Below, in pieces: positions 1-64,000 of a DNA stretch of 64,000 nt (positions within the stretch are counted from its first letter, which is position 1; each line of letters opens with the position of its first letter). This DNA is from Desulfatibacillum sp. Its GTDB lineage: Bacteria > Desulfobacterota > Desulfobacteria > Desulfobacterales > Desulfatibacillaceae. The stretch spans positions 1 to 64,000 of the forward strand of contig JAEINP010000007.1 of NCBI GenBank assembly GCA_016342355.1. Reading direction: 5' to 3'. Made by a program: the position numbers and the translations under genes. The notes beneath the pieces were generated by a model that saw only the letters and a list, made by a program, of their open reading frames with translations, was not told the origin of the DNA and ran no database searches.

Positions 1-57
1 ACGTCCCCTAAAACACGTCCCCTAAAACACGTCCCCTAAAACACCCGTCCCCTAAAA
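1..57. repeat. Tandem 14-bp repeat, four copies
   Basis: Four head-to-tail copies of ACGTCCCCTAAAAC (GTTTTAGGGGACGT on the minus strand); the last carries a 2-bp insertion. The array continues to the window edge and may be longer. It abuts a short remnant of the RHS core at about 58-82. GGGGACG-rich short repeats of this kind are often seen near REP-type elements in environmental Proteobacteria, but no transposase is visible here. Confidence 0.85.
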
Positions 58-138
58 CACCTGGACCAGCCTGTCGGCGTCGATCACAAGGCGGCTTTTG
101 TCACATTAGGCGATTACGCAGGGACGTCCCCGAGATTC
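58..138. repeat. RHS-junction repeat, copy 1
   Basis: This stretch matches 2226-2306 at a constant offset of 2168 with only two mismatches seen. Its first 25 bp are the tail of an RHS-core segment (also at 4444-4468). The rest is a non-RHS sequence ending in GGGACGTCCC and GAGATTC, with CGTCCCCGAGATT repeated once more just after it. The RHS homology switches to unrelated sequence at the same base in both copies, so this is a recombination junction. The two copies bracket the orphan RHS tip and its Sel1 neighbour. Confidence 0.8.
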
Positions 139-159
139 GTCCCCGAGATTCGCTCATGT

Positions 160-600
160 TTAATCAGCACCCAGTTCTTCAGCTCGCTCTAACCATATAT
201 CAGCAAGGGTTCTATCTTCTTCAATACCAATACCGTAATAATAACAGCGTCCTACCTCGTGGAATGATTGCTTATCTCCACGTAATGCCGCTTTTAAATA
301 TAACCGAAAAGATTCACTCACATCTTTCTCAGTCCCCTTTCCCTCCTCATAACATACTGCTAAATCATAGAGGGCACTAGGATGCTTTTCCTCCGAAGAT
401 TTCTTTAGTAAGTAAACAGCTTTCTCCCAATCCTGATCAACATGATTTCCAAACAAGTACCATGTTGCCAAAGCATAAGCGGCTTCAGAAGAACCTGCGT
501 TGATAGACTCATTTAACAAAGCTAAAACTGAAGAAATATCTGGAGATTCCTTCGAAATTTCTGCAAGAGCCTTGTTGTATTTAGTTTTTGCGATAGACAT
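160..600 (-). CDS. Sel1-repeat protein, possible RHS immunity partner
   Basis: A 146-residue protein made almost wholly of Sel1-like (TPR-like) helical pairs. Motifs such as AAYALATWYLFG, ALYDLAVCYEEGKG and EVGRCYYYGIG show about three repeats. No signal peptide is seen, so it is probably cytoplasmic. The ATG at 600 is chosen over an upstream ATG at 618 because GGGGTGG lies just ahead of it. The start is 2 bp after the stop of the RHS tip, which implies translational coupling. Sel1 and ankyrin-type repeat proteins are known as immunity proteins of polymorphic toxins; this role is inferred from position only. Confidence 0.7.
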   Translation of the reverse strand: MSIAKTKYNKALAEISKESPDISSVLALLNESINAGSSEAAYALATWYLFGNHVDQDWEKAVYLLKKSSEEKHPSALYDLAVCYEEGKGTEKDVSESFRLYLKAALRGDKQSFHEVGRCYYYGIGIEEDRTLADIWLERAEELGAD

Positions 601-602
601 AG

Positions 603-2255
603 CTATTCCACCCCACATTCACACTTATCAGGAAACATGTTACAGCAATCTTCTGGATGCTGCCAACAATAACAGTCAGAGGTAGACATACAGGGAGCGG
701 GGCCACCAGCACCAGCAGGAGGCCATTTACCTTTCCAGCCCTTTGGTTTTTTCCGGTTAGGACGCCTCGCCTTATCTGCTTTTTCTCCACCTTTGTCCTT
801 TTTTTTCCGGGCTTGTCCATCTTCATGTTTTTGTTGTGTAGAAGGTCTTGCATTGCTCGTATGTTCTCCCTCAAGCCCTGTTGAATCAAACCAATTTATA
901 GGATCGCCACCTACATAGATATAATCATGTAAGTCTTGAGGAGTTTCTAAAAGCCATGGGACTAAAAAGGGAATCCCTATTCCTTCCGGATTAAGTGAAT
1001 GAGCCGGGTCCGCCTTCAAATACCTCCCTGTTTGGGGATCATAATACCGGTTCCAGTTGTAGTGGAAGCCGGTTTCTGCATCGAAGTACTGCCCGGCAAA
1101 GCGCAGATTATTGACCACTGTGGAGGAAGCGTCCACCTCGGCTTTGCCGAATGCATGGTAAACCGCCGACCAGACCACGGCGCCGTTGAAACTTATCAGC
1201 TTCTGGGGCGTTCCCAGGTGGTCGTTTTGGTAATAATAATACTCCGAATCCTGGACCATGAAAAGGGGATTTGTGGTCCAGGTGGAATCGGGCCGGTATC
1301 CATAAGATTTGATCAGGGTCCCGTTGGCCGTGAATTCTGCGGCCAAGCCTTCATCCGTATAGAAGTAACAGGTGCGGGTTCCGGCCACGTCCTTCCACAG
1401 CCTGCGGCCAAAGGGATCGTAATAGTATTGTGCGACAACGGTTCCGTCGCCTTCTTCCACCCGGATCAGCCGGTTTTCCACATCATAAAAGTAATTTACG
1501 ACATCCGTCCCGTTGGTTTTGGACGTGGTGTTTCCGTTGGCATCGTAGGTACAGGTCACATTTCCGTGGCTGATCAACTCGTTATTGGCGTTGATCAGGT
1601 AATCCTGAGCCCCGCCCAGTTCGGTCAGGCGATTGCCCACGTCGTCGTAGGTGTACCCTTCATCGGCTATCGCGGGATTGTCCACGGATGTGAGTTGGTA
1701 CAGGTCGTCGTAGGCATAGGAGTAGGCCCCATGCTCGGTGCCCTTGGCGGTGATGTTTCCTTCCAGGTCCCGGCCATAGTGGTATTCCATAATCGTTTTC
1801 TGGGCCGGGTCCGAAGCCTCAATGGACTTCATCTGCATGAGGGCGTCGTAGGAATAATTCCTGACCGCGCCTCCTGGATAGGTGGTGGAGGTTGGACGGG
1901 TCCAGTTGAACACGTTGTTGGTGATGGAGCCCTGGCCGGGGATATCCACGCTCACCCATTGATTGGCGTCGTCATAGGTGTAGGTATAGGCGGCTTCATC
2001 CGGGCCGGTGTAGGTTTCCTTGAGGCCATTCTTGTAATAGGTATAGGAAAAATCCTTGGCGAACAGGCCGTAGTCCACCGTGGCCCCGGTTTTCCGGTAC
2101 AGGTCGTCGTAGGCGTAGGTCCCGGTTGTGACGCCGTCGTCGTAGGTTAGGAGATTGCCCTGGCTGTCGTAGGTGAACGAGACGGTCTTGACCGCGTTTT
2201 CCCCATCCGAGGCTTCAAAATACCGCACCTGGACCAGCCTGTCGGCGTCGATCAC
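603..2255 (-). CDS. Orphan RHS tip with Cys-rich variable tail (5'-truncated)
   Basis: About 550 residues of YD/RHS repeats (YDxxGN, YAYDDLYQ) running into the conserved RHS-associated core (YDPQTGRYLKADP). A tail of about 120 residues is unrelated to the neighbouring copy. The tail is Lys-rich and ends in a Cys-dense stretch (DCYCWQHPEDCC, CECGVE). The gene opens abruptly inside the RHS repeats with a GTG and no clear Shine-Dalgarno or secretion signal. It therefore looks like a displaced or silent C-terminal cassette rather than an independent gene. RHS tails are commonly toxin domains; this one is not recognised. Confidence 0.75.
   Translation of the reverse strand: MIDADRLVQVRYFEASDGENAVKTVSFTYDSQGNLLTYDDGVTTGTYAYDDLYRKTGATVDYGLFAKDFSYTYYKNGLKETYTGPDEAAYTYTYDDANQWVSVDIPGQGSITNNVFNWTRPTSTTYPGGAVRNYSYDALMQMKSIEASDPAQKTIMEYHYGRDLEGNITAKGTEHGAYSYAYDDLYQLTSVDNPAIADEGYTYDDVGNRLTELGGAQDYLINANNELISHGNVTCTYDANGNTTSKTNGTDVVNYFYDVENRLIRVEEGDGTVVAQYYYDPFGRRLWKDVAGTRTCYFYTDEGLAAEFTANGTLIKSYGYRPDSTWTTNPLFMVQDSEYYYYQNDHLGTPQKLISFNGAVVWSAVYHAFGKAEVDASSTVVNNLRFAGQYFDAETGFHYNWNRYYDPQTGRYLKADPAHSLNPEGIGIPFLVPWLLETPQDLHDYIYVGGDPINWFDSTGLEGEHTSNARPSTQQKHEDGQARKKKDKGGEKADKARRPNRKKPKGWKGKWPPAGAGGPAPCMSTSDCYCWQHPEDCCNMFPDKCECGVE
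1021..2250 (-). repeat. RHS core direct repeat, copy A (partner 3239-4468)
   Basis: This segment aligns with 3239-4468 at a constant offset of 2218 from end to end, so there are no net indels over about 1.23 kb. Only scattered substitutions are seen. Homology ends at the RHS core/tail boundary on one side and at the junction repeat on the other. This is ample homology for recombination that would exchange RHS tails. Confidence 0.9.
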
Positions 2256-2306
2256 AAGGTGGCTTTTGTCACATTAGGCGATTACGCAGGGACGTCCCGG
2301 AGATTC
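2226..2306. repeat. RHS-junction repeat, copy 2
   Basis: Second copy of the sequence at 58-138. It lies between the small membrane-anchored gene (ends 2308) and the start of the orphan RHS tip. It contains the palindrome-like GGGACGTCCC and marks where RHS homology begins. Confidence 0.8.
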
Positions 2307-2307
2307 C

Positions 2308-2784
2308 CTATTCCACCCACGTCATAGATTCAATTATGCCTTGATACATGTTAAAATTATTTTTATTACCTGAATATGTTATTATTAATGATTTATCAGG
2401 AATTAATATCTGATTAGTGTAAATCCAGGCATCATCAACATAGGTAATCTCATAAGCATTGTATTGCTTAAAACGAATATCTTTACATCCTATAACCTCA
2501 TAACCCTTTGTCCTATAAAATCCCAACACTCCCGCAAGTTGCTCCTTTGACAATTCAAATTTTGAAAACTCCAATCTAGAACTCAGATCATCCCATCTGT
2601 AAAAAAAAAGCATTTTGTCAGTATTTTGGTATATTAAGCCACAGGGCACAACAATTTTGGCACTATAAAATTCGACAGTCCCTTTGTACTTCCACTGTAG
2701 AATCCAATAGCTTAGATCGATTCTGTGGTGGTAAATCAATAATAAAACCGCTGCTAAAAAAATGCTAATTGCCATCTTTTTCAT
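2308..2784 (-). CDS. Small membrane-anchored protein, possible RHS immunity
   Basis: A 158-residue protein not recognised as a known family. One N-terminal hydrophobic segment (about residues 4-20) is followed by a short basic/aromatic stretch and a soluble domain of about 130 residues rich in Tyr, Ile and Phe. The ATG at 2784 is preceded by AGGGGA. The gene is noticeably more AT-rich than its neighbours, which suggests recent transfer. It lies 45 bp downstream of the longer RHS gene, in the slot usually held by a cognate immunity gene. That role is inference. Confidence 0.6.
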   Translation of the reverse strand: MKKMAISIFLAAVLLLIYHHRIDLSYWILQWKYKGTVEFYSAKIVVPCGLIYQNTDKMLFFYRWDDLSSRLEFSKFELSKEQLAGVLGFYRTKGYEVIGCKDIRFKQYNAYEITYVDDAWIYTNQILIPDKSLIITYSGNKNNFNMYQGIIESMTWVE

Positions 2785-2829
2785 TGATTCCCCTAAACTC
2801 TTTCTCTGAAAGTTGGAAGCATAAGAGAA

Positions 2830-4953
2830 CTAAGAACCAGGTATCTTAGCAGGCATCTTAGGCATCTTTTTCCCAACCTTTCCATAGACCAAATCTTGCC
2901 CAGATATTGCTGCTTTTTTTGCCGCTTCAAGAAATTCTGGATCCAACTCGTCTGCTCTATCTAACAACTCTTGCATTTTTTTTGTATCTATATCGCCTGC
3001 AAGCTCGTCATATAATTCATCCATTATCTCCTGGTGTTCCTTTGCCAGATCACAACTTTCATCCACCGCACTATAAAACTTCCAAATGGCGTAGGCAATA
3101 GCGGCAACCCCTATAGCCGCAGCTACTAATCCAAGCAACCCTGTTTCGCCTTCGGGATCAACCACATTGATCACATTGTTATAAGAGTAAACGTACAGAT
3201 TTATCCCCCCATCAAACCCAATGGGATCTGTTCTGAGATACCTCCCTGTTTGGGGGTCATAATACCGGTTCCAGTTGTAGTGGAAGCCGGTTTCTGCATC
3301 GAAGTACTGCCCGGCAAAGCGCAGATTATTGACCACTGTGGACTCGGCGGCAACTTCAGCCTTGCCAAAGGCATGGTAAACCGCCGACCAGACAACGGCC
3401 CCGTTGGAACTTATTAGCTTCTGGGGCGTTCCCAGGTGATCGGTCTGGTAATAATAATACTCCGAATCCTGTACCATGAAAAGGGGATTTGTGGTCCAGG
3501 TGGAATTGGGCCGATATCCATAGGACTTGATAAGGGCGCCAGAGGCCGTGAATTCTGCGGCCAAGCCTTCATCCGTATAGAAGTAACAGGTGCGGGTTCC
3601 GCCGACTTCCTTCCACAGCCTGCGGCCAAAGGGATCGTAATAGTATTGTGCGACAACGGTTCCGTCGCCCTCTTCCACCCGGATCAGGCGGTTTTCCACA
3701 TCATAGAAGTAATTTGTGACATCTGTTCCGTTGGTTGTGGTCTCGGTGTTGCCGTTGTCATCGTAGGTATAGGTCACATCGCCATAGCTGACCAACTCGT
3801 TATTGGCGTTGATCAGGTAATCCTGAGCCCCGCCCAGTTCGGTCAGGCGATTGCCCACATCGTCGTAGGTGTACCCTTCATCGGCTATCGCGGGATTGTC
3901 CACGGATGTGAGTTGGTACAGGTCGTCGTAGGCATAGGAGTAGGCCCCATGCTCGGTGCCCTTGGCGGTGATGTTTCCTTCCAGGTCCCGACCATAGTGA
4001 TATTCCATGACCGTGTTCTGAGCCGGGTCCGAAGCCTCGATGGACTTCATCTGCATGAGGGCGTCGTACGAATAATTCCTGACAGCGCCTCCGGGATAGG
4101 TGGTGGAGGTTGGGCGGGTCCAGTGGAACACGTTGTTGGTGATGGAACCCTGGCCGGGGATATCCACGCTCACCCATTGATTGGCGTCGTCATAGGTGTA
4201 GGTATAGGCGACTTCATCCGGGCCGGTGTAGGTTTCCTTGAGGCCGTTTTTGTAATAGGTATAGGAAAAATCCTTGGCGAACAGGCCGTAGTCCACCGTG
4301 GCCCCGGTTTTCCGATACAGGTCGTCGTAGGCGTAGGTCCCGGTTGTGACGCCGTCGTCGTAGGTTAGGAGATTGCCCTGGCTGTCGTAGGTGAACGAAA
4401 CGGTCTTGACCGCGTTTTCCCCATCCGAGGCTTCAAAATACCGCACCTGGACCAGCCTGTCGGCGTCGTTATAGGTGTATGCGATTTTCTGGTTTTTGGC
4501 GTCGATCTTTTCGAGCAGATTGCCCCGGGCGTCGTAGGCGTAGGATGTCTCCTGGCCCATGGGCCGGATTTCCTTCACCAGCCGGTTGTTCCTGTCGTAC
4601 TGGAATTGGGTCAGGTTGCCTTCCCCGTCTTCCAGGGAAAGGAGGTTGCCCCTGAGGTCGTAGGAGTATTTAACGGTGGCGCCCAAAGCGTCTGTCATGC
4701 TGGTTTGGCGGCTCAGGGCGTCATATTTAAAGGTGGTGATATTGCCTTCTTTGTCCGTGACAGAAACCGGCCTGCCCAGGGTGTCGTATTCCGTATGGCT
4801 GGTCCGCTGGAAGGGATTGGCGGGATTGGAAAAATCCCAGCCCCGGGTCATGTTGCCGTTGGCGTCGTGGACAAAAGTTTTTGGTGTATTGGATCCATAA
4901 ACCACAAAAAAAGGCCGCTGTTTACAGACTCGTGGTTTTCTATTCTCTGTCAA
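2830..4953 (-). CDS. RHS repeat protein with distinct C-terminal tail
   Basis: About 707 residues. YD/RHS repeats (such as YDALSRQTSMTD and YDLRGNLLSLEDGEG) lead into the RHS core ending YDPQTGRYLRTDPIGF and a VVDPEG motif. The final 100 residues differ from the orphan tip: a hydrophobic stretch (LLGLVAAAIGVAAIAYAIW), then an acidic helical region and a Lys/Pro-rich end. No signal peptide is present and the only start is a TTG without a clear ribosome site. The protein is much shorter than full RHS proteins (about 1400 residues), so the 5' end is probably truncated. The tail activity is unknown. Confidence 0.75.
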   Translation of the reverse strand: MTENRKPRVCKQRPFFVVYGSNTPKTFVHDANGNMTRGWDFSNPANPFQRTSHTEYDTLGRPVSVTDKEGNITTFKYDALSRQTSMTDALGATVKYSYDLRGNLLSLEDGEGNLTQFQYDRNNRLVKEIRPMGQETSYAYDARGNLLEKIDAKNQKIAYTYNDADRLVQVRYFEASDGENAVKTVSFTYDSQGNLLTYDDGVTTGTYAYDDLYRKTGATVDYGLFAKDFSYTYYKNGLKETYTGPDEVAYTYTYDDANQWVSVDIPGQGSITNNVFHWTRPTSTTYPGGAVRNYSYDALMQMKSIEASDPAQNTVMEYHYGRDLEGNITAKGTEHGAYSYAYDDLYQLTSVDNPAIADEGYTYDDVGNRLTELGGAQDYLINANNELVSYGDVTYTYDDNGNTETTTNGTDVTNYFYDVENRLIRVEEGDGTVVAQYYYDPFGRRLWKEVGGTRTCYFYTDEGLAAEFTASGALIKSYGYRPNSTWTTNPLFMVQDSEYYYYQTDHLGTPQKLISSNGAVVWSAVYHAFGKAEVAAESTVVNNLRFAGQYFDAETGFHYNWNRYYDPQTGRYLRTDPIGFDGGINLYVYSYNNVINVVDPEGETGLLGLVAAAIGVAAIAYAIWKFYSAVDESCDLAKEHQEIMDELYDELAGDIDTKKMQELLDRADELDPEFLEAAKKAAISGQDLVYGKVGKKMPKMPAKIPGS
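3239..4468 (-). repeat. RHS core direct repeat, copy B
   Basis: Partner of 1021-2250 at an offset of 2218. Beyond 4468 the RHS reading frame continues upstream in this copy, whereas copy A stops at its junction repeat. Confidence 0.9.
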
Positions 4954-5011
4954 TAAAAAGGAAACCTGATTCGCTATTTCCCTCTGGATTCGGGTAACTG
5001 GCTTTTAGGCA

Positions 5012-5040
5012 TTGACACGGGAGCCTCTTTCCCCTATATC
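5012..5040 (+). promoter_or_regulatory. Sigma70-type promoter for recN
   Basis: TTGACA at 5012-5017, a 17-bp spacer, then TATATC at 5035-5040, about 60 bp upstream of the recN ATG. It lies in the gap between the RHS locus and recN and would drive the plus-strand recN-parAB block. No LexA-type box was recognised. Confidence 0.7.
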
Positions 5041-5102
5041 AAAGGGCAAATTGCTATTATTTCCGTTGGTTATTATCCTTGGTCCGGGCGGAAAACAATC
5101 CC

Positions 5103-6809
5103 ATGCTCGCTGAACTTTCCATCAAGAATTTCGCCATCATAGATGACTTGTCCGTCCGCTTTTCCGAGGGCCTCACGGCCATAACAGGAGAGACCGGCGC
5201 GGGTAAATCCATCCTTATAAATGCCGTCAATCTCTTACTTGGGGCGCGGGCTACGCCCAAAATGGTGCGCACAGGAGCTGAGGAAGCGGAGCTGGAAGCC
5301 CTTTTCTTTGTGGACCCGGACTCTCCGGCGTCCCGATTTATCGAGGAGCAGGGCCAGGACCCCGGGGAGGGACTTCTGGTCCGCCGGGTTATTTCCGCCA
5401 ATAACCGGCATCGGGTGTACATCAATGGGCGGTTGTCCACCATGACCGTTCTGGGAGAGGTCGCCTCGTCCCTGGCCAGTATTTCCGGCCAGCATGCCCA
5501 TCAGGGATTGTTGAAGGAAGAAGTCCACCTTTTGGTCCTGGACCAGTTTGCCGGGCTCATGCCCTTGCGGGAACGGGTGGAGGCCCTCTACAACCAGACT
5601 GTGGAAGCCATGGCCTGTTTGAAAAAGCTGGCGGATTCCCGGGATCAGGACGCCAAGGAACGGGATCTTTTATATTTCCAGAAAGATGAAATAGAAAAGG
5701 CGGCCATTGAACCGGAAGAGGATGAGACCTTGGAGGCGGAGAAAAAACGCCTTAGAAATGCGGAAATGATTCAGCAGACCCTTGCCATGGCGGTAGATAC
5801 CCTTTATGGGGCTGACGGGGCTGTGGTGGAGCAGCTCGGCATGATTCACAAGGGCATGGTGCAGGCCATGGAGGCGGACTCTGCCCTGGAAAAATATTCC
5901 ACTGTACTGGAAGAAAAAATGTTTGCCCTGGAGGATCTGGCCTCAGATCTTCGGGTTTACCTGGATACTGTACAGTCTGATGACGAACGCCTGGAAGAGG
6001 TGATGGACCGGCTGAATCTGCTGTCCACCCTCAAACGCAAGTACGGCGGGTCCCTGGAGGCGGTGGAGGCTTTTTACCGGGACATTGAAAAACGGCTGGA
6101 GAGGCTTCAGTCCCAGACCACGGACACAGCGGCGGCCCGCGAAGCTGTCAAGGTCCTGGGAGAACAACTGGCAACGGCCGTGCAGGAGCTTTCCCAAAAC
6201 CGGGCCAAGGCGTCCTCCGGTTTTGCCCAGGCTGTGACCCGGGAGCTGGATTCCCTGGGCATGGGCAACACCCTGTTTGAGGTCAACCTGATCTTTTATC
6301 CGCCGCCCCGGAATGGAGACAGCCCCTTGTGCGTGGAAGGCCACGGGGTGGAAGATACCGGCATGGACCGGGCCTCTTTTTACATAGCCCCCAACGTGGG
6401 GGAAGAGCCCAGGCCGTTGAAGGACATCGCCTCGGGAGGGGAGCTTTCCAGGGTCGTACTGGCCCTCAAGGCCATTCTTGCCAAGACCGACGCGGTAAAA
6501 ACCGTCATTTTCGATGAGGTGGATGCTGGCATAGGCGGGGCCGTGGCTGATTCCGTGGGGGAGAAACTCCTAGCCCTGAGCGTCAGCCATCAGGTAATCT
6601 GCATTACCCACCTGCCGCAGATCGCCCGGTTTGCAGGTCAGCATTTAAATATCACCAAAAAGGTTTCGGGAGGGCGCACCCAGTCCATGCTCACTCCCCT
6701 GGACGGCCCGGCCCGTGTGGATGAAATCGCCCGGATGCTTGCCGGTGGCAACATCACGGAGACATCCCGCCGACATGCCCTGGAAATGCTCGAATCTACA
6801 AGTATTTAG
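5103..6809 (+). CDS. recN: DNA repair protein RecN
   Basis: A 568-residue SMC-like ATPase of double-strand-break repair. The Walker A motif GETGAGKS is near residue 30. A central coiled coil follows, with an ABC signature (ASGGELSRVVLALKAIL) and a Walker B segment (VIFDEVDAGIGG) near the C-terminus, then the ITHLPQIARFA switch region. Length fits the family. The ATG at 5103 is preferred over a TTG at 5079 because the conserved LxxLxIxNFAIID opening begins there. parA follows after a 57-bp gap, so the genes may be co-transcribed. Confidence 0.95.
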   Translation: MLAELSIKNFAIIDDLSVRFSEGLTAITGETGAGKSILINAVNLLLGARATPKMVRTGAEEAELEALFFVDPDSPASRFIEEQGQDPGEGLLVRRVISANNRHRVYINGRLSTMTVLGEVASSLASISGQHAHQGLLKEEVHLLVLDQFAGLMPLRERVEALYNQTVEAMACLKKLADSRDQDAKERDLLYFQKDEIEKAAIEPEEDETLEAEKKRLRNAEMIQQTLAMAVDTLYGADGAVVEQLGMIHKGMVQAMEADSALEKYSTVLEEKMFALEDLASDLRVYLDTVQSDDERLEEVMDRLNLLSTLKRKYGGSLEAVEAFYRDIEKRLERLQSQTTDTAAAREAVKVLGEQLATAVQELSQNRAKASSGFAQAVTRELDSLGMGNTLFEVNLIFYPPPRNGDSPLCVEGHGVEDTGMDRASFYIAPNVGEEPRPLKDIASGGELSRVVLALKAILAKTDAVKTVIFDEVDAGIGGAVADSVGEKLLALSVSHQVICITHLPQIARFAGQHLNITKKVSGGRTQSMLTPLDGPARVDEIARMLAGGNITETSRRHALEMLESTSI

Positions 6810-6866
6810 GCCTTGGACACTTCAATCGGCTTTCCAACGATTTTTTTTTATGGTAGGGATACAATT

Positions 6867-7628
6867 ATGGGACAAGTGATCTGCATAGCCAATCAAAAGG
6901 GTGGCGTGGGCAAAACGACCACTGCTGTCAATCTATCCGCGGCCCTGGCTTTGGCCGGGAAACGCACCCTGCTGGTTGACTGCGATCCACAGGGCAATGC
7001 CACGACCGGAATGGGCATCGACAAGGCAGGTATAGAGCAAAGCCTGTATCATGCCCTGATAGGGCTGGCGGAGGCCAAATCCGTGGTTGTGGATACGGAA
7101 ATGGATTGCTTGAAGGTCCTGCCGTCCAAGATTGAGCTTATCGGGGCCGAGGTGGAACTTATTGAACGGGAAAACCGGGAAATGGCCCTGAAGGAAACCC
7201 TGGCCCCCTTAAAAGACGGGTTTGACTATCTGGTTCTGGATTGTCCGCCCTCCCTGAGCCTTTTGACCATCAATGCCATGACTGCGGCCACGGCCATGGT
7301 TGTCCCTTTGCAGTGCGAGTTTTACGCCCTGGAGGGCCTGGGCCAGTTGTTCCAGACAGTGCGCCGGATCAAGGGCTCTGTGAATCCCCAACTGGGAATA
7401 GCAGGCATTCTGCTGACCATGTTCGATGCCAGGACCAACCTGTCCAACCAGGTGGCAGAGGATGCCCAGCACCATTTCAAGGACCTGGTTTTTAAAACGA
7501 GAATCCCCAGGAACGTCCGTCTGGGTGAAGCACCCAGTTTTGGCAAACCCATCGTCCTTTACGACAAGACCTCCACTGGAGCCTTAAGCTACCTGAACCT
7601 GGCCAAGGAGATCCTGGCCTTTGGGTAA
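6867..7628 (+). CDS. parA: Chromosome-partitioning ATPase ParA/Soj
   Basis: A 253-residue P-loop ATPase with the deviant Walker A motif KGGVGKTTT near residues 10-18, DCDPQGN, and LDCPPSLSLLT. It lacks an N-terminal DNA-binding extension, as in chromosomal Soj-type ParA (type Ib-like length). The ATG at 6867 has TAGGGAT ahead of it. It works with ParB bound at parS sites to segregate chromosome origins. Immediate linkage to parB (24 bp) is typical. No parS-like site was noticed in the window by eye. Confidence 0.95.
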   Translation: MGQVICIANQKGGVGKTTTAVNLSAALALAGKRTLLVDCDPQGNATTGMGIDKAGIEQSLYHALIGLAEAKSVVVDTEMDCLKVLPSKIELIGAEVELIERENREMALKETLAPLKDGFDYLVLDCPPSLSLLTINAMTAATAMVVPLQCEFYALEGLGQLFQTVRRIKGSVNPQLGIAGILLTMFDARTNLSNQVAEDAQHHFKDLVFKTRIPRNVRLGEAPSFGKPIVLYDKTSTGALSYLNLAKEILAFG

Positions 7629-7651
7629 AATCCCGTTGGTGAACTAAAAAT

Positions 7652-8542
7652 ATGAAAAATACCGATTCTGCAAAAAAAACAAAAAGAAATGTTTTGGGCC
7701 GCGGCCTGGACGCCTTTCTTCCCGAGGCGGTTTCCTCGGCAAAGGACTCTCCCGAAAATTATTTTGAATGTGATGTGGACGATATTGTCCCCAACCAGTT
7801 CCAGCCCCGGACCATATTCTCTCAGGAAGAGCTTGCCGAACTGTCTGAAAGCATTGCTGAACAAGGGATCATTCAGCCCCTGGTGGTTCGAAAAAACAGC
7901 CAGGATCTTTATGAGCTGATTGCAGGCGAACGAAGGCTGCGGGCGTCCAAGATGGCCGGGCTTTCCAGGGTTCCTGTTGTGGTGGTGGAGGCCTCGGACC
8001 AAAAGGTCCTTCAAATGGCCCTGGTGGAGAATATCCAAAGGGAGAATTTAAATCCTCTGGAAGAAAGCCACGCCTATTCTCGTTTGATGGAGGAATGCTC
8101 CCTTACCCAGGAGGAAGTGGCCAAAAGAGTGGGGAAAAAGCGCTCCACGGTGGCTAATTTTATCCGTTTGAGAAACCTTCCCCGGCTTATTCAGGACGGA
8201 ATCCGGGAAGGTGTTGTTTCCATGGGCCATGCCCGGGCCATCCTTGGCCTGGAGGATTCCTCCACCCAATTGACGGCGTACCGGGAGACTGTCAAGCGGG
8301 CTCTTTCCGTCCGGGCTACCGAAGCCCTGGTCAACCGCCTGAAAAAGCAAAAGCTATCCCAGCCCAAAGATGTGGAACCCACATCCGCCGCCATTTATAT
8401 GAAGCATTTGTGCGACGAGCTTTCCCGCCAGCTTGGCACCAAGGTGGAAATCAGCAAAAACGGAAAGCGGGGAACGATTAAAATCGAGTTTTACGCGGAA
8501 CAGGATCTGGACCGGATCGTCACCCTCCTTAAAAACGCCTAG
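7652..8542 (+). CDS. parB: Chromosome-partitioning protein ParB/Spo0J
   Basis: A 296-residue CTPase/DNA-binding partition protein. It shows the N-terminal ParA-stimulating peptide (LGRGLDAFLPE), the ParB/sulfiredoxin-like nuclease fold with ELIAGERRLRA, the LVENIQRENLNPLEE segment, and a helix-turn-helix (TQEEVAKRVGKKRSTVANF) that would bind parS. The C-terminal part (RQLGTKVEI to ILLKNA-like end) forms the usual dimerisation domain. It is directly downstream of parA. Confidence 0.95.
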   Translation: MKNTDSAKKTKRNVLGRGLDAFLPEAVSSAKDSPENYFECDVDDIVPNQFQPRTIFSQEELAELSESIAEQGIIQPLVVRKNSQDLYELIAGERRLRASKMAGLSRVPVVVVEASDQKVLQMALVENIQRENLNPLEESHAYSRLMEECSLTQEEVAKRVGKKRSTVANFIRLRNLPRLIQDGIREGVVSMGHARAILGLEDSSTQLTAYRETVKRALSVRATEALVNRLKKQKLSQPKDVEPTSAAIYMKHLCDELSRQLGTKVEISKNGKRGTIKIEFYAEQDLDRIVTLLKNA

Positions 8543-8551
8543 GATTTTCCA

Positions 8552-9070
8552 TTGGGCGTTCATGTAATCATAGACGGCTATAATCTTGCCCATGCCCTTG
8601 GCCTTTTGGACGGGTTTGGCGGCGACGACCTGGAGCAGGCCCGGGAAGACCTGTGCGACATGCTGGCCAAATACAAAAAGGTCAAGGCGCACAAGATAAC
8701 CGTGGTCTTTGACGCCCAGTACGCCCCGGATTACGAAACCCGGCGCGACACCTCAAAAGGCATTGCCATCCGCTACTCCCCCCACGGCAAACTGGCTGAT
8801 TCCGTCATCAAGAACATGGCGCGCAAGGAAAAGGAACGGGCCATTGTGGTGACTTCGGACCGGGACGTGGCCGGAGAGGTACAGGCATGCGGCGCAGCCG
8901 CCGTATCCAGCCAGGAGTTCCAATCCCGGCTTGCGGAGGCCATGTACGCAGAGCCGGAATCCACGTCCGCCAGTTCCAAGGAACGCCGTGTGGATACCCG
9001 CAAAAAGGGTCAGGGATTCCGCCCCAAAAAGCAACGCCGTAAAAATTCCGCCAAAGCCAAAAAACTATAG
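8552..9070 (+). CDS. YacP-like NYN-domain nuclease
   Basis: A 172-residue protein opening with VIIDGYNLAHALG, the acidic first strand of the YacP/NYN (PIN-like) fold. VVFDAQYAPDYET and VVTSDRDVAGEV supply further conserved Asp residues. The Bacillus YacP homologue Rae1 is a ribosome-associated endoribonuclease; whether this one cleaves mRNA is not known. The TTG start at 8552 sits 7 bp after AGGA, which overlaps the parB stop, so translation is coupled to parB. The last 30 residues are strongly Lys/Arg-rich, consistent with RNA or ribosome binding. Confidence 0.8.
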   Translation: MGVHVIIDGYNLAHALGLLDGFGGDDLEQAREDLCDMLAKYKKVKAHKITVVFDAQYAPDYETRRDTSKGIAIRYSPHGKLADSVIKNMARKEKERAIVVTSDRDVAGEVQACGAAAVSSQEFQSRLAEAMYAEPESTSASSKERRVDTRKKGQGFRPKKQRRKNSAKAKKL

Positions 9071-9243
9071 TCGATCTTTTATTTCTCTCCTTATTCTCTT
9101 TTTCCGGTGTCAGCCGCTCCGACAAAACAGGAAAATCCCTTCCTGCGCTTGCTTTGCGGGCCAGGTTGTTGTAATTATTTTTGGTTGTATATGTTTCCGG
9201 GACCTGTTTTTCGGCCGGAAAATCTGCGGGCTTGGGAGGAACC

Positions 9244-9675
9244 ATGAATATTTGCGTCATCGACGGCCAGGGCGGGGGAATAGGGGCCGCCATCATTAAG
9301 AAACTCAAGGAGACCCTGGAAGAAAGCGTCACCATACTGGCCCTGGGGACCAACGCCATCGCCACAGCTCAAATGCTGAAGGCCAAGGCCAATCGGGGGG
9401 CTTCGGGAGAAAATGCAATAGTTCAAACAGTGCGAAATGCCGACCTTATCTTAGGGCCCATCAGTATTGTGCTGGCCCATTCCATGATGGGGGAAGTGAC
9501 CCCCAAAATGGCCGAGGCCGTGGCAGCCAGTCCGGCAAGGAAGCTGCTGTTGCCCCTATCCCAAGAGAATGTGGAAGTGGTGGGGGTGCAAAAACTTCCC
9601 CTTCCCAGACTTGTGGATGCCCTGGTTGATGAATATCTTAGAGGACGAGGTTTCTCCCCCCGGGAGATTTTATAA
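9244..9675 (+). CDS. DUF3842 family protein
   Basis: A 143-residue protein with a Rossmann-like opening (MNICVIDGQGGGIGAAIIKK) and TILALGTNAIAT, characteristic of DUF3842. Its function is unknown. GGAGGA lies 5 bp before the ATG, which excludes an upstream GTG/ATG reading. It is followed after 29 bp by a CooT-type gene, a pairing that suggests a metal- or cofactor-related role in anaerobes. That role is inference. Confidence 0.8.
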   Translation: MNICVIDGQGGGIGAAIIKKLKETLEESVTILALGTNAIATAQMLKAKANRGASGENAIVQTVRNADLILGPISIVLAHSMMGEVTPKMAEAVAASPARKLLLPLSQENVEVVGVQKLPLPRLVDALVDEYLRGRGFSPREIL

Positions 9676-9704
9676 GGAATATAACTTAATTACGAGGGTT
9701 TATC

Positions 9705-9896
9705 ATGTGTGAAGCAAATGCATACTTCATTGAAAACGGCGAGGAAACTCTGATCATGGAAGCGGTGGATACCGTGGCTCCTGAGCCGGAAGGTATTTTA
9801 TTGACCAGTATTTTCGGGGACCAGAAACTTGTCAAGGCAAGCATCCACTCCCTTTCGCTGGTGGACCATAAGGTGTTTTTGCAAAAAAAAGGATAG
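9705..9896 (+). CDS. CooT-family nickel-binding protein
   Basis: A 63-residue protein starting MCEANAYF. The Cys2 and the small beta-barrel-like sequence match the CooT family, in which Cys2 is a nickel ligand. In CO-oxidisers CooT assists nickel insertion into CO dehydrogenase. No CODH gene lies in this window, so the client is unknown. A GAGGG ribosome site precedes the ATG. It sits 25 bp upstream of ispH-ubiA and 29 bp after DUF3842. Confidence 0.8.
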   Translation: MCEANAYFIENGEETLIMEAVDTVAPEPEGILLTSIFGDQKLVKASIHSLSLVDHKVFLQKKG

Positions 9897-9921
9897 TCGG
9901 GCGTCCAGGCGTCAATTTTTC

Positions 9922-11652
9922 ATGAAAATCACCATCGCAAAGACATCCGGGTTTTGCATGGGGGTGCGCAGAGCAGTTGAAATGGTTCTGGACACCACCA
10001 ACCGGGTTAAAGGACCTGTTTACACTTTCGGACCCCTGATACACAACCCCCAGGTCATGCACATGCTGGCGGAAAAGGGGGTGGAGGTTCTGGAGGAGAT
10101 CCCTGAAAAGGGTTCGGGCACCGTCCTGATTCGGGCTCATGGCGTGACACCCGAGGTTCGGGACCAGCTTATTGAGGCGGGTTTCAATGTCCTGGACGCC
10201 ACCTGTCCCCGTGTCATCAAGGTCCAAAGGCTTTTGGACAAATACGTTGGCCAGGGTTACACCCCCGTCATCGTGGGCGATGCCGATCATCCTGAGGTCA
10301 GAGGGCTGGTTGGGCATGCCAGAGGCAAAGCATATGTGGTTCGCACTCCGGAAGATGCCTTGTGCCTGCCTCAGGGGGAGAGGGCTGTCCTGGTGGCCCA
10401 GACCACCCAGGACCTGATGCTTTTCCAGTCTGTCCTGGATGCGGTAAAACAGCGTTTTAAAACCGTTAAGGACTTCAACACCATCTGTGACTCCACAGCC
10501 CGAAGGCAGGAAGAGGCCCGAGGATTGGCTCACCAGGTGGACGCCATGGTGGTGGTGGGAGGCAAGAGCAGCGGCAACACCCAGCGCCTGGCGCAAATAG
10601 CCGCGGGCTCGGGCGTTCCCACCTTTCATGTGGAGACCGAAAGGGAGTTGGATGTCACCCAATTCAAGGGCATGGAGCATATTGGCATTACAGCCGGGGC
10701 ATCCACGCCCAACTGGATTATCAGGCGTGTCCATCAGGCCGTGGCCGATCCCGGCGTTTTAGGCCGCAGGGGTGCGAGCCTGAGTTATTCCATCCGCAGG
10801 TTTTTGATCCAGACCAATTTATATCTGGCTTTGGGAGCGGGCGCCTTATGTTTTACGTGTATGTTGCTCTTGGGACAGCCGCCGTCTTTGGATGTTCCTG
10901 TCATTGCAGTTTCTTATGTCCTGCTCATGCATATTTCCAACAACTTTATTGGCCGCAATGCCACGCGGTACAATGATCCTGACCGGGCCCGGTTTTATGA
11001 TAAATACAGGGTCCCTCTGGCGGCCTTGGCCATATTTGGAGGCGCACCCGGTTTTGTGGTGGCTTTTGACTTGGGGTGGGCGCCTTTTTTCACCCTGGTC
11101 GCCATTACGCTTCTCGGGCTAAGCTACAATGTGCCCATTTGGCCGGAAAGGCTCCGTTTATTGGGCCGGTACCAGAAAATGCGTTCCATACCCGGCTCCA
11201 AGACCATATTCATAGCCGGGGCCTGGGCCGGCGCCACAGCGGTGCTTCCGGCCATGGTCCATGGAGTTCCGGTTGACACTGGTCTGGGTATGGTCATTTT
11301 TTTTGCCACAGCCATGGTTTTGATTCGCACTTCCATTTTTGATGTTCTGGACGTGCAAATTGACCGCATGGTATCGTATGAAACGATCGCCACCTGGATT
11401 GGGGCTGCAAAAACCCTGCGACTGATCAGGGTTTTGCTGCTTTTCCTTGCGGTCACTCTGGTTGTGGGCGGCGCAATATCGTGGCTGCCATCCCTGGCTT
11501 TCTGGTTATTGCCATGCACCGTGTTGCCCCTGTTGGTGACCAATGGCTTCACCAAAGGAAGGCTTCATCCCGGCCATCGGCTCGAATTGCTGGTGGACAC
11601 CAATTTTATCCTGGCAGGAGCAATCGCCTCCTTCTGGCAAATGTTCCGTTAG
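9922..11652 (+). CDS. ispH: IspH fused to a UbiA-type prenyltransferase domain
   Basis: A single 576-residue frame. Residues 1-285 are IspH (HMBPP reductase, last step of the MEP pathway). The three iron-sulfur cysteines are present (C12 in GFCMGVRRAV, about C95 in DATCPRV, about C189 in CDSTARRQ), together with HPEVRG, GKSSGNT and TAGASTP. From about 286 to the end there are seven to nine hydrophobic segments typical of UbiA prenyltransferases. An N-D-x-D-x5-D motif (NDPDRARFYD, near 351) and a second DVLDVQID motif (near 474) would bind Mg2+-prenyl diphosphate. The domains lie in one uninterrupted frame. The fusion would couple IPP/DMAPP formation to prenyl transfer at the membrane (inference). 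Confidence 0.88.
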   Translation: MKITIAKTSGFCMGVRRAVEMVLDTTNRVKGPVYTFGPLIHNPQVMHMLAEKGVEVLEEIPEKGSGTVLIRAHGVTPEVRDQLIEAGFNVLDATCPRVIKVQRLLDKYVGQGYTPVIVGDADHPEVRGLVGHARGKAYVVRTPEDALCLPQGERAVLVAQTTQDLMLFQSVLDAVKQRFKTVKDFNTICDSTARRQEEARGLAHQVDAMVVVGGKSSGNTQRLAQIAAGSGVPTFHVETERELDVTQFKGMEHIGITAGASTPNWIIRRVHQAVADPGVLGRRGASLSYSIRRFLIQTNLYLALGAGALCFTCMLLLGQPPSLDVPVIAVSYVLLMHISNNFIGRNATRYNDPDRARFYDKYRVPLAALAIFGGAPGFVVAFDLGWAPFFTLVAITLLGLSYNVPIWPERLRLLGRYQKMRSIPGSKTIFIAGAWAGATAVLPAMVHGVPVDTGLGMVIFFATAMVLIRTSIFDVLDVQIDRMVSYETIATWIGAAKTLRLIRVLLLFLAVTLVVGGAISWLPSLAFWLLPCTVLPLLVTNGFTKGRLHPGHRLELLVDTNFILAGAIASFWQMFR

Positions 11653-11695
11653 CATAAAACCGGTTGTTTGCCGTCAACCGAACCAAGGATTTTTT

Positions 11696-12361
11696 ATGAA
11701 AGAGCAAACCATTATGTTGGCAGGCGGCACTGGTCTTGTGGGCAGCCATTGCCTGAAATTTCTCCAGGATGCTGCTTTTTGCAAGCATATTAAGGTGGTA
11801 ACGCGCAAGCCCGTTCCGGTTATTGAGTCTTTTTCCAAGGCCCGCCAGTTTTTAGTTGATTTTGACAACCCTGAAACCCTGAAACAGGCAGGCACGTGCG
11901 ATGCCGTGATTTGCGCCATGGGGACTACCATCAAAAAGGCAGGTTCCCCCGAAGCCTTTAAAAAGGTTGATTTCACCTATTGCCTGGAAGTGGCCCGGGC
12001 CGGATTGGCAGGTGGCGCCCGTCATTTTTTGCTTGTCACGGCCATGGGTTCCTCACCCCGCTCCAAGATTTTTTACAACAGGATTAAGGGGGAATTGGAA
12101 CAGGCGGTTATGGCTTTAGGCTTTCCTTGTGTGAGCGTATTCAGGCCTTCCCTGATTCTGGGCGCCCGAGAGGAATCTCGATCAGGGGAAGAATTAGGCA
12201 GGCTTTTTTCCCGTATGTTTGGTTTTGCCATTCCCGCCAAGTATAAAGCCATTCAGGCGGCGGACATAGCCAGAGCCATCGTCGGCCAAGCGGCTGAATG
12301 CAGAGACTTCAGCCAAATTTTTGAATCTCATGAAATTCGTGCTTTAGGGCAAGAAGCCTGA
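11696..12361 (+). CDS. NAD(P)-binding atypical SDR (TIP30/YwnB-like)
   Basis: A 221-residue Rossmann protein with an N-terminal AGGTGLVGSHCLKFL dinucleotide-binding motif. VICAMGTTIKKAGS, HFLLVTAMGSSPRSKIFYNR and FRPSLILG match HTATIP2/TIP30-like atypical short-chain dehydrogenases. The conserved YxxxK is replaced by FYNRIKGE, in which a Tyr/Lys pair is recognisable. The ATG at 11696 follows AAGGAT. Substrate unknown. It lies in the same plus-strand run as ispH-ubiA and a glyoxalase II-like gene. Confidence 0.8.
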   Translation: MKEQTIMLAGGTGLVGSHCLKFLQDAAFCKHIKVVTRKPVPVIESFSKARQFLVDFDNPETLKQAGTCDAVICAMGTTIKKAGSPEAFKKVDFTYCLEVARAGLAGGARHFLLVTAMGSSPRSKIFYNRIKGELEQAVMALGFPCVSVFRPSLILGAREESRSGEELGRLFSRMFGFAIPAKYKAIQAADIARAIVGQAAECRDFSQIFESHEIRALGQEA

Positions 12362-12381
12362 AGGCTAAAGGGAAGCATTCT

Positions 12382-13116
12382 ATGCAAGTCGATCAATTCA
12401 GATATGGAGCTGACAATCTGGCCTATGTTCTTTCTTCGGATTTCAAGGCCATTGCCATTGATCCCGGAGCAGTGGGCGACATTCTCACCTGCCTGGATGA
12501 AAAGGCCCTGGAATTGGTGGCCGTAGCCAATACCCACTCCCATCCGGATCACGTTTCCGGCACGCAGGACCTGCTTACCGCTACAGGGGCGACCTTTCTG
12601 GACAATCGGTCGCTCAGGCAAAAAGAGATCATCAAGCTGGGCAAGGAAGTGATTCAGGTCTACCACACGCCTGGCCACACCCACGATTCCCTGTGCTTTT
12701 ACACCCCGCCCTACACAGACGAAGCCCTGGATTACACAGCCCCTGGCTTCCTCATTTCCGGGGACACCCTGTTCAACGGCACAATTGGCAATTGTTTTTC
12801 AGGGGATTTGAAGGCTTATTACCGTTCCATCAAAAGCCTTATGGTCCTTCCCAAAGACACTATCATATACGCCGGGCACGATTACGTGCGGGACTCTATT
12901 CAGTTCGCAAGAAGCATAGAGCCGGGAAACCCGTATCTGGACGCCTACTTGAAAAAATATGACCACACCCATGTTTGCTCCACGCTGGAAGATGAGATGA
13001 AGGTCAATCCGTACCTGCGCTTCAATGCTCCGGACATGGTAAAACTCATGGAAAGCAAGGGACTTTCCACCCAGACTGAATGGGAACGTTGGGATGCCAT
13101 CATGCATTTGGGATAA
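12382..13116 (+). CDS. Glyoxalase II-like metallo-beta-lactamase hydrolase
   Basis: A 244-residue MBL-fold enzyme. The metal site THSHPDH gives H52, H54, D56 and H57. Further ligands lie in YHTPGHTHDSLC, ISGDTLF and YAGHDYV. The C-terminal NPYLRFN and WERWDAI segments resemble the substrate-binding domain of hydroxyacylglutathione hydrolases. It probably hydrolyses a thioester, whether glutathione- or other thiol-linked is unknown. GGGAAG precedes the ATG. Confidence 0.85.
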   Translation: MQVDQFRYGADNLAYVLSSDFKAIAIDPGAVGDILTCLDEKALELVAVANTHSHPDHVSGTQDLLTATGATFLDNRSLRQKEIIKLGKEVIQVYHTPGHTHDSLCFYTPPYTDEALDYTAPGFLISGDTLFNGTIGNCFSGDLKAYYRSIKSLMVLPKDTIIYAGHDYVRDSIQFARSIEPGNPYLDAYLKKYDHTHVCSTLEDEMKVNPYLRFNAPDMVKLMESKGLSTQTEWERWDAIMHLG

Positions 13117-13146
13117 ACCAGCTCAATCAACCAGGAGGATGATATT

Positions 13147-15285
13147 ATGGCCAAAGGACGCGTGATCAAATGGAGCCTGGGAATCCTGGCAGTCTTGGTG
13201 GTTATCTGCCTTGGCGCGGTTGCATATGTGTTATCCACCATGGATTTCAATACCTTCAAGCCCGAGATTGAAAAAGCGGTCCTGGACGCTACGGGGCGCA
13301 AACTGACAATGGCAGGGGACGTGAAACTGAAAATCGGCTTTTCTCCCGCTCTTTCCGTTGAAAATGTTTCTTTTGCCAATGCAGAATGGGGTTCCCGGCC
13401 CAACCTTGCCAGCATCAAACGCCTGGATGTCCAGGTGGCATTCTTTCCCCTGTTCAGTGGGGATGTTCAGATCAAAAGGCTCATCTTATTGGAACCCGAT
13501 ATTTTGTTGGAAACCAACAAAAAGGGTGTCTCCAACGTGGCCTTTGAAACCGGAAAACAAGAGTCGAAATCTGCCAGGGACAAAAAAACCAAGCCTGAGA
13601 GTGAAAAATCGGGGGCCATGCCTGAAATCCAGGTGGATAAACTGGTCCTAAAAGATGCTCAGATCACCTATAAGGATGGAAAAACCGGTGCATCGCACCA
13701 ATTGGCCCTTGCGAATGTGGAAGCTGGTCTAGACAAAAAGGAAGGCCTGAAATTTTCCGTACAGGGGACATACAACGACCAGCCCTTCCAGGTCGAGGGC
13801 GACTCCGGCCAGATAGCACAGGCATTGAACCCCAATGAGCCCTGGCCTTTTCAGATTGAAGCACAGGCAGGAGGGGCTACCGTCAGCCTGGAGGGTTCCG
13901 TGAAAGACCTTGCCGGGGGGACAGGACTTGAACTTCTGTTCAGTGTGTTTGGCAAAAACCTGACAGACCTGAACACCCTTGCCGGAGCAGAGCTTCCTGA
14001 CATTGGCAAATATTCTCTTTCGGGAAAAATCATGGACACCGGCCCCAAGGCTTTCCACATATCCGATCTGAAGGGCGAGTTGGGGGAAAGTGATCTTTCA
14101 GGGGCTGCATCCTTGGATATAAATGGGAAAAGGCCCTTTGTAAATCTTTCCCTGGCTTCCAAAACCCTGGATCTCAGGCCTTTTCTGCCAAATAAGTCCG
14201 TACCGATTGAAAAGGGGCAACCCAAGGCGGAAACTGAGCCAAAACAGAAGAGCGAGAGGGTTCTTCCGGATGATCCTCTGCCCACGGATCTGTTCTTTCT
14301 GGCTGATTGCAAGGCGGACATACGGGCCGAAACCATACAACTCCAGGGCTATGCCCTCACAAACCTTCTGGTCGATCTCATTCTCAAAAATGGCGTCCTG
14401 GATGTCCCCACTCTCAAGGCCACTGGTGGCGAGGGCACGTTGGACTTAGCGCTAAAGGCGGCAGCCCTGGGCAAAAATATGGACCTTGAGGGCAAAGCCA
14501 CCCTGGATCAGTTGAATTTGGGGGGTTTGTTGGGATTCATGGGAATTACCGAGGCATTCAAGGGGGATCTGGACCTTGGCCTGGATTTCAAGGGCAAAGG
14601 GGCTACGGTACGAGAGATCATGGCAGGCCTGGATGGTTTCCTGAGCCTGTCTGTCAAGGATGGAAAACTGCTTAACAAATATTTGGATCTTTTGGGCGGG
14701 GATCTCACTTCCGGAGTCATGCGGATGATAAACCCTGCGGCCGAAAAAAAGGATTATACCAAAGTCAATTGCCTCATCGCCCGTTTGAATGTGGAAAATG
14801 GCCTGACAGATACCAAGGTCATGGTCATGGATACAGAGTATATGAGCATTATTGGGCAGGGGACTATTGACTTTAAGACTGAAAAGCTGAATATGTCCCT
14901 GGACCCTATGCCGAAAAAGGGCATGTTGTCCGGTGTTAATTTGAGTTTCAGTTTGTCCGAATTGGCCCAACCATTTGCGTTGGGAGGCACCCTGGCTGCA
15001 CCCAAGTTGGTGATTGACCGGACTAAAGCGGCTCTCACCCTTGGCAAGGGAGTTGGCGGGGCTTTGCTATTCGGGCCTGCCGGAGCGGCCGCCGCCTTGC
15101 TGGGCGGAAGCCAAACCGACGAAAACCCCTGCGAATCCGCCGTTGCAGCAGCCGAGAAGGGGGTTAAGTACGATGGCAGTGGAAGCAAGGGGAGCGAACA
15201 AGGGGTGGCTGAAAAGGCCGCGGATTCTGTTGTTGACGGACTTAAGGGAGTGGGAAAGGGGTTCAAAGATATGTTTAGCCAGTAA
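13147..15285 (+). CDS. AsmA-family envelope protein
   Basis: A 712-residue protein with an N-terminal membrane anchor (about residues 8-30). Next comes the AsmA opening (LDATGRKLTMAGDVKLKI, FSPALSVENVSFANAEWGS), then long beta-rich repeats and the AsmA_2 C-terminal region (LLGFMGITEAFKGDLDLGLDFKG). AsmA-like proteins bridge inner and outer membranes and affect lipid transport. The last 60 residues are low-complexity (Ala/Gly/Lys). AGGAGG precedes the ATG. Probably periplasmic and anchored in the inner membrane. Confidence 0.85.
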   Translation: MAKGRVIKWSLGILAVLVVICLGAVAYVLSTMDFNTFKPEIEKAVLDATGRKLTMAGDVKLKIGFSPALSVENVSFANAEWGSRPNLASIKRLDVQVAFFPLFSGDVQIKRLILLEPDILLETNKKGVSNVAFETGKQESKSARDKKTKPESEKSGAMPEIQVDKLVLKDAQITYKDGKTGASHQLALANVEAGLDKKEGLKFSVQGTYNDQPFQVEGDSGQIAQALNPNEPWPFQIEAQAGGATVSLEGSVKDLAGGTGLELLFSVFGKNLTDLNTLAGAELPDIGKYSLSGKIMDTGPKAFHISDLKGELGESDLSGAASLDINGKRPFVNLSLASKTLDLRPFLPNKSVPIEKGQPKAETEPKQKSERVLPDDPLPTDLFFLADCKADIRAETIQLQGYALTNLLVDLILKNGVLDVPTLKATGGEGTLDLALKAAALGKNMDLEGKATLDQLNLGGLLGFMGITEAFKGDLDLGLDFKGKGATVREIMAGLDGFLSLSVKDGKLLNKYLDLLGGDLTSGVMRMINPAAEKKDYTKVNCLIARLNVENGLTDTKVMVMDTEYMSIIGQGTIDFKTEKLNMSLDPMPKKGMLSGVNLSFSLSELAQPFALGGTLAAPKLVIDRTKAALTLGKGVGGALLFGPAGAAAALLGGSQTDENPCESAVAAAEKGVKYDGSGSKGSEQGVAEKAADSVVDGLKGVGKGFKDMFSQ

Positions 15286-15375
15286 ATTTGGCTCTGGTAG
15301 TGACATTTTTAAATAATGTCTTATGCTTAGTCTGTTGAAGTTTTAAACTTAGCTAAAACCAGAAGGAGTGTTTTT

Positions 15376-16800
15376 ATGAACACAATAGCAAAATCTGCCT
15401 CAAAAGCAGGTAATTTGGTAATTTCAGCCCTGTTTGTTTTTGTAATGTTCGGGAGCTTTACCCCGGCCCCGGCGTGGTCCCGCGGTCTTCCCAGTTCTTT
15501 TTCCGATCTGGTTGAAAAGGCCAGCCCTTCGGTCGTGAACATTGGAGTGGTTAAAGTGGTAAAGGGAAAGCAACTTATGCCCTTTAGCCAGGAAGATCCT
15601 TTTCACGATTTTTTTGAAAGGTATTTTGGGGACAAAATGCCTCAAAACCGGCGCCAGGATGGATTAGGCACCGGCTTTATAATCGACAAGGAAGGCTATA
15701 TCATCACGAACAACCATGTCATTGATGACGCGGAAGAGATCAAGGTTAAGCTTGCCAGCGACAAGGAATATGACGCAGTAATTGTTGGGCGAGATCCCAA
15801 GACTGACTTGGCCCTCATTAAAATCAACCCGGAAGAGCCCATCGTCCCCCTGCCTTTGGGAAATTCCGACTCCCTGAAAGTGGGCGATTGGGTATTGGCC
15901 ATCGGCAACCCTTATGGCCTGGGCAATACAGTCACATCAGGAATAGTGAGCGCCAAGTTCCGCCGCATAGGAGCGGGAGCCTACGACAATTTTATTCAGA
16001 CTGATGCCTCCATCAACCCTGGCAATAGCGGCGGTCCCCTGGTCAACATGGATGGGGAAGTGGTCGGTATTAACACGGCCATCTACTCCCGGTCCGGGGG
16101 CAGCGTAGGGATAGGCTTTGCAATCCCCTCCAACATGGCCAAGGATTTATTGCCTCAACTCAAGGATGGCAAGGTGGTCCGCGGCTGGCTGGGAGTGCTG
16201 GTGCAAGAGATCACCCCGGAACTCATGGAAGCACTTTCCCTGGAGAATTCCAAGGGCGCCCTGGTAGGCAGCGTAACCCCGGAAGGGCCTGCTGAAAAGG
16301 CAGGAATCCAACGGGGCGATGTTGTGATAAATTTTGATGGCGCCCCTATCAAAGATATGGGCGATCTTCCTTACGTTGTGGCATCCACGCCTGTGGGTAA
16401 AACGGTACCGGTGGACGTTATCCGCAAAGGCAAAAAAATGACCATTTCTGTCAAAATTTCTCAACTCCAGGATGATGAGAACAACACCATTGCAGCGGCC
16501 GAAAAGCCCGCTGGCCCTGAGCTTGGCATGGTTTTGGAAGACATCACCCCTGAAATCGCCTCCGGGCTTGGCCTTACCCAGGCCAAGGGCGTGGTGATCG
16601 CCAGAGTCAATCCGTATTCCCCGGCAGGCGAGGCGGGTCTTCGTGCGGGCGATCTGGTGGTGGAAGTGGACGGCAAAGAGATTGAATCCGTGACCGACGC
16701 CAACACAATTTTGACTGGGTTCGTGGAAGGCGACACCATCCTGTTTTTGATAGAGCGGCAGGGCGCCACCCATTTTGTTACGGTCAAAGTTAGAGAATAG
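15376..16800 (+). CDS. degQ: Periplasmic Do-family serine protease (DegP/HtrA)
   Basis: A 474-residue S1C protease. A signal peptide covers about residues 1-35. The catalytic triad is H114 (NNHVID), D144 (KTDLALI) and S218 (PGNSGGPL). Two PDZ domains follow (about 280-365 and 385-474), the second with a carboxylate loop LGLTQ. It degrades or refolds damaged envelope proteins. GAAGGAG precedes the ATG. The gene is convergent with ybaK across a 5-bp gap. Its likely terminator lies inside ybaK. Confidence 0.93.
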   Translation: MNTIAKSASKAGNLVISALFVFVMFGSFTPAPAWSRGLPSSFSDLVEKASPSVVNIGVVKVVKGKQLMPFSQEDPFHDFFERYFGDKMPQNRRQDGLGTGFIIDKEGYIITNNHVIDDAEEIKVKLASDKEYDAVIVGRDPKTDLALIKINPEEPIVPLPLGNSDSLKVGDWVLAIGNPYGLGNTVTSGIVSAKFRRIGAGAYDNFIQTDASINPGNSGGPLVNMDGEVVGINTAIYSRSGGSVGIGFAIPSNMAKDLLPQLKDGKVVRGWLGVLVQEITPELMEALSLENSKGALVGSVTPEGPAEKAGIQRGDVVINFDGAPIKDMGDLPYVVASTPVGKTVPVDVIRKGKKMTISVKISQLQDDENNTIAAAEKPAGPELGMVLEDITPEIASGLGLTQAKGVVIARVNPYSPAGEAGLRAGDLVVEVDGKEIESVTDANTILTGFVEGDTILFLIERQGATHFVTVKVRE

Positions 16801-16805
16801 GAGCG

Positions 16806-17288
16806 TTACAGGGCCACATTGACCAGAGTCGGCTGCAGAATCCCGACCAGGGTTTTGGGGGAGACAGAGGCCAGTAGTCCGCGTTTCCCTGCGTTGATAT
16901 AAATAGTTTCCAAATCCATAATAGAGGCTTCCGCAAAAACCGGAAGCCTCTTTTTTGTGCCAAAGGGAGAAATTCCCCCCACAAGGTATCCGGTGAGGTT
17001 GTTGGCCCTCTGAGGGTCACAAGGGTGGATGGTCCTGACTCCAACAATTCTGGCCAGGGCCTTGGTGGACACCTCCTTATCCCCGTGCATGAGAACCAGC
17101 AGGGCCTCTTTGTTTTCATCTTCCATAACCAGGGTTTTAACCACTTCATGCCCTTCCAACCCCAGAGCCTGTGCTGCTCCGGCGGCTCCGCCCTTGTCTT
17201 CATATTTATAAGGAAGGAGGTCGAATTCGGCCTTATGGGCATTTAGCTCCCTGATCGCCTGGGTAACCGGAGTTTTGTCTTTCGCCAT
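16806..17288 (-). CDS. ybaK: Cys-tRNA(Pro)/Cys-tRNA(Cys) deacylase YbaK/EbsC
   Basis: A 160-residue YbaK/ProX-fold editing hydrolase, cleared of an 11-codon upstream extension. The ATG at 17288 has AAAGGA at the correct distance. Conserved features include KTPVTQAIRELNAHK, VKTLVMED, LVLMHGDKEVSTKALAR, YLVGGISPFGTKK and a C-terminal KRGLLASVSP. It hydrolyses mischarged Cys-tRNA(Pro). Codons for KRLPVFAEAS form a perfect hairpin that acts on the opposite strand. Confidence 0.92.
   Translation of the reverse strand: MAKDKTPVTQAIRELNAHKAEFDLLPYKYEDKGGAAGAAQALGLEGHEVVKTLVMEDENKEALLVLMHGDKEVSTKALARIVGVRTIHPCDPQRANNLTGYLVGGISPFGTKKRLPVFAEASIMDLETIYINAGKRGLLASVSPKTLVGILQPTLVNVAL
16923..16956 (+). 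terminator. Intrinsic terminator of degQ located inside ybaK
   Basis: A perfect 11-bp stem (AGAGGCTTCCG / CGGAAGCCTCT) with a 7-nt A-rich loop is followed by six T on the plus strand. It lies about 120 bp beyond the protease stop, within the antisense of ybaK. There is no comparable T-run on the minus strand, so it is directional. Confidence 0.8.
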
Positions 17289-17497
17289 GATAAATCCTTT
17301 TTTTTCGGCAGCATCATCCATGCAGTTTTCATTTATTACAGTATACGCTCAATTGAAACAGGAATCAAATCCCCCACTCACGAGTGTTACGGTCGATCTA
17401 TACAGGAACTCAGCGCGTTTTCTCGGAGTTCCCTCTTGCATTTTTTTTTTTGCCCGTTATGATTGCTCCAGAGGCTGCCTACAGGGGGGAGGGTGGA

Positions 17498-19078
17498 ATG
17501 AAGGACTATACCAAAAACCAATTTCTCTTTATATTCGGCGCGATCGCCGCCATGGCTGGCTTTTATATTATAATTACAGCCACTTCTCGATATGGAATTG
17601 GTCTGACTATGGACGGGGCGTCTTATGTTGCATGCGCTCGAAGCCTTGTGGACGGCCAGGGGTTTTACGCATTTGACGGAAGGCCATATATCCATTGGCC
17701 GCCGTTATTCCCCTTGGTACTGGCAGGGCCGGCATTGTTCGGCCCTGATCCCGTGGATATCCTGCCCTGGCTTCATGCCCTGGTTTTCGGTCTAATTGTC
17801 TTTGGTTTTCATTATATTCTTCAAAAAAACCTGAAGTCTTTTCTGCTGGTGGTTTGGGGTACTCTGACCGCCCTGCTTACGCTTCCCATTATTAATTTGT
17901 CAATTTCCGCCTATGCCGAACCCCTGTTTATCTTGCTGAGTGGTGCATACATCTATTGTCTGCAGGCATTTTTGACCAACGAAAAAAAGGCCTGTTTCGT
18001 CCTGGCTTGCTTGTTTGCCTCTCTATCCTGTTTACAACGGTATGCAGGAGTAATACTGCCGGTGGCCGGGGCAGTACTCATAATAGCCGGATTTCGCCAC
18101 CTTACTCTTGAAAAGAGGTTTAAGCACGCCGTGATCCTATGCATGGCGGCTTACTTGCCTCTGGGCGTATGGTTGGTGCGCAATTTGGTGGTCAGCACCC
18201 GTATTGCGGGATTTGAAGCCGGGGGAGGAGGACACTGGTTGGAATTGGTAGGATCTCACACAAAAATTGTGATGTCCTGGATATTTCCCACGCAAGAACA
18301 CCTCATTTGGACTCCCATGGTTATAATTTTGCAAATTTGTATATTGGTTTTGCTTTGGTTTTCAGATAGAAAAAAAATTCGGCTGGTTTTTCGCGCTCAA
18401 AACCTGAGAACAATGCCCGGCGCCATGGGGCTCTGTTTTGCCTTTTATTGGGTTTTTATCCTGTTTACAGAATGGTTTTCCTATGATGTTGACAATAATC
18501 CTCACCGCTTTCTGGCAGTGATTCAGTTGCCGTTTTATTTTTTGGTGCTTGCCTGGATCGACAAGCTAATGGCTGCGGCCAAAACCATGCGGTGGTTCAG
18601 GGCATTACAGGTTGTCACGGCCTGCCTGGCTTTGTTTTGGATAGTGGCTTTATGGGATCGCACATCCGCTAAAATTGAGCAAACCATGGTAAAAGAGCCG
18701 GGCTTATCCTTGTTCAACTATGAAGGACCAGGAAAAGGACGTATACCCAGTGACCAAAAAGAGCGGTTGGCTTTATGTCGATGGCTTGAGTCGCTGCCGG
18801 AAGATTGTCCGGTTTACAGCAATGTCGCTCCCTTTTTGTATGGGCTGTATGGAGTAAAATCCATGTGGGCTCCGATGAAACGCGGAAATTCGGAGGTCTT
18901 TGCCAAGGGGGTTTTGGGGTGGCGGAAGCCTTGCGCGTTTCTTCGCTTCGACCTGCTTACTTCCCCTGACTACAAGGGAATTCTGACTTTGCAATATATA
19001 ATGGATTTTCCTGAGGGACAGGCATTTTTAATAATGCCCGAAGCCCCCGGTAGGGGGCGTCCCCTGGTCACCCGATAA
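17498..19078 (+). CDS. Polytopic GT39/ArnT-like glycosyltransferase
   Basis: A 526-residue membrane protein with about eleven hydrophobic segments. The first periplasmic loop carries an acidic motif after TM1 (TMDGASYVACARSLVDGQGF), as in GT-C enzymes that use polyprenyl-phosphate sugars. IHWPPLFPL is a typical GT39/83-like motif. The soluble C-terminal end is periplasmic. The ATG at 17498 is preceded by GGGGGAGGG and preferred over a longer upstream reading. The acceptor is unknown. Adjacent kdtA hints at lipopolysaccharide. Its 3' end overlaps kdtA by 11 bp, tail to tail. Confidence 0.75.
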   Translation: MKDYTKNQFLFIFGAIAAMAGFYIIITATSRYGIGLTMDGASYVACARSLVDGQGFYAFDGRPYIHWPPLFPLVLAGPALFGPDPVDILPWLHALVFGLIVFGFHYILQKNLKSFLLVVWGTLTALLTLPIINLSISAYAEPLFILLSGAYIYCLQAFLTNEKKACFVLACLFASLSCLQRYAGVILPVAGAVLIIAGFRHLTLEKRFKHAVILCMAAYLPLGVWLVRNLVVSTRIAGFEAGGGGHWLELVGSHTKIVMSWIFPTQEHLIWTPMVIILQICILVLLWFSDRKKIRLVFRAQNLRTMPGAMGLCFAFYWVFILFTEWFSYDVDNNPHRFLAVIQLPFYFLVLAWIDKLMAAAKTMRWFRALQVVTACLALFWIVALWDRTSAKIEQTMVKEPGLSLFNYEGPGKGRIPSDQKERLALCRWLESLPEDCPVYSNVAPFLYGLYGVKSMWAPMKRGNSEVFAKGVLGWRKPCAFLRFDLLTSPDYKGILTLQYIMDFPEGQAFLIMPEAPGRGRPLVTR

Positions 19079-20354
19079 ACCGTCGTATGACCCGGGCGTG
19101 CTTTTCTGCAGCGCCCCGGCGGGTTTGGACGCATGCCAGGGCCTTGTCGCCCATGGAGCGGGCCTTTTCCGGGTCTGCAAGGAGCTCCATCACCTGCCGG
19201 GCCAGGTCTTCGGGGTTTTTTACGGTTCTGCCGCCGCCTTCCGATTCCAAAAGATCCCGGGCCTCGGTGAAATCATCCATATGGGGGCCATACAGTACTG
19301 GCTTTCCCCAGGAAGCTGGTTCCAGAACATTCTGGCCCCCCAAATCCACCAAGCTTCCCCCGCAAAAGACCACGTCAGCAAGGCTGTACAAATTCAGCAG
19401 ATGGCCCATCAAATCCACAAGAAGAACCGGCGCGTTGGAAGGTGATGCCTGTTGCAGGATGGAGGACAATGGGTCATATTCCAATGATCGACTCTTCAAA
19501 AGGCAGACAATGCCCTTTGCCCGCTCAATATGCCTGGGCGCCAGAACCAGCCTGGCATGAGGATGTTGTTTTCTGACCCTGACAAACATATCCAGGACAG
19601 CTTCTTCCTCGCCCCGCCGGGTGCTTCCCGCCACGATGACTGGCCCGTCCTGATGCTGCAATAGAGCCCGAACCTGAGCCTCCATCTCAGAATGCGCTTG
19701 GCTTGCAAGGAAATCGTATTTAGCATTGCCATTGACTTCAACCCGTCCAGGGGGGGCGCCCATGAGTTTTATGCGTCGGGCATCATCAGGTCCGATCATG
19801 GAAAAAGCGGCTATAGTCTCCAGGGCCTTTGAAAACAGAGGTTTAAAGCGTAAATAGGAGCCAACGGACCTTGAGGAAATTCGGCCGTTGGCAAGAATGA
19901 TGGGGATTCCCATTTTTCCTGACTGGAAAATCCATTGGGGCCATAATTCTGTTTCCAGTAATACCAGAACATTGGGCCTAAACCAGCGCATGGCTTTTTG
20001 AACCGGGGCCTTGAAATCAAGGGGGGCGTAAACGCAGGGCGCTTTTTCACCGAACAGGTTGAATGCCCGTTCCCTGCCAAAAAATGTGCCTGTGGACACA
20101 ACCAGCCCAAATTCCGGCGAAATGTTTTCAAGGGCGTCGCTTATGGCTTTTGCCACGCCAACCTCTCCCACGGAGGAAGCGTGTATCCAGATTCTGGGGG
20201 CGCCCTTTGCAAGGGTACGCGTAGCGGCAGGGTAAATACCCAGGCGTTGGGAAAAATCCTTTGGGCGCCTGGACACAAGCCGGGAATAGGCCCAGTAAAG
20301 TGGAACCCCGTACAAAAAAAGACCTTCCATGGCAAGGGAATAGGCCAGATTCAC
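19068..20354 (-). CDS. waaA: Kdo transferase (WaaA/KdtA)
   Basis: A 428-residue GT30 enzyme that transfers Kdo from CMP-Kdo to lipid A precursors at the inner membrane. An N-terminal membrane anchor is followed by IWIHASSVGEVG, VLLETELWPQW, ANGRISSRS, AGSTRRGEEEAV, LAPRHIERA and LEPASWGKPVLYGP. The GTG start at 20354 lies 3 bp after the stop of the upstream lipoprotein, which implies translational coupling. It shows the organism makes Kdo-containing lipopolysaccharide. Confidence 0.93.
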   Translation of the reverse strand: MNLAYSLAMEGLFLYGVPLYWAYSRLVSRRPKDFSQRLGIYPAATRTLAKGAPRIWIHASSVGEVGVAKAISDALENISPEFGLVVSTGTFFGRERAFNLFGEKAPCVYAPLDFKAPVQKAMRWFRPNVLVLLETELWPQWIFQSGKMGIPIILANGRISSRSVGSYLRFKPLFSKALETIAAFSMIGPDDARRIKLMGAPPGRVEVNGNAKYDFLASQAHSEMEAQVRALLQHQDGPVIVAGSTRRGEEEAVLDMFVRVRKQHPHARLVLAPRHIERAKGIVCLLKSRSLEYDPLSSILQQASPSNAPVLLVDLMGHLLNLYSLADVVFCGGSLVDLGGQNVLEPASWGKPVLYGPHMDDFTEARDLLESEGGGRTVKNPEDLARQVMELLADPEKARSMGDKALACVQTRRGAAEKHARVIRRFIG

Positions 20355-20357
20355 GGG

Positions 20358-22361
20358 TTAGTAGGGCCTTTCATGGGATGTTCCGGCTTCCGGATTGGAA
20401 AAAACAGCCCTGGACTCGGGTTTAGGCACCTGGACAAAGCGTTGACGATTGATCTTGAGTAGATACAGGTCCTTATCAACCTCGCCGGACTGGTCAAAGG
20501 ATGTCCTGCCCGTGACTCCATGAAATTCTGCTTTAGCCAGGGCGTCACGCAGGGAATCCCGGCTGAACACTTGGGGCAGGTCCATCAACTGGATGGTCAG
20601 ATTGGCAGAGTCATAGCCCAATGCTTCCAGGAATCCCGGACTATTCCCGTAGGTATCTTCATAAAGGGAAATGAATTCCCTTACCTCGGGATCTGGGCTT
20701 TCCTTAAAGAAGATGTCAGGCATGATGGCCCCGTTGGCATAGGTCCCGCCTACCTCAATGAGCTTGGGAGAATGCCAAAGGTTGGTCCCCATAAGAAGTA
20801 CACCATTGACATCATGGAATTTTAACTGAGGCATGATGAGCCCGGCAACGCCTGGAGAATCGGGGATAAAAACCACCTCGAAATCAATAATGGGGTCCGG
20901 CTCATCCTCCTTGCCTTGGCTCTCGGCTTCAGGTTCCTCTTCTTCAAGGGGATTGGGTTCCACTTCAGATTCGGGCCGTTCATGGTACAGGCCCACCAGT
21001 TTTCTGATGGAATCGGCAAAATCTGTTTGCTTGGGGTCGTAGGATTCCACGCCATTGACCACTCCGCCCTGGCGGACCACTTCTTCCCAAAAAACAGACA
21101 TGTTGGCGCGTCCGTAATCATCGTTGGGATAAAGAATGGCAAAGCGATTCAGGCCAAGGGTTTCCCTGGCGTGGGTGACCAGGGTTCTTGCCTGCATTGG
21201 CAAAGTGAGGTAGTTTCGGAAAAGATACCCCTTGGGGTCGGCGATGGATTCCTTTTGTGTAAAGACAATGGCAGGGACGCCAAGTTCCCTGGCGGGCTGG
21301 GCAATGGCTTCGGCAGCCAGCATGGGTCCAATGACCATAGACACATTCTGTTGCGCCAATTCCCGAAACCCCTGGGCCGCCAGATCGGGATTTCCCTGAG
21401 TATCTCGGACAGCCAGCCTGTACCCCTTGCCGGGATGCTGGACATTATACAGGCTGAGAGCCATTTCAATCCCCGACAGGAGTTGATTGCCAAAGCGCTC
21501 ATACGGGCCGGAGAGAGGAAGAAGGCATCCTATGGAACTTTCATGAAAGCCTTCCATTTGCTTTAAGTCCTCCAGGAGGAATCGGGCTTCTCCGGCGCGT
21601 TGATGGTCCGGGCACTGGGCAAGAAGAGATTCCAGGGTTTCCTGCGCCCGGGTCCATTGTTCGTTGCTTATCTGGTCCCGGGCATTTTTTAAAGCCATAA
21701 GCCCAACTGTGGAGCAATCCCTGCCAGCGCCCAGAATGGCCTGGGCCTGGACCGGGGTGAGGAGGTCCAGAACCTTTTCCATTTTCATGAAAAGGAGATC
21801 CTTTTCTCCTGCGCGGGCCAGGGAGTGGGCTTTTAGATAGGAATCCAGGGCATTTTGAGCATCTCCCCAAGTCATGTACACATCTCCCAGGAGGGAGAAA
21901 GCGCGGACCCGCTCCAAGGAATTGGAGGAACTGGCTGCTATGCGCCTGAGCCGGGGAATAAGGATTTCGAAACGTTCTTCCCTGTAGTAAGTATCCAGGA
22001 TGCCCCAGGATGCGTCATTGACCATGGCCGACGTGGAATATTTGGCAAGGATTTTCCTGTACGCGTCCCGGGCTTTCTCATAGTTTTGGTTCTCTAATGC
22101 AATCTGGGCAATCTGCATCCAGGCGGCCGGAGCCAGAGCGCTACGGGGGTATTTGTTCAGGTACACCTGATAAAGTTGTTCCGCTTGGGCGAATTGTTTT
22201 GTCTTAAATAAGGCTTCCGCCTGGGAAAAAAGTTTTTCGTCAACCCTTTCGGCAGAGCGAGGCAATGGGACAGGGCCGGACGGAATTTTTTTCCCTCCGC
22301 ATGATGCTCCGGCCAGTATGATAGCCAGGACCAGACAGCACAGACAGGCGGCCCTCTTCAT
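20358..22361 (-). CDS. LpoA-like lipoprotein: TPR plus periplasmic-binding domain
   Basis: About 667 residues. A lipoprotein-type signal (LAIILAGASC) is followed by TPR repeats through about residue 250 (FKTKQFAQAEQLYQVYL, NYEKARDAYRKIL). A type-I periplasmic-binding fold follows (GCLLPLSGPYERFGNQLLSGIEMAL, VIGPMLAAEA, LYPNDDYGRA). This architecture matches LpoA/YraM penicillin-binding-protein activators. It carries an acidic insert (VEPNPLEEEEPEAE) near residue 480. The start at 22361 is chosen because the signal peptide then has normal length; ATG codons at 22370 and 22397 are alternatives. Its role in peptidoglycan synthesis is inferred. Confidence 0.8.
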   Translation of the reverse strand: MKRAACLCCLVLAIILAGASCGGKKIPSGPVPLPRSAERVDEKLFSQAEALFKTKQFAQAEQLYQVYLNKYPRSALAPAAWMQIAQIALENQNYEKARDAYRKILAKYSTSAMVNDASWGILDTYYREERFEILIPRLRRIAASSSNSLERVRAFSLLGDVYMTWGDAQNALDSYLKAHSLARAGEKDLLFMKMEKVLDLLTPVQAQAILGAGRDCSTVGLMALKNARDQISNEQWTRAQETLESLLAQCPDHQRAGEARFLLEDLKQMEGFHESSIGCLLPLSGPYERFGNQLLSGIEMALSLYNVQHPGKGYRLAVRDTQGNPDLAAQGFRELAQQNVSMVIGPMLAAEAIAQPARELGVPAIVFTQKESIADPKGYLFRNYLTLPMQARTLVTHARETLGLNRFAILYPNDDYGRANMSVFWEEVVRQGGVVNGVESYDPKQTDFADSIRKLVGLYHERPESEVEPNPLEEEEPEAESQGKEDEPDPIIDFEVVFIPDSPGVAGLIMPQLKFHDVNGVLLMGTNLWHSPKLIEVGGTYANGAIMPDIFFKESPDPEVREFISLYEDTYGNSPGFLEALGYDSANLTIQLMDLPQVFSRDSLRDALAKAEFHGVTGRTSFDQSGEVDKDLYLLKINRQRFVQVPKPESRAVFSNPEAGTSHERPY

Positions 22362-22478
22362 ATTTTCCATATAGGCTTGCATAGCGCTATAAATCATCCG
22401 CAAATAAAAGTTAATGCCCGCAAGGGGCGGTTAGGGGAAGCAGAGGGCAACCCCAAGTGTCAGAGTCCGAATAATCCC

Positions 22479-23120
22479 CTATCGGCCGAGGATATCCTCC
22501 ATTTCCAAAAGCGAGTGGATATGAACATCCGCTTTAAGGGCAGGGTTGGCTACAGCCACAAACCGAACACCGGCAGTAAGCGCAGCCTGTTCATCCACCA
22601 CCGAGTCCCCGAGATAAGCCAACTGGTCCCCTGGCAAGGAAAATTCCTCCATGATTTTGTACAATTGCTCCGGGTCGGGCTTGGGGATCTTAACGTCCCG
22701 GGAGGTCACCACAAGGTCAAAAAGGCCGGTGAGCCCATGCTCTGCGATGACTGCATTCATGGTATCGGTCCTGTTTGTGGATATTGCCAGACGAAAATTC
22801 GGCTTGAGCCACGTCAGGAGATGCATGAGATAGGGTTCCATGCGCATCAGTCGCACAAAGGGGAAGTAGGTCATTCTCTTGGCAACGTCCAGTGCTTCCT
22901 CAAGTCTGGGGCCCTGGCCCAAAAGGTGTTCCAGGGTTTCCAGCGCCGTGTGCATGTGTGCGTATGCGAACTCCTGGGTATTCATTGGAGGTCTTCCAAA
23001 ATGGTCCAGAATCGCGTTATAATATCGGCGATTTGCCTCTGCGGAATCGAACATGACTCCATCGCAGTCAAATATGACTGCCTTTATGTTCTCCCCTAAG
23101 GGGTTGTTATTCTTCTCCAA
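22479..23120 (-). CDS. HAD-family phosphatase (Gph/PGP-like)
   Basis: A 213-residue HAD hydrolase. Motif I is IFDCDGVMFD, motif II is AISTNRT, and motifs III/IV are KPDPEQLYK and YLGDSVVDEQAA. A helical C1 cap lies between I and II. Typical substrates are phosphoglycolate or other small phosphomonoesters. The start is uncertain: TTG at 23120 lies inside the upstream selenoprotein gene (14-bp overlap). A strong AGGGGAG lies after it near 23096 but is followed only by ATA. Co-transcription with the DUF1573 genes is likely. Confidence 0.85.
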   Translation of the reverse strand: MEKNNNPLGENIKAVIFDCDGVMFDSAEANRRYYNAILDHFGRPPMNTQEFAYAHMHTALETLEHLLGQGPRLEEALDVAKRMTYFPFVRLMRMEPYLMHLLTWLKPNFRLAISTNRTDTMNAVIAEHGLTGLFDLVVTSRDVKIPKPDPEQLYKIMEEFSLPGDQLAYLGDSVVDEQAALTAGVRFVAVANPALKADVHIHSLLEMEDILGR

Positions 23121-23892
23121 GTTGGTTATCGTCCTTGGGCGGCAGCCGTTTGATGCGGGTTGGCTTTTGTTCCGTGAAATTGGCGTACACCCTCACCTCC
23201 AGCCTGGGCTTAATTTTGCTATCTGTGTTCAGATATACGGTTCCGGCATAGCGGCCCGTGGGTTCGGGATCTGTCACAGTAAGAATCCATCCATGTTCCT
23301 TGCCATTTTTGAATTCTTCCAACGTATGGGAGAATTTGGCGCTGGCAGTTGCCGACGTTCTGATGATTTTAAACGGATAAGCCTCAGAGGGAGTGATTCT
23401 CACCGAGCCTGTAGCCTCTCCCTCTTTGCCATCCTTTGATAAATAAATGGTGGTGGGCGCAATGGAGGCAAAACTCGCCACTGGCCCTGAAATACTCAAC
23501 TCGATCTCCGGATTGTTCGGATCATTGGTGACGACTCGGACACTCTTGTGCAATGTCCTTCCGCCATACCCCTTGGTATTGACTCTGATTTCCACGTTTC
23601 CTTCCCCGCCCGGAGAAGTGCGCCTCGTATACGAGGTAGCCGTGCATCCTCAAGAGGTTTTGATCTGTTTGATTTCCAGATCGTGGGCCCCTGTATTTTT
23701 AAAAGTGTATTGGTGTGTTACAAGGTCACCATCCATGACGCTTTCAAATGCAAAATTGGTGGCGTCAAACACTATGGTGGGCAAGCCCTCCCGGGGATTT
23801 GATATATCCCCTGCCATGGCCGGAGCCATGCATACCGACAAAAGCAACGCTCCACTAAAAAGCACCCGGGTCAAAACACTTTTTACTTCCAT
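23107..23892 (-). CDS. DUF1573 exported selenoprotein, copy 1
   Basis: A 261-residue product if TGA at 23650-23652 is read as selenocysteine (U81). A Sec signal peptide ends AMAG (about residues 1-28). The DUF1573 Ig-like domain follows: HQYTFKNTGAHDLEIKQIK, then TS-U-GCT, where the family has a conserved SCGCT motif. The frame stays open for 180 codons after the TGA and keeps DUF1573 sequence (GGEGNVEIRVNTKGYGGRTLHK, VVTNDPNNPEI). A C-terminal domain contains FSHTLEEFKNGKEHGW. The ATG at 23892 has GGAGG ahead of it. The paralogue upstream has TGA at the same codon. A hairpin lies at 23623-23636, 13 nt past the TGA. Function unknown; periplasmic redox is plausible. Confidence 0.85.
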
Positions 23893-23952
23893 CCTTTTGG
23901 CCTCCAAAAATCAGCTCCGCAATAAACAAATACCCATTGCACAACACGGGCC

Positions 23953-23981
23953 ACTGTAGGAGCAACGGTCCTGCTTGTCAA
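23953..23981 (-). promoter_or_regulatory. Promoter of DUF1573 selenoprotein copy 1
   Basis: On the minus strand TTGACA, a 17-bp spacer, then TACAGT. The spacer resembles that of the copy 2 promoter (shared AAG..GGAC..TTGCTC). Hence each paralogue has its own promoter and the duplication included upstream DNA. Confidence 0.7.
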
Positions 23982-24095
23982 CCCGGCGCCACTGGCAGGC
24001 GGATTGCCCACTGAAGGCGCAAGAGACATAAGTGGGGCCGGAGCAGCTTTTTATTATTGGAGGCGCAAAATTCCACGCAAGCATTCTTCCAAATG

Positions 24096-24878
24096 TCACT
24101 TCTCGCCTTTTGGCGGCATCTGGCTGACTTGGGTGGTTGGCCTCTTTTTTGTAAAATTGCCGTACACCTTCACTTCCAGGCTGGACTTTTCCTTGCTGTC
24201 TGTGTGGAGGTACACGACTCCGGAATAGCGGCCTTTGGGGTCCTGATCTTTGACGGTAAGGCGCCACCCGGTTTTATCCCCTTCCTGGAATTCTTCCAGG
24301 GTATGGGTGAATGCAGCATTGGCTGTAGCTGAAGTCCTTATGATCTTAAATGGATAAGCCTCAACCGGCATTATGGTGGCGGTACCTGAAATTTCCTTTC
24401 CCTCATCACCCCGCAACTGGATAACAGCCGGTTTGATGACAGCAAAATATTTCACCGGCCCGGATATTTCCAATTTCACTTCCGGGTTATTGGGATCATT
24501 GGTGATGACCGTGGCGGTTTTGTGCAAAGTTCTGCCGCCGTATCCGTTGGTGTTAACCCTGATTTCCACTTTTCCTTCCCCACCCGGGGAAGTGCTACTC
24601 GTATAAGAAGTAGCAGTGCATCCTCAAGCGGTTTTGACCTGTTTTATCTCCAGATCCTTGGTTCCGGTATTCTTGAAGGTGTATTGGTGGGTGACCAAGT
24701 CGCTTTCCAAAACCGAACCAAACTCGAATTTTGTGGCATCAAAGACTATGGTCGGCCCCTCCTCCAGGGGGTCCTGGATGGCATCATTCGTTTCCTGGGC
24801 CATTACCGGGGCCATACAAACAAAAAACATAACAACCGCGCAAATAAAGAGCTTCGTGGCAATACTGGTGATTTTCAT
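24096..24878 (-). CDS. DUF1573 exported selenoprotein, copy 2
   Basis: A 260-residue product with selenocysteine at the TGA of 24624-24626 (U85). The signal peptide ends PVMAQ (about residue 28). The DUF1573 domain includes HQYTFKNTGTKDLEIKQVK then TA-U-GCT, replacing the first Cys of the family SCGCT motif. The frame continues for 175 codons with GGEGKVEIRVNTNGYGGRTL and a C-terminal FTHTLEEFQEGDKTGW. It is clearly diverged from copy 1, yet both keep the UGA and an intact downstream frame. GGGAG precedes the ATG at 24878. A GCTACT/AGTAGC hairpin (24594-24614) lies 9 nt after the UGA. The C-terminus ends PPKGEK. Cellular role unknown. Confidence 0.85.
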
Positions 24879-24936
24879 ACAAAGGGTCTCCCGAAAAAAA
24901 AATCGTATCAAAATTTATCCCAAATGCATTGCATTC

Positions 24937-24965
24937 AGTTTAAGAGCAATAGTCCAACTTGTCAA
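24937..24965 (-). promoter_or_regulatory. Promoter of DUF1573 selenoprotein copy 2
   Basis: On the minus strand TTGACA, a 17-bp spacer, then TAAACT, about 60 bp upstream of the ATG. Similar in element and spacer sequence to the promoter at 23953-23981. Confidence 0.7.
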
Positions 24966-25066
24966 CCTGCCAGAGGGCTGGTTAAATTAGAAAACAACCT
25001 TTGCCAGGACACAAAAAAATGGTACAAAGGGCTATGTCAAACAACATAGGACAGGGGCCCTTGGTC

Positions 25067-25588
25067 ATGATTAAATTTCCCACCAATACAAAAACTTGTA
25101 TTTTTACATGGATGGCAATGACGCTTTTGATCTTGCCTGGGTGCTCGTCTTCTCCCACGCGATACATGCCGCCGGCCGGTCCCGGCCCTCAGACAGTCTA
25201 CATTATGGAACGGGATTATAAAACCACCTGGAATGCCCTGATCCGGGCGCTGGATCAAATGCCTGACGCTGATTTGTGGTACAAGTCAATCGAAGAAGGT
25301 AAAATTACCCTAAGGGATACGGAGGTCCCGGTTTACGGGAACTGTCTTTGCGGGACAGTGGGCGACAACGACCTGCGGGGATTGGCTGTGAGGGCAACAT
25401 CCATTGATGTTGGCAAGGAAGCGCCCCAACTCACTCGCATCAGAATCCACTGTACCTATACTCTACCCTTTTCCTGGCCTAATGTTTATGGCCGTTCCTC
25501 CATGCAGCAGGACATAGAGTGCATTTCCACCGGGCGTTTTGAACAGGGTTTGTTCGAAAGGGCTTCCAGATTCCTTTTTCCTCAATAA
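25067..25588 (+). CDS. Putative lipoprotein of unknown function
   Basis: A 173-residue protein from the ATG at 25067, which gives a 26-residue lipoprotein signal ending LLILPGC. Earlier ATGs (25019, 25034) would give an over-long leader. The mature part has a Pro/Gly-rich linker and a compact domain (YKTTWNALIRALDQMPDADL, IRIHCTYTLPFSWP) that is not recognised with certainty. Similar small domains occur in outer-membrane lipoproteins. Divergent from the selenoprotein genes and convergent with the TPR/SLH lipoprotein. Confidence 0.65.
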   Translation: MIKFPTNTKTCIFTWMAMTLLILPGCSSSPTRYMPPAGPGPQTVYIMERDYKTTWNALIRALDQMPDADLWYKSIEEGKITLRDTEVPVYGNCLCGTVGDNDLRGLAVRATSIDVGKEAPQLTRIRIHCTYTLPFSWPNVYGRSSMQQDIECISTGRFEQGLFERASRFLFPQ

Positions 25589-25597
25589 ACCGGTGAA

Positions 25598-26710
25598 TTA
25601 TCCTTTCAGCTGCCTTTCTGCGACTCGAATTCCCCAAAGAGCATTCACGCCAGTAATGGGGCCTGCCGGGACAATACTTTTTGTCTTCCGGTCAATGGGT
25701 TCCAGAATCCCCAACTCAATGGCCAAGGCAAGCGCCTCCAAACAGACCGCGTTGTCGGAAACGTCGGGAAAAGGAGAATGTCCACCCGTTGCCTGAGTGC
25801 CCAGGAATTTTTCTCCAAATGATTTCCTGAGAATATCTTTCATAATGGTTGCGAATTGGCAACGCGTGACCACATCGTCAGGCCGAAACGCATGATCTTG
25901 ATTAGGTTTAAGGCCGTCAACCCCCAGAGCAATGACTGCTTCCATGTCATTCTGGAATTTATGCCCACTGACATCAATAGCAGAAGCTGCCGTGAATTGT
26001 GGTGGGACGAGCCTATCTGCGCCCATCTCCCGCATTAGGAGGACGGACAGCTCCGCCCTGGTGACGGAGGGGAGCAGGGCGATTTTTCTTCCCGGAAGGG
26101 TTACCGGGCCAGCCTGCTCGATTTTCTTCAGTAGTGCCAAGTCCTGCTTGGCCTTGGCGTTAAAAACCCTATCCTGTGAATGGTCTCGAACTTGGCTGAA
26201 AAGCTGTCTGGCCGAGGAAAAATCACAGGCGTTTTTATAGGCCAAGCCCATATAATATGTAAGGGCCGTGCTCTTGGGAACAATTTGACTGGCCAGCTCA
26301 AATTCTTTTTCCGCCAATGGCAGCCAGTTTGCGTCCAATGTTTCCTGGCATGCTGCGTAGACCCGGATAAAACCTAAATTGACCTCCGCTTCCTCATTTT
26401 TGTCCCTGGCATATCCCCTGGCCTTTTGGAGCATTGCCAACCCGCCGGGACAATCATGGTCCAGGCTTGCCAGCACGCCCAGCCCCAAATAAGCCAGGGC
26501 GTACTCGGGGTCCAGTTCCCTGGCCCTTTGGAATTCCCGCAAGGCATCGTTCAATTTTCCCGCCTGCAAAAAAGTATTGCCGGTGATTGCGTGATGCTTT
26601 GGTGTGTCCAATGCAGTCTGGGGGTATTGGTTTTGCAACCCGCATCCTGACAGGTTGAAGACCAGGATGGCAAGAACCGTTAGAATTTTCCATGGTTCAT
26701 TCCTGTTCAT
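25598..26710 (-). CDS. TPR lipoprotein with SLH-like C-terminal repeats
   Basis: A 370-residue lipoprotein (signal ending NLSGC). TPR repeats cover about residues 40-200 (AGKLNDALREFQRARELDPEYA). Two S-layer-homology-like segments lie at the C-terminus (DVSGHKFQNDMEAVIALGVDGL with TRCQFATIMKDIL; FPDVSDNAVCLEALALAIELGIL). SLH domains bind cell-wall polymers, so this may link outer membrane and peptidoglycan. GGAGGA precedes the ATG. It follows the LPP20-like gene by 43 bp; a GGCCTGC/GCAGGCC hairpin (26728-26750) lies in that gap. Confidence 0.75.
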   Translation of the reverse strand: MNRNEPWKILTVLAILVFNLSGCGLQNQYPQTALDTPKHHAITGNTFLQAGKLNDALREFQRARELDPEYALAYLGLGVLASLDHDCPGGLAMLQKARGYARDKNEEAEVNLGFIRVYAACQETLDANWLPLAEKEFELASQIVPKSTALTYYMGLAYKNACDFSSARQLFSQVRDHSQDRVFNAKAKQDLALLKKIEQAGPVTLPGRKIALLPSVTRAELSVLLMREMGADRLVPPQFTAASAIDVSGHKFQNDMEAVIALGVDGLKPNQDHAFRPDDVVTRCQFATIMKDILRKSFGEKFLGTQATGGHSPFPDVSDNAVCLEALALAIELGILEPIDRKTKSIVPAGPITGVNALWGIRVAERQLKG

Positions 26711-26753
26711 AGTTCCTCCTGCATGACGGCCTGCGTCTCACAAGCAGGCCTTA

Positions 26754-27689
26754 TTACTCCATTACAATGATAACACGGCATTGCTTCAGAAGAGTCAGGT
26801 TTTCGGAAGCGCCTCTTATAAGGTCTGCATCCGCTTTGCTGATAATGACATTGGATTTGCCCTGGCCTTCTGTTTTTACGCCTTTGACAGTAAGGGGCTT
26901 ACCTGCGACTCGCTTGTCTTCCCGGGCGGCTGTCATGTCCTTGGCGTATCCCGCCATGCCCTGGTGCACGGCAAACTCCCGGCTGACGTAGGTGCTTCCA
27001 AAAACCTCCCGGCCATCTTCATCCAGGATATTGGGAGCCATGGCCGGATTGACTCCGATACCCCTGGCGTCCACCACCATGCCTGTAAAGACCTGGGAGC
27101 CTGGTTTGGATAGGGTTTCCTCCGGTTTTTGACTTGGAGAGCCCACCGGTTGATTTTGTGCGGCAACTTCGGTTTCTTTGGGCGAGGAAACTGCTTTGAC
27201 ATCGGGAACAGTCCTGAATTCCGGGGGAAGAAACAATTGGGTAAACCCGCCCAGGAGAGGCATACGCAGGGTTACTTCCACAGTGCCATCTGACAAATAC
27301 TCCCTGTGCACCATTTGAGCGCCTTTGGCCATGCTCTCAACCTGATCCAAAACCTCCTTCTTGGATCCCATGGAATCTTTGACCATAAATGTGGAGTGGA
27401 TACGAACAGCTCTGGACACTTCCAGCAAATTTTGGTGAGCAGCAAGCTGAGCCGCCCTGAAGGCCAAAGAGCGGGCCTGGGGTTTGCCATAAAACTTTTC
27501 ATACTTTTCTGGAGGAATGCCAGTTCCTTTGGCTTCCAGATACCCCTGGGTCCAGTTTATAATTCCCTCAAGCCCCACATGCTCCATCACATCCCCGAAT
27601 GGTTTGGCCATTACGGAATCAGCCGGAATAGTCAGCAGGGCCAGGGTGGTAAAAATAAGCACATTCATAGCCATCCCTTTAAAATTCAT
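26754..27689 (-). CDS. LPP20-like exported protein
   Basis: A 311-residue protein with a signal peptide (cleavage near SVMA-KPFG). The region ARSLAFRAAQLAAHQNLLEVSRAVRI followed by VEVTLRMPL resembles LPP20/FlgT-N-type domains. The C-terminal half (VVDARGIGVNPAMAPNILDEDGREVFG) contains the companion conserved segment of such proteins. A Pro/Ser-rich linker joins them. The ATG at 27689 follows GGAGGA. Function unknown; envelope location is inferred. Confidence 0.7.
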   Translation of the reverse strand: MNFKGMAMNVLIFTTLALLTIPADSVMAKPFGDVMEHVGLEGIINWTQGYLEAKGTGIPPEKYEKFYGKPQARSLAFRAAQLAAHQNLLEVSRAVRIHSTFMVKDSMGSKKEVLDQVESMAKGAQMVHREYLSDGTVEVTLRMPLLGGFTQLFLPPEFRTVPDVKAVSSPKETEVAAQNQPVGSPSQKPEETLSKPGSQVFTGMVVDARGIGVNPAMAPNILDEDGREVFGSTYVSREFAVHQGMAGYAKDMTAAREDKRVAGKPLTVKGVKTEGQGKSNVIISKADADLIRGASENLTLLKQCRVIIVME

Positions 27690-27786
27690 GAAATCTTCCT
27701 CCGTCAATCATATCCTTCATTGCCTTGCCAAACCCTTCTTTAGCTAATGTCCAATTGGAAAAGTTGGCCCATGGGCCTCAAGTTTC

Positions 27787-29415
27787 TTAGTGATTGACGT
27801 CCAGGGCGTAGTCCAGAATCTCCATGATGGCGCCCTTATAATAATAGCTCAAAATATTCTGGTATGTTTTGTTTTCAAGTGCCATATTCCTGGCTCCCCA
27901 TTGACTCATGCCTACTCCGTGACCATATCCTGTTCCCTTGAAAAGATAGACATCGTCCTTGTTTGTGATGGCAAACCGTGTGCTACGAACCCTTGCAGGA
28001 TCCATTTTCAGGCGAAAACTATTACTGTTTAAGGAAAGTGCGCCGGAATCGGACATGATGCGTACGGTACGGACTCTGCCTGAGGTGGTGGCATCCAGCA
28101 GCCTCAGGCCGGTAACCTTGCCCACATCCAAACCCGCGTTCAGCATGGCCTGCTGGATTTCCGCTGCTTTAAGGGAACATTCCCAACGAGTGCCGGGAGA
28201 TTTGGAGCTAAACGGATCCGCGCCCCCTTTAAGGTAAGGCATATCAGCCACCCACACGTTGCCTGCGTCCTCGGTATACCCTCCGCTGTTGGAGTGATAA
28301 TAAGTAAGAGCCAGCTTGCCGTCATGGGTCAGCACCTGGCCACGGGTATCATCCACAGCCCGGATGGCCTTGCTGAATGTTTCGTCATAGCCTCCGTACA
28401 CTTGGGAAGCGGTGGTGGCTGTAAGGTCAAAGGGTTCGTTAAGCCTTTTTTCCTTAAGGTACAGGGCATAACTCCTGGCGGCCACAGCCTGGGCCTTGAG
28501 TGCTTCCTCAGGCCAGCCTGACGGCATTTCCCGTGGAACCACCCCATACAAATAAGTTTCCACCCCAACCCTGTTGATGACGTCAATCCCGCCGGGAGCA
28601 ACATATAAAATGAGCAATCCCTTGTACTTGGCTTTTCCTGCAGTAATGGTTTGGCCCCGGGAAAGAAGCTCACAACGTTCTGTTTCCAGATCTCTCCCGT
28701 TTACCCACAGCCTGCCGCCTTTGATGGAAAAAATTCCCTGGTTGGCTTCGAACAGGATTTGCCCGGTCACTGGGTCCGTACACTGAAACCCGGGATCACC
28801 CTTTACAGGCAGGCTTTCAACGTCAGATCGGATGAGTATGCGCAGAGTAGTGTCTCCCGTATACCGGGTGGGCGAACTCGGCTGAATCCTGGCTTCTAAC
28901 AAGCAGGTTTCCGCGTTCCGTTCCCAAACCCGCGCCATGAGGGCATGGCGACCGCCCGGATGTTTTCCCAGGTATTGTTTGAAAACCTGCCTGGCGTCCT
29001 CATAATCCCCATTTTGAAACAAAACCATGCCCTTGTTAAACAAACTTTCCCCGGCTGTCAGGGTACGGGGATAGGAAGCCAGAACCCTGTCAAAGTAACG
29101 GATGGAGCCTTCCTTCTGGTCCAGGTACAGGCCATAGATAGTCCCCATAAAAAACAGGGCCTTTGCCCTGTCTTCCGGCATGGAGGCAAAGGTGGCCACT
29201 TCCTGGTATTCAGACAGGGATTCCAGGTACTGCCCCTGGTTTATGAGGGTGGCAGCCCTTCCAAACCCCAATTCCGCCTCATATACCGCAATGGCTTTGG
29301 GAATGGGAACTGCCAAGAATAAAGCGATGGCCATGACGGCAACTGTCAGCGATTTTCTCCCCGGGCGGCGGGATGGATACGGATTCCAATTTGGTCTGCT
29401 ACCTTGAAAAAACAC
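27787..29415 (-). CDS. SpoIID/LytB-domain protein with N-terminal TPRs
   Basis: A 542-residue exported protein. A basic N-terminus and hydrophobic signal (TVAVMAIALFLAVPI) precede TPR repeats to about residue 170 and a SpoIID domain (about 210-520). Hallmarks are YLYGVVPREMPSGWPEEALKAQAVAARSYAL, split here as VVPREMPSGWP and EALKAQAVAARSY, then YGGYD and YGHGVGMSQWGA. SpoIID proteins are lytic transglycosylases on denuded peptidoglycan. The GTG start at 29415 has CCGGAG ahead. It is 41 bp downstream of the cyclase gene. Confidence 0.85.
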   Translation of the reverse strand: MFFQGSRPNWNPYPSRRPGRKSLTVAVMAIALFLAVPIPKAIAVYEAELGFGRAATLINQGQYLESLSEYQEVATFASMPEDRAKALFFMGTIYGLYLDQKEGSIRYFDRVLASYPRTLTAGESLFNKGMVLFQNGDYEDARQVFKQYLGKHPGGRHALMARVWERNAETCLLEARIQPSSPTRYTGDTTLRILIRSDVESLPVKGDPGFQCTDPVTGQILFEANQGIFSIKGGRLWVNGRDLETERCELLSRGQTITAGKAKYKGLLILYVAPGGIDVINRVGVETYLYGVVPREMPSGWPEEALKAQAVAARSYALYLKEKRLNEPFDLTATTASQVYGGYDETFSKAIRAVDDTRGQVLTHDGKLALTYYHSNSGGYTEDAGNVWVADMPYLKGGADPFSSKSPGTRWECSLKAAEIQQAMLNAGLDVGKVTGLRLLDATTSGRVRTVRIMSDSGALSLNSNSFRLKMDPARVRSTRFAITNKDDVYLFKGTGYGHGVGMSQWGARNMALENKTYQNILSYYYKGAIMEILDYALDVNH

Positions 29416-29456
29416 TATAAAAAACTCCGGGTACGGCCTATTCCTACAGGTTCTGG

Positions 29457-31712
29457 CTATTTACTGGTCATGGTATATGCCCCGTTCCATTTTTCCGGGG
29501 GCGGGGTTTTGTGGTACTCGACGCACCGTTTTTTCATAGTGAGGCTGGGGGGGTCCCCCGGATCAAAAGCCAGGGCCTTATCAAAATGCCCCACCGCTTC
29601 TTTCCATTGGCTCTGCCGATAGGCGGCCAAGCCTTGTGCATAATGCCCCACCAATTGTTCTTTATGACTATCCACCTCGCCTTTAAGGCCTATGATCTCA
29701 TAGATGACAATAGGCTCGGCTTTGCCCACCACGTTGACGGCATCCAGTTCCCGGACCGCAATATAGTCGCTGCATTGGTCGTATGTGGCCTGGCTTATCA
29801 TGGTGTAGGTGCCGTAGACCTTGTTGACGCCCTCCAGGCGGGCGGCGATATTCACCGTATCGCCCATCATGGTATAGTCAAAACGTTTAGAGGAGCCCAT
29901 GTTACCTACAACTGCCTGCCCCGTGTTCATGCCGATGCGCATATGAAGAATGGGCCTGCCTTCCAGGGTAAAGCGTTCCCGCAATTCCACCAATTTCCTC
30001 TGCATTTCCACGCAGGCGATGGCAGCCCGGGCTGCATGGTCGGGCATTACATTAGGTGCACCGAAAAAGGCGATGATGGCGTCGCCCTCGTATTTGTCAA
30101 CCGTGCCTTCGTTGTCCAGGATGATCTCCGTCATTTCGGACAGAAATATGTTGAGGAGTTCAACCAGGGCCGTAGCCGTCAGCTTTTCGGAAATGGATGT
30201 GAATCCCTGGACGTCGGAAAAGAAGGCTGTGATTTCGCGTTGTTCCCCACCCAGCTTAAGGCTTTCCCTGTTTTTGATGACCTGGTTTACCACACTGGGC
30301 GCCAGATAGGTGGAAAAAGCGTCCTTGATAAAACGCTTGTCCTTTTCTTCCGTAAGGTATTTGTACACGGTCATGGACACATAGGAAACCACAACAATAC
30401 CAATTGGATAGACCATATTCAGAATAGTGCCGCGGGTAAAAAGGAACAGGCACAGGACCATATAGCCTATGGCCAGGATCAGGGCAGTGGCCAGACCGGG
30501 AATCACGGGAAAACGGGGAATGGCCAACCCCAGGATGCTGGCTACCGCTATGATGGCGAAAATATCCAGAATATGAGAGAGATTGGTTCTCCTTATAAAA
30601 TCCCCTCTGAGTATATTGTCCACCACATTGGCGTGGATTTCCAGTCCCGGGTAATTGTCCGCGGTAAAAGGGGTGACCCGCAGGTCAAAAATACCAATGG
30701 CCGTGGCGCCCACCATGACAATTTTATCCCGGAGCTTCTCCTCAGGCACCCTTCCCTCAATAATGTCGGTCACGGAAATGTGCTCAAAGGTTTTGGCAGG
30801 CCCTCGATAATTGATCATAAAACGGCCGGATTCATCCGTGGGAATAAGCATATCCCCCACCTGGACGGAGGATACGCCGAACTCCGCCACGTTCAGGGCC
30901 AAATCCGCTTTCTTATAGGCCGCCAGGGTCTGGAGGGACAAAGGCGCATAAAAGCTCCCTTGGCAATGAATGACCATGTTGAGCCACCGGAAGGTTCCGT
31001 CCGGATCCGGCATCATATTAAAATAACCGGAATGCCGGGTGACCTTGGTGATGTCCGGGATATTGGATTGAGGCATGAAAGCGTTTGGGAGGTCAATTCC
31101 CAGGGCAGCCTGTCCGCTGTATTTGACATGGGAATACTTGGAGCCGATGGTATGGTCGATATGGGCCTGCACCTCTTCCGGGGTGACATTGGAAAGGCCT
31201 TCGGAACTCATCTGGAAAAAATAACCCAGGACAATGGGCATTTGGGCGTTTTTGATAGCCTGGGCCAAAGTCCGGTCATGATCGCCTTGGGCCTTTATGC
31301 GGTCCAGTTCGGAAAACAGCTGATCATCCCCCAGCCCTCTCCCGTGTAAGGCTTGCTCAATCTCTTCCACGGTGTTTGTGGTACTGTTCTGATCCTCTTC
31401 CAAAAAACCGATATCCAGGCCTATCACGGCTGCGCCGGCATCTGACAGCCTGTCGATCATGGAGGCCAATTTATTCCGGGGCCAGATCCATTTTCCCTGC
31501 TCTTCCAGGCTCTTTTCGTCAATGACCGCCAGAACCACCTCAGGGCCGGGACTAATTTTACTCCTAGCGTGGAATCGCAGATCAACGGTTTTTAATTCCA
31601 TAAATTCCAGGAAGTTGGGTTGAATGGCGTAAGCGATCAACCCGATCAAGATGGTAAGCAGGGTGAGTGTCAACGGATTGACCCGGGCAAAACGCTCCAA
31701 GAATTGTTTCAT
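29457..31712 (-). CDS. CHASE2-domain adenylate/guanylate cyclase
   Basis: A 751-residue membrane sensor. TM1 (TLLTILIGLIAYAI) is followed by an extracytoplasmic CHASE2 domain (VDLRFHARS, VVLAVIDEKSLEEQGKWIWPR, FLINYRGP-like MINYRGP). Three TM segments near residues 345-420 lead to a class III cyclase domain (about 470-660). ITAFFSDVQGFTSISE and GDAIIAFFGAPN carry the two metal-binding Asp residues. YTMMGDTVNIAARLEG contributes the purine/transition-state region. A short TPR-like end follows. Its signal is unknown. The ATG at 31712 is chosen because the preceding 77 codons lack any recognisable domain. Confidence 0.9.
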   Translation of the reverse strand: MKQFLERFARVNPLTLTLLTILIGLIAYAIQPNFLEFMELKTVDLRFHARSKISPGPEVVLAVIDEKSLEEQGKWIWPRNKLASMIDRLSDAGAAVIGLDIGFLEEDQNSTTNTVEEIEQALHGRGLGDDQLFSELDRIKAQGDHDRTLAQAIKNAQMPIVLGYFFQMSSEGLSNVTPEEVQAHIDHTIGSKYSHVKYSGQAALGIDLPNAFMPQSNIPDITKVTRHSGYFNMMPDPDGTFRWLNMVIHCQGSFYAPLSLQTLAAYKKADLALNVAEFGVSSVQVGDMLIPTDESGRFMINYRGPAKTFEHISVTDIIEGRVPEEKLRDKIVMVGATAIGIFDLRVTPFTADNYPGLEIHANVVDNILRGDFIRRTNLSHILDIFAIIAVASILGLAIPRFPVIPGLATALILAIGYMVLCLFLFTRGTILNMVYPIGIVVVSYVSMTVYKYLTEEKDKRFIKDAFSTYLAPSVVNQVIKNRESLKLGGEQREITAFFSDVQGFTSISEKLTATALVELLNIFLSEMTEIILDNEGTVDKYEGDAIIAFFGAPNVMPDHAARAAIACVEMQRKLVELRERFTLEGRPILHMRIGMNTGQAVVGNMGSSKRFDYTMMGDTVNIAARLEGVNKVYGTYTMISQATYDQCSDYIAVRELDAVNVVGKAEPIVIYEIIGLKGEVDSHKEQLVGHYAQGLAAYRQSQWKEAVGHFDKALAFDPGDPPSLTMKKRCVEYHKTPPPEKWNGAYTMTSK

Positions 31713-32114
31713 GCTTCCAGCCTCTTTGGGATCGTTTGTTGGATGGATTCTGATATTCCCAATAACAGGGACACACCACGGATTCCGGCCCGGCAGGGTT
31801 GGATAAAACGCTATACAGGATATGTTTGCAGGCAGGCCTTTCCCCGCAATAGGCCCACGATTTAAGTCCCTGATCCGGTTATTCCCTGGTTCCCGAAGCT
31901 TATACCAACTCCCATTGTCCAGGTCAAGCATGGGCAGCGACAATGCATCCCCTCAAAAGGATTGAACATTTGACCCAATCAGAGCGTTTTGATTAGGATA
32001 GGCCAATACATATGTTATGTAGATAAGGTTCCAAGTGACACACACAGGTATGGAAAATCGGAATAAATGCTTTTTTTTGTAACCTTGCTTTCTGAAAAGC
32101 GTTTAGGAAGCAGC
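31713..32114. other. Intergenic region, divergent promoters
   Basis: About 400 bp between the divergent cyclase and ECF sigma genes. No coding frame of known type is seen. A weak plus-strand candidate is TTGACC with an 18-bp spacer and TAGGAT (about 31970-31999). It is surrounded by a short AATCA/TGATT inverted repeat. A region immediately before the sigma gene (TGTAACCTTG) could be an ECF-type element; this is too weak to call. Confidence 0.4.
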
Positions 32115-32585
32115 ATGGAATTCGACACTTTTTATATTGAGTACCGAGGCAAGGTTTTTGGATACCTTCTGCGCATGACAGGGGATAGGGATCTCTCCCT
32201 GGACCTGGCCCAGGAGAGTTTTACACGCTGCCTGGAACGATATTCCAAGGTCCCCAACCCGGTCCCCCTGGTCTTCACCATTGCCCGCAACCTGGTGTAC
32301 GACAACCATCGCTGGCAAAGCAAATGGGATGCCAGGGAGGCGCCGGAACAACAAGATGAGTCGAATCCTGAAAAAATGCTGTTGGAAAGAGAAAAGGGCC
32401 AGCATATCGCCCTGTCCATGCAGCGGCTTCCGGACAATGAGCGTGAAATCCTGGCTCTGGTGGTCACCAGAACCCTTTCTTACAAGGAAATCGCCGGGAT
32501 AACCGGCATCTCGGAGGCCAACGTAAAAGTCCGCGTACATCGGGCAAGAAAAAACCTTCGGCAATTCCTGGAGGATAAGCAATGA
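32115..32585 (+). CDS. ECF-type RNA polymerase sigma factor
   Basis: A 156-residue sigma70-family factor. Region 2 is YIEYRGKVFGYLLRMTGDRDLSLDLAQESFTR; its key part is DLAQESFTR. Region 4 is LPDNEREILALVVTRTLSYKEIA with the HTH GISEANVKVRVHRAR. No extended C-terminal domain. The ATG at 32115 has AGGAAG ahead. It overlaps the next gene by ATGA (4 bp), the usual coupling between an ECF sigma factor and its anti-sigma factor. Confidence 0.9.
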   Translation: MEFDTFYIEYRGKVFGYLLRMTGDRDLSLDLAQESFTRCLERYSKVPNPVPLVFTIARNLVYDNHRWQSKWDAREAPEQQDESNPEKMLLEREKGQHIALSMQRLPDNEREILALVVTRTLSYKEIAGITGISEANVKVRVHRARKNLRQFLEDKQ

Positions 32586-33169
32586 ATCTTAACGAATTAC
32601 TGATTAGCCAATACATCGATGATGAGTTGTCTCTAAAAGACAAGGCACGGTTTTTGGAGGAACTGGCCCGGGAGCCTGAGTACTCACAGGAGGCCATTGC
32701 GCTTGTACGTCAGGAAGTCCTGATGGACGAGGCCGAAGAAAACCTATTGGATCAGGCGGACGACATGACTTTTCCCGCCAGCCCGGTAGAACGCTCATAT
32801 TTCCCAAAAGGAAAAATTTTCAAAATTGTCGGGACTGTGGCAGTGGCGGCCTGCGCCCTTGTGGCTTTTCTGGTTCTCCTGCAAAGCCCTTCCCCTTCGG
32901 AGGGGGTCCCCCACCGTTTTGTTCTCTATATGCCGGACGCAGGGCGGGTTGCCATTTCAGGCAGCTTTAACGGCTGGAACTCCCTTCCCATGGAGCAGCC
33001 GGGGCAAAGTGGCTACTGGGAGGCGGTTTTGGTGCTGCCGCCGGGGGAACATCGTTTCAGCTATCTGGTGGAAGAAAGCAAGCGTGTAACTGATCCAACT
33101 ATTCTTGCAAGGGAATATGATGGTTTTGGAGGTATGAACTCTATTCTTAAGGTGGAGACGCAAATATGA
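32582..33169 (+). CDS. Anti-sigma-like protein with periplasmic CBM48 domain
   Basis: A 195-residue protein. The N-terminal 60 residues are helical and acidic (QYIDDELSLKDKARFLEELA), like a zinc-free anti-sigma domain. One TM segment lies near residues 82-102. A C-terminal domain of about 80 residues (FVLYMPDAGRVAISGSFNGW, YWEAVLVLPPGEHRFSYLVE) matches the CBM48/AMPK-beta glycogen-binding E-set fold. It overlaps the sigma gene by 4 bp. The arrangement suggests a cell-surface glycan or envelope signal controls the sigma factor (inference). Confidence 0.8.
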   Translation: MNLNELLISQYIDDELSLKDKARFLEELAREPEYSQEAIALVRQEVLMDEAEENLLDQADDMTFPASPVERSYFPKGKIFKIVGTVAVAACALVAFLVLLQSPSPSEGVPHRFVLYMPDAGRVAISGSFNGWNSLPMEQPGQSGYWEAVLVLPPGEHRFSYLVEESKRVTDPTILAREYDGFGGMNSILKVETQI

Positions 33170-33498
33170 AAAATTTTCTGATAGTTGGGTTTGCCGTATG
33201 TCTGCTTTTTGGGGGATGCGCAGCAAAAACCCATTACACGGAAGCCAGGGACGGCAACACTTCTCTGTATTTGAAGATGCCCAAAGCGAAAAATGTTCAA
33301 CTGGTTTCTTCGGGCAACCGATACCTACCGATAAACGCCCAACGGGGCAAAAAGGGAGTGTGGTCAGTGTCTGTCCCCTCAAGATCTTCGTTTGACTATT
33401 TTTACATAGTGGATGGAGTCCCCTATTCGCCGCCCTGTCTGCTCTCACGACCGGACGGGTTTGGGAATAAAACCTGCATTTATGATCCGGAGCCGTAA
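33166..33498 (+). CDS. CBM48-like lipoprotein
   Basis: A 110-residue lipoprotein (signal ending LLFGGC). The mature part resembles a short E-set/CBM48 domain: LYLKMPKAKNVQLVSSGNRYLPIN, seen as VQLVSSGNRYLPI, then GVWSVSVPSRSSFDYFYIVDG. It shares the ligand-type fold with the anti-sigma-like protein just upstream, which it overlaps by ATGA. It may act as a co-sensor or target in the same envelope response; this is inferred from the operon. Confidence 0.7.
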   Translation: MKNFLIVGFAVCLLFGGCAAKTHYTEARDGNTSLYLKMPKAKNVQLVSSGNRYLPINAQRGKKGVWSVSVPSRSSFDYFYIVDGVPYSPPCLLSRPDGFGNKTCIYDPEP

Positions 33499-33580
33499 CC
33501 TTTTTCAGGGTACCGCGTTTAGGAAGTGAAGACGGCGCGCCCTAAAAAATAACCATGTAGACTCGGATGGAGATATTACA

Positions 33581-34516
33581 ATGAAAAACAAAATAGCCTT
33601 GCTTCTGGCACTATTACTGGTCCTGGCTTTTCCGGCCCTGGCGGCGGATGAGGACACCCAAACGGGAGAGCAGTATTCCACAGCAGTCACGAATAATCTT
33701 CGGGAAATGGTGCGTGCAGGAGTGCCCCGGGATGATGCCGAGGAGTTTACCGGCCGCATGACCCAAAGCCGCTTTACGGAAAGAGAAATGGTTCAGGCCC
33801 AAAACACGGTCAAACAGGCCCAGCAGGCAGGGCTCTCCGGCCAGGCCGTCATGTCCAAGGGCATGGAAGGGATGGCCAAGGGGGTTTCGGCCCCTTCTGT
33901 TTTGTCAGCCATGGACGATGTTGTGGCCAGGCAGACCTCTGCCCGAAAGCAGGCCGGGACTCTCACAACCAAGAGGGACAAAACACACCAGCTTGAACAA
34001 ACCATTGATGAAGCCCTGACCGCAGGCCTGAAAGAACAGGATAGCGAGCGCATAGGCGACCGTCTGCGCCAAAGGGATATGGTCAAAGATCCGGAACTAT
34101 GCGAAGAATCCTATACGGCTGCCAGGGACCTGTGCCGACTGGGCGTTTCGACCAAAACCACCGCCGATGTGGTGGAAAAAGCGCTAACCAAAAACTATAG
34201 TTCATCTGACATGCAGGACTTACGCACCTCTTTTATGACCCAGGCAAGGACGCAACAACCTGAAGAGCTTGGCATGCGTTATGCCAAAGGCATTGAAGAG
34301 GGCATAGCGCCTGCCCGCCTTGGAAGCGGCCTGGGCGGAATGAACCATGGCGGTTCGGGCCAAGGCAACACTTCCAGCGGTGGATCAGGCAACGGCGGCG
34401 GCTCGGGCGGCGGTTCGGGCGGCGGTTCGGGCGGCGGCTCGGGCGGTGGCTCGGGCGGTGGCTCGGGCGGCGGTTCCGGCGGTGGCTCGGGCGGCGGCGG
34501 TCGCGGTGGCAAATAA
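33581..34516 (+). CDS. Exported helical protein with (Gly-Gly-Ser)n tail
   Basis: A 311-residue protein with a Sec signal peptide (cleavage near ALAA-DED). About 235 residues of polar helical sequence contain recurring blocks (MVRAGVPRDDAEEFTGRM, VQAQNTVKQAQQAGLSG, DEALTAGLKEQDSERIG). From about residue 262 the protein is nearly pure Gly/Ser, mostly GGGS units. It follows the sigma/anti-sigma/CBM48 unit by 82 bp. It may be a regulated envelope or surface component. No known family recognised. Confidence 0.75.
   Translation: MKNKIALLLALLLVLAFPALAADEDTQTGEQYSTAVTNNLREMVRAGVPRDDAEEFTGRMTQSRFTEREMVQAQNTVKQAQQAGLSGQAVMSKGMEGMAKGVSAPSVLSAMDDVVARQTSARKQAGTLTTKRDKTHQLEQTIDEALTAGLKEQDSERIGDRLRQRDMVKDPELCEESYTAARDLCRLGVSTKTTADVVEKALTKNYSSSDMQDLRTSFMTQARTQQPEELGMRYAKGIEEGIAPARLGSGLGGMNHGGSGQGNTSSGGSGNGGGSGGGSGGGSGGGSGGGSGGGSGGGSGGGSGGGGRGGK
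34372..34506 (+). repeat. In-frame GGNGGNTCG coding microsatellite
   Basis: Tandem GGC-GGT-TCG and GGC-GGC/GGT-TCG units code for the Gly-Ser tail. The unit is a multiple of 3, so slippage changes only tail length. Confidence 0.85.
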
Positions 34517-34540
34517 CAAACCCCGAATATTTCTTTAATG

Positions 34541-34590
34541 CAACAAACCGGCCTGTTTCCTTTTAGGGGAGCAGGCCGGTTTGTTGTATT
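34541..34590 (+). terminator. Strong hairpin after the Gly-Ser protein gene
   Basis: A perfect 15-bp stem (CAACAAACCGGCCTG / CAGGCCGGTTTGTTG) with a 16-nt loop and a short T-rich tail. It is placed 24 bp after the stop codon, ending the sigma-factor operon. Confidence 0.75.
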
Positions 34591-34692
34591 TGGGGGACAT
34601 AATGCCCGTGCATGTCACGTCCAAACCAACAAAAATCACCTGCAAGATACCCCCAACGGTTTTCTTTCCTGGTTTTTGTTTCAGGATTTGAT

Positions 34693-34708
34693 ATATTGGC
34701 GCCAATAT
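34693..34708. promoter_or_regulatory. 16-bp perfect palindrome upstream of the M24 gene
   Basis: ATATTGGCGCCAATAT lies 45 bp upstream of the M24 ATG and in the likely promoter area. A dyad of this type is an operator candidate; no regulator gene is adjacent. Confidence 0.5.
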
Positions 34709-34753
34709 CAGAGGAGAAAATATACAAACCCAACACGCAAGGAGTATCCCCTC

Positions 34754-35920
34754 ATGACTGAGATCATTGCCCCGATTACAGCCTCTCCTTCGCTGGAGGA
34801 AATCCGGACCCGTCTTTGCAGGGTTCGCCAAAGCATGGAACAGGCTGGCCTGGAATATTATGCAGTCGCCCATACGGACAATGTATATTACCTGACCAAT
34901 TTCTCTTACATTCCTTTTGAAAGGCCGTTTTTTCTGATTATCACACTGGACGGCCCGCTCGTAATGGTTCTTCCCGGGCTGGAATTGAGTCACGCTGAGG
35001 ACCGGGTGATCCCTGAGGTAACCTATAAAACCTATTATGAATTCCCCGCTCCCTCCGGACAGGGATTTGTTGACGCTCTTCAGGAAGTGATTCCGGCAAA
35101 TGCCCGGGTAGGCATCGAGTCGTCCCTTTCCATTGGGATTAAGGACATGTTGCCGGGTAATCTGTCTGTAGCAGACCTGGTGGATGAGGCCAGGGTGGTC
35201 AAGTCGGATTATGAAATCGGACGCATTGCCTATGCCTGCCAGGTGTGTGATGAGGGATTAAAAAAGGTTTTGGAGTTGAGCAAGCCAGGGGCTTTGGAAC
35301 TAACTCTCTATAGCGAAACAGTGCGGCAAATGATGGGCAAGGTCATCCTGGAGGCTCCTGGCCTGAATTTATTAGTGTCCAAATTCGTAAGCGCGGTTTG
35401 GCCCAAGATTCTTTCGGCGCAGCCCCATTCAGTCCCCGGGCTTTTTGACACCCTGGAAGCAGGCGGCCCCCAGGTGACTATCCTCGCGGCTCAGACGGAC
35501 GGATATTCGGCGGAATTGGAGCGCACCTTTTTCATTGGTCATGTACCGGAAGAAGCCATAGCCCCGTTTAAGGCCATGGAAGAGGCCCGGAATCTGGCCT
35601 ACGAGCTGGTCAAGCCAGGCGTACGCGCCGAGGATATTGACCGGGCCGTGTTGCAGGTGCTCCGGGACGCCGGGTACGGCGATCACATTCTGCACCGCAC
35701 CGGGCATGGTTTCGGGATTACAGGCCACGAACCTCCCTGGATCGCCCTGGGCAGTGATGCGGTTTTGAAAAAGAATATGGTGATCAGCATCGAACCCGGG
35801 ATTTACATCAAAGGACTGGGGGGGTTCCGCCATTCAGACACGGTCCTGGTAACGGAGAATGGGTGCCAAGCCCTGACCAACGGGCCTGAGACCCTGGAGA
35901 AACTGGTTTTTCCGGTTTAG
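34754..35920 (+). CDS. M24 (Xaa-Pro/creatinase-fold) protein with altered metal site
   Basis: A 388-residue pita-bread-fold protein. An N-terminal creatinase-like domain (LEEIRTRLCRVRQSMEQAGL) precedes the M24 domain. The His (HRTGHGFGITGHE, about H318) and Glu (SIEPGIYI, about E347) ligands are present. Manual alignment suggests the two family Asp ligands are Ile (about 243) and Glu (about 254), and the last Glu is Ser (GFRHSDTVLV, about 361). It may be a metal-free creatinase-like hydrolase or have altered metal use. AAGGAG precedes the ATG at 34754; the frame further upstream reads through a terminator. Confidence 0.75.
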   Translation: MTEIIAPITASPSLEEIRTRLCRVRQSMEQAGLEYYAVAHTDNVYYLTNFSYIPFERPFFLIITLDGPLVMVLPGLELSHAEDRVIPEVTYKTYYEFPAPSGQGFVDALQEVIPANARVGIESSLSIGIKDMLPGNLSVADLVDEARVVKSDYEIGRIAYACQVCDEGLKKVLELSKPGALELTLYSETVRQMMGKVILEAPGLNLLVSKFVSAVWPKILSAQPHSVPGLFDTLEAGGPQVTILAAQTDGYSAELERTFFIGHVPEEAIAPFKAMEEARNLAYELVKPGVRAEDIDRAVLQVLRDAGYGDHILHRTGHGFGITGHEPPWIALGSDAVLKKNMVISIEPGIYIKGLGGFRHSDTVLVTENGCQALTNGPETLEKLVFPV

Positions 35921-35964
35921 CTAAGCGGCGCCTGAGGAGCAATCAACAAGACAGGGGAGGGGAA

Positions 35965-36459
35965 ATGGAAGGTTATCCTGCACAGGAAAATAGGGTTATG
36001 TCGTGGTTGCCGGGTTTGGTTCTGGCTCTTGCCACATTGTTTTTTTCGATGATAGGAGTTTTTGTGTCTTTGGTCTTTATTTTTGCGTTGCCGGATCACA
36101 CCGTTCAGCCCTGGCCTGCTGTTTTGGTATTTATGTTCACGGCGCTCGTGGTTGTTGCACTGGTATTGGTTTTTGGCAGAAAAAATTTGCGGAAATACTT
36201 CCCGGTTCGGAACGCGGGAGATTTTCCTCCGGCAGTGGAAATGGTTTTAAAAGAAGGAGCCGCTGACGCCGTCATCAAATGGTTGGTATTGCTTTTTGGC
36301 ATGTTTTTCGCCATTTGGGGCATATTGATTGCCCTGATTTGCATATATGCCCTCCCTGATCAAACAGTCCAGCCAACGCCAGCCGTTTTTTCTTTTGCAG
36401 GCGGAGCCCTGGTTATGATTGCCAGCTTGCTGGCTATAATCAAAACAAGCAAGGGATAA
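35965..36459 (+). CDS. Four-TM protein with internal duplication
   Basis: A 164-residue membrane protein. Two halves share the pattern of two TM segments with a conserved loop (VFIFALPDHTVQPWPAV and ICIYALPDQTVQPTPAV). A basic/polar linker of about 35 residues joins them. No family recognised. GGGGAGGGG precedes the ATG. It follows the M24 gene by 44 bp and precedes a methyltransferase by 26 bp. Confidence 0.75.
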   Translation: MEGYPAQENRVMSWLPGLVLALATLFFSMIGVFVSLVFIFALPDHTVQPWPAVLVFMFTALVVVALVLVFGRKNLRKYFPVRNAGDFPPAVEMVLKEGAADAVIKWLVLLFGMFFAIWGILIALICIYALPDQTVQPTPAVFSFAGGALVMIASLLAIIKTSKG

Positions 36460-36485
36460 GCTATTCCCCTACAACAGGAGTTTTT

Positions 36486-37325
36486 TTGTATACCCAGCTT
36501 GAAAAAATCAACCAACGTCCTAAGCCCTTTGCATATTATACAGCCAGGGATCTTTGGAATGACGACTATGTTTCCCGCAAAATGCTGGAACTTCATTTGA
36601 ACCCGGACATGGACCTGGCCTCGCGGAAAATGGAGTTTGTCGAGATGTCCGCCCAATGGATTGCCTCCCGGTTTGAACTTGGGCCTGGCAAAAGCGTATG
36701 CGATTTCGGGTGCGGCCCTGGCCTGTACACCACCCGGTTTTCCAAAACAGGCGCCCGGGTGACCGGCCTGGATTTTTCGCGCAATTCCATTGCCTACGCC
36801 AAACAGCAGGCTTTGGAACAAGGTTTGGAGATCGAATATCAATTGGGGAACTACTTGGATTTTTCCGCCCCCGGGAAATTTGATCTTATCACTATGATAT
36901 ATTTGGATTTTTGTCCCTTGAGCCCACCCCAAAGGCAGCAACTTCTGGATATCTTCACCAATCACCTGAATGATGGGGGCCATGTTTTCATGGATGTTCT
37001 CACCCTCCGCTATTTTAAGCAGGTGACAGAGGAGCGGACTTATGAATATTCCCGGGAAAACGGTTTCTGGAGTCCAGAGCCCTACTATGCGTTTCTCAAT
37101 ACATGGAAATACCCGGAAACCAACCTGATTTTGGGCAAGCACACCCTTGTGGAAGAGCATCGCACCAGAGAGATTTTCAATTGGCTTCAATGCTTTAGCC
37201 CCAAAACCCTGTCCCGGGAACTGGGCGCAAAAGGGTTTCGCATTTTGGAGAGCTATTCGGATGTGGCTGGAACTCCCTGCCAGGAGGATGGCTCGGAAAT
37301 GGCGGTTGTTATTCAAAAGGTCTGA
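36486..37325 (+). CDS. SAM-dependent methyltransferase
   Basis: A 279-residue class I methyltransferase with SAM motif I VCDFGCGPGLYTTRF and GLDFSRNSIAYAKQQ. FDLITMIYLDFCPL is motif IV-like. The N- and C-terminal extensions resemble small-molecule methyltransferases. The TTG at 36486 lies 5 bp after AGGAG. Substrate unknown. Confidence 0.82.
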   Translation: MYTQLEKINQRPKPFAYYTARDLWNDDYVSRKMLELHLNPDMDLASRKMEFVEMSAQWIASRFELGPGKSVCDFGCGPGLYTTRFSKTGARVTGLDFSRNSIAYAKQQALEQGLEIEYQLGNYLDFSAPGKFDLITMIYLDFCPLSPPQRQQLLDIFTNHLNDGGHVFMDVLTLRYFKQVTEERTYEYSRENGFWSPEPYYAFLNTWKYPETNLILGKHTLVEEHRTREIFNWLQCFSPKTLSRELGAKGFRILESYSDVAGTPCQEDGSEMAVVIQKV

Positions 37326-37571
37326 TCCGGGTTTTGGGTCAGATGGATTGCCAATTTTTTGTTTAAGGCCCAAAAGGCATTTTTTCTTGACACAAATAGC
37401 AATTATTACAACAATGGAAGCATTGTGTAGCGCCATTTGCCAACCTGTTTTTTTGTTGTTCTGTCTTGTTATATAATGCCCGGAACAGGCCCAGGTTCTT
37501 CCATGCCCTGTACGCAGGTGTTCCGGGATAACGATTTTGGAATTCTCACTACTTTGACGGAGGTGGTCACC

Positions 37572-38489
37572 ATGCATGAAACCCTGAAAAAACGCATTTT
37601 CCCTTTATTCCTTTTGGCAGCGCTCGTGGCGCTGCTTTCCGTAACAGGGGGCTGTCTCAAGCAATCGGAAGTCAAGTGGGTGGAAGGTCAGTTCCCACCC
37701 CCGGCGATAACCATCGTTGAGAAGCAAATTCCGATTCCGGCGCCTCCTCCGGCCCCCAAGCCAATGCCTGTTCCTGTGCCCACACCTTCCGCCCAGTACA
37801 CGCCCAAACCCATGCCCAAGCCCACCCCTATAGTTCTGGAAGTGCCGGGAACAATGGTCGATCGTCGGTCTTACCTCATCCCCACCAGGGAAGAAACGGA
37901 CTACGAAGTTTTTGGCCTGTGCGCCTATACCGTGCTTCCCCATGTATACCCTTCTCAGAATACCGGGATTTTTTCCAGGTACGTCAAACTGCACAGGGCA
38001 TTCAAAAATGTGCCCCAGTTCAATACCATGGAGGCCAGAGGCACGGACAAGGTCAATGTTCTGTATTGGAACCTGAAAAGGGAGGCCTTTAGCGCCAACG
38101 CCTATAATATCTTTGATTTGCCTGATAACTTTTATGTGGAAAATTACGATTACTCGCGCGCCCAGGCTATTCTGGAAAAAATTCAAGGCCTGGACAAGTT
38201 CAGCGGCCCCTTTATAGTGGCTACCCGCTATCAACTGGGGACCCTCAACCGGTATGATGTCCCCGAGGACCAGGAAATGTTGATCGTCGACCTTTCCAGG
38301 GTTCACGAAGATGCCTTCGGCGGAGTGGTGGGATCCTTTTTTAACAGGGTTCTGAAAAACGCCAATACCTGGAAGGGCCAATTTGAGGTTGACCGCATCC
38401 AGGCAGCTACTTCCGGACCGGATAATGGACAGAAAACAAGTGTTTATATTGCCAAATGGAATGGCAAAAGTTTCAGCATCCAAAAATAA
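37572..38489 (+). CDS. Proline-rich lipoprotein
   Basis: A 305-residue lipoprotein (signal ending SVTGGC) with a Pro-rich, rigid periplasmic spacer (PIPAPPPAPKPMPVPVP) at about residues 55-90. A globular domain follows (EETDYEVFGLCAYTVLPHVYPS, FIVATRYQLGTLNRY, IVDLSRVHEDAFGGVVGSFF) that is not recognised. GGAGG precedes the ATG. An upstream TATAAT at 37472-37477 could be its -10 element. It is convergent with the Hsp20 genes. Confidence 0.7.
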   Translation: MHETLKKRIFPLFLLAALVALLSVTGGCLKQSEVKWVEGQFPPPAITIVEKQIPIPAPPPAPKPMPVPVPTPSAQYTPKPMPKPTPIVLEVPGTMVDRRSYLIPTREETDYEVFGLCAYTVLPHVYPSQNTGIFSRYVKLHRAFKNVPQFNTMEARGTDKVNVLYWNLKREAFSANAYNIFDLPDNFYVENYDYSRAQAILEKIQGLDKFSGPFIVATRYQLGTLNRYDVPEDQEMLIVDLSRVHEDAFGGVVGSFFNRVLKNANTWKGQFEVDRIQAATSGPDNGQKTSVYIAKWNGKSFSIQK

Positions 38490-38496
38490 AAGCGCA

Positions 38497-38538
38497 AAAG
38501 GCGTGGGACTGGCATTGCCGTTCCCACGCCTTGTTTTT
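38497..38538. terminator. Terminator between convergent lipoprotein and Hsp20 genes
   Basis: An 11-bp stem (AAGGCGTGGGA / TCCCACGCCTT) is followed by T6 on the plus strand, and by TTTTGCGC on the minus strand. It is placed in the 54-bp convergent gap, so it probably serves both genes, more strongly on the plus strand. Confidence 0.8.
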
Positions 38539-38543
38539 TCCCT

Positions 38544-38960
38544 TTAAGCCGCCTGCACCTCAATCTTCCTGGGCTTGGCTTTTTCCACTTTAGGCAACAC
38601 CAGGCGCATGACCCCATTTTTCAATGAGGCCTCTATCTTTCCCTGGTCAATGTCGTTGGATAGGAAAAACTGCCGGTAGTAGCTTCCGGTCCTGTATTCC
38701 CGGAAAATCAGGGATTGCCCATCCTTTTCCTGGGGCTGCACAGCGCCTCTGATTGTCAAAACATTATCCCGCAGGTCTATTTCCAGACCAGTGGCAGCCA
38801 CTCCGGGCATGTCCGCCAGCATGACGATGTCCGTTTCTTTCTCGTAAATATCCACCTCTGGGATGAACACACGGCCCGGACGGGTTTGTTCCGCAGGGCC
38901 TGCCATCTCGGTTTTTTCTTTGGCCACAAGATTTTTGTCCTTTTGTTCCGTATTTGACAT
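38544..38960 (-). CDS. Hsp20/alpha-crystallin small heat-shock protein
   Basis: A 138-residue small chaperone. The alpha-crystallin core runs from IPEVDIYEKETDIVMLADMPG to GVMRLVLPKVEKAKPRKIEV. Hallmarks are DMPGV and the beta9 NGVMRLVLPK. It holds unfolding proteins for refolding by ATP-dependent chaperones. Second gene of a two-gene unit, 35 bp after the first Hsp20 gene. Confidence 0.92.
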   Translation of the reverse strand: MSNTEQKDKNLVAKEKTEMAGPAEQTRPGRVFIPEVDIYEKETDIVMLADMPGVAATGLEIDLRDNVLTIRGAVQPQEKDGQSLIFREYRTGSYYRQFFLSNDIDQGKIEASLKNGVMRLVLPKVEKAKPRKIEVQAA

Positions 38961-38995
38961 GGAGCACCTCCTTTTCGCAAAATCCTGAAAGAAAC

Positions 38996-39451
38996 CTAAA
39001 CCGCTATGGGAATTTGCCGGGGTTTGGCCTCTTCAGCCTTGGGGAGAGTGATGATCAGGACTCCATTGACAAAGTTAGCCCCCACCTCCGCCACATCCAC
39101 ATCGGTTTTCAGCGTAATGGTCCGATTGAACTTTCCGCCCTTCCGTTCCTGTCGGTGATAGCTGGCCCCTTCTTCCTGTACAATGCTTCTTTCACCGGAA
39201 AGGGTAAGGGTTCTGCCAGTAATGGAAATGTTTATATCCTTGGGTTCCATACCAGGCAGTTCGGCGTAGACGAAAAAGCTGTCTTTGTCCTGACTCACAT
39301 TGGTCAGGGGAAAGACTCCTGCTGACGGCACATCGCCCAAGTTTGCCTCAGGGCCTTTGGACAGATAGTCCAGAGTTCTCTGCATGCGCTCCAACTCTCC
39401 TTTCAAACCTCTTTGACCTTCCCATGGAAAATCCAACCAAAATCTTGTCAT
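38996..39451 (-). CDS. Hsp20/alpha-crystallin small heat-shock protein
   Basis: A 151-residue paralogue of the next gene. N-terminal arm (WLDFPWEGQRGLKGELERM) then the alpha-crystallin domain (YAELPGMEPKDINISITGRTL) ending GVLIITLPKAEEAKPRQIPI. A pair of diverged Hsp20s like this probably forms hetero-oligomers. GGAGG precedes the ATG. A long leader of about 170 nt separates it from the likely promoter. Confidence 0.92.
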   Translation of the reverse strand: MTRFWLDFPWEGQRGLKGELERMQRTLDYLSKGPEANLGDVPSAGVFPLTNVSQDKDSFFVYAELPGMEPKDINISITGRTLTLSGERSIVQEEGASYHRQERKGGKFNRTITLKTDVDVAEVGANFVNGVLIITLPKAEEAKPRQIPIAV

Positions 39452-39627
39452 GGCTTGCCTCCTTTCAGTTACTCACCGCGGGATTGGCTTCCAACCCCTT
39501 GGGCTGTATGATCCCAACAGGATGTCATAAAAATGCGCGACCGGCCTGGCCCAAAAAACAGCACAGCTGTTCTGTCGGAGCAGTTAATGCTCTGTTTTAA
39601 TTGTTTAATTGGCCATATTTTAAATAA

Positions 39628-39655
39628 AAAATATTTCAGATTTTTTTCTTGTCAA
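39628..39655 (-). promoter_or_regulatory. Candidate promoter for the Hsp20 pair
   Basis: On the minus strand TTGACA, a 16-bp spacer, then TATTTT in an AT-rich stretch. No convincing sigma32 or CIRCE element was found. A small AACAGC/GCTGTT hairpin with T-run (39553-39571) lies within the leader and could act as an attenuator or the end of an upstream transcript. Confidence 0.4.
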
Positions 39656-39738
39656 GAAGAGGTGAGTAAATTTTTTTTAGGGTTTGGAGTGCGCATAATT
39701 TACCGTTGGTCCAAACACTTGAATAGGAAGATTGACAA

Positions 39739-40347
39739 CTAAAGATGCCGCTGGAGAAATATCCCCAGGGAGGAAACGCGGTGTTTTAAGTTCTGGGCTT
39801 GGGACGCCAGGAAATTTTTCACAGTCAGCCCGGGTATGGCCACCAGCAAACCGGTCTGGGTGGATATAAGAGCCTCTGATATGCCCCCCGCCATGGCCCT
39901 GGCGTTGCCTGTGCCGTGGAGGGATATAGCGTCAAAGGTGGATATCATGCCCAGCACCGTGCCAAGCAACCCCAAAAGCGGGGCCACGGAAGCCAAAACA
40001 GTAATGGCTGCCAAGCGGCGATCACAAGAGGAAGCCACTGCCATGACCGTTTCGTCCATGGTGCTTCTGTCCACGCCTGGATTGGTTTCCCGCCTTTTAA
40101 GAAACTCCGTTACAACCAAAGCGGTAGCGCCCCGGTATTTGGCGGGATCGGGATATTGTTGGTCCCGGACCATTTGGGCGGCCATGTCCCGCGGCATATT
40201 GCGTCGGCGCATTTGACGCAGGAACAAGGCTTTTTTAATAATAAGCACCCACATGAACACGGAAACCAGTGCAAGGGGTCCCATGACCAGCCCCCCCTGC
40301 CCCATGTATTCCAGGATGCGGAAGATATTTTCCCAAATCCAGTTCAT
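39739..40347 (-). CDS. ExbB/TolQ-type proton channel (ExbB2-like)
   Basis: A 202-residue protein with three TM segments. The conserved LLGLLGTVLGMISTFDAISLHG and GGISEALISTQTGLLVAIPG segments line the ion channel. It overlaps the TtpC gene by ATGA (4 bp). It is the last gene of the cassette: an ExbD partner should follow but none is present downstream. Confidence 0.85.
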   Translation of the reverse strand: MNWIWENIFRILEYMGQGGLVMGPLALVSVFMWVLIIKKALFLRQMRRRNMPRDMAAQMVRDQQYPDPAKYRGATALVVTEFLKRRETNPGVDRSTMDETVMAVASSCDRRLAAITVLASVAPLLGLLGTVLGMISTFDAISLHGTGNARAMAGGISEALISTQTGLLVAIPGLTVKNFLASQAQNLKHRVSSLGIFLQRHL

Positions 40348-41774
40348 GCCTTTTCCCTGACTGCGTAAACCGTGTTTGTGAGGGATACGGCTTTTTCCTC
40401 CATCTGGGCGATGGCCCCTTCCACACGCCGGGACAACAGGGTGTGGGCCAGCATGATGGGAATGGCCACGGACAGGCCGAGCATGGTGGTGAGCAGGGCC
40501 TCGGATATACCCCCTGACATCATTTTGGGATCACCCGCCCCATAGTAAGTGATGACATGAAAAGTATTTATCATGCCGGTCACCGTACCCAAAAGGCCCA
40601 ACAGGGGCGCCACCGCCGCCATCATTGCCAGGATAGACAAAAACCGTTCCAGACGGGGTATCTCGCCCAGGATAGCTTCCTGGAGAGCATTTTCCATGTC
40701 CATCCTGTCCAGGCGCCGATGCTTGATCCCCCACGCCAAAACCCTGGCCAGGGGTTTGCCCCGCCTCTTTTTCAAAATTTTCAGGCATTCTTTGTAATCG
40801 CCTTTTTGAGCCAGGGGTTGGATCTCGCCCATGAGCTTGTTGCCATTCAGGTGTATCCGGATAAGGAAAATAGCCCTCTCCAGCACCAGCAACAAAGCAA
40901 ACCCACCCAGAACCAAAATAACCCAGACAATGGGGCCGCCCTGGGGGAGGCGTTCCGCCAGACTCTTTTCCTGGGTTAGTTGTCTTAAGGCCGCGCCCTT
41001 GGTTATATCCAGAGGAACCATGGGGCTTTGCCCAGCCATATAGGCCTTTAAGGCTTTCCGTTGGCGGGCTGTGGGAAGTTTGGAAAGAGCGAAAAAACGT
41101 TGGCTGGTATCGGAGTAAAGCAGAAATCCGGTTTCGTCCTCCAATGCATAAGCGGCTGTAAAATTGCCCAGGATCAACACCTTTGCCGCGGCCTCCCTGC
41201 CGAACCGGTCCACAATGGAGGCTTCCTCGATGCGCACCTCTCCGGATCGGGATATTTCATCCAGGAGAATTCCTGCCATGGCATCAATCTGTTCCAGGGA
41301 GGGAAAACGGGACTGCCCGGCCAGTTCTTCCAAAACAAGGGTCCGGCCAGGCGCCAGGGCGTTTTGCTGACTTTGGGTCACCAGGGCCAGGGTATCCCTG
41401 GCCATGCTGCGCACATGCCCAACCAGTTCCCGGGTTTGGGCGTCCATGTGAGAAAGGTCTTCTTTAAGGGCCGCCTGTCTGGCTTCCATTTCAATGATTT
41501 CTGTTTTCAACTGGTTGACGCGGGAGGCGGCTGCCTTGTTGCTTTGCTCCAGCCGGGTAATGGCTGATGTGGCAGCCTCCCGGTCCTCTATAATCTTAAC
41601 CAGGGCCGCCCGGGCTTCCTGCTGGGCAGCTTGCTTTTCCAGGAGGGCCTTTTCCTCAATACGCGCCTGAATCTCCCGGGCTTCCAAAGACCTCGCCCGC
41701 ATGTCCTCCCCAAGACCAGGGGTGCAAAGAAAGAAAATGGCCAAGGCCGCAAGTACAAAATGAGCTTTTTTCAT
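40344..41774 (-). CDS. TtpC-like protein: coiled coil plus ExbB domain
   Basis: A 476-residue protein. Signal peptide (cleavage near GLGED), then a periplasmic coiled coil of about 110 residues, then a globular region. A C-terminal MotA/TolQ/ExbB domain (about 275-460) carries LLGLLGTVTGMINTFHVI and GGISEALLTTMLGLSVAIP. Matches Vibrio TtpC, which works with TonB2-ExbB2-ExbD2. Overlaps both neighbours by 4 bp. Confidence 0.85.
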   Translation of the reverse strand: MKKAHFVLAALAIFFLCTPGLGEDMRARSLEAREIQARIEEKALLEKQAAQQEARAALVKIIEDREAATSAITRLEQSNKAAASRVNQLKTEIIEMEARQAALKEDLSHMDAQTRELVGHVRSMARDTLALVTQSQQNALAPGRTLVLEELAGQSRFPSLEQIDAMAGILLDEISRSGEVRIEEASIVDRFGREAAAKVLILGNFTAAYALEDETGFLLYSDTSQRFFALSKLPTARQRKALKAYMAGQSPMVPLDITKGAALRQLTQEKSLAERLPQGGPIVWVILVLGGFALLLVLERAIFLIRIHLNGNKLMGEIQPLAQKGDYKECLKILKKRRGKPLARVLAWGIKHRRLDRMDMENALQEAILGEIPRLERFLSILAMMAAVAPLLGLLGTVTGMINTFHVITYYGAGDPKMMSGGISEALLTTMLGLSVAIPIMLAHTLLSRRVEGAIAQMEEKAVSLTNTVYAVREKA

Positions 41775-42529
41775 TGGGCCGCCACCTTTCCCAAAGGAAG
41801 CAGCACAATATCCGCAGGACGTCTTTTGGCCGCAATGTCCACGGCATGGGCAATCCCGGAATCAAAGGCTTGCGGGCCGGCTATCCAGGAATTGGCTACA
41901 GGATCAAAAAACCCGGTGGCGGATTGGTCCAGGGTCTGAAAAAACAAGGACAACCGGCCAAGACGCAAAACATTGGCCATGATCTCCCGCCCTTCCACCT
42001 GAATGAGCTCACGGACGACCTCAATGGAACTGCCGTACCGGGCTTCCGTGAGCAAAGCCTGGAAAACCTGACGAAATTTGTCTTCCACACCTGCCCGGGG
42101 ATCAGCCATCACAAGGCCCAGAGCCTGAAGGCTGGCTTGCCGATTTTCCTGATGAAAGGCAAGACTGTGCTCTTCTATCTTCCCGAGTTGCACAAGGGCC
42201 AGATTCAGGCTTGGCTCCAGTTGGGAGGCCATCCGCGCCATTTCATCCTTTTCCTTTTCCAAGTCGGCCACAGATTGGGTGAGTAATGCAAGGCGGTCCT
42301 CCAAAGCCTTTTGTTCAGCCTCCAACCGGTCAGCCTCTGCCGTAAGCTGCTGATGATTGGCGGCCAGCTTCTGCTGTTCCGCATCCCAATTATCCTGACG
42401 GACTTGAGCTTCCTGACGAATGGCGACAGACTCTTCAACCGGCTTTAAAGCCGAGTTGGGAAAATCCCCTGCCATACCCGGCCCGGCCAAAGCAAACAGG
42501 CTTATAAGCGTATATGAGATCTTTCTCAA
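41771..42529 (-). CDS. DUF3450 coiled-coil protein
   Basis: A 252-residue exported protein. A signal peptide (AGPGMAG) is followed by a long coiled coil (DNWDAEQQKLAANHQQL to VADLEKEKDEM) and a helical C-terminal domain containing VVRELIQVEGREIMANVLRLGRLSLFF. DUF3450 proteins precede ttpC in TonB2 loci. It is periplasmic. Probably acts with TtpC in energy transduction to the outer membrane. Confidence 0.85.
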   Translation of the reverse strand: MRKISYTLISLFALAGPGMAGDFPNSALKPVEESVAIRQEAQVRQDNWDAEQQKLAANHQQLTAEADRLEAEQKALEDRLALLTQSVADLEKEKDEMARMASQLEPSLNLALVQLGKIEEHSLAFHQENRQASLQALGLVMADPRAGVEDKFRQVFQALLTEARYGSSIEVVRELIQVEGREIMANVLRLGRLSLFFQTLDQSATGFFDPVANSWIAGPQAFDSGIAHAVDIAAKRRPADIVLLPLGKVAAQ

Positions 42530-42561
42530 TAGACTCCTCCTGGATAGATATTGTCCTATCC

Positions 42562-42589
42562 TTTATATATAGTTTTTTTGGAAAAACAA
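42562..42589 (-). promoter_or_regulatory. Candidate promoter of the DUF3450-TtpC-ExbB operon
   Basis: On the minus strand TTGTTT, 16-bp spacer, TATAAA, about 30 bp upstream of the DUF3450 ATG. The -35 match is weak. Confidence 0.4.
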
Positions 42590-42631
42590 AGGCCCGGCGC
42601 CGATTTTTGGGGATAGGCCGGGAATTCCGCC

Positions 42632-42660
42632 TTGACAGAGGCTGCTTTCCCGATTATAGA
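42632..42660 (+). promoter_or_regulatory. Promoter of the arsR-type metal efflux operon
   Basis: TTGACA at 42632-42637, a 17-bp spacer and TATAGA at 42655-42660. It is overlapped at its 3' side by the operator dyad, as expected for an autorepressed ArsR/SmtB promoter. Confidence 0.8.
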
Positions 42661-42683
42661 TGAACAAGTGATCATATGTTCAT
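42660..42683. promoter_or_regulatory. Operator dyad for the ArsR-type repressor
   Basis: A 24-bp imperfect palindrome: ATGAACA and TGTTCAT arms around a central TGATCA, with 20 of 24 positions symmetric. It starts at the -10 element and ends 29 bp before the regulator ATG. ArsR/SmtB proteins bind 12-2-12 dyads of this type. Confidence 0.7.
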
Positions 42684-42711
42684 TGGAGCATATAAGCCTG
42701 AAAGGAAAACC

Positions 42712-43110
42712 ATGGAAACAAACAAGGATAAAACCAACCAGGAAGGCCCCCTCCCCCATGCGGATGAAGACACCTGCTGGGTCCGGTGCATCCATCAGGA
42801 CCGGGTGGAAGAGGCCAGGAAGAACGCCGTGCCTGACCGGGACCTCCAGCGGCTTGCAGACACCTACAAGGCTCTGGGAGACCCTTCCCGCTTACGAATC
42901 CTTATGGCTCTCAGCCGGGGAGAGATGTGTGTCTGCGATCTGGCGGCCTATTTGGAAATCAGCGAGTCCGGGGTATCCCATCAGCTCAGGAGGCTTAGGG
43001 ATCTGGCTTTGGTAAAAAACCGTAGGGACGGCAAAATATTATATTACAGCCTGGATGACGACCATGTGTTTCGTTTGGTGGCGTTGGGTCTTGAACATGT
43101 CCGGGAATAG
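42712..43110 (+). CDS. ArsR/SmtB-family metal-responsive repressor
   Basis: A 132-residue winged-helix regulator. YKALGDPSRLRILMALS leads to the recognition region DLAAYLEISESGVSHQLRRLRDL and the wing RRDGKILYYSL. MCVCDL supplies the CVC-type alpha-3 cysteines common to As/Cd/Pb sensors. Additional Cys occurs in TCWVRC near the N-terminus. AAAGGAAA precedes the ATG at 42712. The transport gene follows after 12 bp. Confidence 0.9.
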   Translation: METNKDKTNQEGPLPHADEDTCWVRCIHQDRVEEARKNAVPDRDLQRLADTYKALGDPSRLRILMALSRGEMCVCDLAAYLEISESGVSHQLRRLRDLALVKNRRDGKILYYSLDDDHVFRLVALGLEHVRE

Positions 43111-43122
43111 CAGGAGATAAAA

Positions 43123-44286
43123 ATGGATTACTTGACAAACGTTTTAACCCAAAGTGTTGATTTGCTGGTGGCATCCTCGCCGTATATCATTTTCGGATTG
43201 CTCATAAGCGGGCTGTTAAGGGTATTTCTAAATCCCAATCTGGTGTCCAGGCATCTTGGGCAGGGACGTTACCGTTCTGTTTTCAAGGCGGCTTTTTTGG
43301 GGATTCCCCTCCCCTTATGTTCGTGCAGCGTTCTGCCTGCCGCCGTGACTTTGAAAAAGCAAGGCGCAAACAACGGGGCCATCACGGCGTTTTTGATTTC
43401 CACGCCCGAGTCCGGGGTGGATTCCATCGCCGTATCCTGGGCGTTGCTGGACCCGATTATGGCGATTGCCCGGCCTGTGGCCGCCTTTGTGGCGGCCTCC
43501 GTGGCGGGGATTACTGAAAACATGTTTGGAACCAACCAGGCGTACCAAGCCGCCAAACCAGACCTGAGTTGCCCCGTGGACGGGTGTTGCTCCGGCGAAA
43601 ACTGTTCCCCGGAAGAGCACAGGCATCACCACAGCCTTTTGGAAAAATTGCGCACCGGCGTACGATTCGCCTTTGGGGAGGTTTGGGGAGACATGGCTGG
43701 ATGGTTTTTTGTGGGCCTCTTTATAGCCGGGCTGGTGATGGCCTTGGCGCCGCCGGACATCCTGGGTAAATACCTGGGAGGCGGTTTTGGTTCCATGCTC
43801 ATCATGCTTGCGGCTGGCATACCCATTTACATTTGCGCCACGGCTTCCACGCCTATTGCAGCGGCCCTCATCCTCCAGGGGGTCAGCCCTGGAGCGGCCC
43901 TGGTCTTTTTACTGGCCGGGCCTGCCACCAATGTCACCTCCCTGACCGTGCTTTTTGGGGTTCTGGGAAAAAGGGCTGCCTTGATATACCTGGGAACCAT
44001 AGCGGTTACCGCGGTTTTGTTCGGCTTGGGAGTGGACTACGTTTACGCCAGCATGGGCATGACCGGAACAGCCATGCTGGGCAAAGCCGGAGAAGCCTTC
44101 CCTACCTGGATTGGCTGGGCCAGCGCCTTGTTTCTTCTTGTTTTTTCGGTCAGGCCCCTGGCAGCGTCCATCAAAACCCGGTTAGGGAAAAATTCAAAAA
44201 ATGCGGACGCCTGTTCTTGCCACGGGTGTGGTTGCATTGAGGAACCGGTCATGATTTTGGATCACCCGCCCGGGAATCACCGTTAG
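43123..44286 (+). CDS. SO_0444-family Cu/Zn (metal) efflux permease
   Basis: A 387-residue polytopic protein with eight to ten TM segments. The motif PLPLCSCSVLPAAVTLKKQG and LISTPESGVDSIAVSWALLDP identify the SO_0444/ArsP permease superfamily; the CSC motif is a likely metal site. A Cys/His-rich cytoplasmic insert (CPVDGCCSGENCSPEEHRHH) and a C-terminal CSCHGCGC patch probably bind metal. It forms an operon with the ArsR regulator. The actual metal (Cu, Zn, organo-As) cannot be told from sequence. Confidence 0.85.
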   Translation: MDYLTNVLTQSVDLLVASSPYIIFGLLISGLLRVFLNPNLVSRHLGQGRYRSVFKAAFLGIPLPLCSCSVLPAAVTLKKQGANNGAITAFLISTPESGVDSIAVSWALLDPIMAIARPVAAFVAASVAGITENMFGTNQAYQAAKPDLSCPVDGCCSGENCSPEEHRHHHSLLEKLRTGVRFAFGEVWGDMAGWFFVGLFIAGLVMALAPPDILGKYLGGGFGSMLIMLAAGIPIYICATASTPIAAALILQGVSPGAALVFLLAGPATNVTSLTVLFGVLGKRAALIYLGTIAVTAVLFGLGVDYVYASMGMTGTAMLGKAGEAFPTWIGWASALFLLVFSVRPLAASIKTRLGKNSKNADACSCHGCGCIEEPVMILDHPPGNHR

Positions 44287-44306
44287 CCATTCAACACACG
44301 TATTAT

Positions 44307-44345
44307 GGGAGACGGGCTGTGACAGTGAAGCCCGTCTCCTTTTTG
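44307..44345 (+). terminator. Intrinsic terminator of the metal efflux operon
   Basis: An 11-bp stem (GGAGACGGGCT / AGCCCGTCTCC) with a 10-nt loop and a T5 run, 20 bp after the permease stop. Confidence 0.9.
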
Positions 44346-44433
44346 CAGCCAACTTCAATAGTCCTATTAGAAAATCCCGAGGTATGGCTCAGTAATCAAG
44401 AATTTGCCTTTTCTACCAGCCTGGAGTAAGGCT

Positions 44434-44862
44434 ATGCCAAAAAACAGGGAGGATCATTTGGTGGACCAAAAGAAATTTCAAGTGCGCTCCAAGGTGTGGG
44501 TCCAGGACGAGGAAGGCAACGTGGTTTTCGGCTTGGGCAGGTTGCGTATATTGGACGCCATCCAGAGGAAAGGTTCTTTACGGGCTGCCGCCCAGGAACT
44601 GAATATGGGGTATCGGGCCATCTGGGCCAGGATACGGGCCACGGAGGAACGCCTGGGCGTCCCGATTTTGGAGAAGAAGCAAGGCGGGCGGTCTGGTGGA
44701 GGGTCCTCCCTAACTCCCATTGCCGAACAATTGCTGGAGGATTTCAGGAGCCTGCAACGGGTCATCGAAAAGGAGACCGACAAAACCTTTGCGGACACCC
44801 TGCAGCAGGACCTGGACACATTCATCCAAGAGCACGGCCAGGAAGCCAAAACAGACAAATAG
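44434..44862 (+). CDS. ModE N-terminal domain-type transcription regulator
   Basis: A 142-residue protein. A LysR-type winged helix of the ModE family (LGRLRILDAIQRKGSLRAAAQELNMG, seen as RILDAIQRKGSLRAAAQ and YRAIWARIRATEERLG). The Gly-rich wing GGRSGGGSSLTP is characteristic. The C-terminal molybdate-binding TOBE domains are missing. Such stand-alone proteins regulate molybdenum or related operons; the target is not visible here. GGAGTAAGG precedes the ATG at 44434. Confidence 0.8.
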   Translation: MPKNREDHLVDQKKFQVRSKVWVQDEEGNVVFGLGRLRILDAIQRKGSLRAAAQELNMGYRAIWARIRATEERLGVPILEKKQGGRSGGGSSLTPIAEQLLEDFRSLQRVIEKETDKTFADTLQQDLDTFIQEHGQEAKTDK

Positions 44863-44881
44863 TTCGCCGTTGCCGCTCCTC

Positions 44882-46015
44882 CTAATTTGATTCAACCGGG
44901 GTGTTTTGGCTTTTGGCGTTTGCGCCCAGATTCTCCAGAATAAAATCCGCATACAACCGATGACCCTGGTTATTCAAATGGTGACAGCTTTTCTTGTTGT
45001 ATAGGGCGGGGCTGATAAAATCCGGCGCCAGGGGCGAGAAATCCTTTAAAAAGTCCAGATTTTCCTCCAGGCTGTTATTCTCATTTTCCATTTCCGGGTC
45101 CACGGGGATGACGAACAAAAGGCATTCGGCTCCATATTGCCGACATACCCTTCTAATCCGTTCCAGAGAATGGATGGTATGCTGACCCGGCTTGTTCCAT
45201 ACGCCCTCGGTTACCGGGAAGTCATATCCCATCCAACCCGCGGCCCGAACAAGCAGGGGGGATGCATGGAACCAGGCATAGGAGCCAATAACCGTCTTGA
45301 GCAACAAGGATTTCAAGGGGTTATCCGGCAAATCCGGCCTGTCCGGCGCGTCCAGCCAGTTACTGTGTTTTTTCCAATAAGCATAGGCATCCCGGGGAGA
45401 CTCCATGTAATTTCCCTGGTCGTTAAAGGCGTACATCCAACCGGCATTGGTGATATGGTGCAGGTTCTTTCCCGGCAACATGGGCCTTGGACGTACAAAA
45501 TCATTGCCCATAAAGAACATAATCGCCACAAAATCCGGATGGAGGAGGGGGATGTATTTTTCAGCCAGGTAAGCGTATTGATTAGGGTCCGCCCCGGGAA
45601 TACCGGTGTTATAAACGACATACCCCTGATTCGCCACCAGGTCGGCAAAAGAATTGGTCTCGGGCCAGGCTGCCACGCCCCAGGTGAATGAATCCCCTAA
45701 AAAAAGCACCTTGGGTTTTCCCGAGTGGTCTTCCTGGAACTCCCGGCTTCGGAATCCTTGGGAATTAATGTGGTTCTCCGGCCAGCCAAACCCGGGGTCG
45801 GCCCGCCAAATCCCCTCCTGATCCGTAAACCACCGGGCCTTGACCAGTTCCACACTGTCCACCCTGGCCAGGCCCAACTGGTATCTTGGAATATATCCGG
45901 GTTCACATCCCCCAAGGCGCAGGCCAGCCTCTCCTGCAACCAGCGCCAGCAAAATCGAAAGGCAGACCAGTGCAAATTTTGCAAACCGCCTGGATTTATG
46001 AAAGACTGGTCTCAT
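44882..46015 (-). CDS. SGNH/GDSL-like hydrolase-fold membrane-anchored protein
   Basis: A 377-residue protein with an N-terminal TM anchor (FALVCLSILLALVAG). The SGNH blocks are recognisable: LFLGDSFTWGVAA (catalytic Ser), YNTGIPGADPNQYA (Gly), FFMGNDFV (Asn) and HLNNQGHRLYADF (His). Related proteins act as periplasmic esterases or acetyltransferase partners for polysaccharides. The substrate is not known. Convergent with the ModE-like gene. Confidence 0.75.
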   Translation of the reverse strand: MRPVFHKSRRFAKFALVCLSILLALVAGEAGLRLGGCEPGYIPRYQLGLARVDSVELVKARWFTDQEGIWRADPGFGWPENHINSQGFRSREFQEDHSGKPKVLFLGDSFTWGVAAWPETNSFADLVANQGYVVYNTGIPGADPNQYAYLAEKYIPLLHPDFVAIMFFMGNDFVRPRPMLPGKNLHHITNAGWMYAFNDQGNYMESPRDAYAYWKKHSNWLDAPDRPDLPDNPLKSLLLKTVIGSYAWFHASPLLVRAAGWMGYDFPVTEGVWNKPGQHTIHSLERIRRVCRQYGAECLLFVIPVDPEMENENNSLEENLDFLKDFSPLAPDFISPALYNKKSCHHLNNQGHRLYADFILENLGANAKSQNTPVESN

Positions 46016-46195
46016 GAACGAAAACTTTCTCCGGATGGCATGGCCCGGTAGGGTGCCTAATCGAGCATGGGATTTGACAAAAGGTCCTGGTTCTGCTTTG
46101 TTTCTGTGCTTGAAAAAATTGCCGGATCGTGGGCTGTCGCCGGACTTTCTTAGACAACAGCCCGTTTACACAGTTGTTAGAACGGAATTGGATAT

Positions 46196-46837
46196 ATGGC
46201 CAGGAATAATTTCCCCGACCGCGTGTTTGTCACAGGCACGGATTCGGGCATAGGCAAAACCACGGTTTCCGCTATCCTCATGGCGGGCCTCCCCAACAGC
46301 GGATATTGGAAACCCGTGCAAAGCGGCACGGAGGATGTGACGGATTCCCAATGGGTCCGCCGGATGACCGGCCTTCCCGAAACCCGTTTTTACCCCGAGA
46401 CCTACCGCCTTAAAGCGCCCCTCCCCCCCCATGCTTCGGCAGCCATGGAAAACGTGACCATTGACCTGGAAAAATTCTGGGTGCCGTACCTGGGTTCCCT
46501 GGAACGGTTGATTGTTGAAGGGGTAGGCGGCGTAATGGTGCCTTTAAACGAGCAACATTTTGTGCTGGACCTGATGAAAAGACTCAACTATCCCGTTATT
46601 CTGGTATGCAGGAATGGTCGCGGAGCAATCAACCATACCCTGTTGACCCTGGAGCAATTGAGAAACCAGGGTTTGAATATTCTGGGCGTGGTTCTGAACG
46701 GCCCCCCTATCGCCTCCAACCGCCAAGCCATTGAACGGTATGGCAAGGTCCAGGTGATGGCCGAATTACCCGTGTTGGAGACCATCAATCCCCATACTTT
46801 GGCTCGGGCGTATAAGGACCATTTTCACTTGGAATAA
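46196..46837 (+). CDS. bioD: Dethiobiotin synthetase
   Basis: A 213-residue P-loop enzyme converting DAPA, CO2 and ATP to dethiobiotin. Walker A is GTDSGIGKTTVSA. WKPVQSGTE and VEGVGGVMVPLN are conserved BioD segments. The C-terminal HTLARAYKDHFHL closes the protein. The ATG at 46196 follows GGAATTGGAT. No bioA/F genes adjoin it; a BioB-related radical SAM gene lies 9 kb away but is not the canonical BioB. Confidence 0.9.
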   Translation: MARNNFPDRVFVTGTDSGIGKTTVSAILMAGLPNSGYWKPVQSGTEDVTDSQWVRRMTGLPETRFYPETYRLKAPLPPHASAAMENVTIDLEKFWVPYLGSLERLIVEGVGGVMVPLNEQHFVLDLMKRLNYPVILVCRNGRGAINHTLLTLEQLRNQGLNILGVVLNGPPIASNRQAIERYGKVQVMAELPVLETINPHTLARAYKDHFHLE

Positions 46838-46867
46838 AGCCTTTTGCCCCTGCCTTTCGCCCTGGTG

Positions 46868-48043
46868 TTACGAGGTGGTTTTGGCCTGGGCTTGGGATTC
46901 CACCACTTGGTCCCCGTCCTTCAGGTTATCCGTCCCGGAGATAAGAACGCGTGCGCCCTCAGGCAGGGTGTCGGTTATGGCCGCCTCGTTGCCGTTTTTA
47001 AGCCCCGGGGTTACGGACAGGCGTTTGGCTTGGCTCCCCTGTATCAACCAAATAAAATGGCCCCCGTTTTCCTCTTTCAAAGCTGAGGCAGGCAGGACCG
47101 TGGGGTTGTCCATTTTTTCTTCCGCAAAAAAAACTGTGGCGAACATGCCCGGCCGCATGGCCGAAGGGTCGTCCGCAAGCACATCCACGCGTGTGGTGCG
47201 TGTGGCGGTGTCCACTGTGGGCTGAATGCGCCAAACCTTGCCTTGATAAGGGCCTTTTTTGTCACCCATCAACGAAATGAACGCTGTCATGCCCTGTGTG
47301 ATTCTATGGGAATACTGCTCGGCCACATTGACCCGGGCGTACAGGCGATCTGTGCTAACCACCTCCACAATGGGGGTCTCGCCGTTTATCATCTCCCCTG
47401 GCGTGTGGGAAAAGTCGTCGGAAATCACCCCGGCGATGGGCGCCTCGATGGTCGCCTCGTCCAGGTCCACCTGAATTTCGCCGATGGCAGCCTTATTCTT
47501 GGCTATATTCGCCTTGGACACGGCCACAGCTGCCTGGGCGGTCCGGAGGGTGGTTCTGCGCTGAGTCAACTGCTGCTCCGTGCAGTATCCGTCCTTAAAC
47601 AGTTTTTCGTAGCGATCCACCTCGTTTTGCGCATCGGCCAAGCCTACCTGCGCCTGCTCAAGCTCAGCCACGGTCACATCAAGTTCCGCCTTGGCGCTTT
47701 CCAACTCGGCCTGAATGCTTTTATGCTCCACTACAGCCACGAGTTGTCCGACCTCTACCACATCGCCCTCGTGCACCAGGATTTTCTCCAGGCGGCCGCT
47801 GATTTTGGATTGGACCGTCACTTGCTCCACCGCCTCGATGGTTCCGTTTTCCTTCATGCCGCTATAAAAAACCGGAACCTGTGTGACGGAAATTGACGTC
47901 ACCACGGCCTGTTGCATTTCCTGCGCTGGCGGTGCGGCATTTTCATCGACCTTCTCCTGAGTATTGCAGGCGCTTAAACCCAACAAAAGAACCAGGGTGG
48001 CGGCTCCGGACAGGATGACATGGATTGTTTTTTTCTTACTCAT
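46868..48043 (-). CDS. RND efflux membrane-fusion lipoprotein
   Basis: A 391-residue periplasmic adaptor. Lipoprotein signal ends GLSAC. The lipoyl/hairpin halves (VTVQSKISGRLEKILVHEGDVVEVGQL; VEAPIAGVISDDFSHTPGEMI) flank a helical coiled-coil region of about 100 residues. A beta-barrel and membrane-proximal domain follow. It links the RND pump to TolC. ATG at 48043 with AAGGGG; overlaps the TolC gene end by 8 bp. Confidence 0.9.
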   Translation of the reverse strand: MSKKKTIHVILSGAATLVLLLGLSACNTQEKVDENAAPPAQEMQQAVVTSISVTQVPVFYSGMKENGTIEAVEQVTVQSKISGRLEKILVHEGDVVEVGQLVAVVEHKSIQAELESAKAELDVTVAELEQAQVGLADAQNEVDRYEKLFKDGYCTEQQLTQRRTTLRTAQAAVAVSKANIAKNKAAIGEIQVDLDEATIEAPIAGVISDDFSHTPGEMINGETPIVEVVSTDRLYARVNVAEQYSHRITQGMTAFISLMGDKKGPYQGKVWRIQPTVDTATRTTRVDVLADDPSAMRPGMFATVFFAEEKMDNPTVLPASALKEENGGHFIWLIQGSQAKRLSVTPGLKNGNEAAITDTLPEGARVLISGTDNLKDGDQVVESQAQAKTTS

Positions 48044-49415
48044 GATCAAGACCCCTTGTTTCCGTTTCAGCTTGCCCGGCCACCGGCTTATCTACGGTTT
48101 CCTGGCCAATTTCGTCCAGCAAAACGCCTGTAGCCCGTTTCAAGTCAATGCGATAAATATTATGGTCATACACGGCTTTGGAATAATTCAAACTGCTGTC
48201 TGCAAAGGTAAGTTGGGCATTAAGAACGTCAAGTTGCTCATTGACTCCGTGCTCATAACCGCTTTGGGCCAGACGCAGGGCTTCCTTAGCCTGGAGCACG
48301 CTGGTCTCCCGGGCTTTTACCACCTGGGCCGCAGCCTGGAGGTTATCCAGGGCTTCGTTCACTTCCAGGCGGATTTCATCGGTTTTTTGGTCTACGGCGT
48401 ACTTGTATTGATTACGCAGGGCCTTCTCTTGCGCCATCTTTCCACTAACCCGCCGCCCTTCAAAAATTGGCAGTTTAAAAACCACGCCCCCGTAATATTC
48501 TTCCGCCCAGCCGTCCTCAAGAGGGCTTTCCGGGGTTACCTGGCTGTATTTCCCCGTGGCATCCACGGAAAGATATCTTTCCGATTGAGTGGCTATAATA
48601 TTTTCGTCCTGCATATTCACCTGGGTTTTAAGAACCTGGAGATCAGGCCTGCGTTCCCCGGCAGTTTTAAAGGGATTCGCCACCAAGCCGGATTCCGGGG
48701 TGAAGCAAAGATCCCCTTGAATGGCAATGGGGGCGTCCGGCGGAATGCGCAATACCGTGAGCAAACGCATACGGGCTATGGACAGGGCGTTACGGGCCGA
48801 AAGCAGGTCAGCCTGATAGTTGCTCATTTGTTCCTGAGCCCGTATGACGTCCAGGTTGGTGGCAGTGCCCTGGGCTTTTCTGCCCGTGACCACATCCAGG
48901 TTAAAAGAGGCAAGGTCCACGGTTTCCCGGGCCACCTGCAAATTCGTCCGCGCCAGGAGCACGTCATAATAGCGAATGCATGCCAGACGCACCACATCCA
49001 GTTTGGCGGAGGCGATGCTTTTTTCCGAATAGTCCTCGTAGAGTTTAGCGGCCCGGATTCCGGCGGAAATGCTGCCTGCCCTGAACAAGGGCTGGGTCAG
49101 GGACAAGGACACGGTGGCCTGCTCGTTGTCTCCCCGGGAAAGGGAGTCGGACATATACATGAGTTCTGTTCCGGCGTTCAGCACGGGCAAGGCATTGGCA
49201 TAGGCTTCCCGAATTTTGCCGTTGGCGACCTCCCTGCCCTGAGCCGCAGAAAGAACATCCAGGCTTTGGGTGGCCGCCAGATGCATGACTTCCCTGAGAT
49301 CAAGCCTGCCCATCCCGGCTTCCGTGTTCTCTTCACCGGCGCCCAGCCCGTGGGAGGCCAGGCATAGAGTCAGAACACAGCCCCACACAATAATTTTTAT
49401 TAAATATCTTTTCAC
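48036..49415 (-). CDS. TolC-family outer-membrane efflux protein
   Basis: A 459-residue outer-membrane channel. Signal peptide (cleavage near HGLGA-GEE), then two TolC/OEP repeats (about 25-240 and 245-440), each with long helices (QEQMSNYQADLLSARNALSIA; AQVVKARETSVLQAKEALRLA). The conserved SGYEHG and NAQLTFADSSLNYSKAVYDHN segments are present. Overlaps the RND pump gene by 4 bp and the adaptor gene by 8 bp. Confidence 0.92.
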   Translation of the reverse strand: MKRYLIKIIVWGCVLTLCLASHGLGAGEENTEAGMGRLDLREVMHLAATQSLDVLSAAQGREVANGKIREAYANALPVLNAGTELMYMSDSLSRGDNEQATVSLSLTQPLFRAGSISAGIRAAKLYEDYSEKSIASAKLDVVRLACIRYYDVLLARTNLQVARETVDLASFNLDVVTGRKAQGTATNLDVIRAQEQMSNYQADLLSARNALSIARMRLLTVLRIPPDAPIAIQGDLCFTPESGLVANPFKTAGERRPDLQVLKTQVNMQDENIIATQSERYLSVDATGKYSQVTPESPLEDGWAEEYYGGVVFKLPIFEGRRVSGKMAQEKALRNQYKYAVDQKTDEIRLEVNEALDNLQAAAQVVKARETSVLQAKEALRLAQSGYEHGVNEQLDVLNAQLTFADSSLNYSKAVYDHNIYRIDLKRATGVLLDEIGQETVDKPVAGQAETETRGLDHE

Positions 49416-52400
49416 TTGAACATCTCCTGAGAATCCATTTCCATAGGCGGCGGCTCGGTTGGCGAGGCGACTGCCTTAGACCGGCCTGTCACAGCTCTAA
49501 AAAGACGTTTCAGCCCTTCCGTAAGTTGCTCCATCCAGATATATCCCACGGGAATAACCACCAGGGTCAGGGCCGTGGACGTGAACATGCCGCCGATGAC
49601 CGCCAGGGACATAGGCTGACGGAATTCCGATCCTTCGCTCAGAGCCAGGGCAATGGGCAGGGAACTGATCATGGTGGAGGCTGCGGTCATGATGATAGGC
49701 CGCAGGCGCAGAGGCCCGGCCTCCAGCATGGCTTCCACCGGATTCAGGCCCCGCTCCCTTCGCTGGTTGGCGAAATCCACCAGCAAGATGGCGTTGTTCA
49801 CAACAATACCCACAAGCAGAATCATGCCGATCATACTCATGATATTGATAGTGGTGCCTGTGAGCAGATGAATGCCGAAAACCCCGCTGAAAGCCAGGGG
49901 CAGGGAGAACATGACCGTCAGAGGATGGACAAAGGACTCGAACTGGATAGCCATGACGATATACACCACAATGAGGGCGATGAGGATCGCCTCCACCAGG
50001 TAGCCCATGCTTTCCATCATCATCTCGGTGTTACCGGTAACCACCGTGGCCATGCTGCCGTCCTTGGGCGCGTATTTGTCAAATACAGCCTGAAAGTCCT
50101 TGGTGGCCTCGCCAGCGGAATAGCCTCCCACCACATTGGCGTACACTGCGGCGGCATACCGGCGGTTATAGCGTTTGATCACATTGGGACCCACTGTGGC
50201 TTCCGCGTCCACCAAAGCACTGAGGCGCACAGGTTCCCCGGTGGCGGTTTTTACGGTGATACGTCCAATGTCTTCCGTGGTCAGGCGGTTTTCCGGGGCG
50301 CCTTTCAGGTTGATGTCGTACCGGTTGCCATCGGCCTTGAACACGGACACATCGGCGCCACCAAAGTAGGTATTGACCTCATTGGCGATATCCTTGACAT
50401 CCACTCCCAGGGAGTCGGTCAGGCCCCTGTTGATATGGATTTTTACCATAGGTTTGGTCAGACGCAAATCAGTGTTCACATCAACCAAGCCAGGAACGGC
50501 TTTCAAATCACGGACCATTGCCGTGGTCACCCTGGCCAAATCCTCCAGAGTATCCGCCTGGATAGTTTGTTCCGCGTCCGAACTGCCTGGACCGCCGCCT
50601 CCTTGTTGAATTTGGAACATGACATCCCTATAACCCGCAAGTATACGGCGCAACCGTTCTTCAAACTGGGCGACACTTACGGAGCGGTCCTTGCGTCCAA
50701 CCAGTTTAATGTACAAATTGCCCTTATGGACCTCCTCTCCCGAGCCCCCTCCGAACGTAGCCAGCACCAGGGTGACCTCGGGCTGCTTTTGGACAATTGC
50801 CGAAAGCTCTCTGGTAAGCCGGGCGGACTCTTCCACAGACACGCCGATAGGCAGTTCATATTGCATAGCGGTTTCGCTTTGGTCCTCTTTGGGGGCAAAG
50901 TCCATACCCAATAGGCTGGCCATATAAATGCCTGCTGCAAAGGTGCATAGAGCGATAAGGATGGTAAAAAACCGGAAACGGACGGCCCACCCCAATATTT
51001 TGCGGTACAAGGCTTCCAGAGCCTTCATGGGCATGTCCAGCAAGCGGGATAAAGCCCCCTCACTGGTTTGCCGTTTCATGAGATGGGAGGCCATGAACGG
51101 GGTAAGGGTCAGGGAAACCAGCAGGGAAATGAGCATGGTCCCAACGATGGTCATGCCAAAAGAAAAGAAAAACCGGCCAATGACGCCTTGCATGGTGGCC
51201 ACGGGAACGAAGACCGCCAGGGTGGTGGCGGTGCCCGCCAAAACGGCGAAGCCCACCTGCCCGGCCCCAACCAGGGCTGCCTGGCGCACGGGTTTGCCTT
51301 GCTCTATGTGGCGGAAAATATTTTCAATGACCACGATGGTGTTGTCGATCACCATGCCGACGGCCAAACTCATAGCCAGCATGGTCAGGTTGTTTATGGT
51401 AAAGCCCAAAGCCTTGCACAACATGAAGGTGCTGATGAGGGAGGTGGGTATGGAAACAATGGCCACCACCGTCACCCGAAAGCTTCTTAGAAATACAAAC
51501 ATGAGCAGCGCAGTGAGTATGACGCCCAAAATCAGGTCGTTTTCCACGCCGTCCATGGACCGGCTGATAAACTCCGAGGAATCGGAGCTGACAATCATCT
51601 CCACTCCCGGTGGCGCTACATTTTCCAGAGTTTTCAGGGAGTCCTTCACCCGCTGGCACACATCCACTTCGTTGACGCCCTGCTGTTTTTTCACCTGGAC
51701 GTTAATGACCGGATTGCCGTTCAGGAACGACCCTGTGCGCAGATCCTCAAAACCGTCCTCCACATTGGCCACGTCCCGGAGACGCACGAGGCGGCCGTCC
51801 GAGCTTTCCTTGACCACTAACTGGCTCAGGCCTTCCACGGTGGCGTATTCGCCCTCCACCCGGATGCTCAATTCCTGGGCGTCGTTTTCTATGCGGCCCC
51901 CGGGCAATTCCAGGTGACGCCTTTGAAGGGCATTGGCCACGTCCGAGGCTGTGAGTCCCTGGGCCTCCAGGTCTGCGGGTTTGAGCCATACCCGAATTTC
52001 CCTGTCCCTGAAACCCACCAGATCCACGCTGCCCACGCCGGACAAAGTCTGGAGGCGGGGTTTCATGACCTTGTCCACAAAATGAACCCGGGTCCTGTAA
52101 TCCTCCCCTCCTTTGACGGCGATGTTCATTACAGGAAAGGCCCCCACGTCCAGCTTGCTCACTATGGGGTCTTCGCAATCCTTGGGCAGATTGAATTGGG
52201 CCAAGTTGACCTTGGCGCGCACGTCCGCGGCAGCGTCGTCAATGTTCCTTTCCAAAACAAACTCTATACCGATGACCGAGCGGCCTTCATAGCTGCTGGA
52301 GGAGATATTCTTGATCCCGGCAATGGTGTTGATCTGCTCTTCCAGCACGTCGGTCACGTCCCGGTCTATGATCTCGGGACTGGCCCCGGTCAAAATCGTG

Positions 52401-52555
52401 GTGACGCTCACGACGGGAATGTCCACATTGGGAAAGAGTTCCAGGCCCATGTTGGTGTAGGACCGGAATCCAAAAAAGATGGCGGCCAGCACCAATACAA
52501 TGGTGGTCACCGGTCTTTTGAGGGCTGTTTTTGTGATTGCAATTTCTCGTTCCAC
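49412..52555 (-). CDS. RND-family multidrug/solute efflux pump
   Basis: A 1047-residue inner-membrane pump with twelve TM segments in two repeats of six. Periplasmic loops show porter and docking domains. AcrB-type landmarks: LFPNVDIPVVSVTTILTGASPE, the proton-relay region GMVIDNTIVVIENIFRHIE with Asp (in TM4), and the second half GIVVNNAILLVDFANQRRERG. Probably exports hydrophobic compounds. First gene in a pump-TolC-adaptor operon, with its own promoter. Confidence 0.93.
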   Translation of the reverse strand: MEREIAITKTALKRPVTTIVLVLAAIFFGFRSYTNMGLELFPNVDIPVVSVTTILTGASPEIIDRDVTDVLEEQINTIAGIKNISSSSYEGRSVIGIEFVLERNIDDAAADVRAKVNLAQFNLPKDCEDPIVSKLDVGAFPVMNIAVKGGEDYRTRVHFVDKVMKPRLQTLSGVGSVDLVGFRDREIRVWLKPADLEAQGLTASDVANALQRRHLELPGGRIENDAQELSIRVEGEYATVEGLSQLVVKESSDGRLVRLRDVANVEDGFEDLRTGSFLNGNPVINVQVKKQQGVNEVDVCQRVKDSLKTLENVAPPGVEMIVSSDSSEFISRSMDGVENDLILGVILTALLMFVFLRSFRVTVVAIVSIPTSLISTFMLCKALGFTINNLTMLAMSLAVGMVIDNTIVVIENIFRHIEQGKPVRQAALVGAGQVGFAVLAGTATTLAVFVPVATMQGVIGRFFFSFGMTIVGTMLISLLVSLTLTPFMASHLMKRQTSEGALSRLLDMPMKALEALYRKILGWAVRFRFFTILIALCTFAAGIYMASLLGMDFAPKEDQSETAMQYELPIGVSVEESARLTRELSAIVQKQPEVTLVLATFGGGSGEEVHKGNLYIKLVGRKDRSVSVAQFEERLRRILAGYRDVMFQIQQGGGGPGSSDAEQTIQADTLEDLARVTTAMVRDLKAVPGLVDVNTDLRLTKPMVKIHINRGLTDSLGVDVKDIANEVNTYFGGADVSVFKADGNRYDINLKGAPENRLTTEDIGRITVKTATGEPVRLSALVDAEATVGPNVIKRYNRRYAAAVYANVVGGYSAGEATKDFQAVFDKYAPKDGSMATVVTGNTEMMMESMGYLVEAILIALIVVYIVMAIQFESFVHPLTVMFSLPLAFSGVFGIHLLTGTTINIMSMIGMILLVGIVVNNAILLVDFANQRRERGLNPVEAMLEAGPLRLRPIIMTAASTMISSLPIALALSEGSEFRQPMSLAVIGGMFTSTALTLVVIPVGYIWMEQLTEGLKRLFRAVTGRSKAVASPTEPPPMEMDSQEMFK

Positions 52556-52661
52556 GTAAGGCCTTCCTTGGTGGTATCCTGGGTGGGTCTGCTGCCAGGC
52601 ACACTCCTAAGTATGATTTTTGCTCGCGTCCTGATGGCCGCGCTTCCTATGAAGAGGACCG

Positions 52662-52690
52662 ATTATGCCAAGATGCCGACCCGGGGTCAA
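52662..52690 (-). promoter_or_regulatory. Promoter of the RND efflux operon
   Basis: On the minus strand TTGACC, a 17-bp spacer and CATAAT, about 105 bp upstream of the pump ATG. Located in the 259-bp gap after the hydrolase gene, which holds no other recognised coding sequence. Confidence 0.65.
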
Positions 52691-52798
52691 GTAGGGGACG
52701 CCGATTCCTTCGTGTCCACACACAAGGAGCCCGGGCATTCCCTTTGGCCGAGACGCTCAAAAATGGAGCGGTTCCGAAGATTTGTAATGCGCTCTATG

Positions 52799-52823
52799 AA
52801 AAAAAAAGAAGGAACTATCCCTC
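52799..52823 (-). terminator. Intrinsic terminator overlapping the hydrolase stop codon
   Basis: On the minus strand GAGGGA / TCCTTC (one G-U pair) forms a 6-bp stem with TAGT loop; the loop contains the stop codon. Nine T follow. It separates the hydrolase from the RND operon. Confidence 0.65.
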
Positions 52824-53798
52824 CTGATCCCAAAACTCTTCCAGGGCCTGAAACAACTCTCTCCAAACCGGACGGGGCAGCCAGTGGCCCATGTTTTTTA
52901 TGATTTTGAGGCGAGCCCCCGGGATAAGCCGGGCGGTTTCCATGCCCATGCGAACCGGGATCAAGGGATCCATGGCTCCATGGATCACCAGAGTGGGGGT
53001 TTGCAGGGATTTTAGCCGGTGGTTGCGGTCCGGGCTTCCCAAAATCCCGGCGAACTGCCGCACTGCGCCCTCCGGATACAGGCCTCTTTCGAATAGTTCA
53101 TAGGCATGCTCCCGGCTTTCCCGGGTGCTCAAGGGAACGCCCTTTCCGTTCACCACCAAGTTCAAATGGGTGTAAAAATCAGCAAAGGCTTCCCGGTCCG
53201 TGGGTACCGGCTTGACAAGGAACTGAAGGGCGGCGAGGGAAGGGGATAACGTCCGGAAATCCGAATCCCTGCCTGTGGCCCAATCCGCCAAATCTTTGGT
53301 AAATCCTTTGAGGATGGAGAGATTGGGAATCAGGTCGGGCGCGGAAATGAGGGACACCAGGGACCGCACCCTTTCCGGGTGATCCAGGGCCAGGGCCTGG
53401 CCTATCATTCCGCCCATGGATGCGCCCATCACATGAGCATTTTTCAGGTTCAGGGCGTCCAGAACAGCCACCGCATCGTCTGCCATATCGGACAGGTCAT
53501 AAGGCGCCTGGACGGGCAGGCCGAGCAGCTTTTTCAACATCATTAAAGGAATATTGGGAACCCCTTGGTTCTCCAGTTTGCCGGAGGCGCCGATATCGCG
53601 GTTGTCAAACCGAATTACAAAAAAGCCCCTTCCCGCCAGAGCTCTGCATAAGTCCTCGTGCCAGGTGATCATCTGGTCCGCCAGGCCCATGATTAAAAGC
53701 AAGGGCCTGGCCTGGGGATCGCCAAAGGCGTCATAGGCAATCTCTATATTTCCACTATTGGTCAATCTTTCAGGGTGATAAGGAATAGTCTGCTTCAT
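52815..53798 (-). CDS. Alpha/beta hydrolase
   Basis: A 327-residue alpha/beta-hydrolase-fold enzyme. Oxyanion region LLLIMGLADQMITWHEDL; nucleophile elbow VMGASMGGMIGQ with Ser; acid in HGAMDPLIP; His in NMGHWLPRPVW. Substrate unknown (esterase, lactonase or similar). AAGGAAA precedes the ATG at 53798. Divergent from the iron-sulfur gene. Confidence 0.88.
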   Translation of the reverse strand: MKQTIPYHPERLTNSGNIEIAYDAFGDPQARPLLLIMGLADQMITWHEDLCRALAGRGFFVIRFDNRDIGASGKLENQGVPNIPLMMLKKLLGLPVQAPYDLSDMADDAVAVLDALNLKNAHVMGASMGGMIGQALALDHPERVRSLVSLISAPDLIPNLSILKGFTKDLADWATGRDSDFRTLSPSLAALQFLVKPVPTDREAFADFYTHLNLVVNGKGVPLSTRESREHAYELFERGLYPEGAVRQFAGILGSPDRNHRLKSLQTPTLVIHGAMDPLIPVRMGMETARLIPGARLKIIKNMGHWLPRPVWRELFQALEEFWDQEG

Positions 53799-53830
53799 GG
53801 GTTTCCTTCTTTCGCGATAGAACGTTCTCT

Positions 53831-53880
53831 CATGCGATACCATAGGATTTATCTATATCACGACCCCAGACTATCGCATG
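53831..53880. promoter_or_regulatory. Inverted repeat in the hydrolase/Fe-S divergent region
   Basis: CATGCGATA (53831-53839) and its reverse complement TATCGCATG (53872-53880), 32 bp apart. A third GCGATA occurs at 53814-53819. The spacing suggests operator half-sites. A TATAAT at 53913-53918 is a likely -10 for the downstream iron-sulfur gene. Confidence 0.45.
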
Positions 53881-53964
53881 TTTGTATTTGCTTGCGGGAA
53901 CAAGGTAGACTATATAATCCACCGTCTGCCAGTCATTCTACATACAAGCATGCAAATGGCAACC

Positions 53965-55233
53965 ATGAAAAACATCAACCCAATCAAAAAATCTTCAGCC
54001 GTTCCGGAGAGGGCATACACTCCAATACCCGCGTTGCGTTTTTCCATGGAACAGGTGGAAAAGCAATGTAACGATTGCGGAGTTTGTGTGCAACGCTGCG
54101 CCTTTTTGGGGAAATACGGCGCCCCGGGCAGTCTGGCCCGGGATTTGGCCAACGGGTCCGCTACAGATATGGCCGTGGCGTTTGAATGCAGCCTGTGCGG
54201 GTTATGCACGACCCTTTGCCCCCGGGGATGCGACCCGTCCACCATGTTTTTCCATATGCGCTGCCAGGCGGCGTCACGGCTGGGGGACTTCAAGGAACAC
54301 CGGGCGCTGAGGAATTATGAAGCCCAAGGCGCCTCGCCCCGTTTTTCCTACTATGCCCTGCCTAAAGGGTGTGACACGATTTTTTTCCCCGGTTGCAATC
54401 TGCCCGGCTCCCGGCCAGAGAGTACTAAACGGCTGTTCCAGCATCTGCAATCAACCATCCCCAACCTGGGGATTGTCATGGACTGCTGCTGCAAACCTTC
54501 CCACGACCTGGGCCGCATGTCCTATTTCCAGGCCATGTTTGGGGAAATGCGTGAATACCTGGTTGAACATAAAATTAAAAAAATCCTGTGCGCCTGCCCC
54601 AATTGCTTCAAGGTGTTTTTCACGTACGGCGAGGGGCTTGAAGTGGAAACGGTATATACCGTCCTGGCCCGGACAGGCCTGCCACAGGCCGGACAAACGG
54701 CCGGAGAGGTGTGCGTGCATGATCCCTGCCCCCTGCGGAACGAAACCGGCATCCACGAGGCGATTCGGGAAATATTGGAGAAAATGGGCTTGGCAATAGC
54801 CCCCCAGAGCCATGAGGGCAAAAAAACGCTATGCTGTGGTGAGGGCGGCGCCGTCCCGTGCCTGGCCCCGGACCTTGCCAGCAAATGGCCGGAAACCAGG
54901 GTGAGGCAAATCCACGGAAAACCCTTGCTGACTTACTGCGCCGGTTGCGCTCTTTTCCTGGGCCGTCATACCCCTACCCACCACATCCTGGACCTGATTT
55001 TTGAACCGGAAAAAACCATGGCAGGGAAGATCCGGCCTGCTTTTTCCCCGGTGACATATTGGAACCGGCTCCAGTTAAAAAAGTGGTTCCGCCATTCCCT
55101 GTCCGCCGAAGCCATACGGGTGAGGAATTTCACACCCTTTCCCCTTGGCGAGGAAGAAAAGAACACCGGATACAAAGGCCTGTTTTTGGCCTTTATGGGG
55201 GGGGTGCTTTCCGGATTCAAAAAAAATATTTGA
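53965..55233 (+). CDS. HdrD/GlpC-like Fe-S protein with CCG domains
   Basis: A 422-residue protein. Two 4Fe-4S motifs lie at the N-terminus (CNDCGVCVQRC, about C35; CSLCGLCTTLCPRGC, about C75). Two CCG-type cysteine domains follow: PGCNLPG with CCCKPSHDLG and CPNCFKVF, then HDPCPLRNE with CCGEGGAVPC and CAGCALFLG. This is the plan of heterodisulfide reductase subunit D and GlpC/GlcF-type electron-transfer subunits. No catalytic flavoprotein partner adjoins it. Membrane attachment is possible through the C-terminal segment. Start at 53965 is uncertain; 53950 is also possible. Confidence 0.8.
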   Translation: MKNINPIKKSSAVPERAYTPIPALRFSMEQVEKQCNDCGVCVQRCAFLGKYGAPGSLARDLANGSATDMAVAFECSLCGLCTTLCPRGCDPSTMFFHMRCQAASRLGDFKEHRALRNYEAQGASPRFSYYALPKGCDTIFFPGCNLPGSRPESTKRLFQHLQSTIPNLGIVMDCCCKPSHDLGRMSYFQAMFGEMREYLVEHKIKKILCACPNCFKVFFTYGEGLEVETVYTVLARTGLPQAGQTAGEVCVHDPCPLRNETGIHEAIREILEKMGLAIAPQSHEGKKTLCCGEGGAVPCLAPDLASKWPETRVRQIHGKPLLTYCAGCALFLGRHTPTHHILDLIFEPEKTMAGKIRPAFSPVTYWNRLQLKKWFRHSLSAEAIRVRNFTPFPLGEEEKNTGYKGLFLAFMGGVLSGFKKNI

Positions 55234-55387
55234 TGGCTGCAACAAGTTGGAAATACGGGTGTTAGTAAAAAAAGCTGCAAATCTATCCATTGACTGAGAC
55301 GGCCTTACCAAGTAGACATTTGCAAAACTTGAAACGCAAATCCTTTGACCATCGGCGGCCTTGCGGCGGCCAGGAGCATTTATCTCA

Positions 55388-56380
55388 TTGAAATTAAAAA
55401 ATAATATTGAAGATATTTTGAAAAAGGCCGCGGATTTTGGAGATATTACAAGGCAAGACGCCATGGACCTGCTGGCCTTACCTTTGGATAGCCTCGAATC
55501 ATACGCCCTGACGCAAACGGCCAATGCCATGTCGCGACAAACATTTGGGGATAAGGGCGAGAATCATTTCCATATTGGTTTGAACGTGGAGCCCTGCCCG
55601 TTTAACTGTCTGTTTTGTTCCCTTACTCCCAAAGCCGGGGTGTTTACGGAAAAAGTGGAGTTCAGCGAGGAGCAAATAAAGGCCTGGGCCTTGTCCGCGG
55701 AAAAGGACGGGGCCGATGGCCTCAACCTCATGACCACTGGGACTTACGGATTCGACCGCCTGCTCGATATTGGCCGGATGCTTAAAGAAATCGTTTCCAC
55801 CCCTTTGGTCGCCAACACCCGGGACATCACCCATAAGGAAGGACTTGCCCTGTTGGACGCGGGTTTTGTGGGCGCTTACCATGCCGTGCGTCTTGGGGAG
55901 GGCCGGGACACCCCCTTTAAACGGGAAAAACGCATAGCCACTATCCAGGTTTTTTCTGACGTTGGGCTGCGATGGATGAATTGTGTGGAACCCGTAGGGC
56001 CGGAGCACAGCCATGAGGAGATTGTGGATCTCATGTTCCTTGCCAAGGAAAACCGGGCCACGTACAGCGGCATCATGCGCCGGATCAACTTTCCCGGGTC
56101 CCCCATGGAAAAATTCGGAATGATCACCGAAAGGGAAATGGCCCGGATGGTGGCGGTCAGTCGCCTTGTCATGGCCGACGTACCCAAGGCCCATTGCACT
56201 CACGAGCCCCACACAGCCTCTCTCATGGCCGGGGCCAACCTGTTTTTCCCGGAAGTGGGGTCCAGCCCCCGGGACAGAGAAGTGGAAACCGGCAAGGGCC
56301 GCGGCAATGATATCAACAAATGCAAGGCCATCCATTGGGAGATGGGCCTGAATTCTGATTTGCCGTCCAACTGCTTTTAG
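55388..56380 (+). CDS. BioB-like radical SAM enzyme of unknown product
   Basis: About 330 residues. Radical SAM cluster motif CPFNCLFCSL (C-x3-C-x2-C). BioB-superfamily features follow: LMTTGTYGFDRLLDIGRMLKEI in the GGE region, WMNCVEPVGPEHSHEEIVDL, RRINFPGSPM and a C-terminal AGANLFFPEVGSSPRD. It has extra C-terminal Cys (HCTHEP, NKCKAI, SNCF). It differs from BioB (CxEDCxYCxQ). TTG start; 55361 is an alternative. It is 12 bp ahead of the SBP gene and probably co-transcribed with the importer. Confidence 0.75.
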   Translation: MKLKNNIEDILKKAADFGDITRQDAMDLLALPLDSLESYALTQTANAMSRQTFGDKGENHFHIGLNVEPCPFNCLFCSLTPKAGVFTEKVEFSEEQIKAWALSAEKDGADGLNLMTTGTYGFDRLLDIGRMLKEIVSTPLVANTRDITHKEGLALLDAGFVGAYHAVRLGEGRDTPFKREKRIATIQVFSDVGLRWMNCVEPVGPEHSHEEIVDLMFLAKENRATYSGIMRRINFPGSPMEKFGMITEREMARMVAVSRLVMADVPKAHCTHEPHTASLMAGANLFFPEVGSSPRDREVETGKGRGNDINKCKAIHWEMGLNSDLPSNCF

Positions 56381-56392
56381 TGAGGAAACCAT

Positions 56393-57355
56393 ATGGCGCG
56401 TACCTGGAAGAAAACCTTTGTCTTGTCCGCCCTTTTGATTTTGGCGATCCTGATTAACCCTGTTCACGCCCGGGAATACAAGGTGGGCACCTGGAAGACG
56501 GCCCAAACCATCCAGCCCTTTTATTATCAGGACTTCGTGACTGACGCAGACAAAGTAACCGTGTATTCGTTCACCAATCCTGCGGACCAAAAAACCGCCT
56601 TACTGGCCAAAAGCCTGGACATGTGCGGGACCACCCTGGCCCACGCCATCCATTCTGCGTCCCAAGGGCAGCCGGTGGTCGTAGTGGCGGCCCTGTGCAA
56701 CAAATGCTCGGCCCTGGTTGTTAAAAAGGACGGTCCCATACAAAAAGTGGAGGATCTCCGGGGTAAGCGCATTGGCTATGTGCCCGGGACCATGCATGAA
56801 ATCCTGTTGAGGGAAACCCTCACCCGCCACGGACTTTCGCCGGAAAAGGACGTACAGATGCTCAGGGTGGATTTCTTCGACATGGGCATGGCTCTTGCCG
56901 GGGGAAGCATCGACGCGTTTTTGTCAGGCGAGCCATTTCCCACCCTGGCTGTGGATAAGGGCTATGGCCGCATTCTGGCTTATCCCTATTATGGAGACTC
57001 TGTGGGCGCCATCAACGCAGGGATGCTTGTGCGCCGGGATTCCATCGAAAACAATCCCGAAATGGTGTACAACCTTGTCAAAGCCCACGCCCATGCCACG
57101 AATTCCCTGAACCAAAACCCTGACTCCTGGCTGAAAAAGGCCTCTGCCTTCGGCACACCCCTGGATATTTTGGAAAAGGCGGCGCCTAACATGGAAATCG
57201 CCTGGGATATGGACCAGGATTTCATAAAACGGGCCATGGCATTGGGAGAACGCATGGAGGCATTGGGTGTGATCCAAAAACAGCCTGATTACCAGGCCCT
57301 GTTTGACATGAGCTTTGTCAATCGTTTGAAAGAGGAAACCGCCTCTCAGCAGTAA
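56393..57355 (+). CDS. SsuA/NMT1-like substrate-binding protein
   Basis: A 320-residue periplasmic binding protein. Signal peptide ends NPVHA-RE. NMT1/THI5/SsuA-type features: IQPFYYQDFVTD, VEDLRGKRIGYVPGT, LLRETLTRHGL, FFDMGMALAGGSIDAFLSGEP. The ligand is unknown: SsuA binds sulfonates, ThiY/NMT1 relatives bind pyrimidines. Unusual CNKC pair in the mature protein. It begins the importer. Confidence 0.85.
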   Translation: MARTWKKTFVLSALLILAILINPVHAREYKVGTWKTAQTIQPFYYQDFVTDADKVTVYSFTNPADQKTALLAKSLDMCGTTLAHAIHSASQGQPVVVVAALCNKCSALVVKKDGPIQKVEDLRGKRIGYVPGTMHEILLRETLTRHGLSPEKDVQMLRVDFFDMGMALAGGSIDAFLSGEPFPTLAVDKGYGRILAYPYYGDSVGAINAGMLVRRDSIENNPEMVYNLVKAHAHATNSLNQNPDSWLKKASAFGTPLDILEKAAPNMEIAWDMDQDFIKRAMALGERMEALGVIQKQPDYQALFDMSFVNRLKEETASQQ

Positions 57356-57374
57356 ACCCAAGCCTGGATCTGTC

Positions 57375-58175
57375 ATGGCCTTTGAAAAGAAAAACGGATG
57401 GATGGGCGGCTTCATTCCCTGGGTTCTGCCGGCACTGTTTATTCTGGGCTGGTTTCTGGCCAGCCGCTTTGAAATCGTTCCTTCCTATCTGATGCCATCC
57501 CCCAAGCAGGTGGGTGAGGCCGGGATTCTATACGCCTTTGGCGCTCCTGGTGAGGGCCCGTTCGCTGGCCGTTTTTGGCTGGATGCCTGGGTCAGTTGCG
57601 GGCGGGTGTTTGCGGGTTTTGCCCTGGCCGCCCTGTTCGGAGTGCCGCTGGGAGTGCTTTCGGGCCGAGCGGAGTCCATGCAGCGGTTTTTATCCGCCTC
57701 CATCAATGCCTTAAGGGCTGTTCCCGGAATCTGCTGGCTGCCCCTGGCCATGGTATGGTTTGGGATAGGATATCGCACTACCTTGTTTTTGGTAGCCTTG
57801 GCGGCTTTTTTCCCCATTTACATCAACACGGCTGCGGGCGCCCGTCAGGTGTCCCCCCTGCTTTTTCAGGCAGGCGCCATGATGGGAGTCCGGCGTTTGA
57901 GGGCTGTTTTCGCCATTCTTTTGCCCGGAGCCATGCCCAATATTCTGACTGGCCTTCGCCTGGGCCTTGGCATTTCATGGGCTTATTTGGTCCTGGGGGA
58001 GCTAACCGGCGTGCCCAACGGCCTGGGCGCAGTCATAATGGACGCCCGCATGATGGGGCGCATAGACATTATTATTGTAGGCATTGTGCTGATTGCCCTT
58101 TTGGGCAGGACCTCTGATCTTATGCTTTCAGGCCTGCTTCGTATTTGTTTTAAAAGCGCCAGGAGGCTTACTTGA
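57375..58175 (+). CDS. SsuC/TauC-like ABC importer permease
   Basis: A 266-residue inner-membrane permease with six TM segments. The cytoplasmic EAA-like motif GAMMGVRRLRAVFAILLPGAMPNILTGLR, seen as GVRRLRAVFAILLPGAMPN, couples to the ATPase. VPSYLMPSPKQV is typical of the SsuC family. The last 4 bp overlap the ATPase gene. Confidence 0.9.
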   Translation: MAFEKKNGWMGGFIPWVLPALFILGWFLASRFEIVPSYLMPSPKQVGEAGILYAFGAPGEGPFAGRFWLDAWVSCGRVFAGFALAALFGVPLGVLSGRAESMQRFLSASINALRAVPGICWLPLAMVWFGIGYRTTLFLVALAAFFPIYINTAAGARQVSPLLFQAGAMMGVRRLRAVFAILLPGAMPNILTGLRLGLGISWAYLVLGELTGVPNGLGAVIMDARMMGRIDIIIVGIVLIALLGRTSDLMLSGLLRICFKSARRLT

Positions 58176-58963
58176 CCACCCAACTCAAATTGTTGACCGG
58201 CAAGCGGGAGGCGGGGATAGTTCCAACCTTGGAAGTGACCCGGCTTTCCAAAGTGTTCAAGACAGGCGAAGGCCCTGTAACCGTGCTCCGGGACCTGGAC
58301 TTTACGGTCGGCAAAGGTGAATTTATATGTGTTCTCGGTCCCAGCGGATGCGGCAAGACCACCCTGCTTAACCTGCTGGCGGGTTTTGAAAAACCCAGCG
58401 CGGGAAAGGCCTTGCTGAATGGCAGGCCCATCCAGGGGCCTGGCCCGGACCGTTGTGTGGTCTTTCAGGAAGACACCCTGTTCCCCTGGCTGACGGTGGA
58501 GGAAAACATTGCCTTTGGAGTTAACGGCGTCCCCAAAAAGGAAAAGCAGGAAAAAGTGCTCCATTTTCTGGATTTGGTGGGCCTGACCCCCTTTCAGGAT
58601 TACCTGCCTCGGGAAATTTCCGGCGGCATGAAAAAAAGGGTTTCTCTGGCTCGCGTCCTCATTCTTCAACCTCAAATACTCCTTATGGACGAGCCCTTCG
58701 GAGCCCTGGACGCCCAAGCCCGCGAGGAAATGCAGGACCTGCTCCTGAGCCTTTGGAACCAGTTTCATCATACCATTGTTTTCATCACCCATGATATTGA
58801 CGAGGCCGTAGCTTTGGCTGACCGGGTATTGTTGATGCAAAAGGACCCCGGGGCCATTGCTGAAGAAACCCGTGTGCGCCTGCCGCGCCCCAGAGAACGG
58901 ACAGCCGCTTCTTTTCAGGATTATTGCAAGGCCCTGTATCAATCCATTAAGAAACCACGATAG
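58172..58963 (+). CDS. SsuB/TauB-like ABC importer ATPase
   Basis: A 263-residue ABC ATPase. Walker A GPSGCGKTT; Q-loop VFQEDTLFPWLTVEENI; signature ISGGMKKRVSLARVL; Walker B ILLMDEPFGALD; H-loop THDIDEA. The TTG start at 58172 has AGGAGG ahead and overlaps the permease stop (TTGA). Third part of the importer. Confidence 0.92.
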   Translation: MTTQLKLLTGKREAGIVPTLEVTRLSKVFKTGEGPVTVLRDLDFTVGKGEFICVLGPSGCGKTTLLNLLAGFEKPSAGKALLNGRPIQGPGPDRCVVFQEDTLFPWLTVEENIAFGVNGVPKKEKQEKVLHFLDLVGLTPFQDYLPREISGGMKKRVSLARVLILQPQILLMDEPFGALDAQAREEMQDLLLSLWNQFHHTIVFITHDIDEAVALADRVLLMQKDPGAIAEETRVRLPRPRERTAASFQDYCKALYQSIKKPR

Positions 58964-59115
58964 GTTTTTCTCTGCCTGTTTTTTGGAATTTCCGAAGGCC
59001 TTTGATTGGCGGATTAGACTCCGAATCAGCAATACATACTTGAAAATCCAGGGAATAGAGAGTAGTGTTGCTCTATTCAATAGAATTTTATCACCACTCA
59101 TATCAGGGAGTGATC

Positions 59116-60534
59116 GTGCAAAAAATCCGCCTTTTATCCATTTTTTTTATGCTGTGTTGCCTCCTGGCCCTGACAGCCTGTGACAGCGACGATTCCAACG
59201 AATTCCCAAATACAAAGCCTAAATATACCGGTGTTTTTACAAACTTCGAGTCCGGCGCCATAGGCCGCGTTGTACGCAATGCTCCGCAGGATTGGGATAT
59301 TTACCTGGACGATGACAACGGCAATGAAAGCCTGCCTGATTCCTACCGGAACTGGTGGTACATCCGCGTGGAGGATTTTGTGCCTGGCACAGAGGTCCGG
59401 CTTACCCTGAAAAACCGGGGTTGGACCTATTACTACGTGCCTGTTTATTCCTACGACAAAGTCACTTGGCACAGATTTGATGAAAACGAAGTGGCCGCCA
59501 GCAATGAGTGCGATGCAGGGATAGAGGATTGCACCTTGCATATCAGCACAGACCGCTTTACCCAATGCCCGGTGTATGTGGCACGCTTTTATCCGTACAC
59601 CACATGGGACATGTATGCCTATCTGTTTCAGATTGAAGCCAGCCCGTGGGTAACAATCACCAATCTGGGGCAAACCAGCGGTTACGGTGCGGACATTCCC
59701 TTTATCAAGATCGAAGATCCCAGTGTGGATGATTCGCAAAAACGGGCGGTGTGGATGCACGCTCGGAGCCATCCGGCGGAAACGGGATCATCCTTTTTTG
59801 TGGAAGGAGCGGTGAACCAACTCCTGGCCGACCTGGACGCCAACGTGGATGCCGCCAGAAAGCTGGTATTTTACATTGCCCCCATGCACAATGTGGACGG
59901 GGTGATTAAAGGAAATTACCGCACGGATCTTTTCAGCAGAAATTTTGAGGTGCTTTGGTTGCGGGACGATGCCCAGCCCCTCAACCTCACCAATGCATCG
60001 CCAGTGGAGAACCGTTTGCTAAACGGAAAAATGACCGAGCTTGCCGCCAACGCAACCTATATGACAGGCATGGTGGGGCTGAATCTCCATTCCTCCAACT
60101 CGCCCGTGGATACTCCGGCCTTTGCCTATCCCCATTTTGGGGATGACCCCGGAACTTATGCACCGGAAGAAATCTCCCTCTGGAAAAAATCAACGTACCT
60201 GATCCACCTGCTCACTCAGTATTACGGGGGATTTTTTTCCGCACCGCCCGCCGAAGGGGGCAGCGGTTTTACAAACGCCAACTACCCGGAAACATGGTGG
60301 TGGGTGAACATGGGCGATGACTGTCTGGCCATGACCATCGAGACGGTCTACAGCAAAGCCGGGCTGGATCATTGGGTCACCCCCGACGATATCCGCGGCC
60401 TGGGGGCGGCCACCACGCTGGCCCTGTACGATTATGCGGCGGACCCGTCGGCCTGGGGCAGGAAAACCCAGCCTTCGGAATTCCCGGGGCTGGACAGGGT
60501 TGGCGTTCCTGATGAATTGGACAGCAAAGAATAG
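59116..60534 (+). CDS. CCP-like M14 carboxypeptidase lipoprotein
   Basis: A 472-residue lipoprotein with signal ending LALTAC. Cytosolic-carboxypeptidase (CCP/M14D)-like arrangement: N-terminal beta-sandwich (FTNFESGAIGRVVRNAP), then the metallocarboxypeptidase. Zn ligands H219 and E222 (HARSHPAETGSSF), PMHNVDGVIKGNY, NLHSSN (third ligand His) and the catalytic-Glu region AMTIETVYS. CCPs remove C-terminal glutamates in eukaryotes; a bacterial secreted enzyme must act on other peptides, possibly cell-wall peptides (inference). GTG start with GGGAG. Confidence 0.82.
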   Translation: MQKIRLLSIFFMLCCLLALTACDSDDSNEFPNTKPKYTGVFTNFESGAIGRVVRNAPQDWDIYLDDDNGNESLPDSYRNWWYIRVEDFVPGTEVRLTLKNRGWTYYYVPVYSYDKVTWHRFDENEVAASNECDAGIEDCTLHISTDRFTQCPVYVARFYPYTTWDMYAYLFQIEASPWVTITNLGQTSGYGADIPFIKIEDPSVDDSQKRAVWMHARSHPAETGSSFFVEGAVNQLLADLDANVDAARKLVFYIAPMHNVDGVIKGNYRTDLFSRNFEVLWLRDDAQPLNLTNASPVENRLLNGKMTELAANATYMTGMVGLNLHSSNSPVDTPAFAYPHFGDDPGTYAPEEISLWKKSTYLIHLLTQYYGGFFSAPPAEGGSGFTNANYPETWWWVNMGDDCLAMTIETVYSKAGLDHWVTPDDIRGLGAATTLALYDYAADPSAWGRKTQPSEFPGLDRVGVPDELDSKE

Positions 60535-60548
60535 GTAAAAATTGGAGA

Positions 60549-60720
60549 TCAACCTGAAAGCACCTGACGGAGCTTGTAGTAGTGGCCTTGTTTTTCCATA
60601 AGTTGGCTGTGGGCGCCGGTTTCCACTATCCGGCCCTGCCGGACAACCAGGATATTGTCTGCGCGCTCCACCGTGGACAAGCGATGGGCCACTAGCAGGG
60701 TGGTTCTTTTTGCCGGGCCG
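60549..60720 (-). pseudogene. Duplicate 3' end of the ABC exporter gene
   Basis: About 55 codons equivalent to the C-terminus of the ABC exporter at 61881-63977: [38 protein letters not shown] and [11 protein letters not shown] is similar to 61881-62050 but with many substitutions, so not a fresh copy. No upstream part of the gene is present; the DUF1016 gene starts exactly where the homology ends. Confidence 0.8.
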
Positions 60721-61755
60721 TCATTCTTCAATCCCCTCAAGCAAGGTTGCGATCTCTTCCGGCTGGGGCAGTTGCCCCCTCAATTCCTTGGGCAGAGTTC
60801 TGGTGATTTCGTAAGTTGCCACGCCGATAGGCTTGTTGGCGTCGTGCAAGGCATATTCGACGATGGTGCGGCTCTTTTCCTTGCAAAGAATGATGCCTAT
60901 GGAGGGGTTCTCGTCCTCCTGCCGGACCAGCCGGTCCAGCGCGTTCAGGTAAAACTGCATTTTTCCGACGAACTCCGGCTTGAATTTCCCTATTTTCAAT
61001 TCGATGGCCACCATGCAGCGCAACCGTCGATGAAACAGCAGCAGGTCGATAAAGAACTCCTCACCGTCGATCTCCAGCCTGTACTGACTCCCCATAAAGG
61101 CGAACATGCCGCCCATGGCCCGCAGAAAATCCTCGATCCGGGCGATCAGCGCCCGTTCCAGATCCCGTTCGCAGTGTTCCTCGCCCAATTCCAGGAAATC
61201 GAAGGTGTATTCGTCCTTCACCGCCAATTTGGCCTGGGCGCGCAGCTCGGGCGTCAGCACCTGATCGAAATTGGTCTGGCCAACCAGGGATTTTTCGTAG
61301 CTCTGGTTGCCGATCTGGTGGATAAGGACATTCTTGGACCAGCCGAACTTGCGGGTCATGCGGATGTAAAATTCGCGTTCCAGAGGATCTTTGCAGCGCT
61401 GGAAAATCACAAGGTTATGAGACCAGGCAATTTCTCCAACCAGTGGTTGGAGTCTTTCATGACCGCTGTATTCCAGATAGAACTGGCGCATGTACCAGAG
61501 GTTCTGCACCGAAAAACCGGCGACCCCGGAAAACTCCCGCCGCAAGTCTGCTGACAGGTTTTCCACGACGGACCTGCCCCATCCGGCCTTTTCCTGACGT
61601 TCGGCGATCATCCGTCCGATATCCCAGTACAGCCCGACCAACTCGGTATTGACCGCTTTCAGCGCGGTGTACTGCGCCGAACGGACGCGTTCTTTCACCT
61701 CGGCGAGGAGGTGCGCATAGTCCGGGCCGGGATTGTTCTTTTTCAGTTCACTCAT
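60721..61755 (-). CDS. DUF1016 (YhcG-like) PD-(D/E)XK nuclease protein
   Basis: A 344-residue protein. The N-terminal DUF1016_N helical domain ([50 protein letters not shown]) is followed by the YhcG C-terminal nuclease fold with [21 protein letters not shown], giving a D-x(n)-E-x-K site. Such proteins are frequent in defence islands and mobile gene cargo. Function not established. The ATG at 61755 has AAAGGA ahead. It separates two copies of an ABC 3' end. Confidence 0.85.
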
Positions 61756-61880
61756 TCCTTTCTCCGCTTTCAAGATAGTGGCCCTTTTCCGACGGAGACC
61801 CGTGACCTTTGGAGGAGTCCCTGATTAACCTATTTCTATGTTGAAATCATGGACCTTTCTTCAACATATTCCAATGAGAA

Positions 61881-63977
61881 TCAGCCGGACAGCACCTGAC
61901 GTAGTTTGTAGTAGTGGCCTTGCTTTTCCATAAGCTGGCTGTGAGTGCCCGTTTCCACAATCCTGCCCTGCCTGACAACCAGGATGTTGTCGGCTCGCTC
62001 CACCGTGGACAAGCGATGGGCCACCACCAGGGTGGTTCTTTTGCCCGCAATCTTCAGGATAGCCCGCTGGATGGCCCGTTCTGTCTGGGGGTCCACGCTG
62101 GAAGTGGCCTCGTCCAGAATCAAAATTTCCGTGTTGTAGGCCAAGGCCCTGGCAAAGGAAAGCAACTGGCATTCCCCGGCGGACAGGTTTATCCCCCGTT
62201 CTGCAATATGATGGTCCATGCCTTTTTCCAGGTTCGCCACAAAGCCCGCCGCCTCGGCCTGATCCATGGCCTGGGCGATTGCCTCTTCCGTTATGTCCGG
62301 ATTGCCCAGGGTAATGTTATCCCGAATAGTCCCGGCAAACAAAAAAACATCCTGCTGGATAAGGGCCATGTGGCTGCGTAGGGCCTTCAAATCCCAATCC
62401 CGCAGGTTTGTGTCTTCCAGCCTGACCGTGCCTGTTTCCGGGTCGTAGAATCGGAAAAGAAGATGCATGAGGGTGGTTTTGCCCGAACCGGTACGACCTA
62501 CCAGGGCGATCATCTCTCCGGGCTTTGCCGTAAAATTGATATCCTGGAGAATGGGCTTGTTGGCTTCGTAGCAAAAGCCGACTGCGTCAAACTCTGCGTT
62601 GCCCAGCACATCATCTACAACCACAGGGTTTTTCGGCAGGTCCAGGGTCTGATCTTCGTCCAGGAATTCAAAAATGCGTTCCGAGGACGCCATGGCCGCC
62701 TGCATGATATTGTATTTTTCCGCGATATCCCGCAAAGGCCGGAAAAATGTCCGCAAATAGCTGATAAAGGCCACCACGGTCCCCAGGGTTACCTGTTCGC
62801 CCAGGACTCGCCTGCCCCCGTACCAAATAATGATGGCCAGTCCCAGATGGGAGAGGAATTCCATGACCGGCAAAAACACCCCAAAAACCCGGACTTGCTT
62901 CATCCCGGCCTGGAAGTTTTTTTCGTTGATTTTTTCAAATCGGGCCATTTCGTGGGCTTCCACGGCGTAAAGCTGGATGGCCGCCATGGCTGCAAACCGC
63001 TCCTGGCAAAAGGAATTGATGGCCGATACCGTGGCTCTTAACTGTCGAAAAGCGTCCCTGGCCAGGGCGCTGAAAACAAAGGCGGAAATAACCACAACCG
63101 GAATGAGTGCATAACAAACCAGGGCGAGACGCCAGTCCAGATAGGCCATGACCGCAATGATGCCGGTCAAAAGGAACATGTCCTTAAACACCGTCACCAC
63201 GACGGATTTGAACATTTCGTTGAGGTTCTCGATGTCGTTGGTGGCCCGGGTGACCAGCCTCCCCACAGGATGTTTGTCAAAAAAACTCAAAGACTGGGAC
63301 TGGCAATGGGTGAACAGGTCAAGGCGAATATCCGCCATTATGTTCTGGCCAGCTTTTTCAAGGAGATTATATTCCAAATAGCTGAGGTAAAACGTGCCCG
63401 CCACAAAAACCAGCAACAGAAGGCCCAATTTCATCACCCCTGCCAAGTCTCCGGCCCGGAGGATAGCCATTTCTTCAGGAGCAAGGCTGTTGACCGCATC
63501 CTGGAGGACAAAATAATCCCCATCCTGTGCGGGAACAAGGCGGGTCTTTAATCGTTCCAGAACCGGCAAGGTGCGCTTTGTGGGAGTAATTTTATAATAG
63601 GTGTCCGAAAGCACCTGGCCGGTTTCCAGCACATGGAGATCCCTGGGGTCCAGCTTTCGGGTGTTGATGTGCGAAATAAAACGGCCTGCCCCGCGTGCTC
63701 CTGGCTCAAAATAGGATTGGTTCTGGTCCACCACGGCCTGTTGCTCCAGGGTGTTGGCCTGGGCCATGTACCAAGTGGCTATAATGTAACGGTCAATGGC
63801 CAGCTTGGAGATATACGGCGTGGCAAGGGCGAAAACCGTAATGCCCATGCTCACCAGCAGGGCGGTAAGGATAATGCGGAGATAGGGCCGGGCGTAAGGC
63901 CACAGCCTTTTAAGCAAATTGAGGTCGTAGGCCTTGCCAAGCCTGCCTTCCTCCATATGTCCGTATTCTCCGCGCAT
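61881..63977 (-). CDS. ABC exporter, TMD-NBD fusion (MsbA/MDR-like)
   Basis: A 698-residue half-transporter. TM domain (about 20-425) has the usual six helices with an enlarged periplasmic loop of about 130 residues between TM1 and TM2 (QQAVVDQNQSYFEPGARGAG). The NBD shows Walker A GRTGSGKTT, Q-loop LIQQDVFLF, signature NLSAGECQLLSFARAL (LSAGE, slightly changed from LSGGQ), Walker B ILILDEATSSVD, and H-loop VAHRLSTVE. Substrate unknown. Start at 63977 is tentative; 63956 is also possible. The window ends just upstream. Confidence 0.9.
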   Translation of the reverse strand: MRGEYGHMEEGRLGKAYDLNLLKRLWPYARPYLRIILTALLVSMGITVFALATPYISKLAIDRYIIATWYMAQANTLEQQAVVDQNQSYFEPGARGAGRFISHINTRKLDPRDLHVLETGQVLSDTYYKITPTKRTLPVLERLKTRLVPAQDGDYFVLQDAVNSLAPEEMAILRAGDLAGVMKLGLLLLVFVAGTFYLSYLEYNLLEKAGQNIMADIRLDLFTHCQSQSLSFFDKHPVGRLVTRATNDIENLNEMFKSVVVTVFKDMFLLTGIIAVMAYLDWRLALVCYALIPVVVISAFVFSALARDAFRQLRATVSAINSFCQERFAAMAAIQLYAVEAHEMARFEKINEKNFQAGMKQVRVFGVFLPVMEFLSHLGLAIIIWYGGRRVLGEQVTLGTVVAFISYLRTFFRPLRDIAEKYNIMQAAMASSERIFEFLDEDQTLDLPKNPVVVDDVLGNAEFDAVGFCYEANKPILQDINFTAKPGEMIALVGRTGSGKTTLMHLLFRFYDPETGTVRLEDTNLRDWDLKALRSHMALIQQDVFLFAGTIRDNITLGNPDITEEAIAQAMDQAEAAGFVANLEKGMDHHIAERGINLSAGECQLLSFARALAYNTEILILDEATSSVDPQTERAIQRAILKIAGKRTTLVVAHRLSTVERADNILVVRQGRIVETGTHSQLMEKQGHYYKLRQVLSG

Positions 63978-64000
63978 ATTTACAATCCGTTGCTCAGTTG

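Follow-up and report, generated by a model that had tools for sequence, protein, structure and literature searches.

Tandem OS_HP2-type (DUF1573) genes of Desulfatibacillum as predicted selenoprotein genes with a selected hairpin after the UGA and a HAD-phosphatase-like neighbour

The window analysed (the whole stretch of 64,000 nucleotides, positions 1 to 64,000 of contig JAEINP010000007.1, Desulfatibacillum sp., assembly GCA_016342355.1) contained two neighbouring DUF1573 genes with a phosphatase-like gene directly downstream. The features, all on the minus strand, were as follows.

24096-24878, minus strand: predicted DUF1573/OS_HP2 selenoprotein gene, copy 2 (upstream), 260 aa plus stop, Sec at residue 85
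24624-24626, minus strand: copy 2 UGA predicted to be read as Sec (U85) in a UGCT motif, with TGC or TGT at the same site in relatives
24593-24615, minus strand: copy 2 SECIS-like hairpin, 8-pair stem and 7-nt loop CTTATAC (z -5.3, p 0.005 against synonymous shuffles)
23107-23892, minus strand: predicted DUF1573/OS_HP2 selenoprotein gene, copy 1 (downstream), 261 aa, stop TAA, Sec at residue 81
23650-23652, minus strand: copy 1 UGA predicted to be read as Sec (U81) in a UGCT motif
23620-23640, minus strand: copy 1 SECIS-like hairpin, 5-pair upper stem, two lower pairs and loop TATA (z -2.3, p 0.05)
22479-23120, minus strand: HAD-family phosphatase-like gene, predicted TTG start, 14-base overlap with the end of copy 1

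The sequence-only reading had described one in-frame TGA in each gene at the first Cys of the CGC motif, with frames staying open for 175-180 codons downstream, and the frames were found as described, with 180 (copy 1) and 175 (copy 2) open codons counted beyond U. The motif context was (A/S)UGCT in both copies, which share 62% identity, and a second TGA in copy 2 (24098-24096) is its ordinary stop. Both proteins matched PF07610 (DUF1573; 72.2 and 73.2 bits, gathering score 26.1) and were the only DUF1573 matches in the whole genome. Translation with table 11 interrupts both genes at the motif TGA. A scan of the window for TGA-split frames gave 21 rows, comprising the two motif TGAs, another TGA in the same stretch and 18 others. 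An Rfam scan of the window gave no match at gathering scores. Nearby, a 195-aa frame at 25001-25588 (plus strand) lies opposite to the operon and matched nothing in Pfam or NCBIfam at the thresholds applied, and a CHASE2 and guanylate/adenylate cyclase protein with TPR (29457-31943, minus strand) is adjoined by a SpoIID/LytB-domain TPR protein (27787-29415).

The two proteins belong to a family that is already catalogued, and the pair is not new as a kind. Both scored above the curated cut-off of 100 for NF041425 (OS_HP2 (seleno)protein; 122.5 and 123.3 bits), and the UxC/UGC motif of OS_HP2 was present as U81-G-C and U85-G-C. OS_HP2 is listed with pfam07610 and a UxC motif in a 2008 selenoproteome paper (PMC2398784), a DUF1573 protein with UGC (CAB1076174.1) appears in a 2022 table that credits Zhang and Gladyshev 2007 (PMC9312934), and another (MDJ0815992.1) appears in a 2026 review (PMC13188914). 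The suggestion that such proteins are not commonly annotated was thus right only in part, as a dedicated NCBIfam model and published catalogues exist. The window proteins share the U-G-C motif of the catalogue entries, to which they were likened by model score and listing, and differ in forming a tandem Sec-Sec pair, in the HAD gene downstream and in hairpin loops mostly lacking the expected G. The catalogue passages that list the family make no mention of a downstream HAD gene, loops without G, a His at -21 or longer Sec forms, and nothing on OS_HP2 was found among the literature matches listed for Desulfobacterota selenoproteins or CXC-selenocysteine redox.

Longer Sec-containing DUF1573 proteins were also found at three loci (L124, L135, L141), with frames of 379-419 aa and the same U-G-C motif. 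Two of them, from other families of the phylum, scored below the NF041425 cut-off (L135, 89.5 bits; L141, 92.7 bits) and may be missed by annotation. A redox fusion partner was considered for the three and rejected, the extra length looking by eye like further Ig-like repeats; an NCBIfam scan of L135 and L141 gave no other domain above cut-off. A plasmid search returned three weak Bacteroidota hits, two of the three records being annotated as DUF1573.

At 5.26 Mb in 142 contigs (completeness 100), the assembly encodes the machinery for selenocysteine. A tRNA-Sec was detected at 76 bits (gathering score 47), and selA (614 bits), selB (392 bits) and selD (357 bits) were each above the NCBIfam cut-off, so that all four components that the sequence-only reading had proposed to look for were recovered at curated thresholds. 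Among 14 control genomes the same models were above cut-off for tRNA-Sec in five, selA in one, selB in two and selD in two. Judged by its gene content, the cell can make selenocysteine. The selD gene (L017, 1501-2424, contig C40) carries an in-frame TGA in the context RSSG-U-AAK and is thus itself a predicted selenoprotein gene, the TGA being followed by a strong hairpin whose loop is GGA. Three formate-dehydrogenase-type matches (L145, L146, L150; two above cut-off, one below) carried one in-frame TGA each, and in the L146 match U-H-A-P is followed by a hairpin with the loop GGTCT.

The motif codon was compared across 114 distinct DUF1573 sites taken from loci L023-L144. It was TGA in 68 sites, TGC in 39 and TGT in seven, with TAA or TAG in none, and homologues with Cys at the U position, for which the sequence-only reading had proposed a search, were thus present. 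In the 68 sites the only stop inside the domain match was the TGA in place of the first CGC Cys, and the other 46 were stop-free; this 68:46 ratio is not a frequency because loci were selected partly by stop content (L055-L073 for absent TGA or odd stop counts). When every stop was read through, the set of 114 sites was recovered unchanged, with the motif TGA as the sole stop inside the domain, and the second Cys of the motif was Cys in every site. With copy 2 as query, a relative was found in 261 of 291 genomes of the class; among the rows listed 16 lacked TGA (13 stop-free, three with only TAA or TAG, in each case outside the domain) and the remainder had at least one TGA, the position of which can be placed only from fetched loci. 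Phylum-wide, PF07610 matched in 188 of 395 genomes, and the 150 matches listed out of a larger number, counted by eye, split into 61 that have one TGA and 89 that lack it, TAA and TAG being absent from all of them.

The 114 domains were placed in a tree by a quick method on 105 columns, which left 53 of its 111 inner branches open. This tree needs 13 changes between Sec and Cys, at least four of them on supported branches, with gain and loss not distinguishable. The tandem pair of D. alkenivorans has one TGA copy (UGC) and one TGC copy (CGC), and falls with the window pair in one supported clade, its inner forks open, among mostly Sec-bearing rows. Because the two pairs share this clade and these neighbours, duplication after Sec was present is the simpler reading, and independent acquisition of the TGA by the two copies is improbable. 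A Sec copy and a Cys copy occur together in one locus in two genera (L096, offsets 2830 and 4157 on the minus strand; L023, offsets 3243 and 4197).

To test for an RNA hairpin after the motif codon, each sequence was folded over 27 bases, at offsets 9-35 relative to the codon, and its energy was set against that of 200 shuffles among synonymous codons. In the 68 Sec genes the mean was -8.7 kcal/mol against -3.2 expected, with a median z of -2.37 and p < 0.05 in 44, the other 24 hairpins being individually non-significant. In the 46 Cys genes the mean was -3.7 against -2.8 kcal/mol expected, with a median z of -0.28 and p < 0.05 in only one. The two distributions of z differed strongly (Mann-Whitney p 1.9e-14), with the proviso that the shuffle, pairing and Fisher counts ignore relatedness and that the Cys set takes in more distant rows. 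Five stem pairs were paired in register in 281 of 340 cells of the Sec genes (83%), falling to 103-165 of 340 (30-49%) when slid by 1-3, compared to 93 of 230 in register and 62-78 slid in the Cys genes. Exchange between C-G and T-A was seen at stem pairs 16-29 and 17-28 (Fisher about 5e-6 each). Taken as a group, the Sec genes thus carry a hairpin after the TGA that, on comparative sequence evidence, is under selection, with no such signal in the Cys relatives.

The published rule for bacterial SECIS elements places a G within the first two loop positions, although some bacterial selenoprotein genes depart from that model (PMC13188914). RNAfold put a G at one of these positions in 10 of the 68 Sec genes, some of the loops belonging to a structure other than the conserved hairpin, and in the fixed register 15 genes had G as their first loop base; the G, distance and energy rules were jointly satisfied in two. 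Copy 2 lacks the loop G, and in copy 1 its presence varies with the way the loop is drawn.

Both window genes are almost certainly selenoprotein genes, as judged from codon, conservation, hairpin and machinery, and not pseudogenes, because the site holds only TGA, TGC or TGT among relatives, the Sec machinery is present and the hairpin is selected in Sec genes. The status proposed by the sequence-only reading is supported on each of these grounds, including the Cys found at the same site in relatives. SelB and tRNA-Sec would decode the UGA as selenocysteine, with the hairpin, starting about 8-12 bases past the codon, as guide. The two genes would have arisen by within-genus tandem duplication of an OS_HP2-type (DUF1573) selenoprotein gene.

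The products are predicted to carry a signal-peptide-like N-terminus (hydrophobic in both copies and ending, read by eye, in an A-x-A-like site) followed by two Ig/ASH-like domains. An AlphaFold2 model, built on four sequences, gave two strand-rich domains with a mean pLDDT of 83, rising to 91 in the block around U85. Of the predicted strands 61-70, 76-83 and 87-92, the latter two flank U85-G-C87, so that Sec and the Cys two residues on would fall between a pair of strands in the first domain. Structure comparison placed this domain near Ig/ASH/PapD-like domains, the matches including 2qsv (Z 13.2, rmsd 2.7, 105 aligned), Vibrio VesB (Z 12.1) and VesC (12.0) and the HYDIN domain 2e6j (10.3), and PF22544 (HYDIN/VesB-like Ig) matched both copies (44.5 and 52.6 bits, cut-off 25.5). 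The likeness to 2qsv (a Porphyromonas gingivalis protein of unknown function), VesB and HYDIN is one of fold only. Sequence searches of solved structures found nothing credible as a relative (best E 0.17), and none was found for one Cys-type domain. At 21 residues ahead of the Sec or Cys, a His, located on the strand that precedes the motif strand in the AlphaFold2 model, was present in 65 of 68 Sec rows and 32 of 46 Cys rows. Over the part examined, a further Cys was absent from 62 of the 68 Sec proteins and from 39 of the 46 with Cys in the motif.

We infer Sec insertion in the cell, export and a selenol/thiol redox role in the periplasm, in which the Sec would attack, the Cys would resolve and a Se-S bond would form within U-G-C. 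A redox function does not follow from the fold, because the fold is Ig-like and not thioredoxin-like, and the main rival is that both proteins are selenoproteins in which the role of U-G-C, possibly together with the conserved His, is to hold a metal ion or ligand in the periplasm and not to perform redox turnover. We regard such a site as possible, if clearly the less probable option. It is in keeping with the Ig/ASH-like fold, with the structure matches listed, among which there was no known oxidoreductase, with U-G-C being the only Sec/Cys pair in most members and with the His at -21, which the preceding predicted strand may bring near the Sec. Exchange of Sec and Cys beside an invariant second Cys, however, fits a nucleophile and a resolving Cys at least equally well, and the His may also activate a selenol. 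The reading of the locus as tandem OS_HP2 selenoproteins, decoded by SelB with the hairpin and acting as periplasmic selenol/thiol redox proteins through a selenenylsulfide, is as a whole probable.

The gene downstream of the pair encodes a protein that matched Pfam HAD_2 (88.6 bits, cut-off 23.8). Among the 25 NCBIfam rows shown for it, only the broad HAD-IA model was above cut-off, with enzyme-specific models far from reached. We compared 43 neighbourhoods (the window slice, L023 and L074-L114, L074 being without a gene of the DUF1573 cluster). One HAD cluster was represented in 33 of them, on the same strand and downstream in all 33, with the stop-to-stop frames of the DUF1573 and HAD genes overlapping or no more than 6 bases apart in 28, an upper bound because such frames reach past true starts. 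With a profile made from those 33 members, a HAD gene starting within 1.6 kb downstream was sought for each site. It was found for 57 of 68 Sec sites (10 without, one too short) compared to four of 46 Cys sites, of which 28 had none and 14 lay in stretches too short for a decision, and each of two tandem pairs had one common HAD gene. The Cys-type DUF1573 proteins of the phylum share the domain, with a CGC motif, and differ in having no Sec, no group hairpin signal and the HAD neighbour in those four sites. The association of Sec and HAD genes, itself evident from sequence, is no proof of a functional link because the Sec and Cys groups differ in ancestry. The operon section of PMC13188914 leaves a DUF1573-HAD gene pair unmentioned. 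In one family (L076, L107, L108, L109) a Sec DUF1573 gene lies near what look by eye like type II secretion genes, away from HAD.

A bolder version of our reading, in which OS_HP2 has a bacterial SECIS class of its own, with loops that usually lack a leading G and often read UUAUAC, set against the G-type loops of the selD and formate dehydrogenase hairpins of the same cell, and its readthrough is coupled by way of abutting frames to a dedicated HAD phosphatase as an overlooked module widespread in the phylum, we consider unlikely. Still more doubtful is that the UGA serves chiefly as a selenium-dependent switch, readthrough feeding ribosomes to the overlapping HAD gene and making the phosphatase selenium-responsive; the constant order and close spacing described above and the predicted TTG start of the window HAD gene, 14 bases inside copy 1, would suit it, but close spacing is usual in bacterial operons and the HAD gene downstream of four Cys sites argues that Sec is not required for it. 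That the TGA codons are nonsense changes in two decaying pseudogenes, as the break of both genes under table 11 might suggest, is hardly credible and was rejected, given the selection on the hairpin, the TGA at an identical position in 68 related sites with TAA or TAG in none and no other stop in the domain, the downstream frames kept and the Sec machinery present.

The analysis rescues two genes that ordinary reading calls broken, and it adds comparative evidence (selection on the hairpin, exchange of Sec and Cys, a conserved His) for a family with few catalogued examples. The loci L096 and L023 offer natural Sec/Cys pairs for comparison, and the HAD neighbour provides a concrete lead to the role of OS_HP2, a probably periplasmic selenoprotein.
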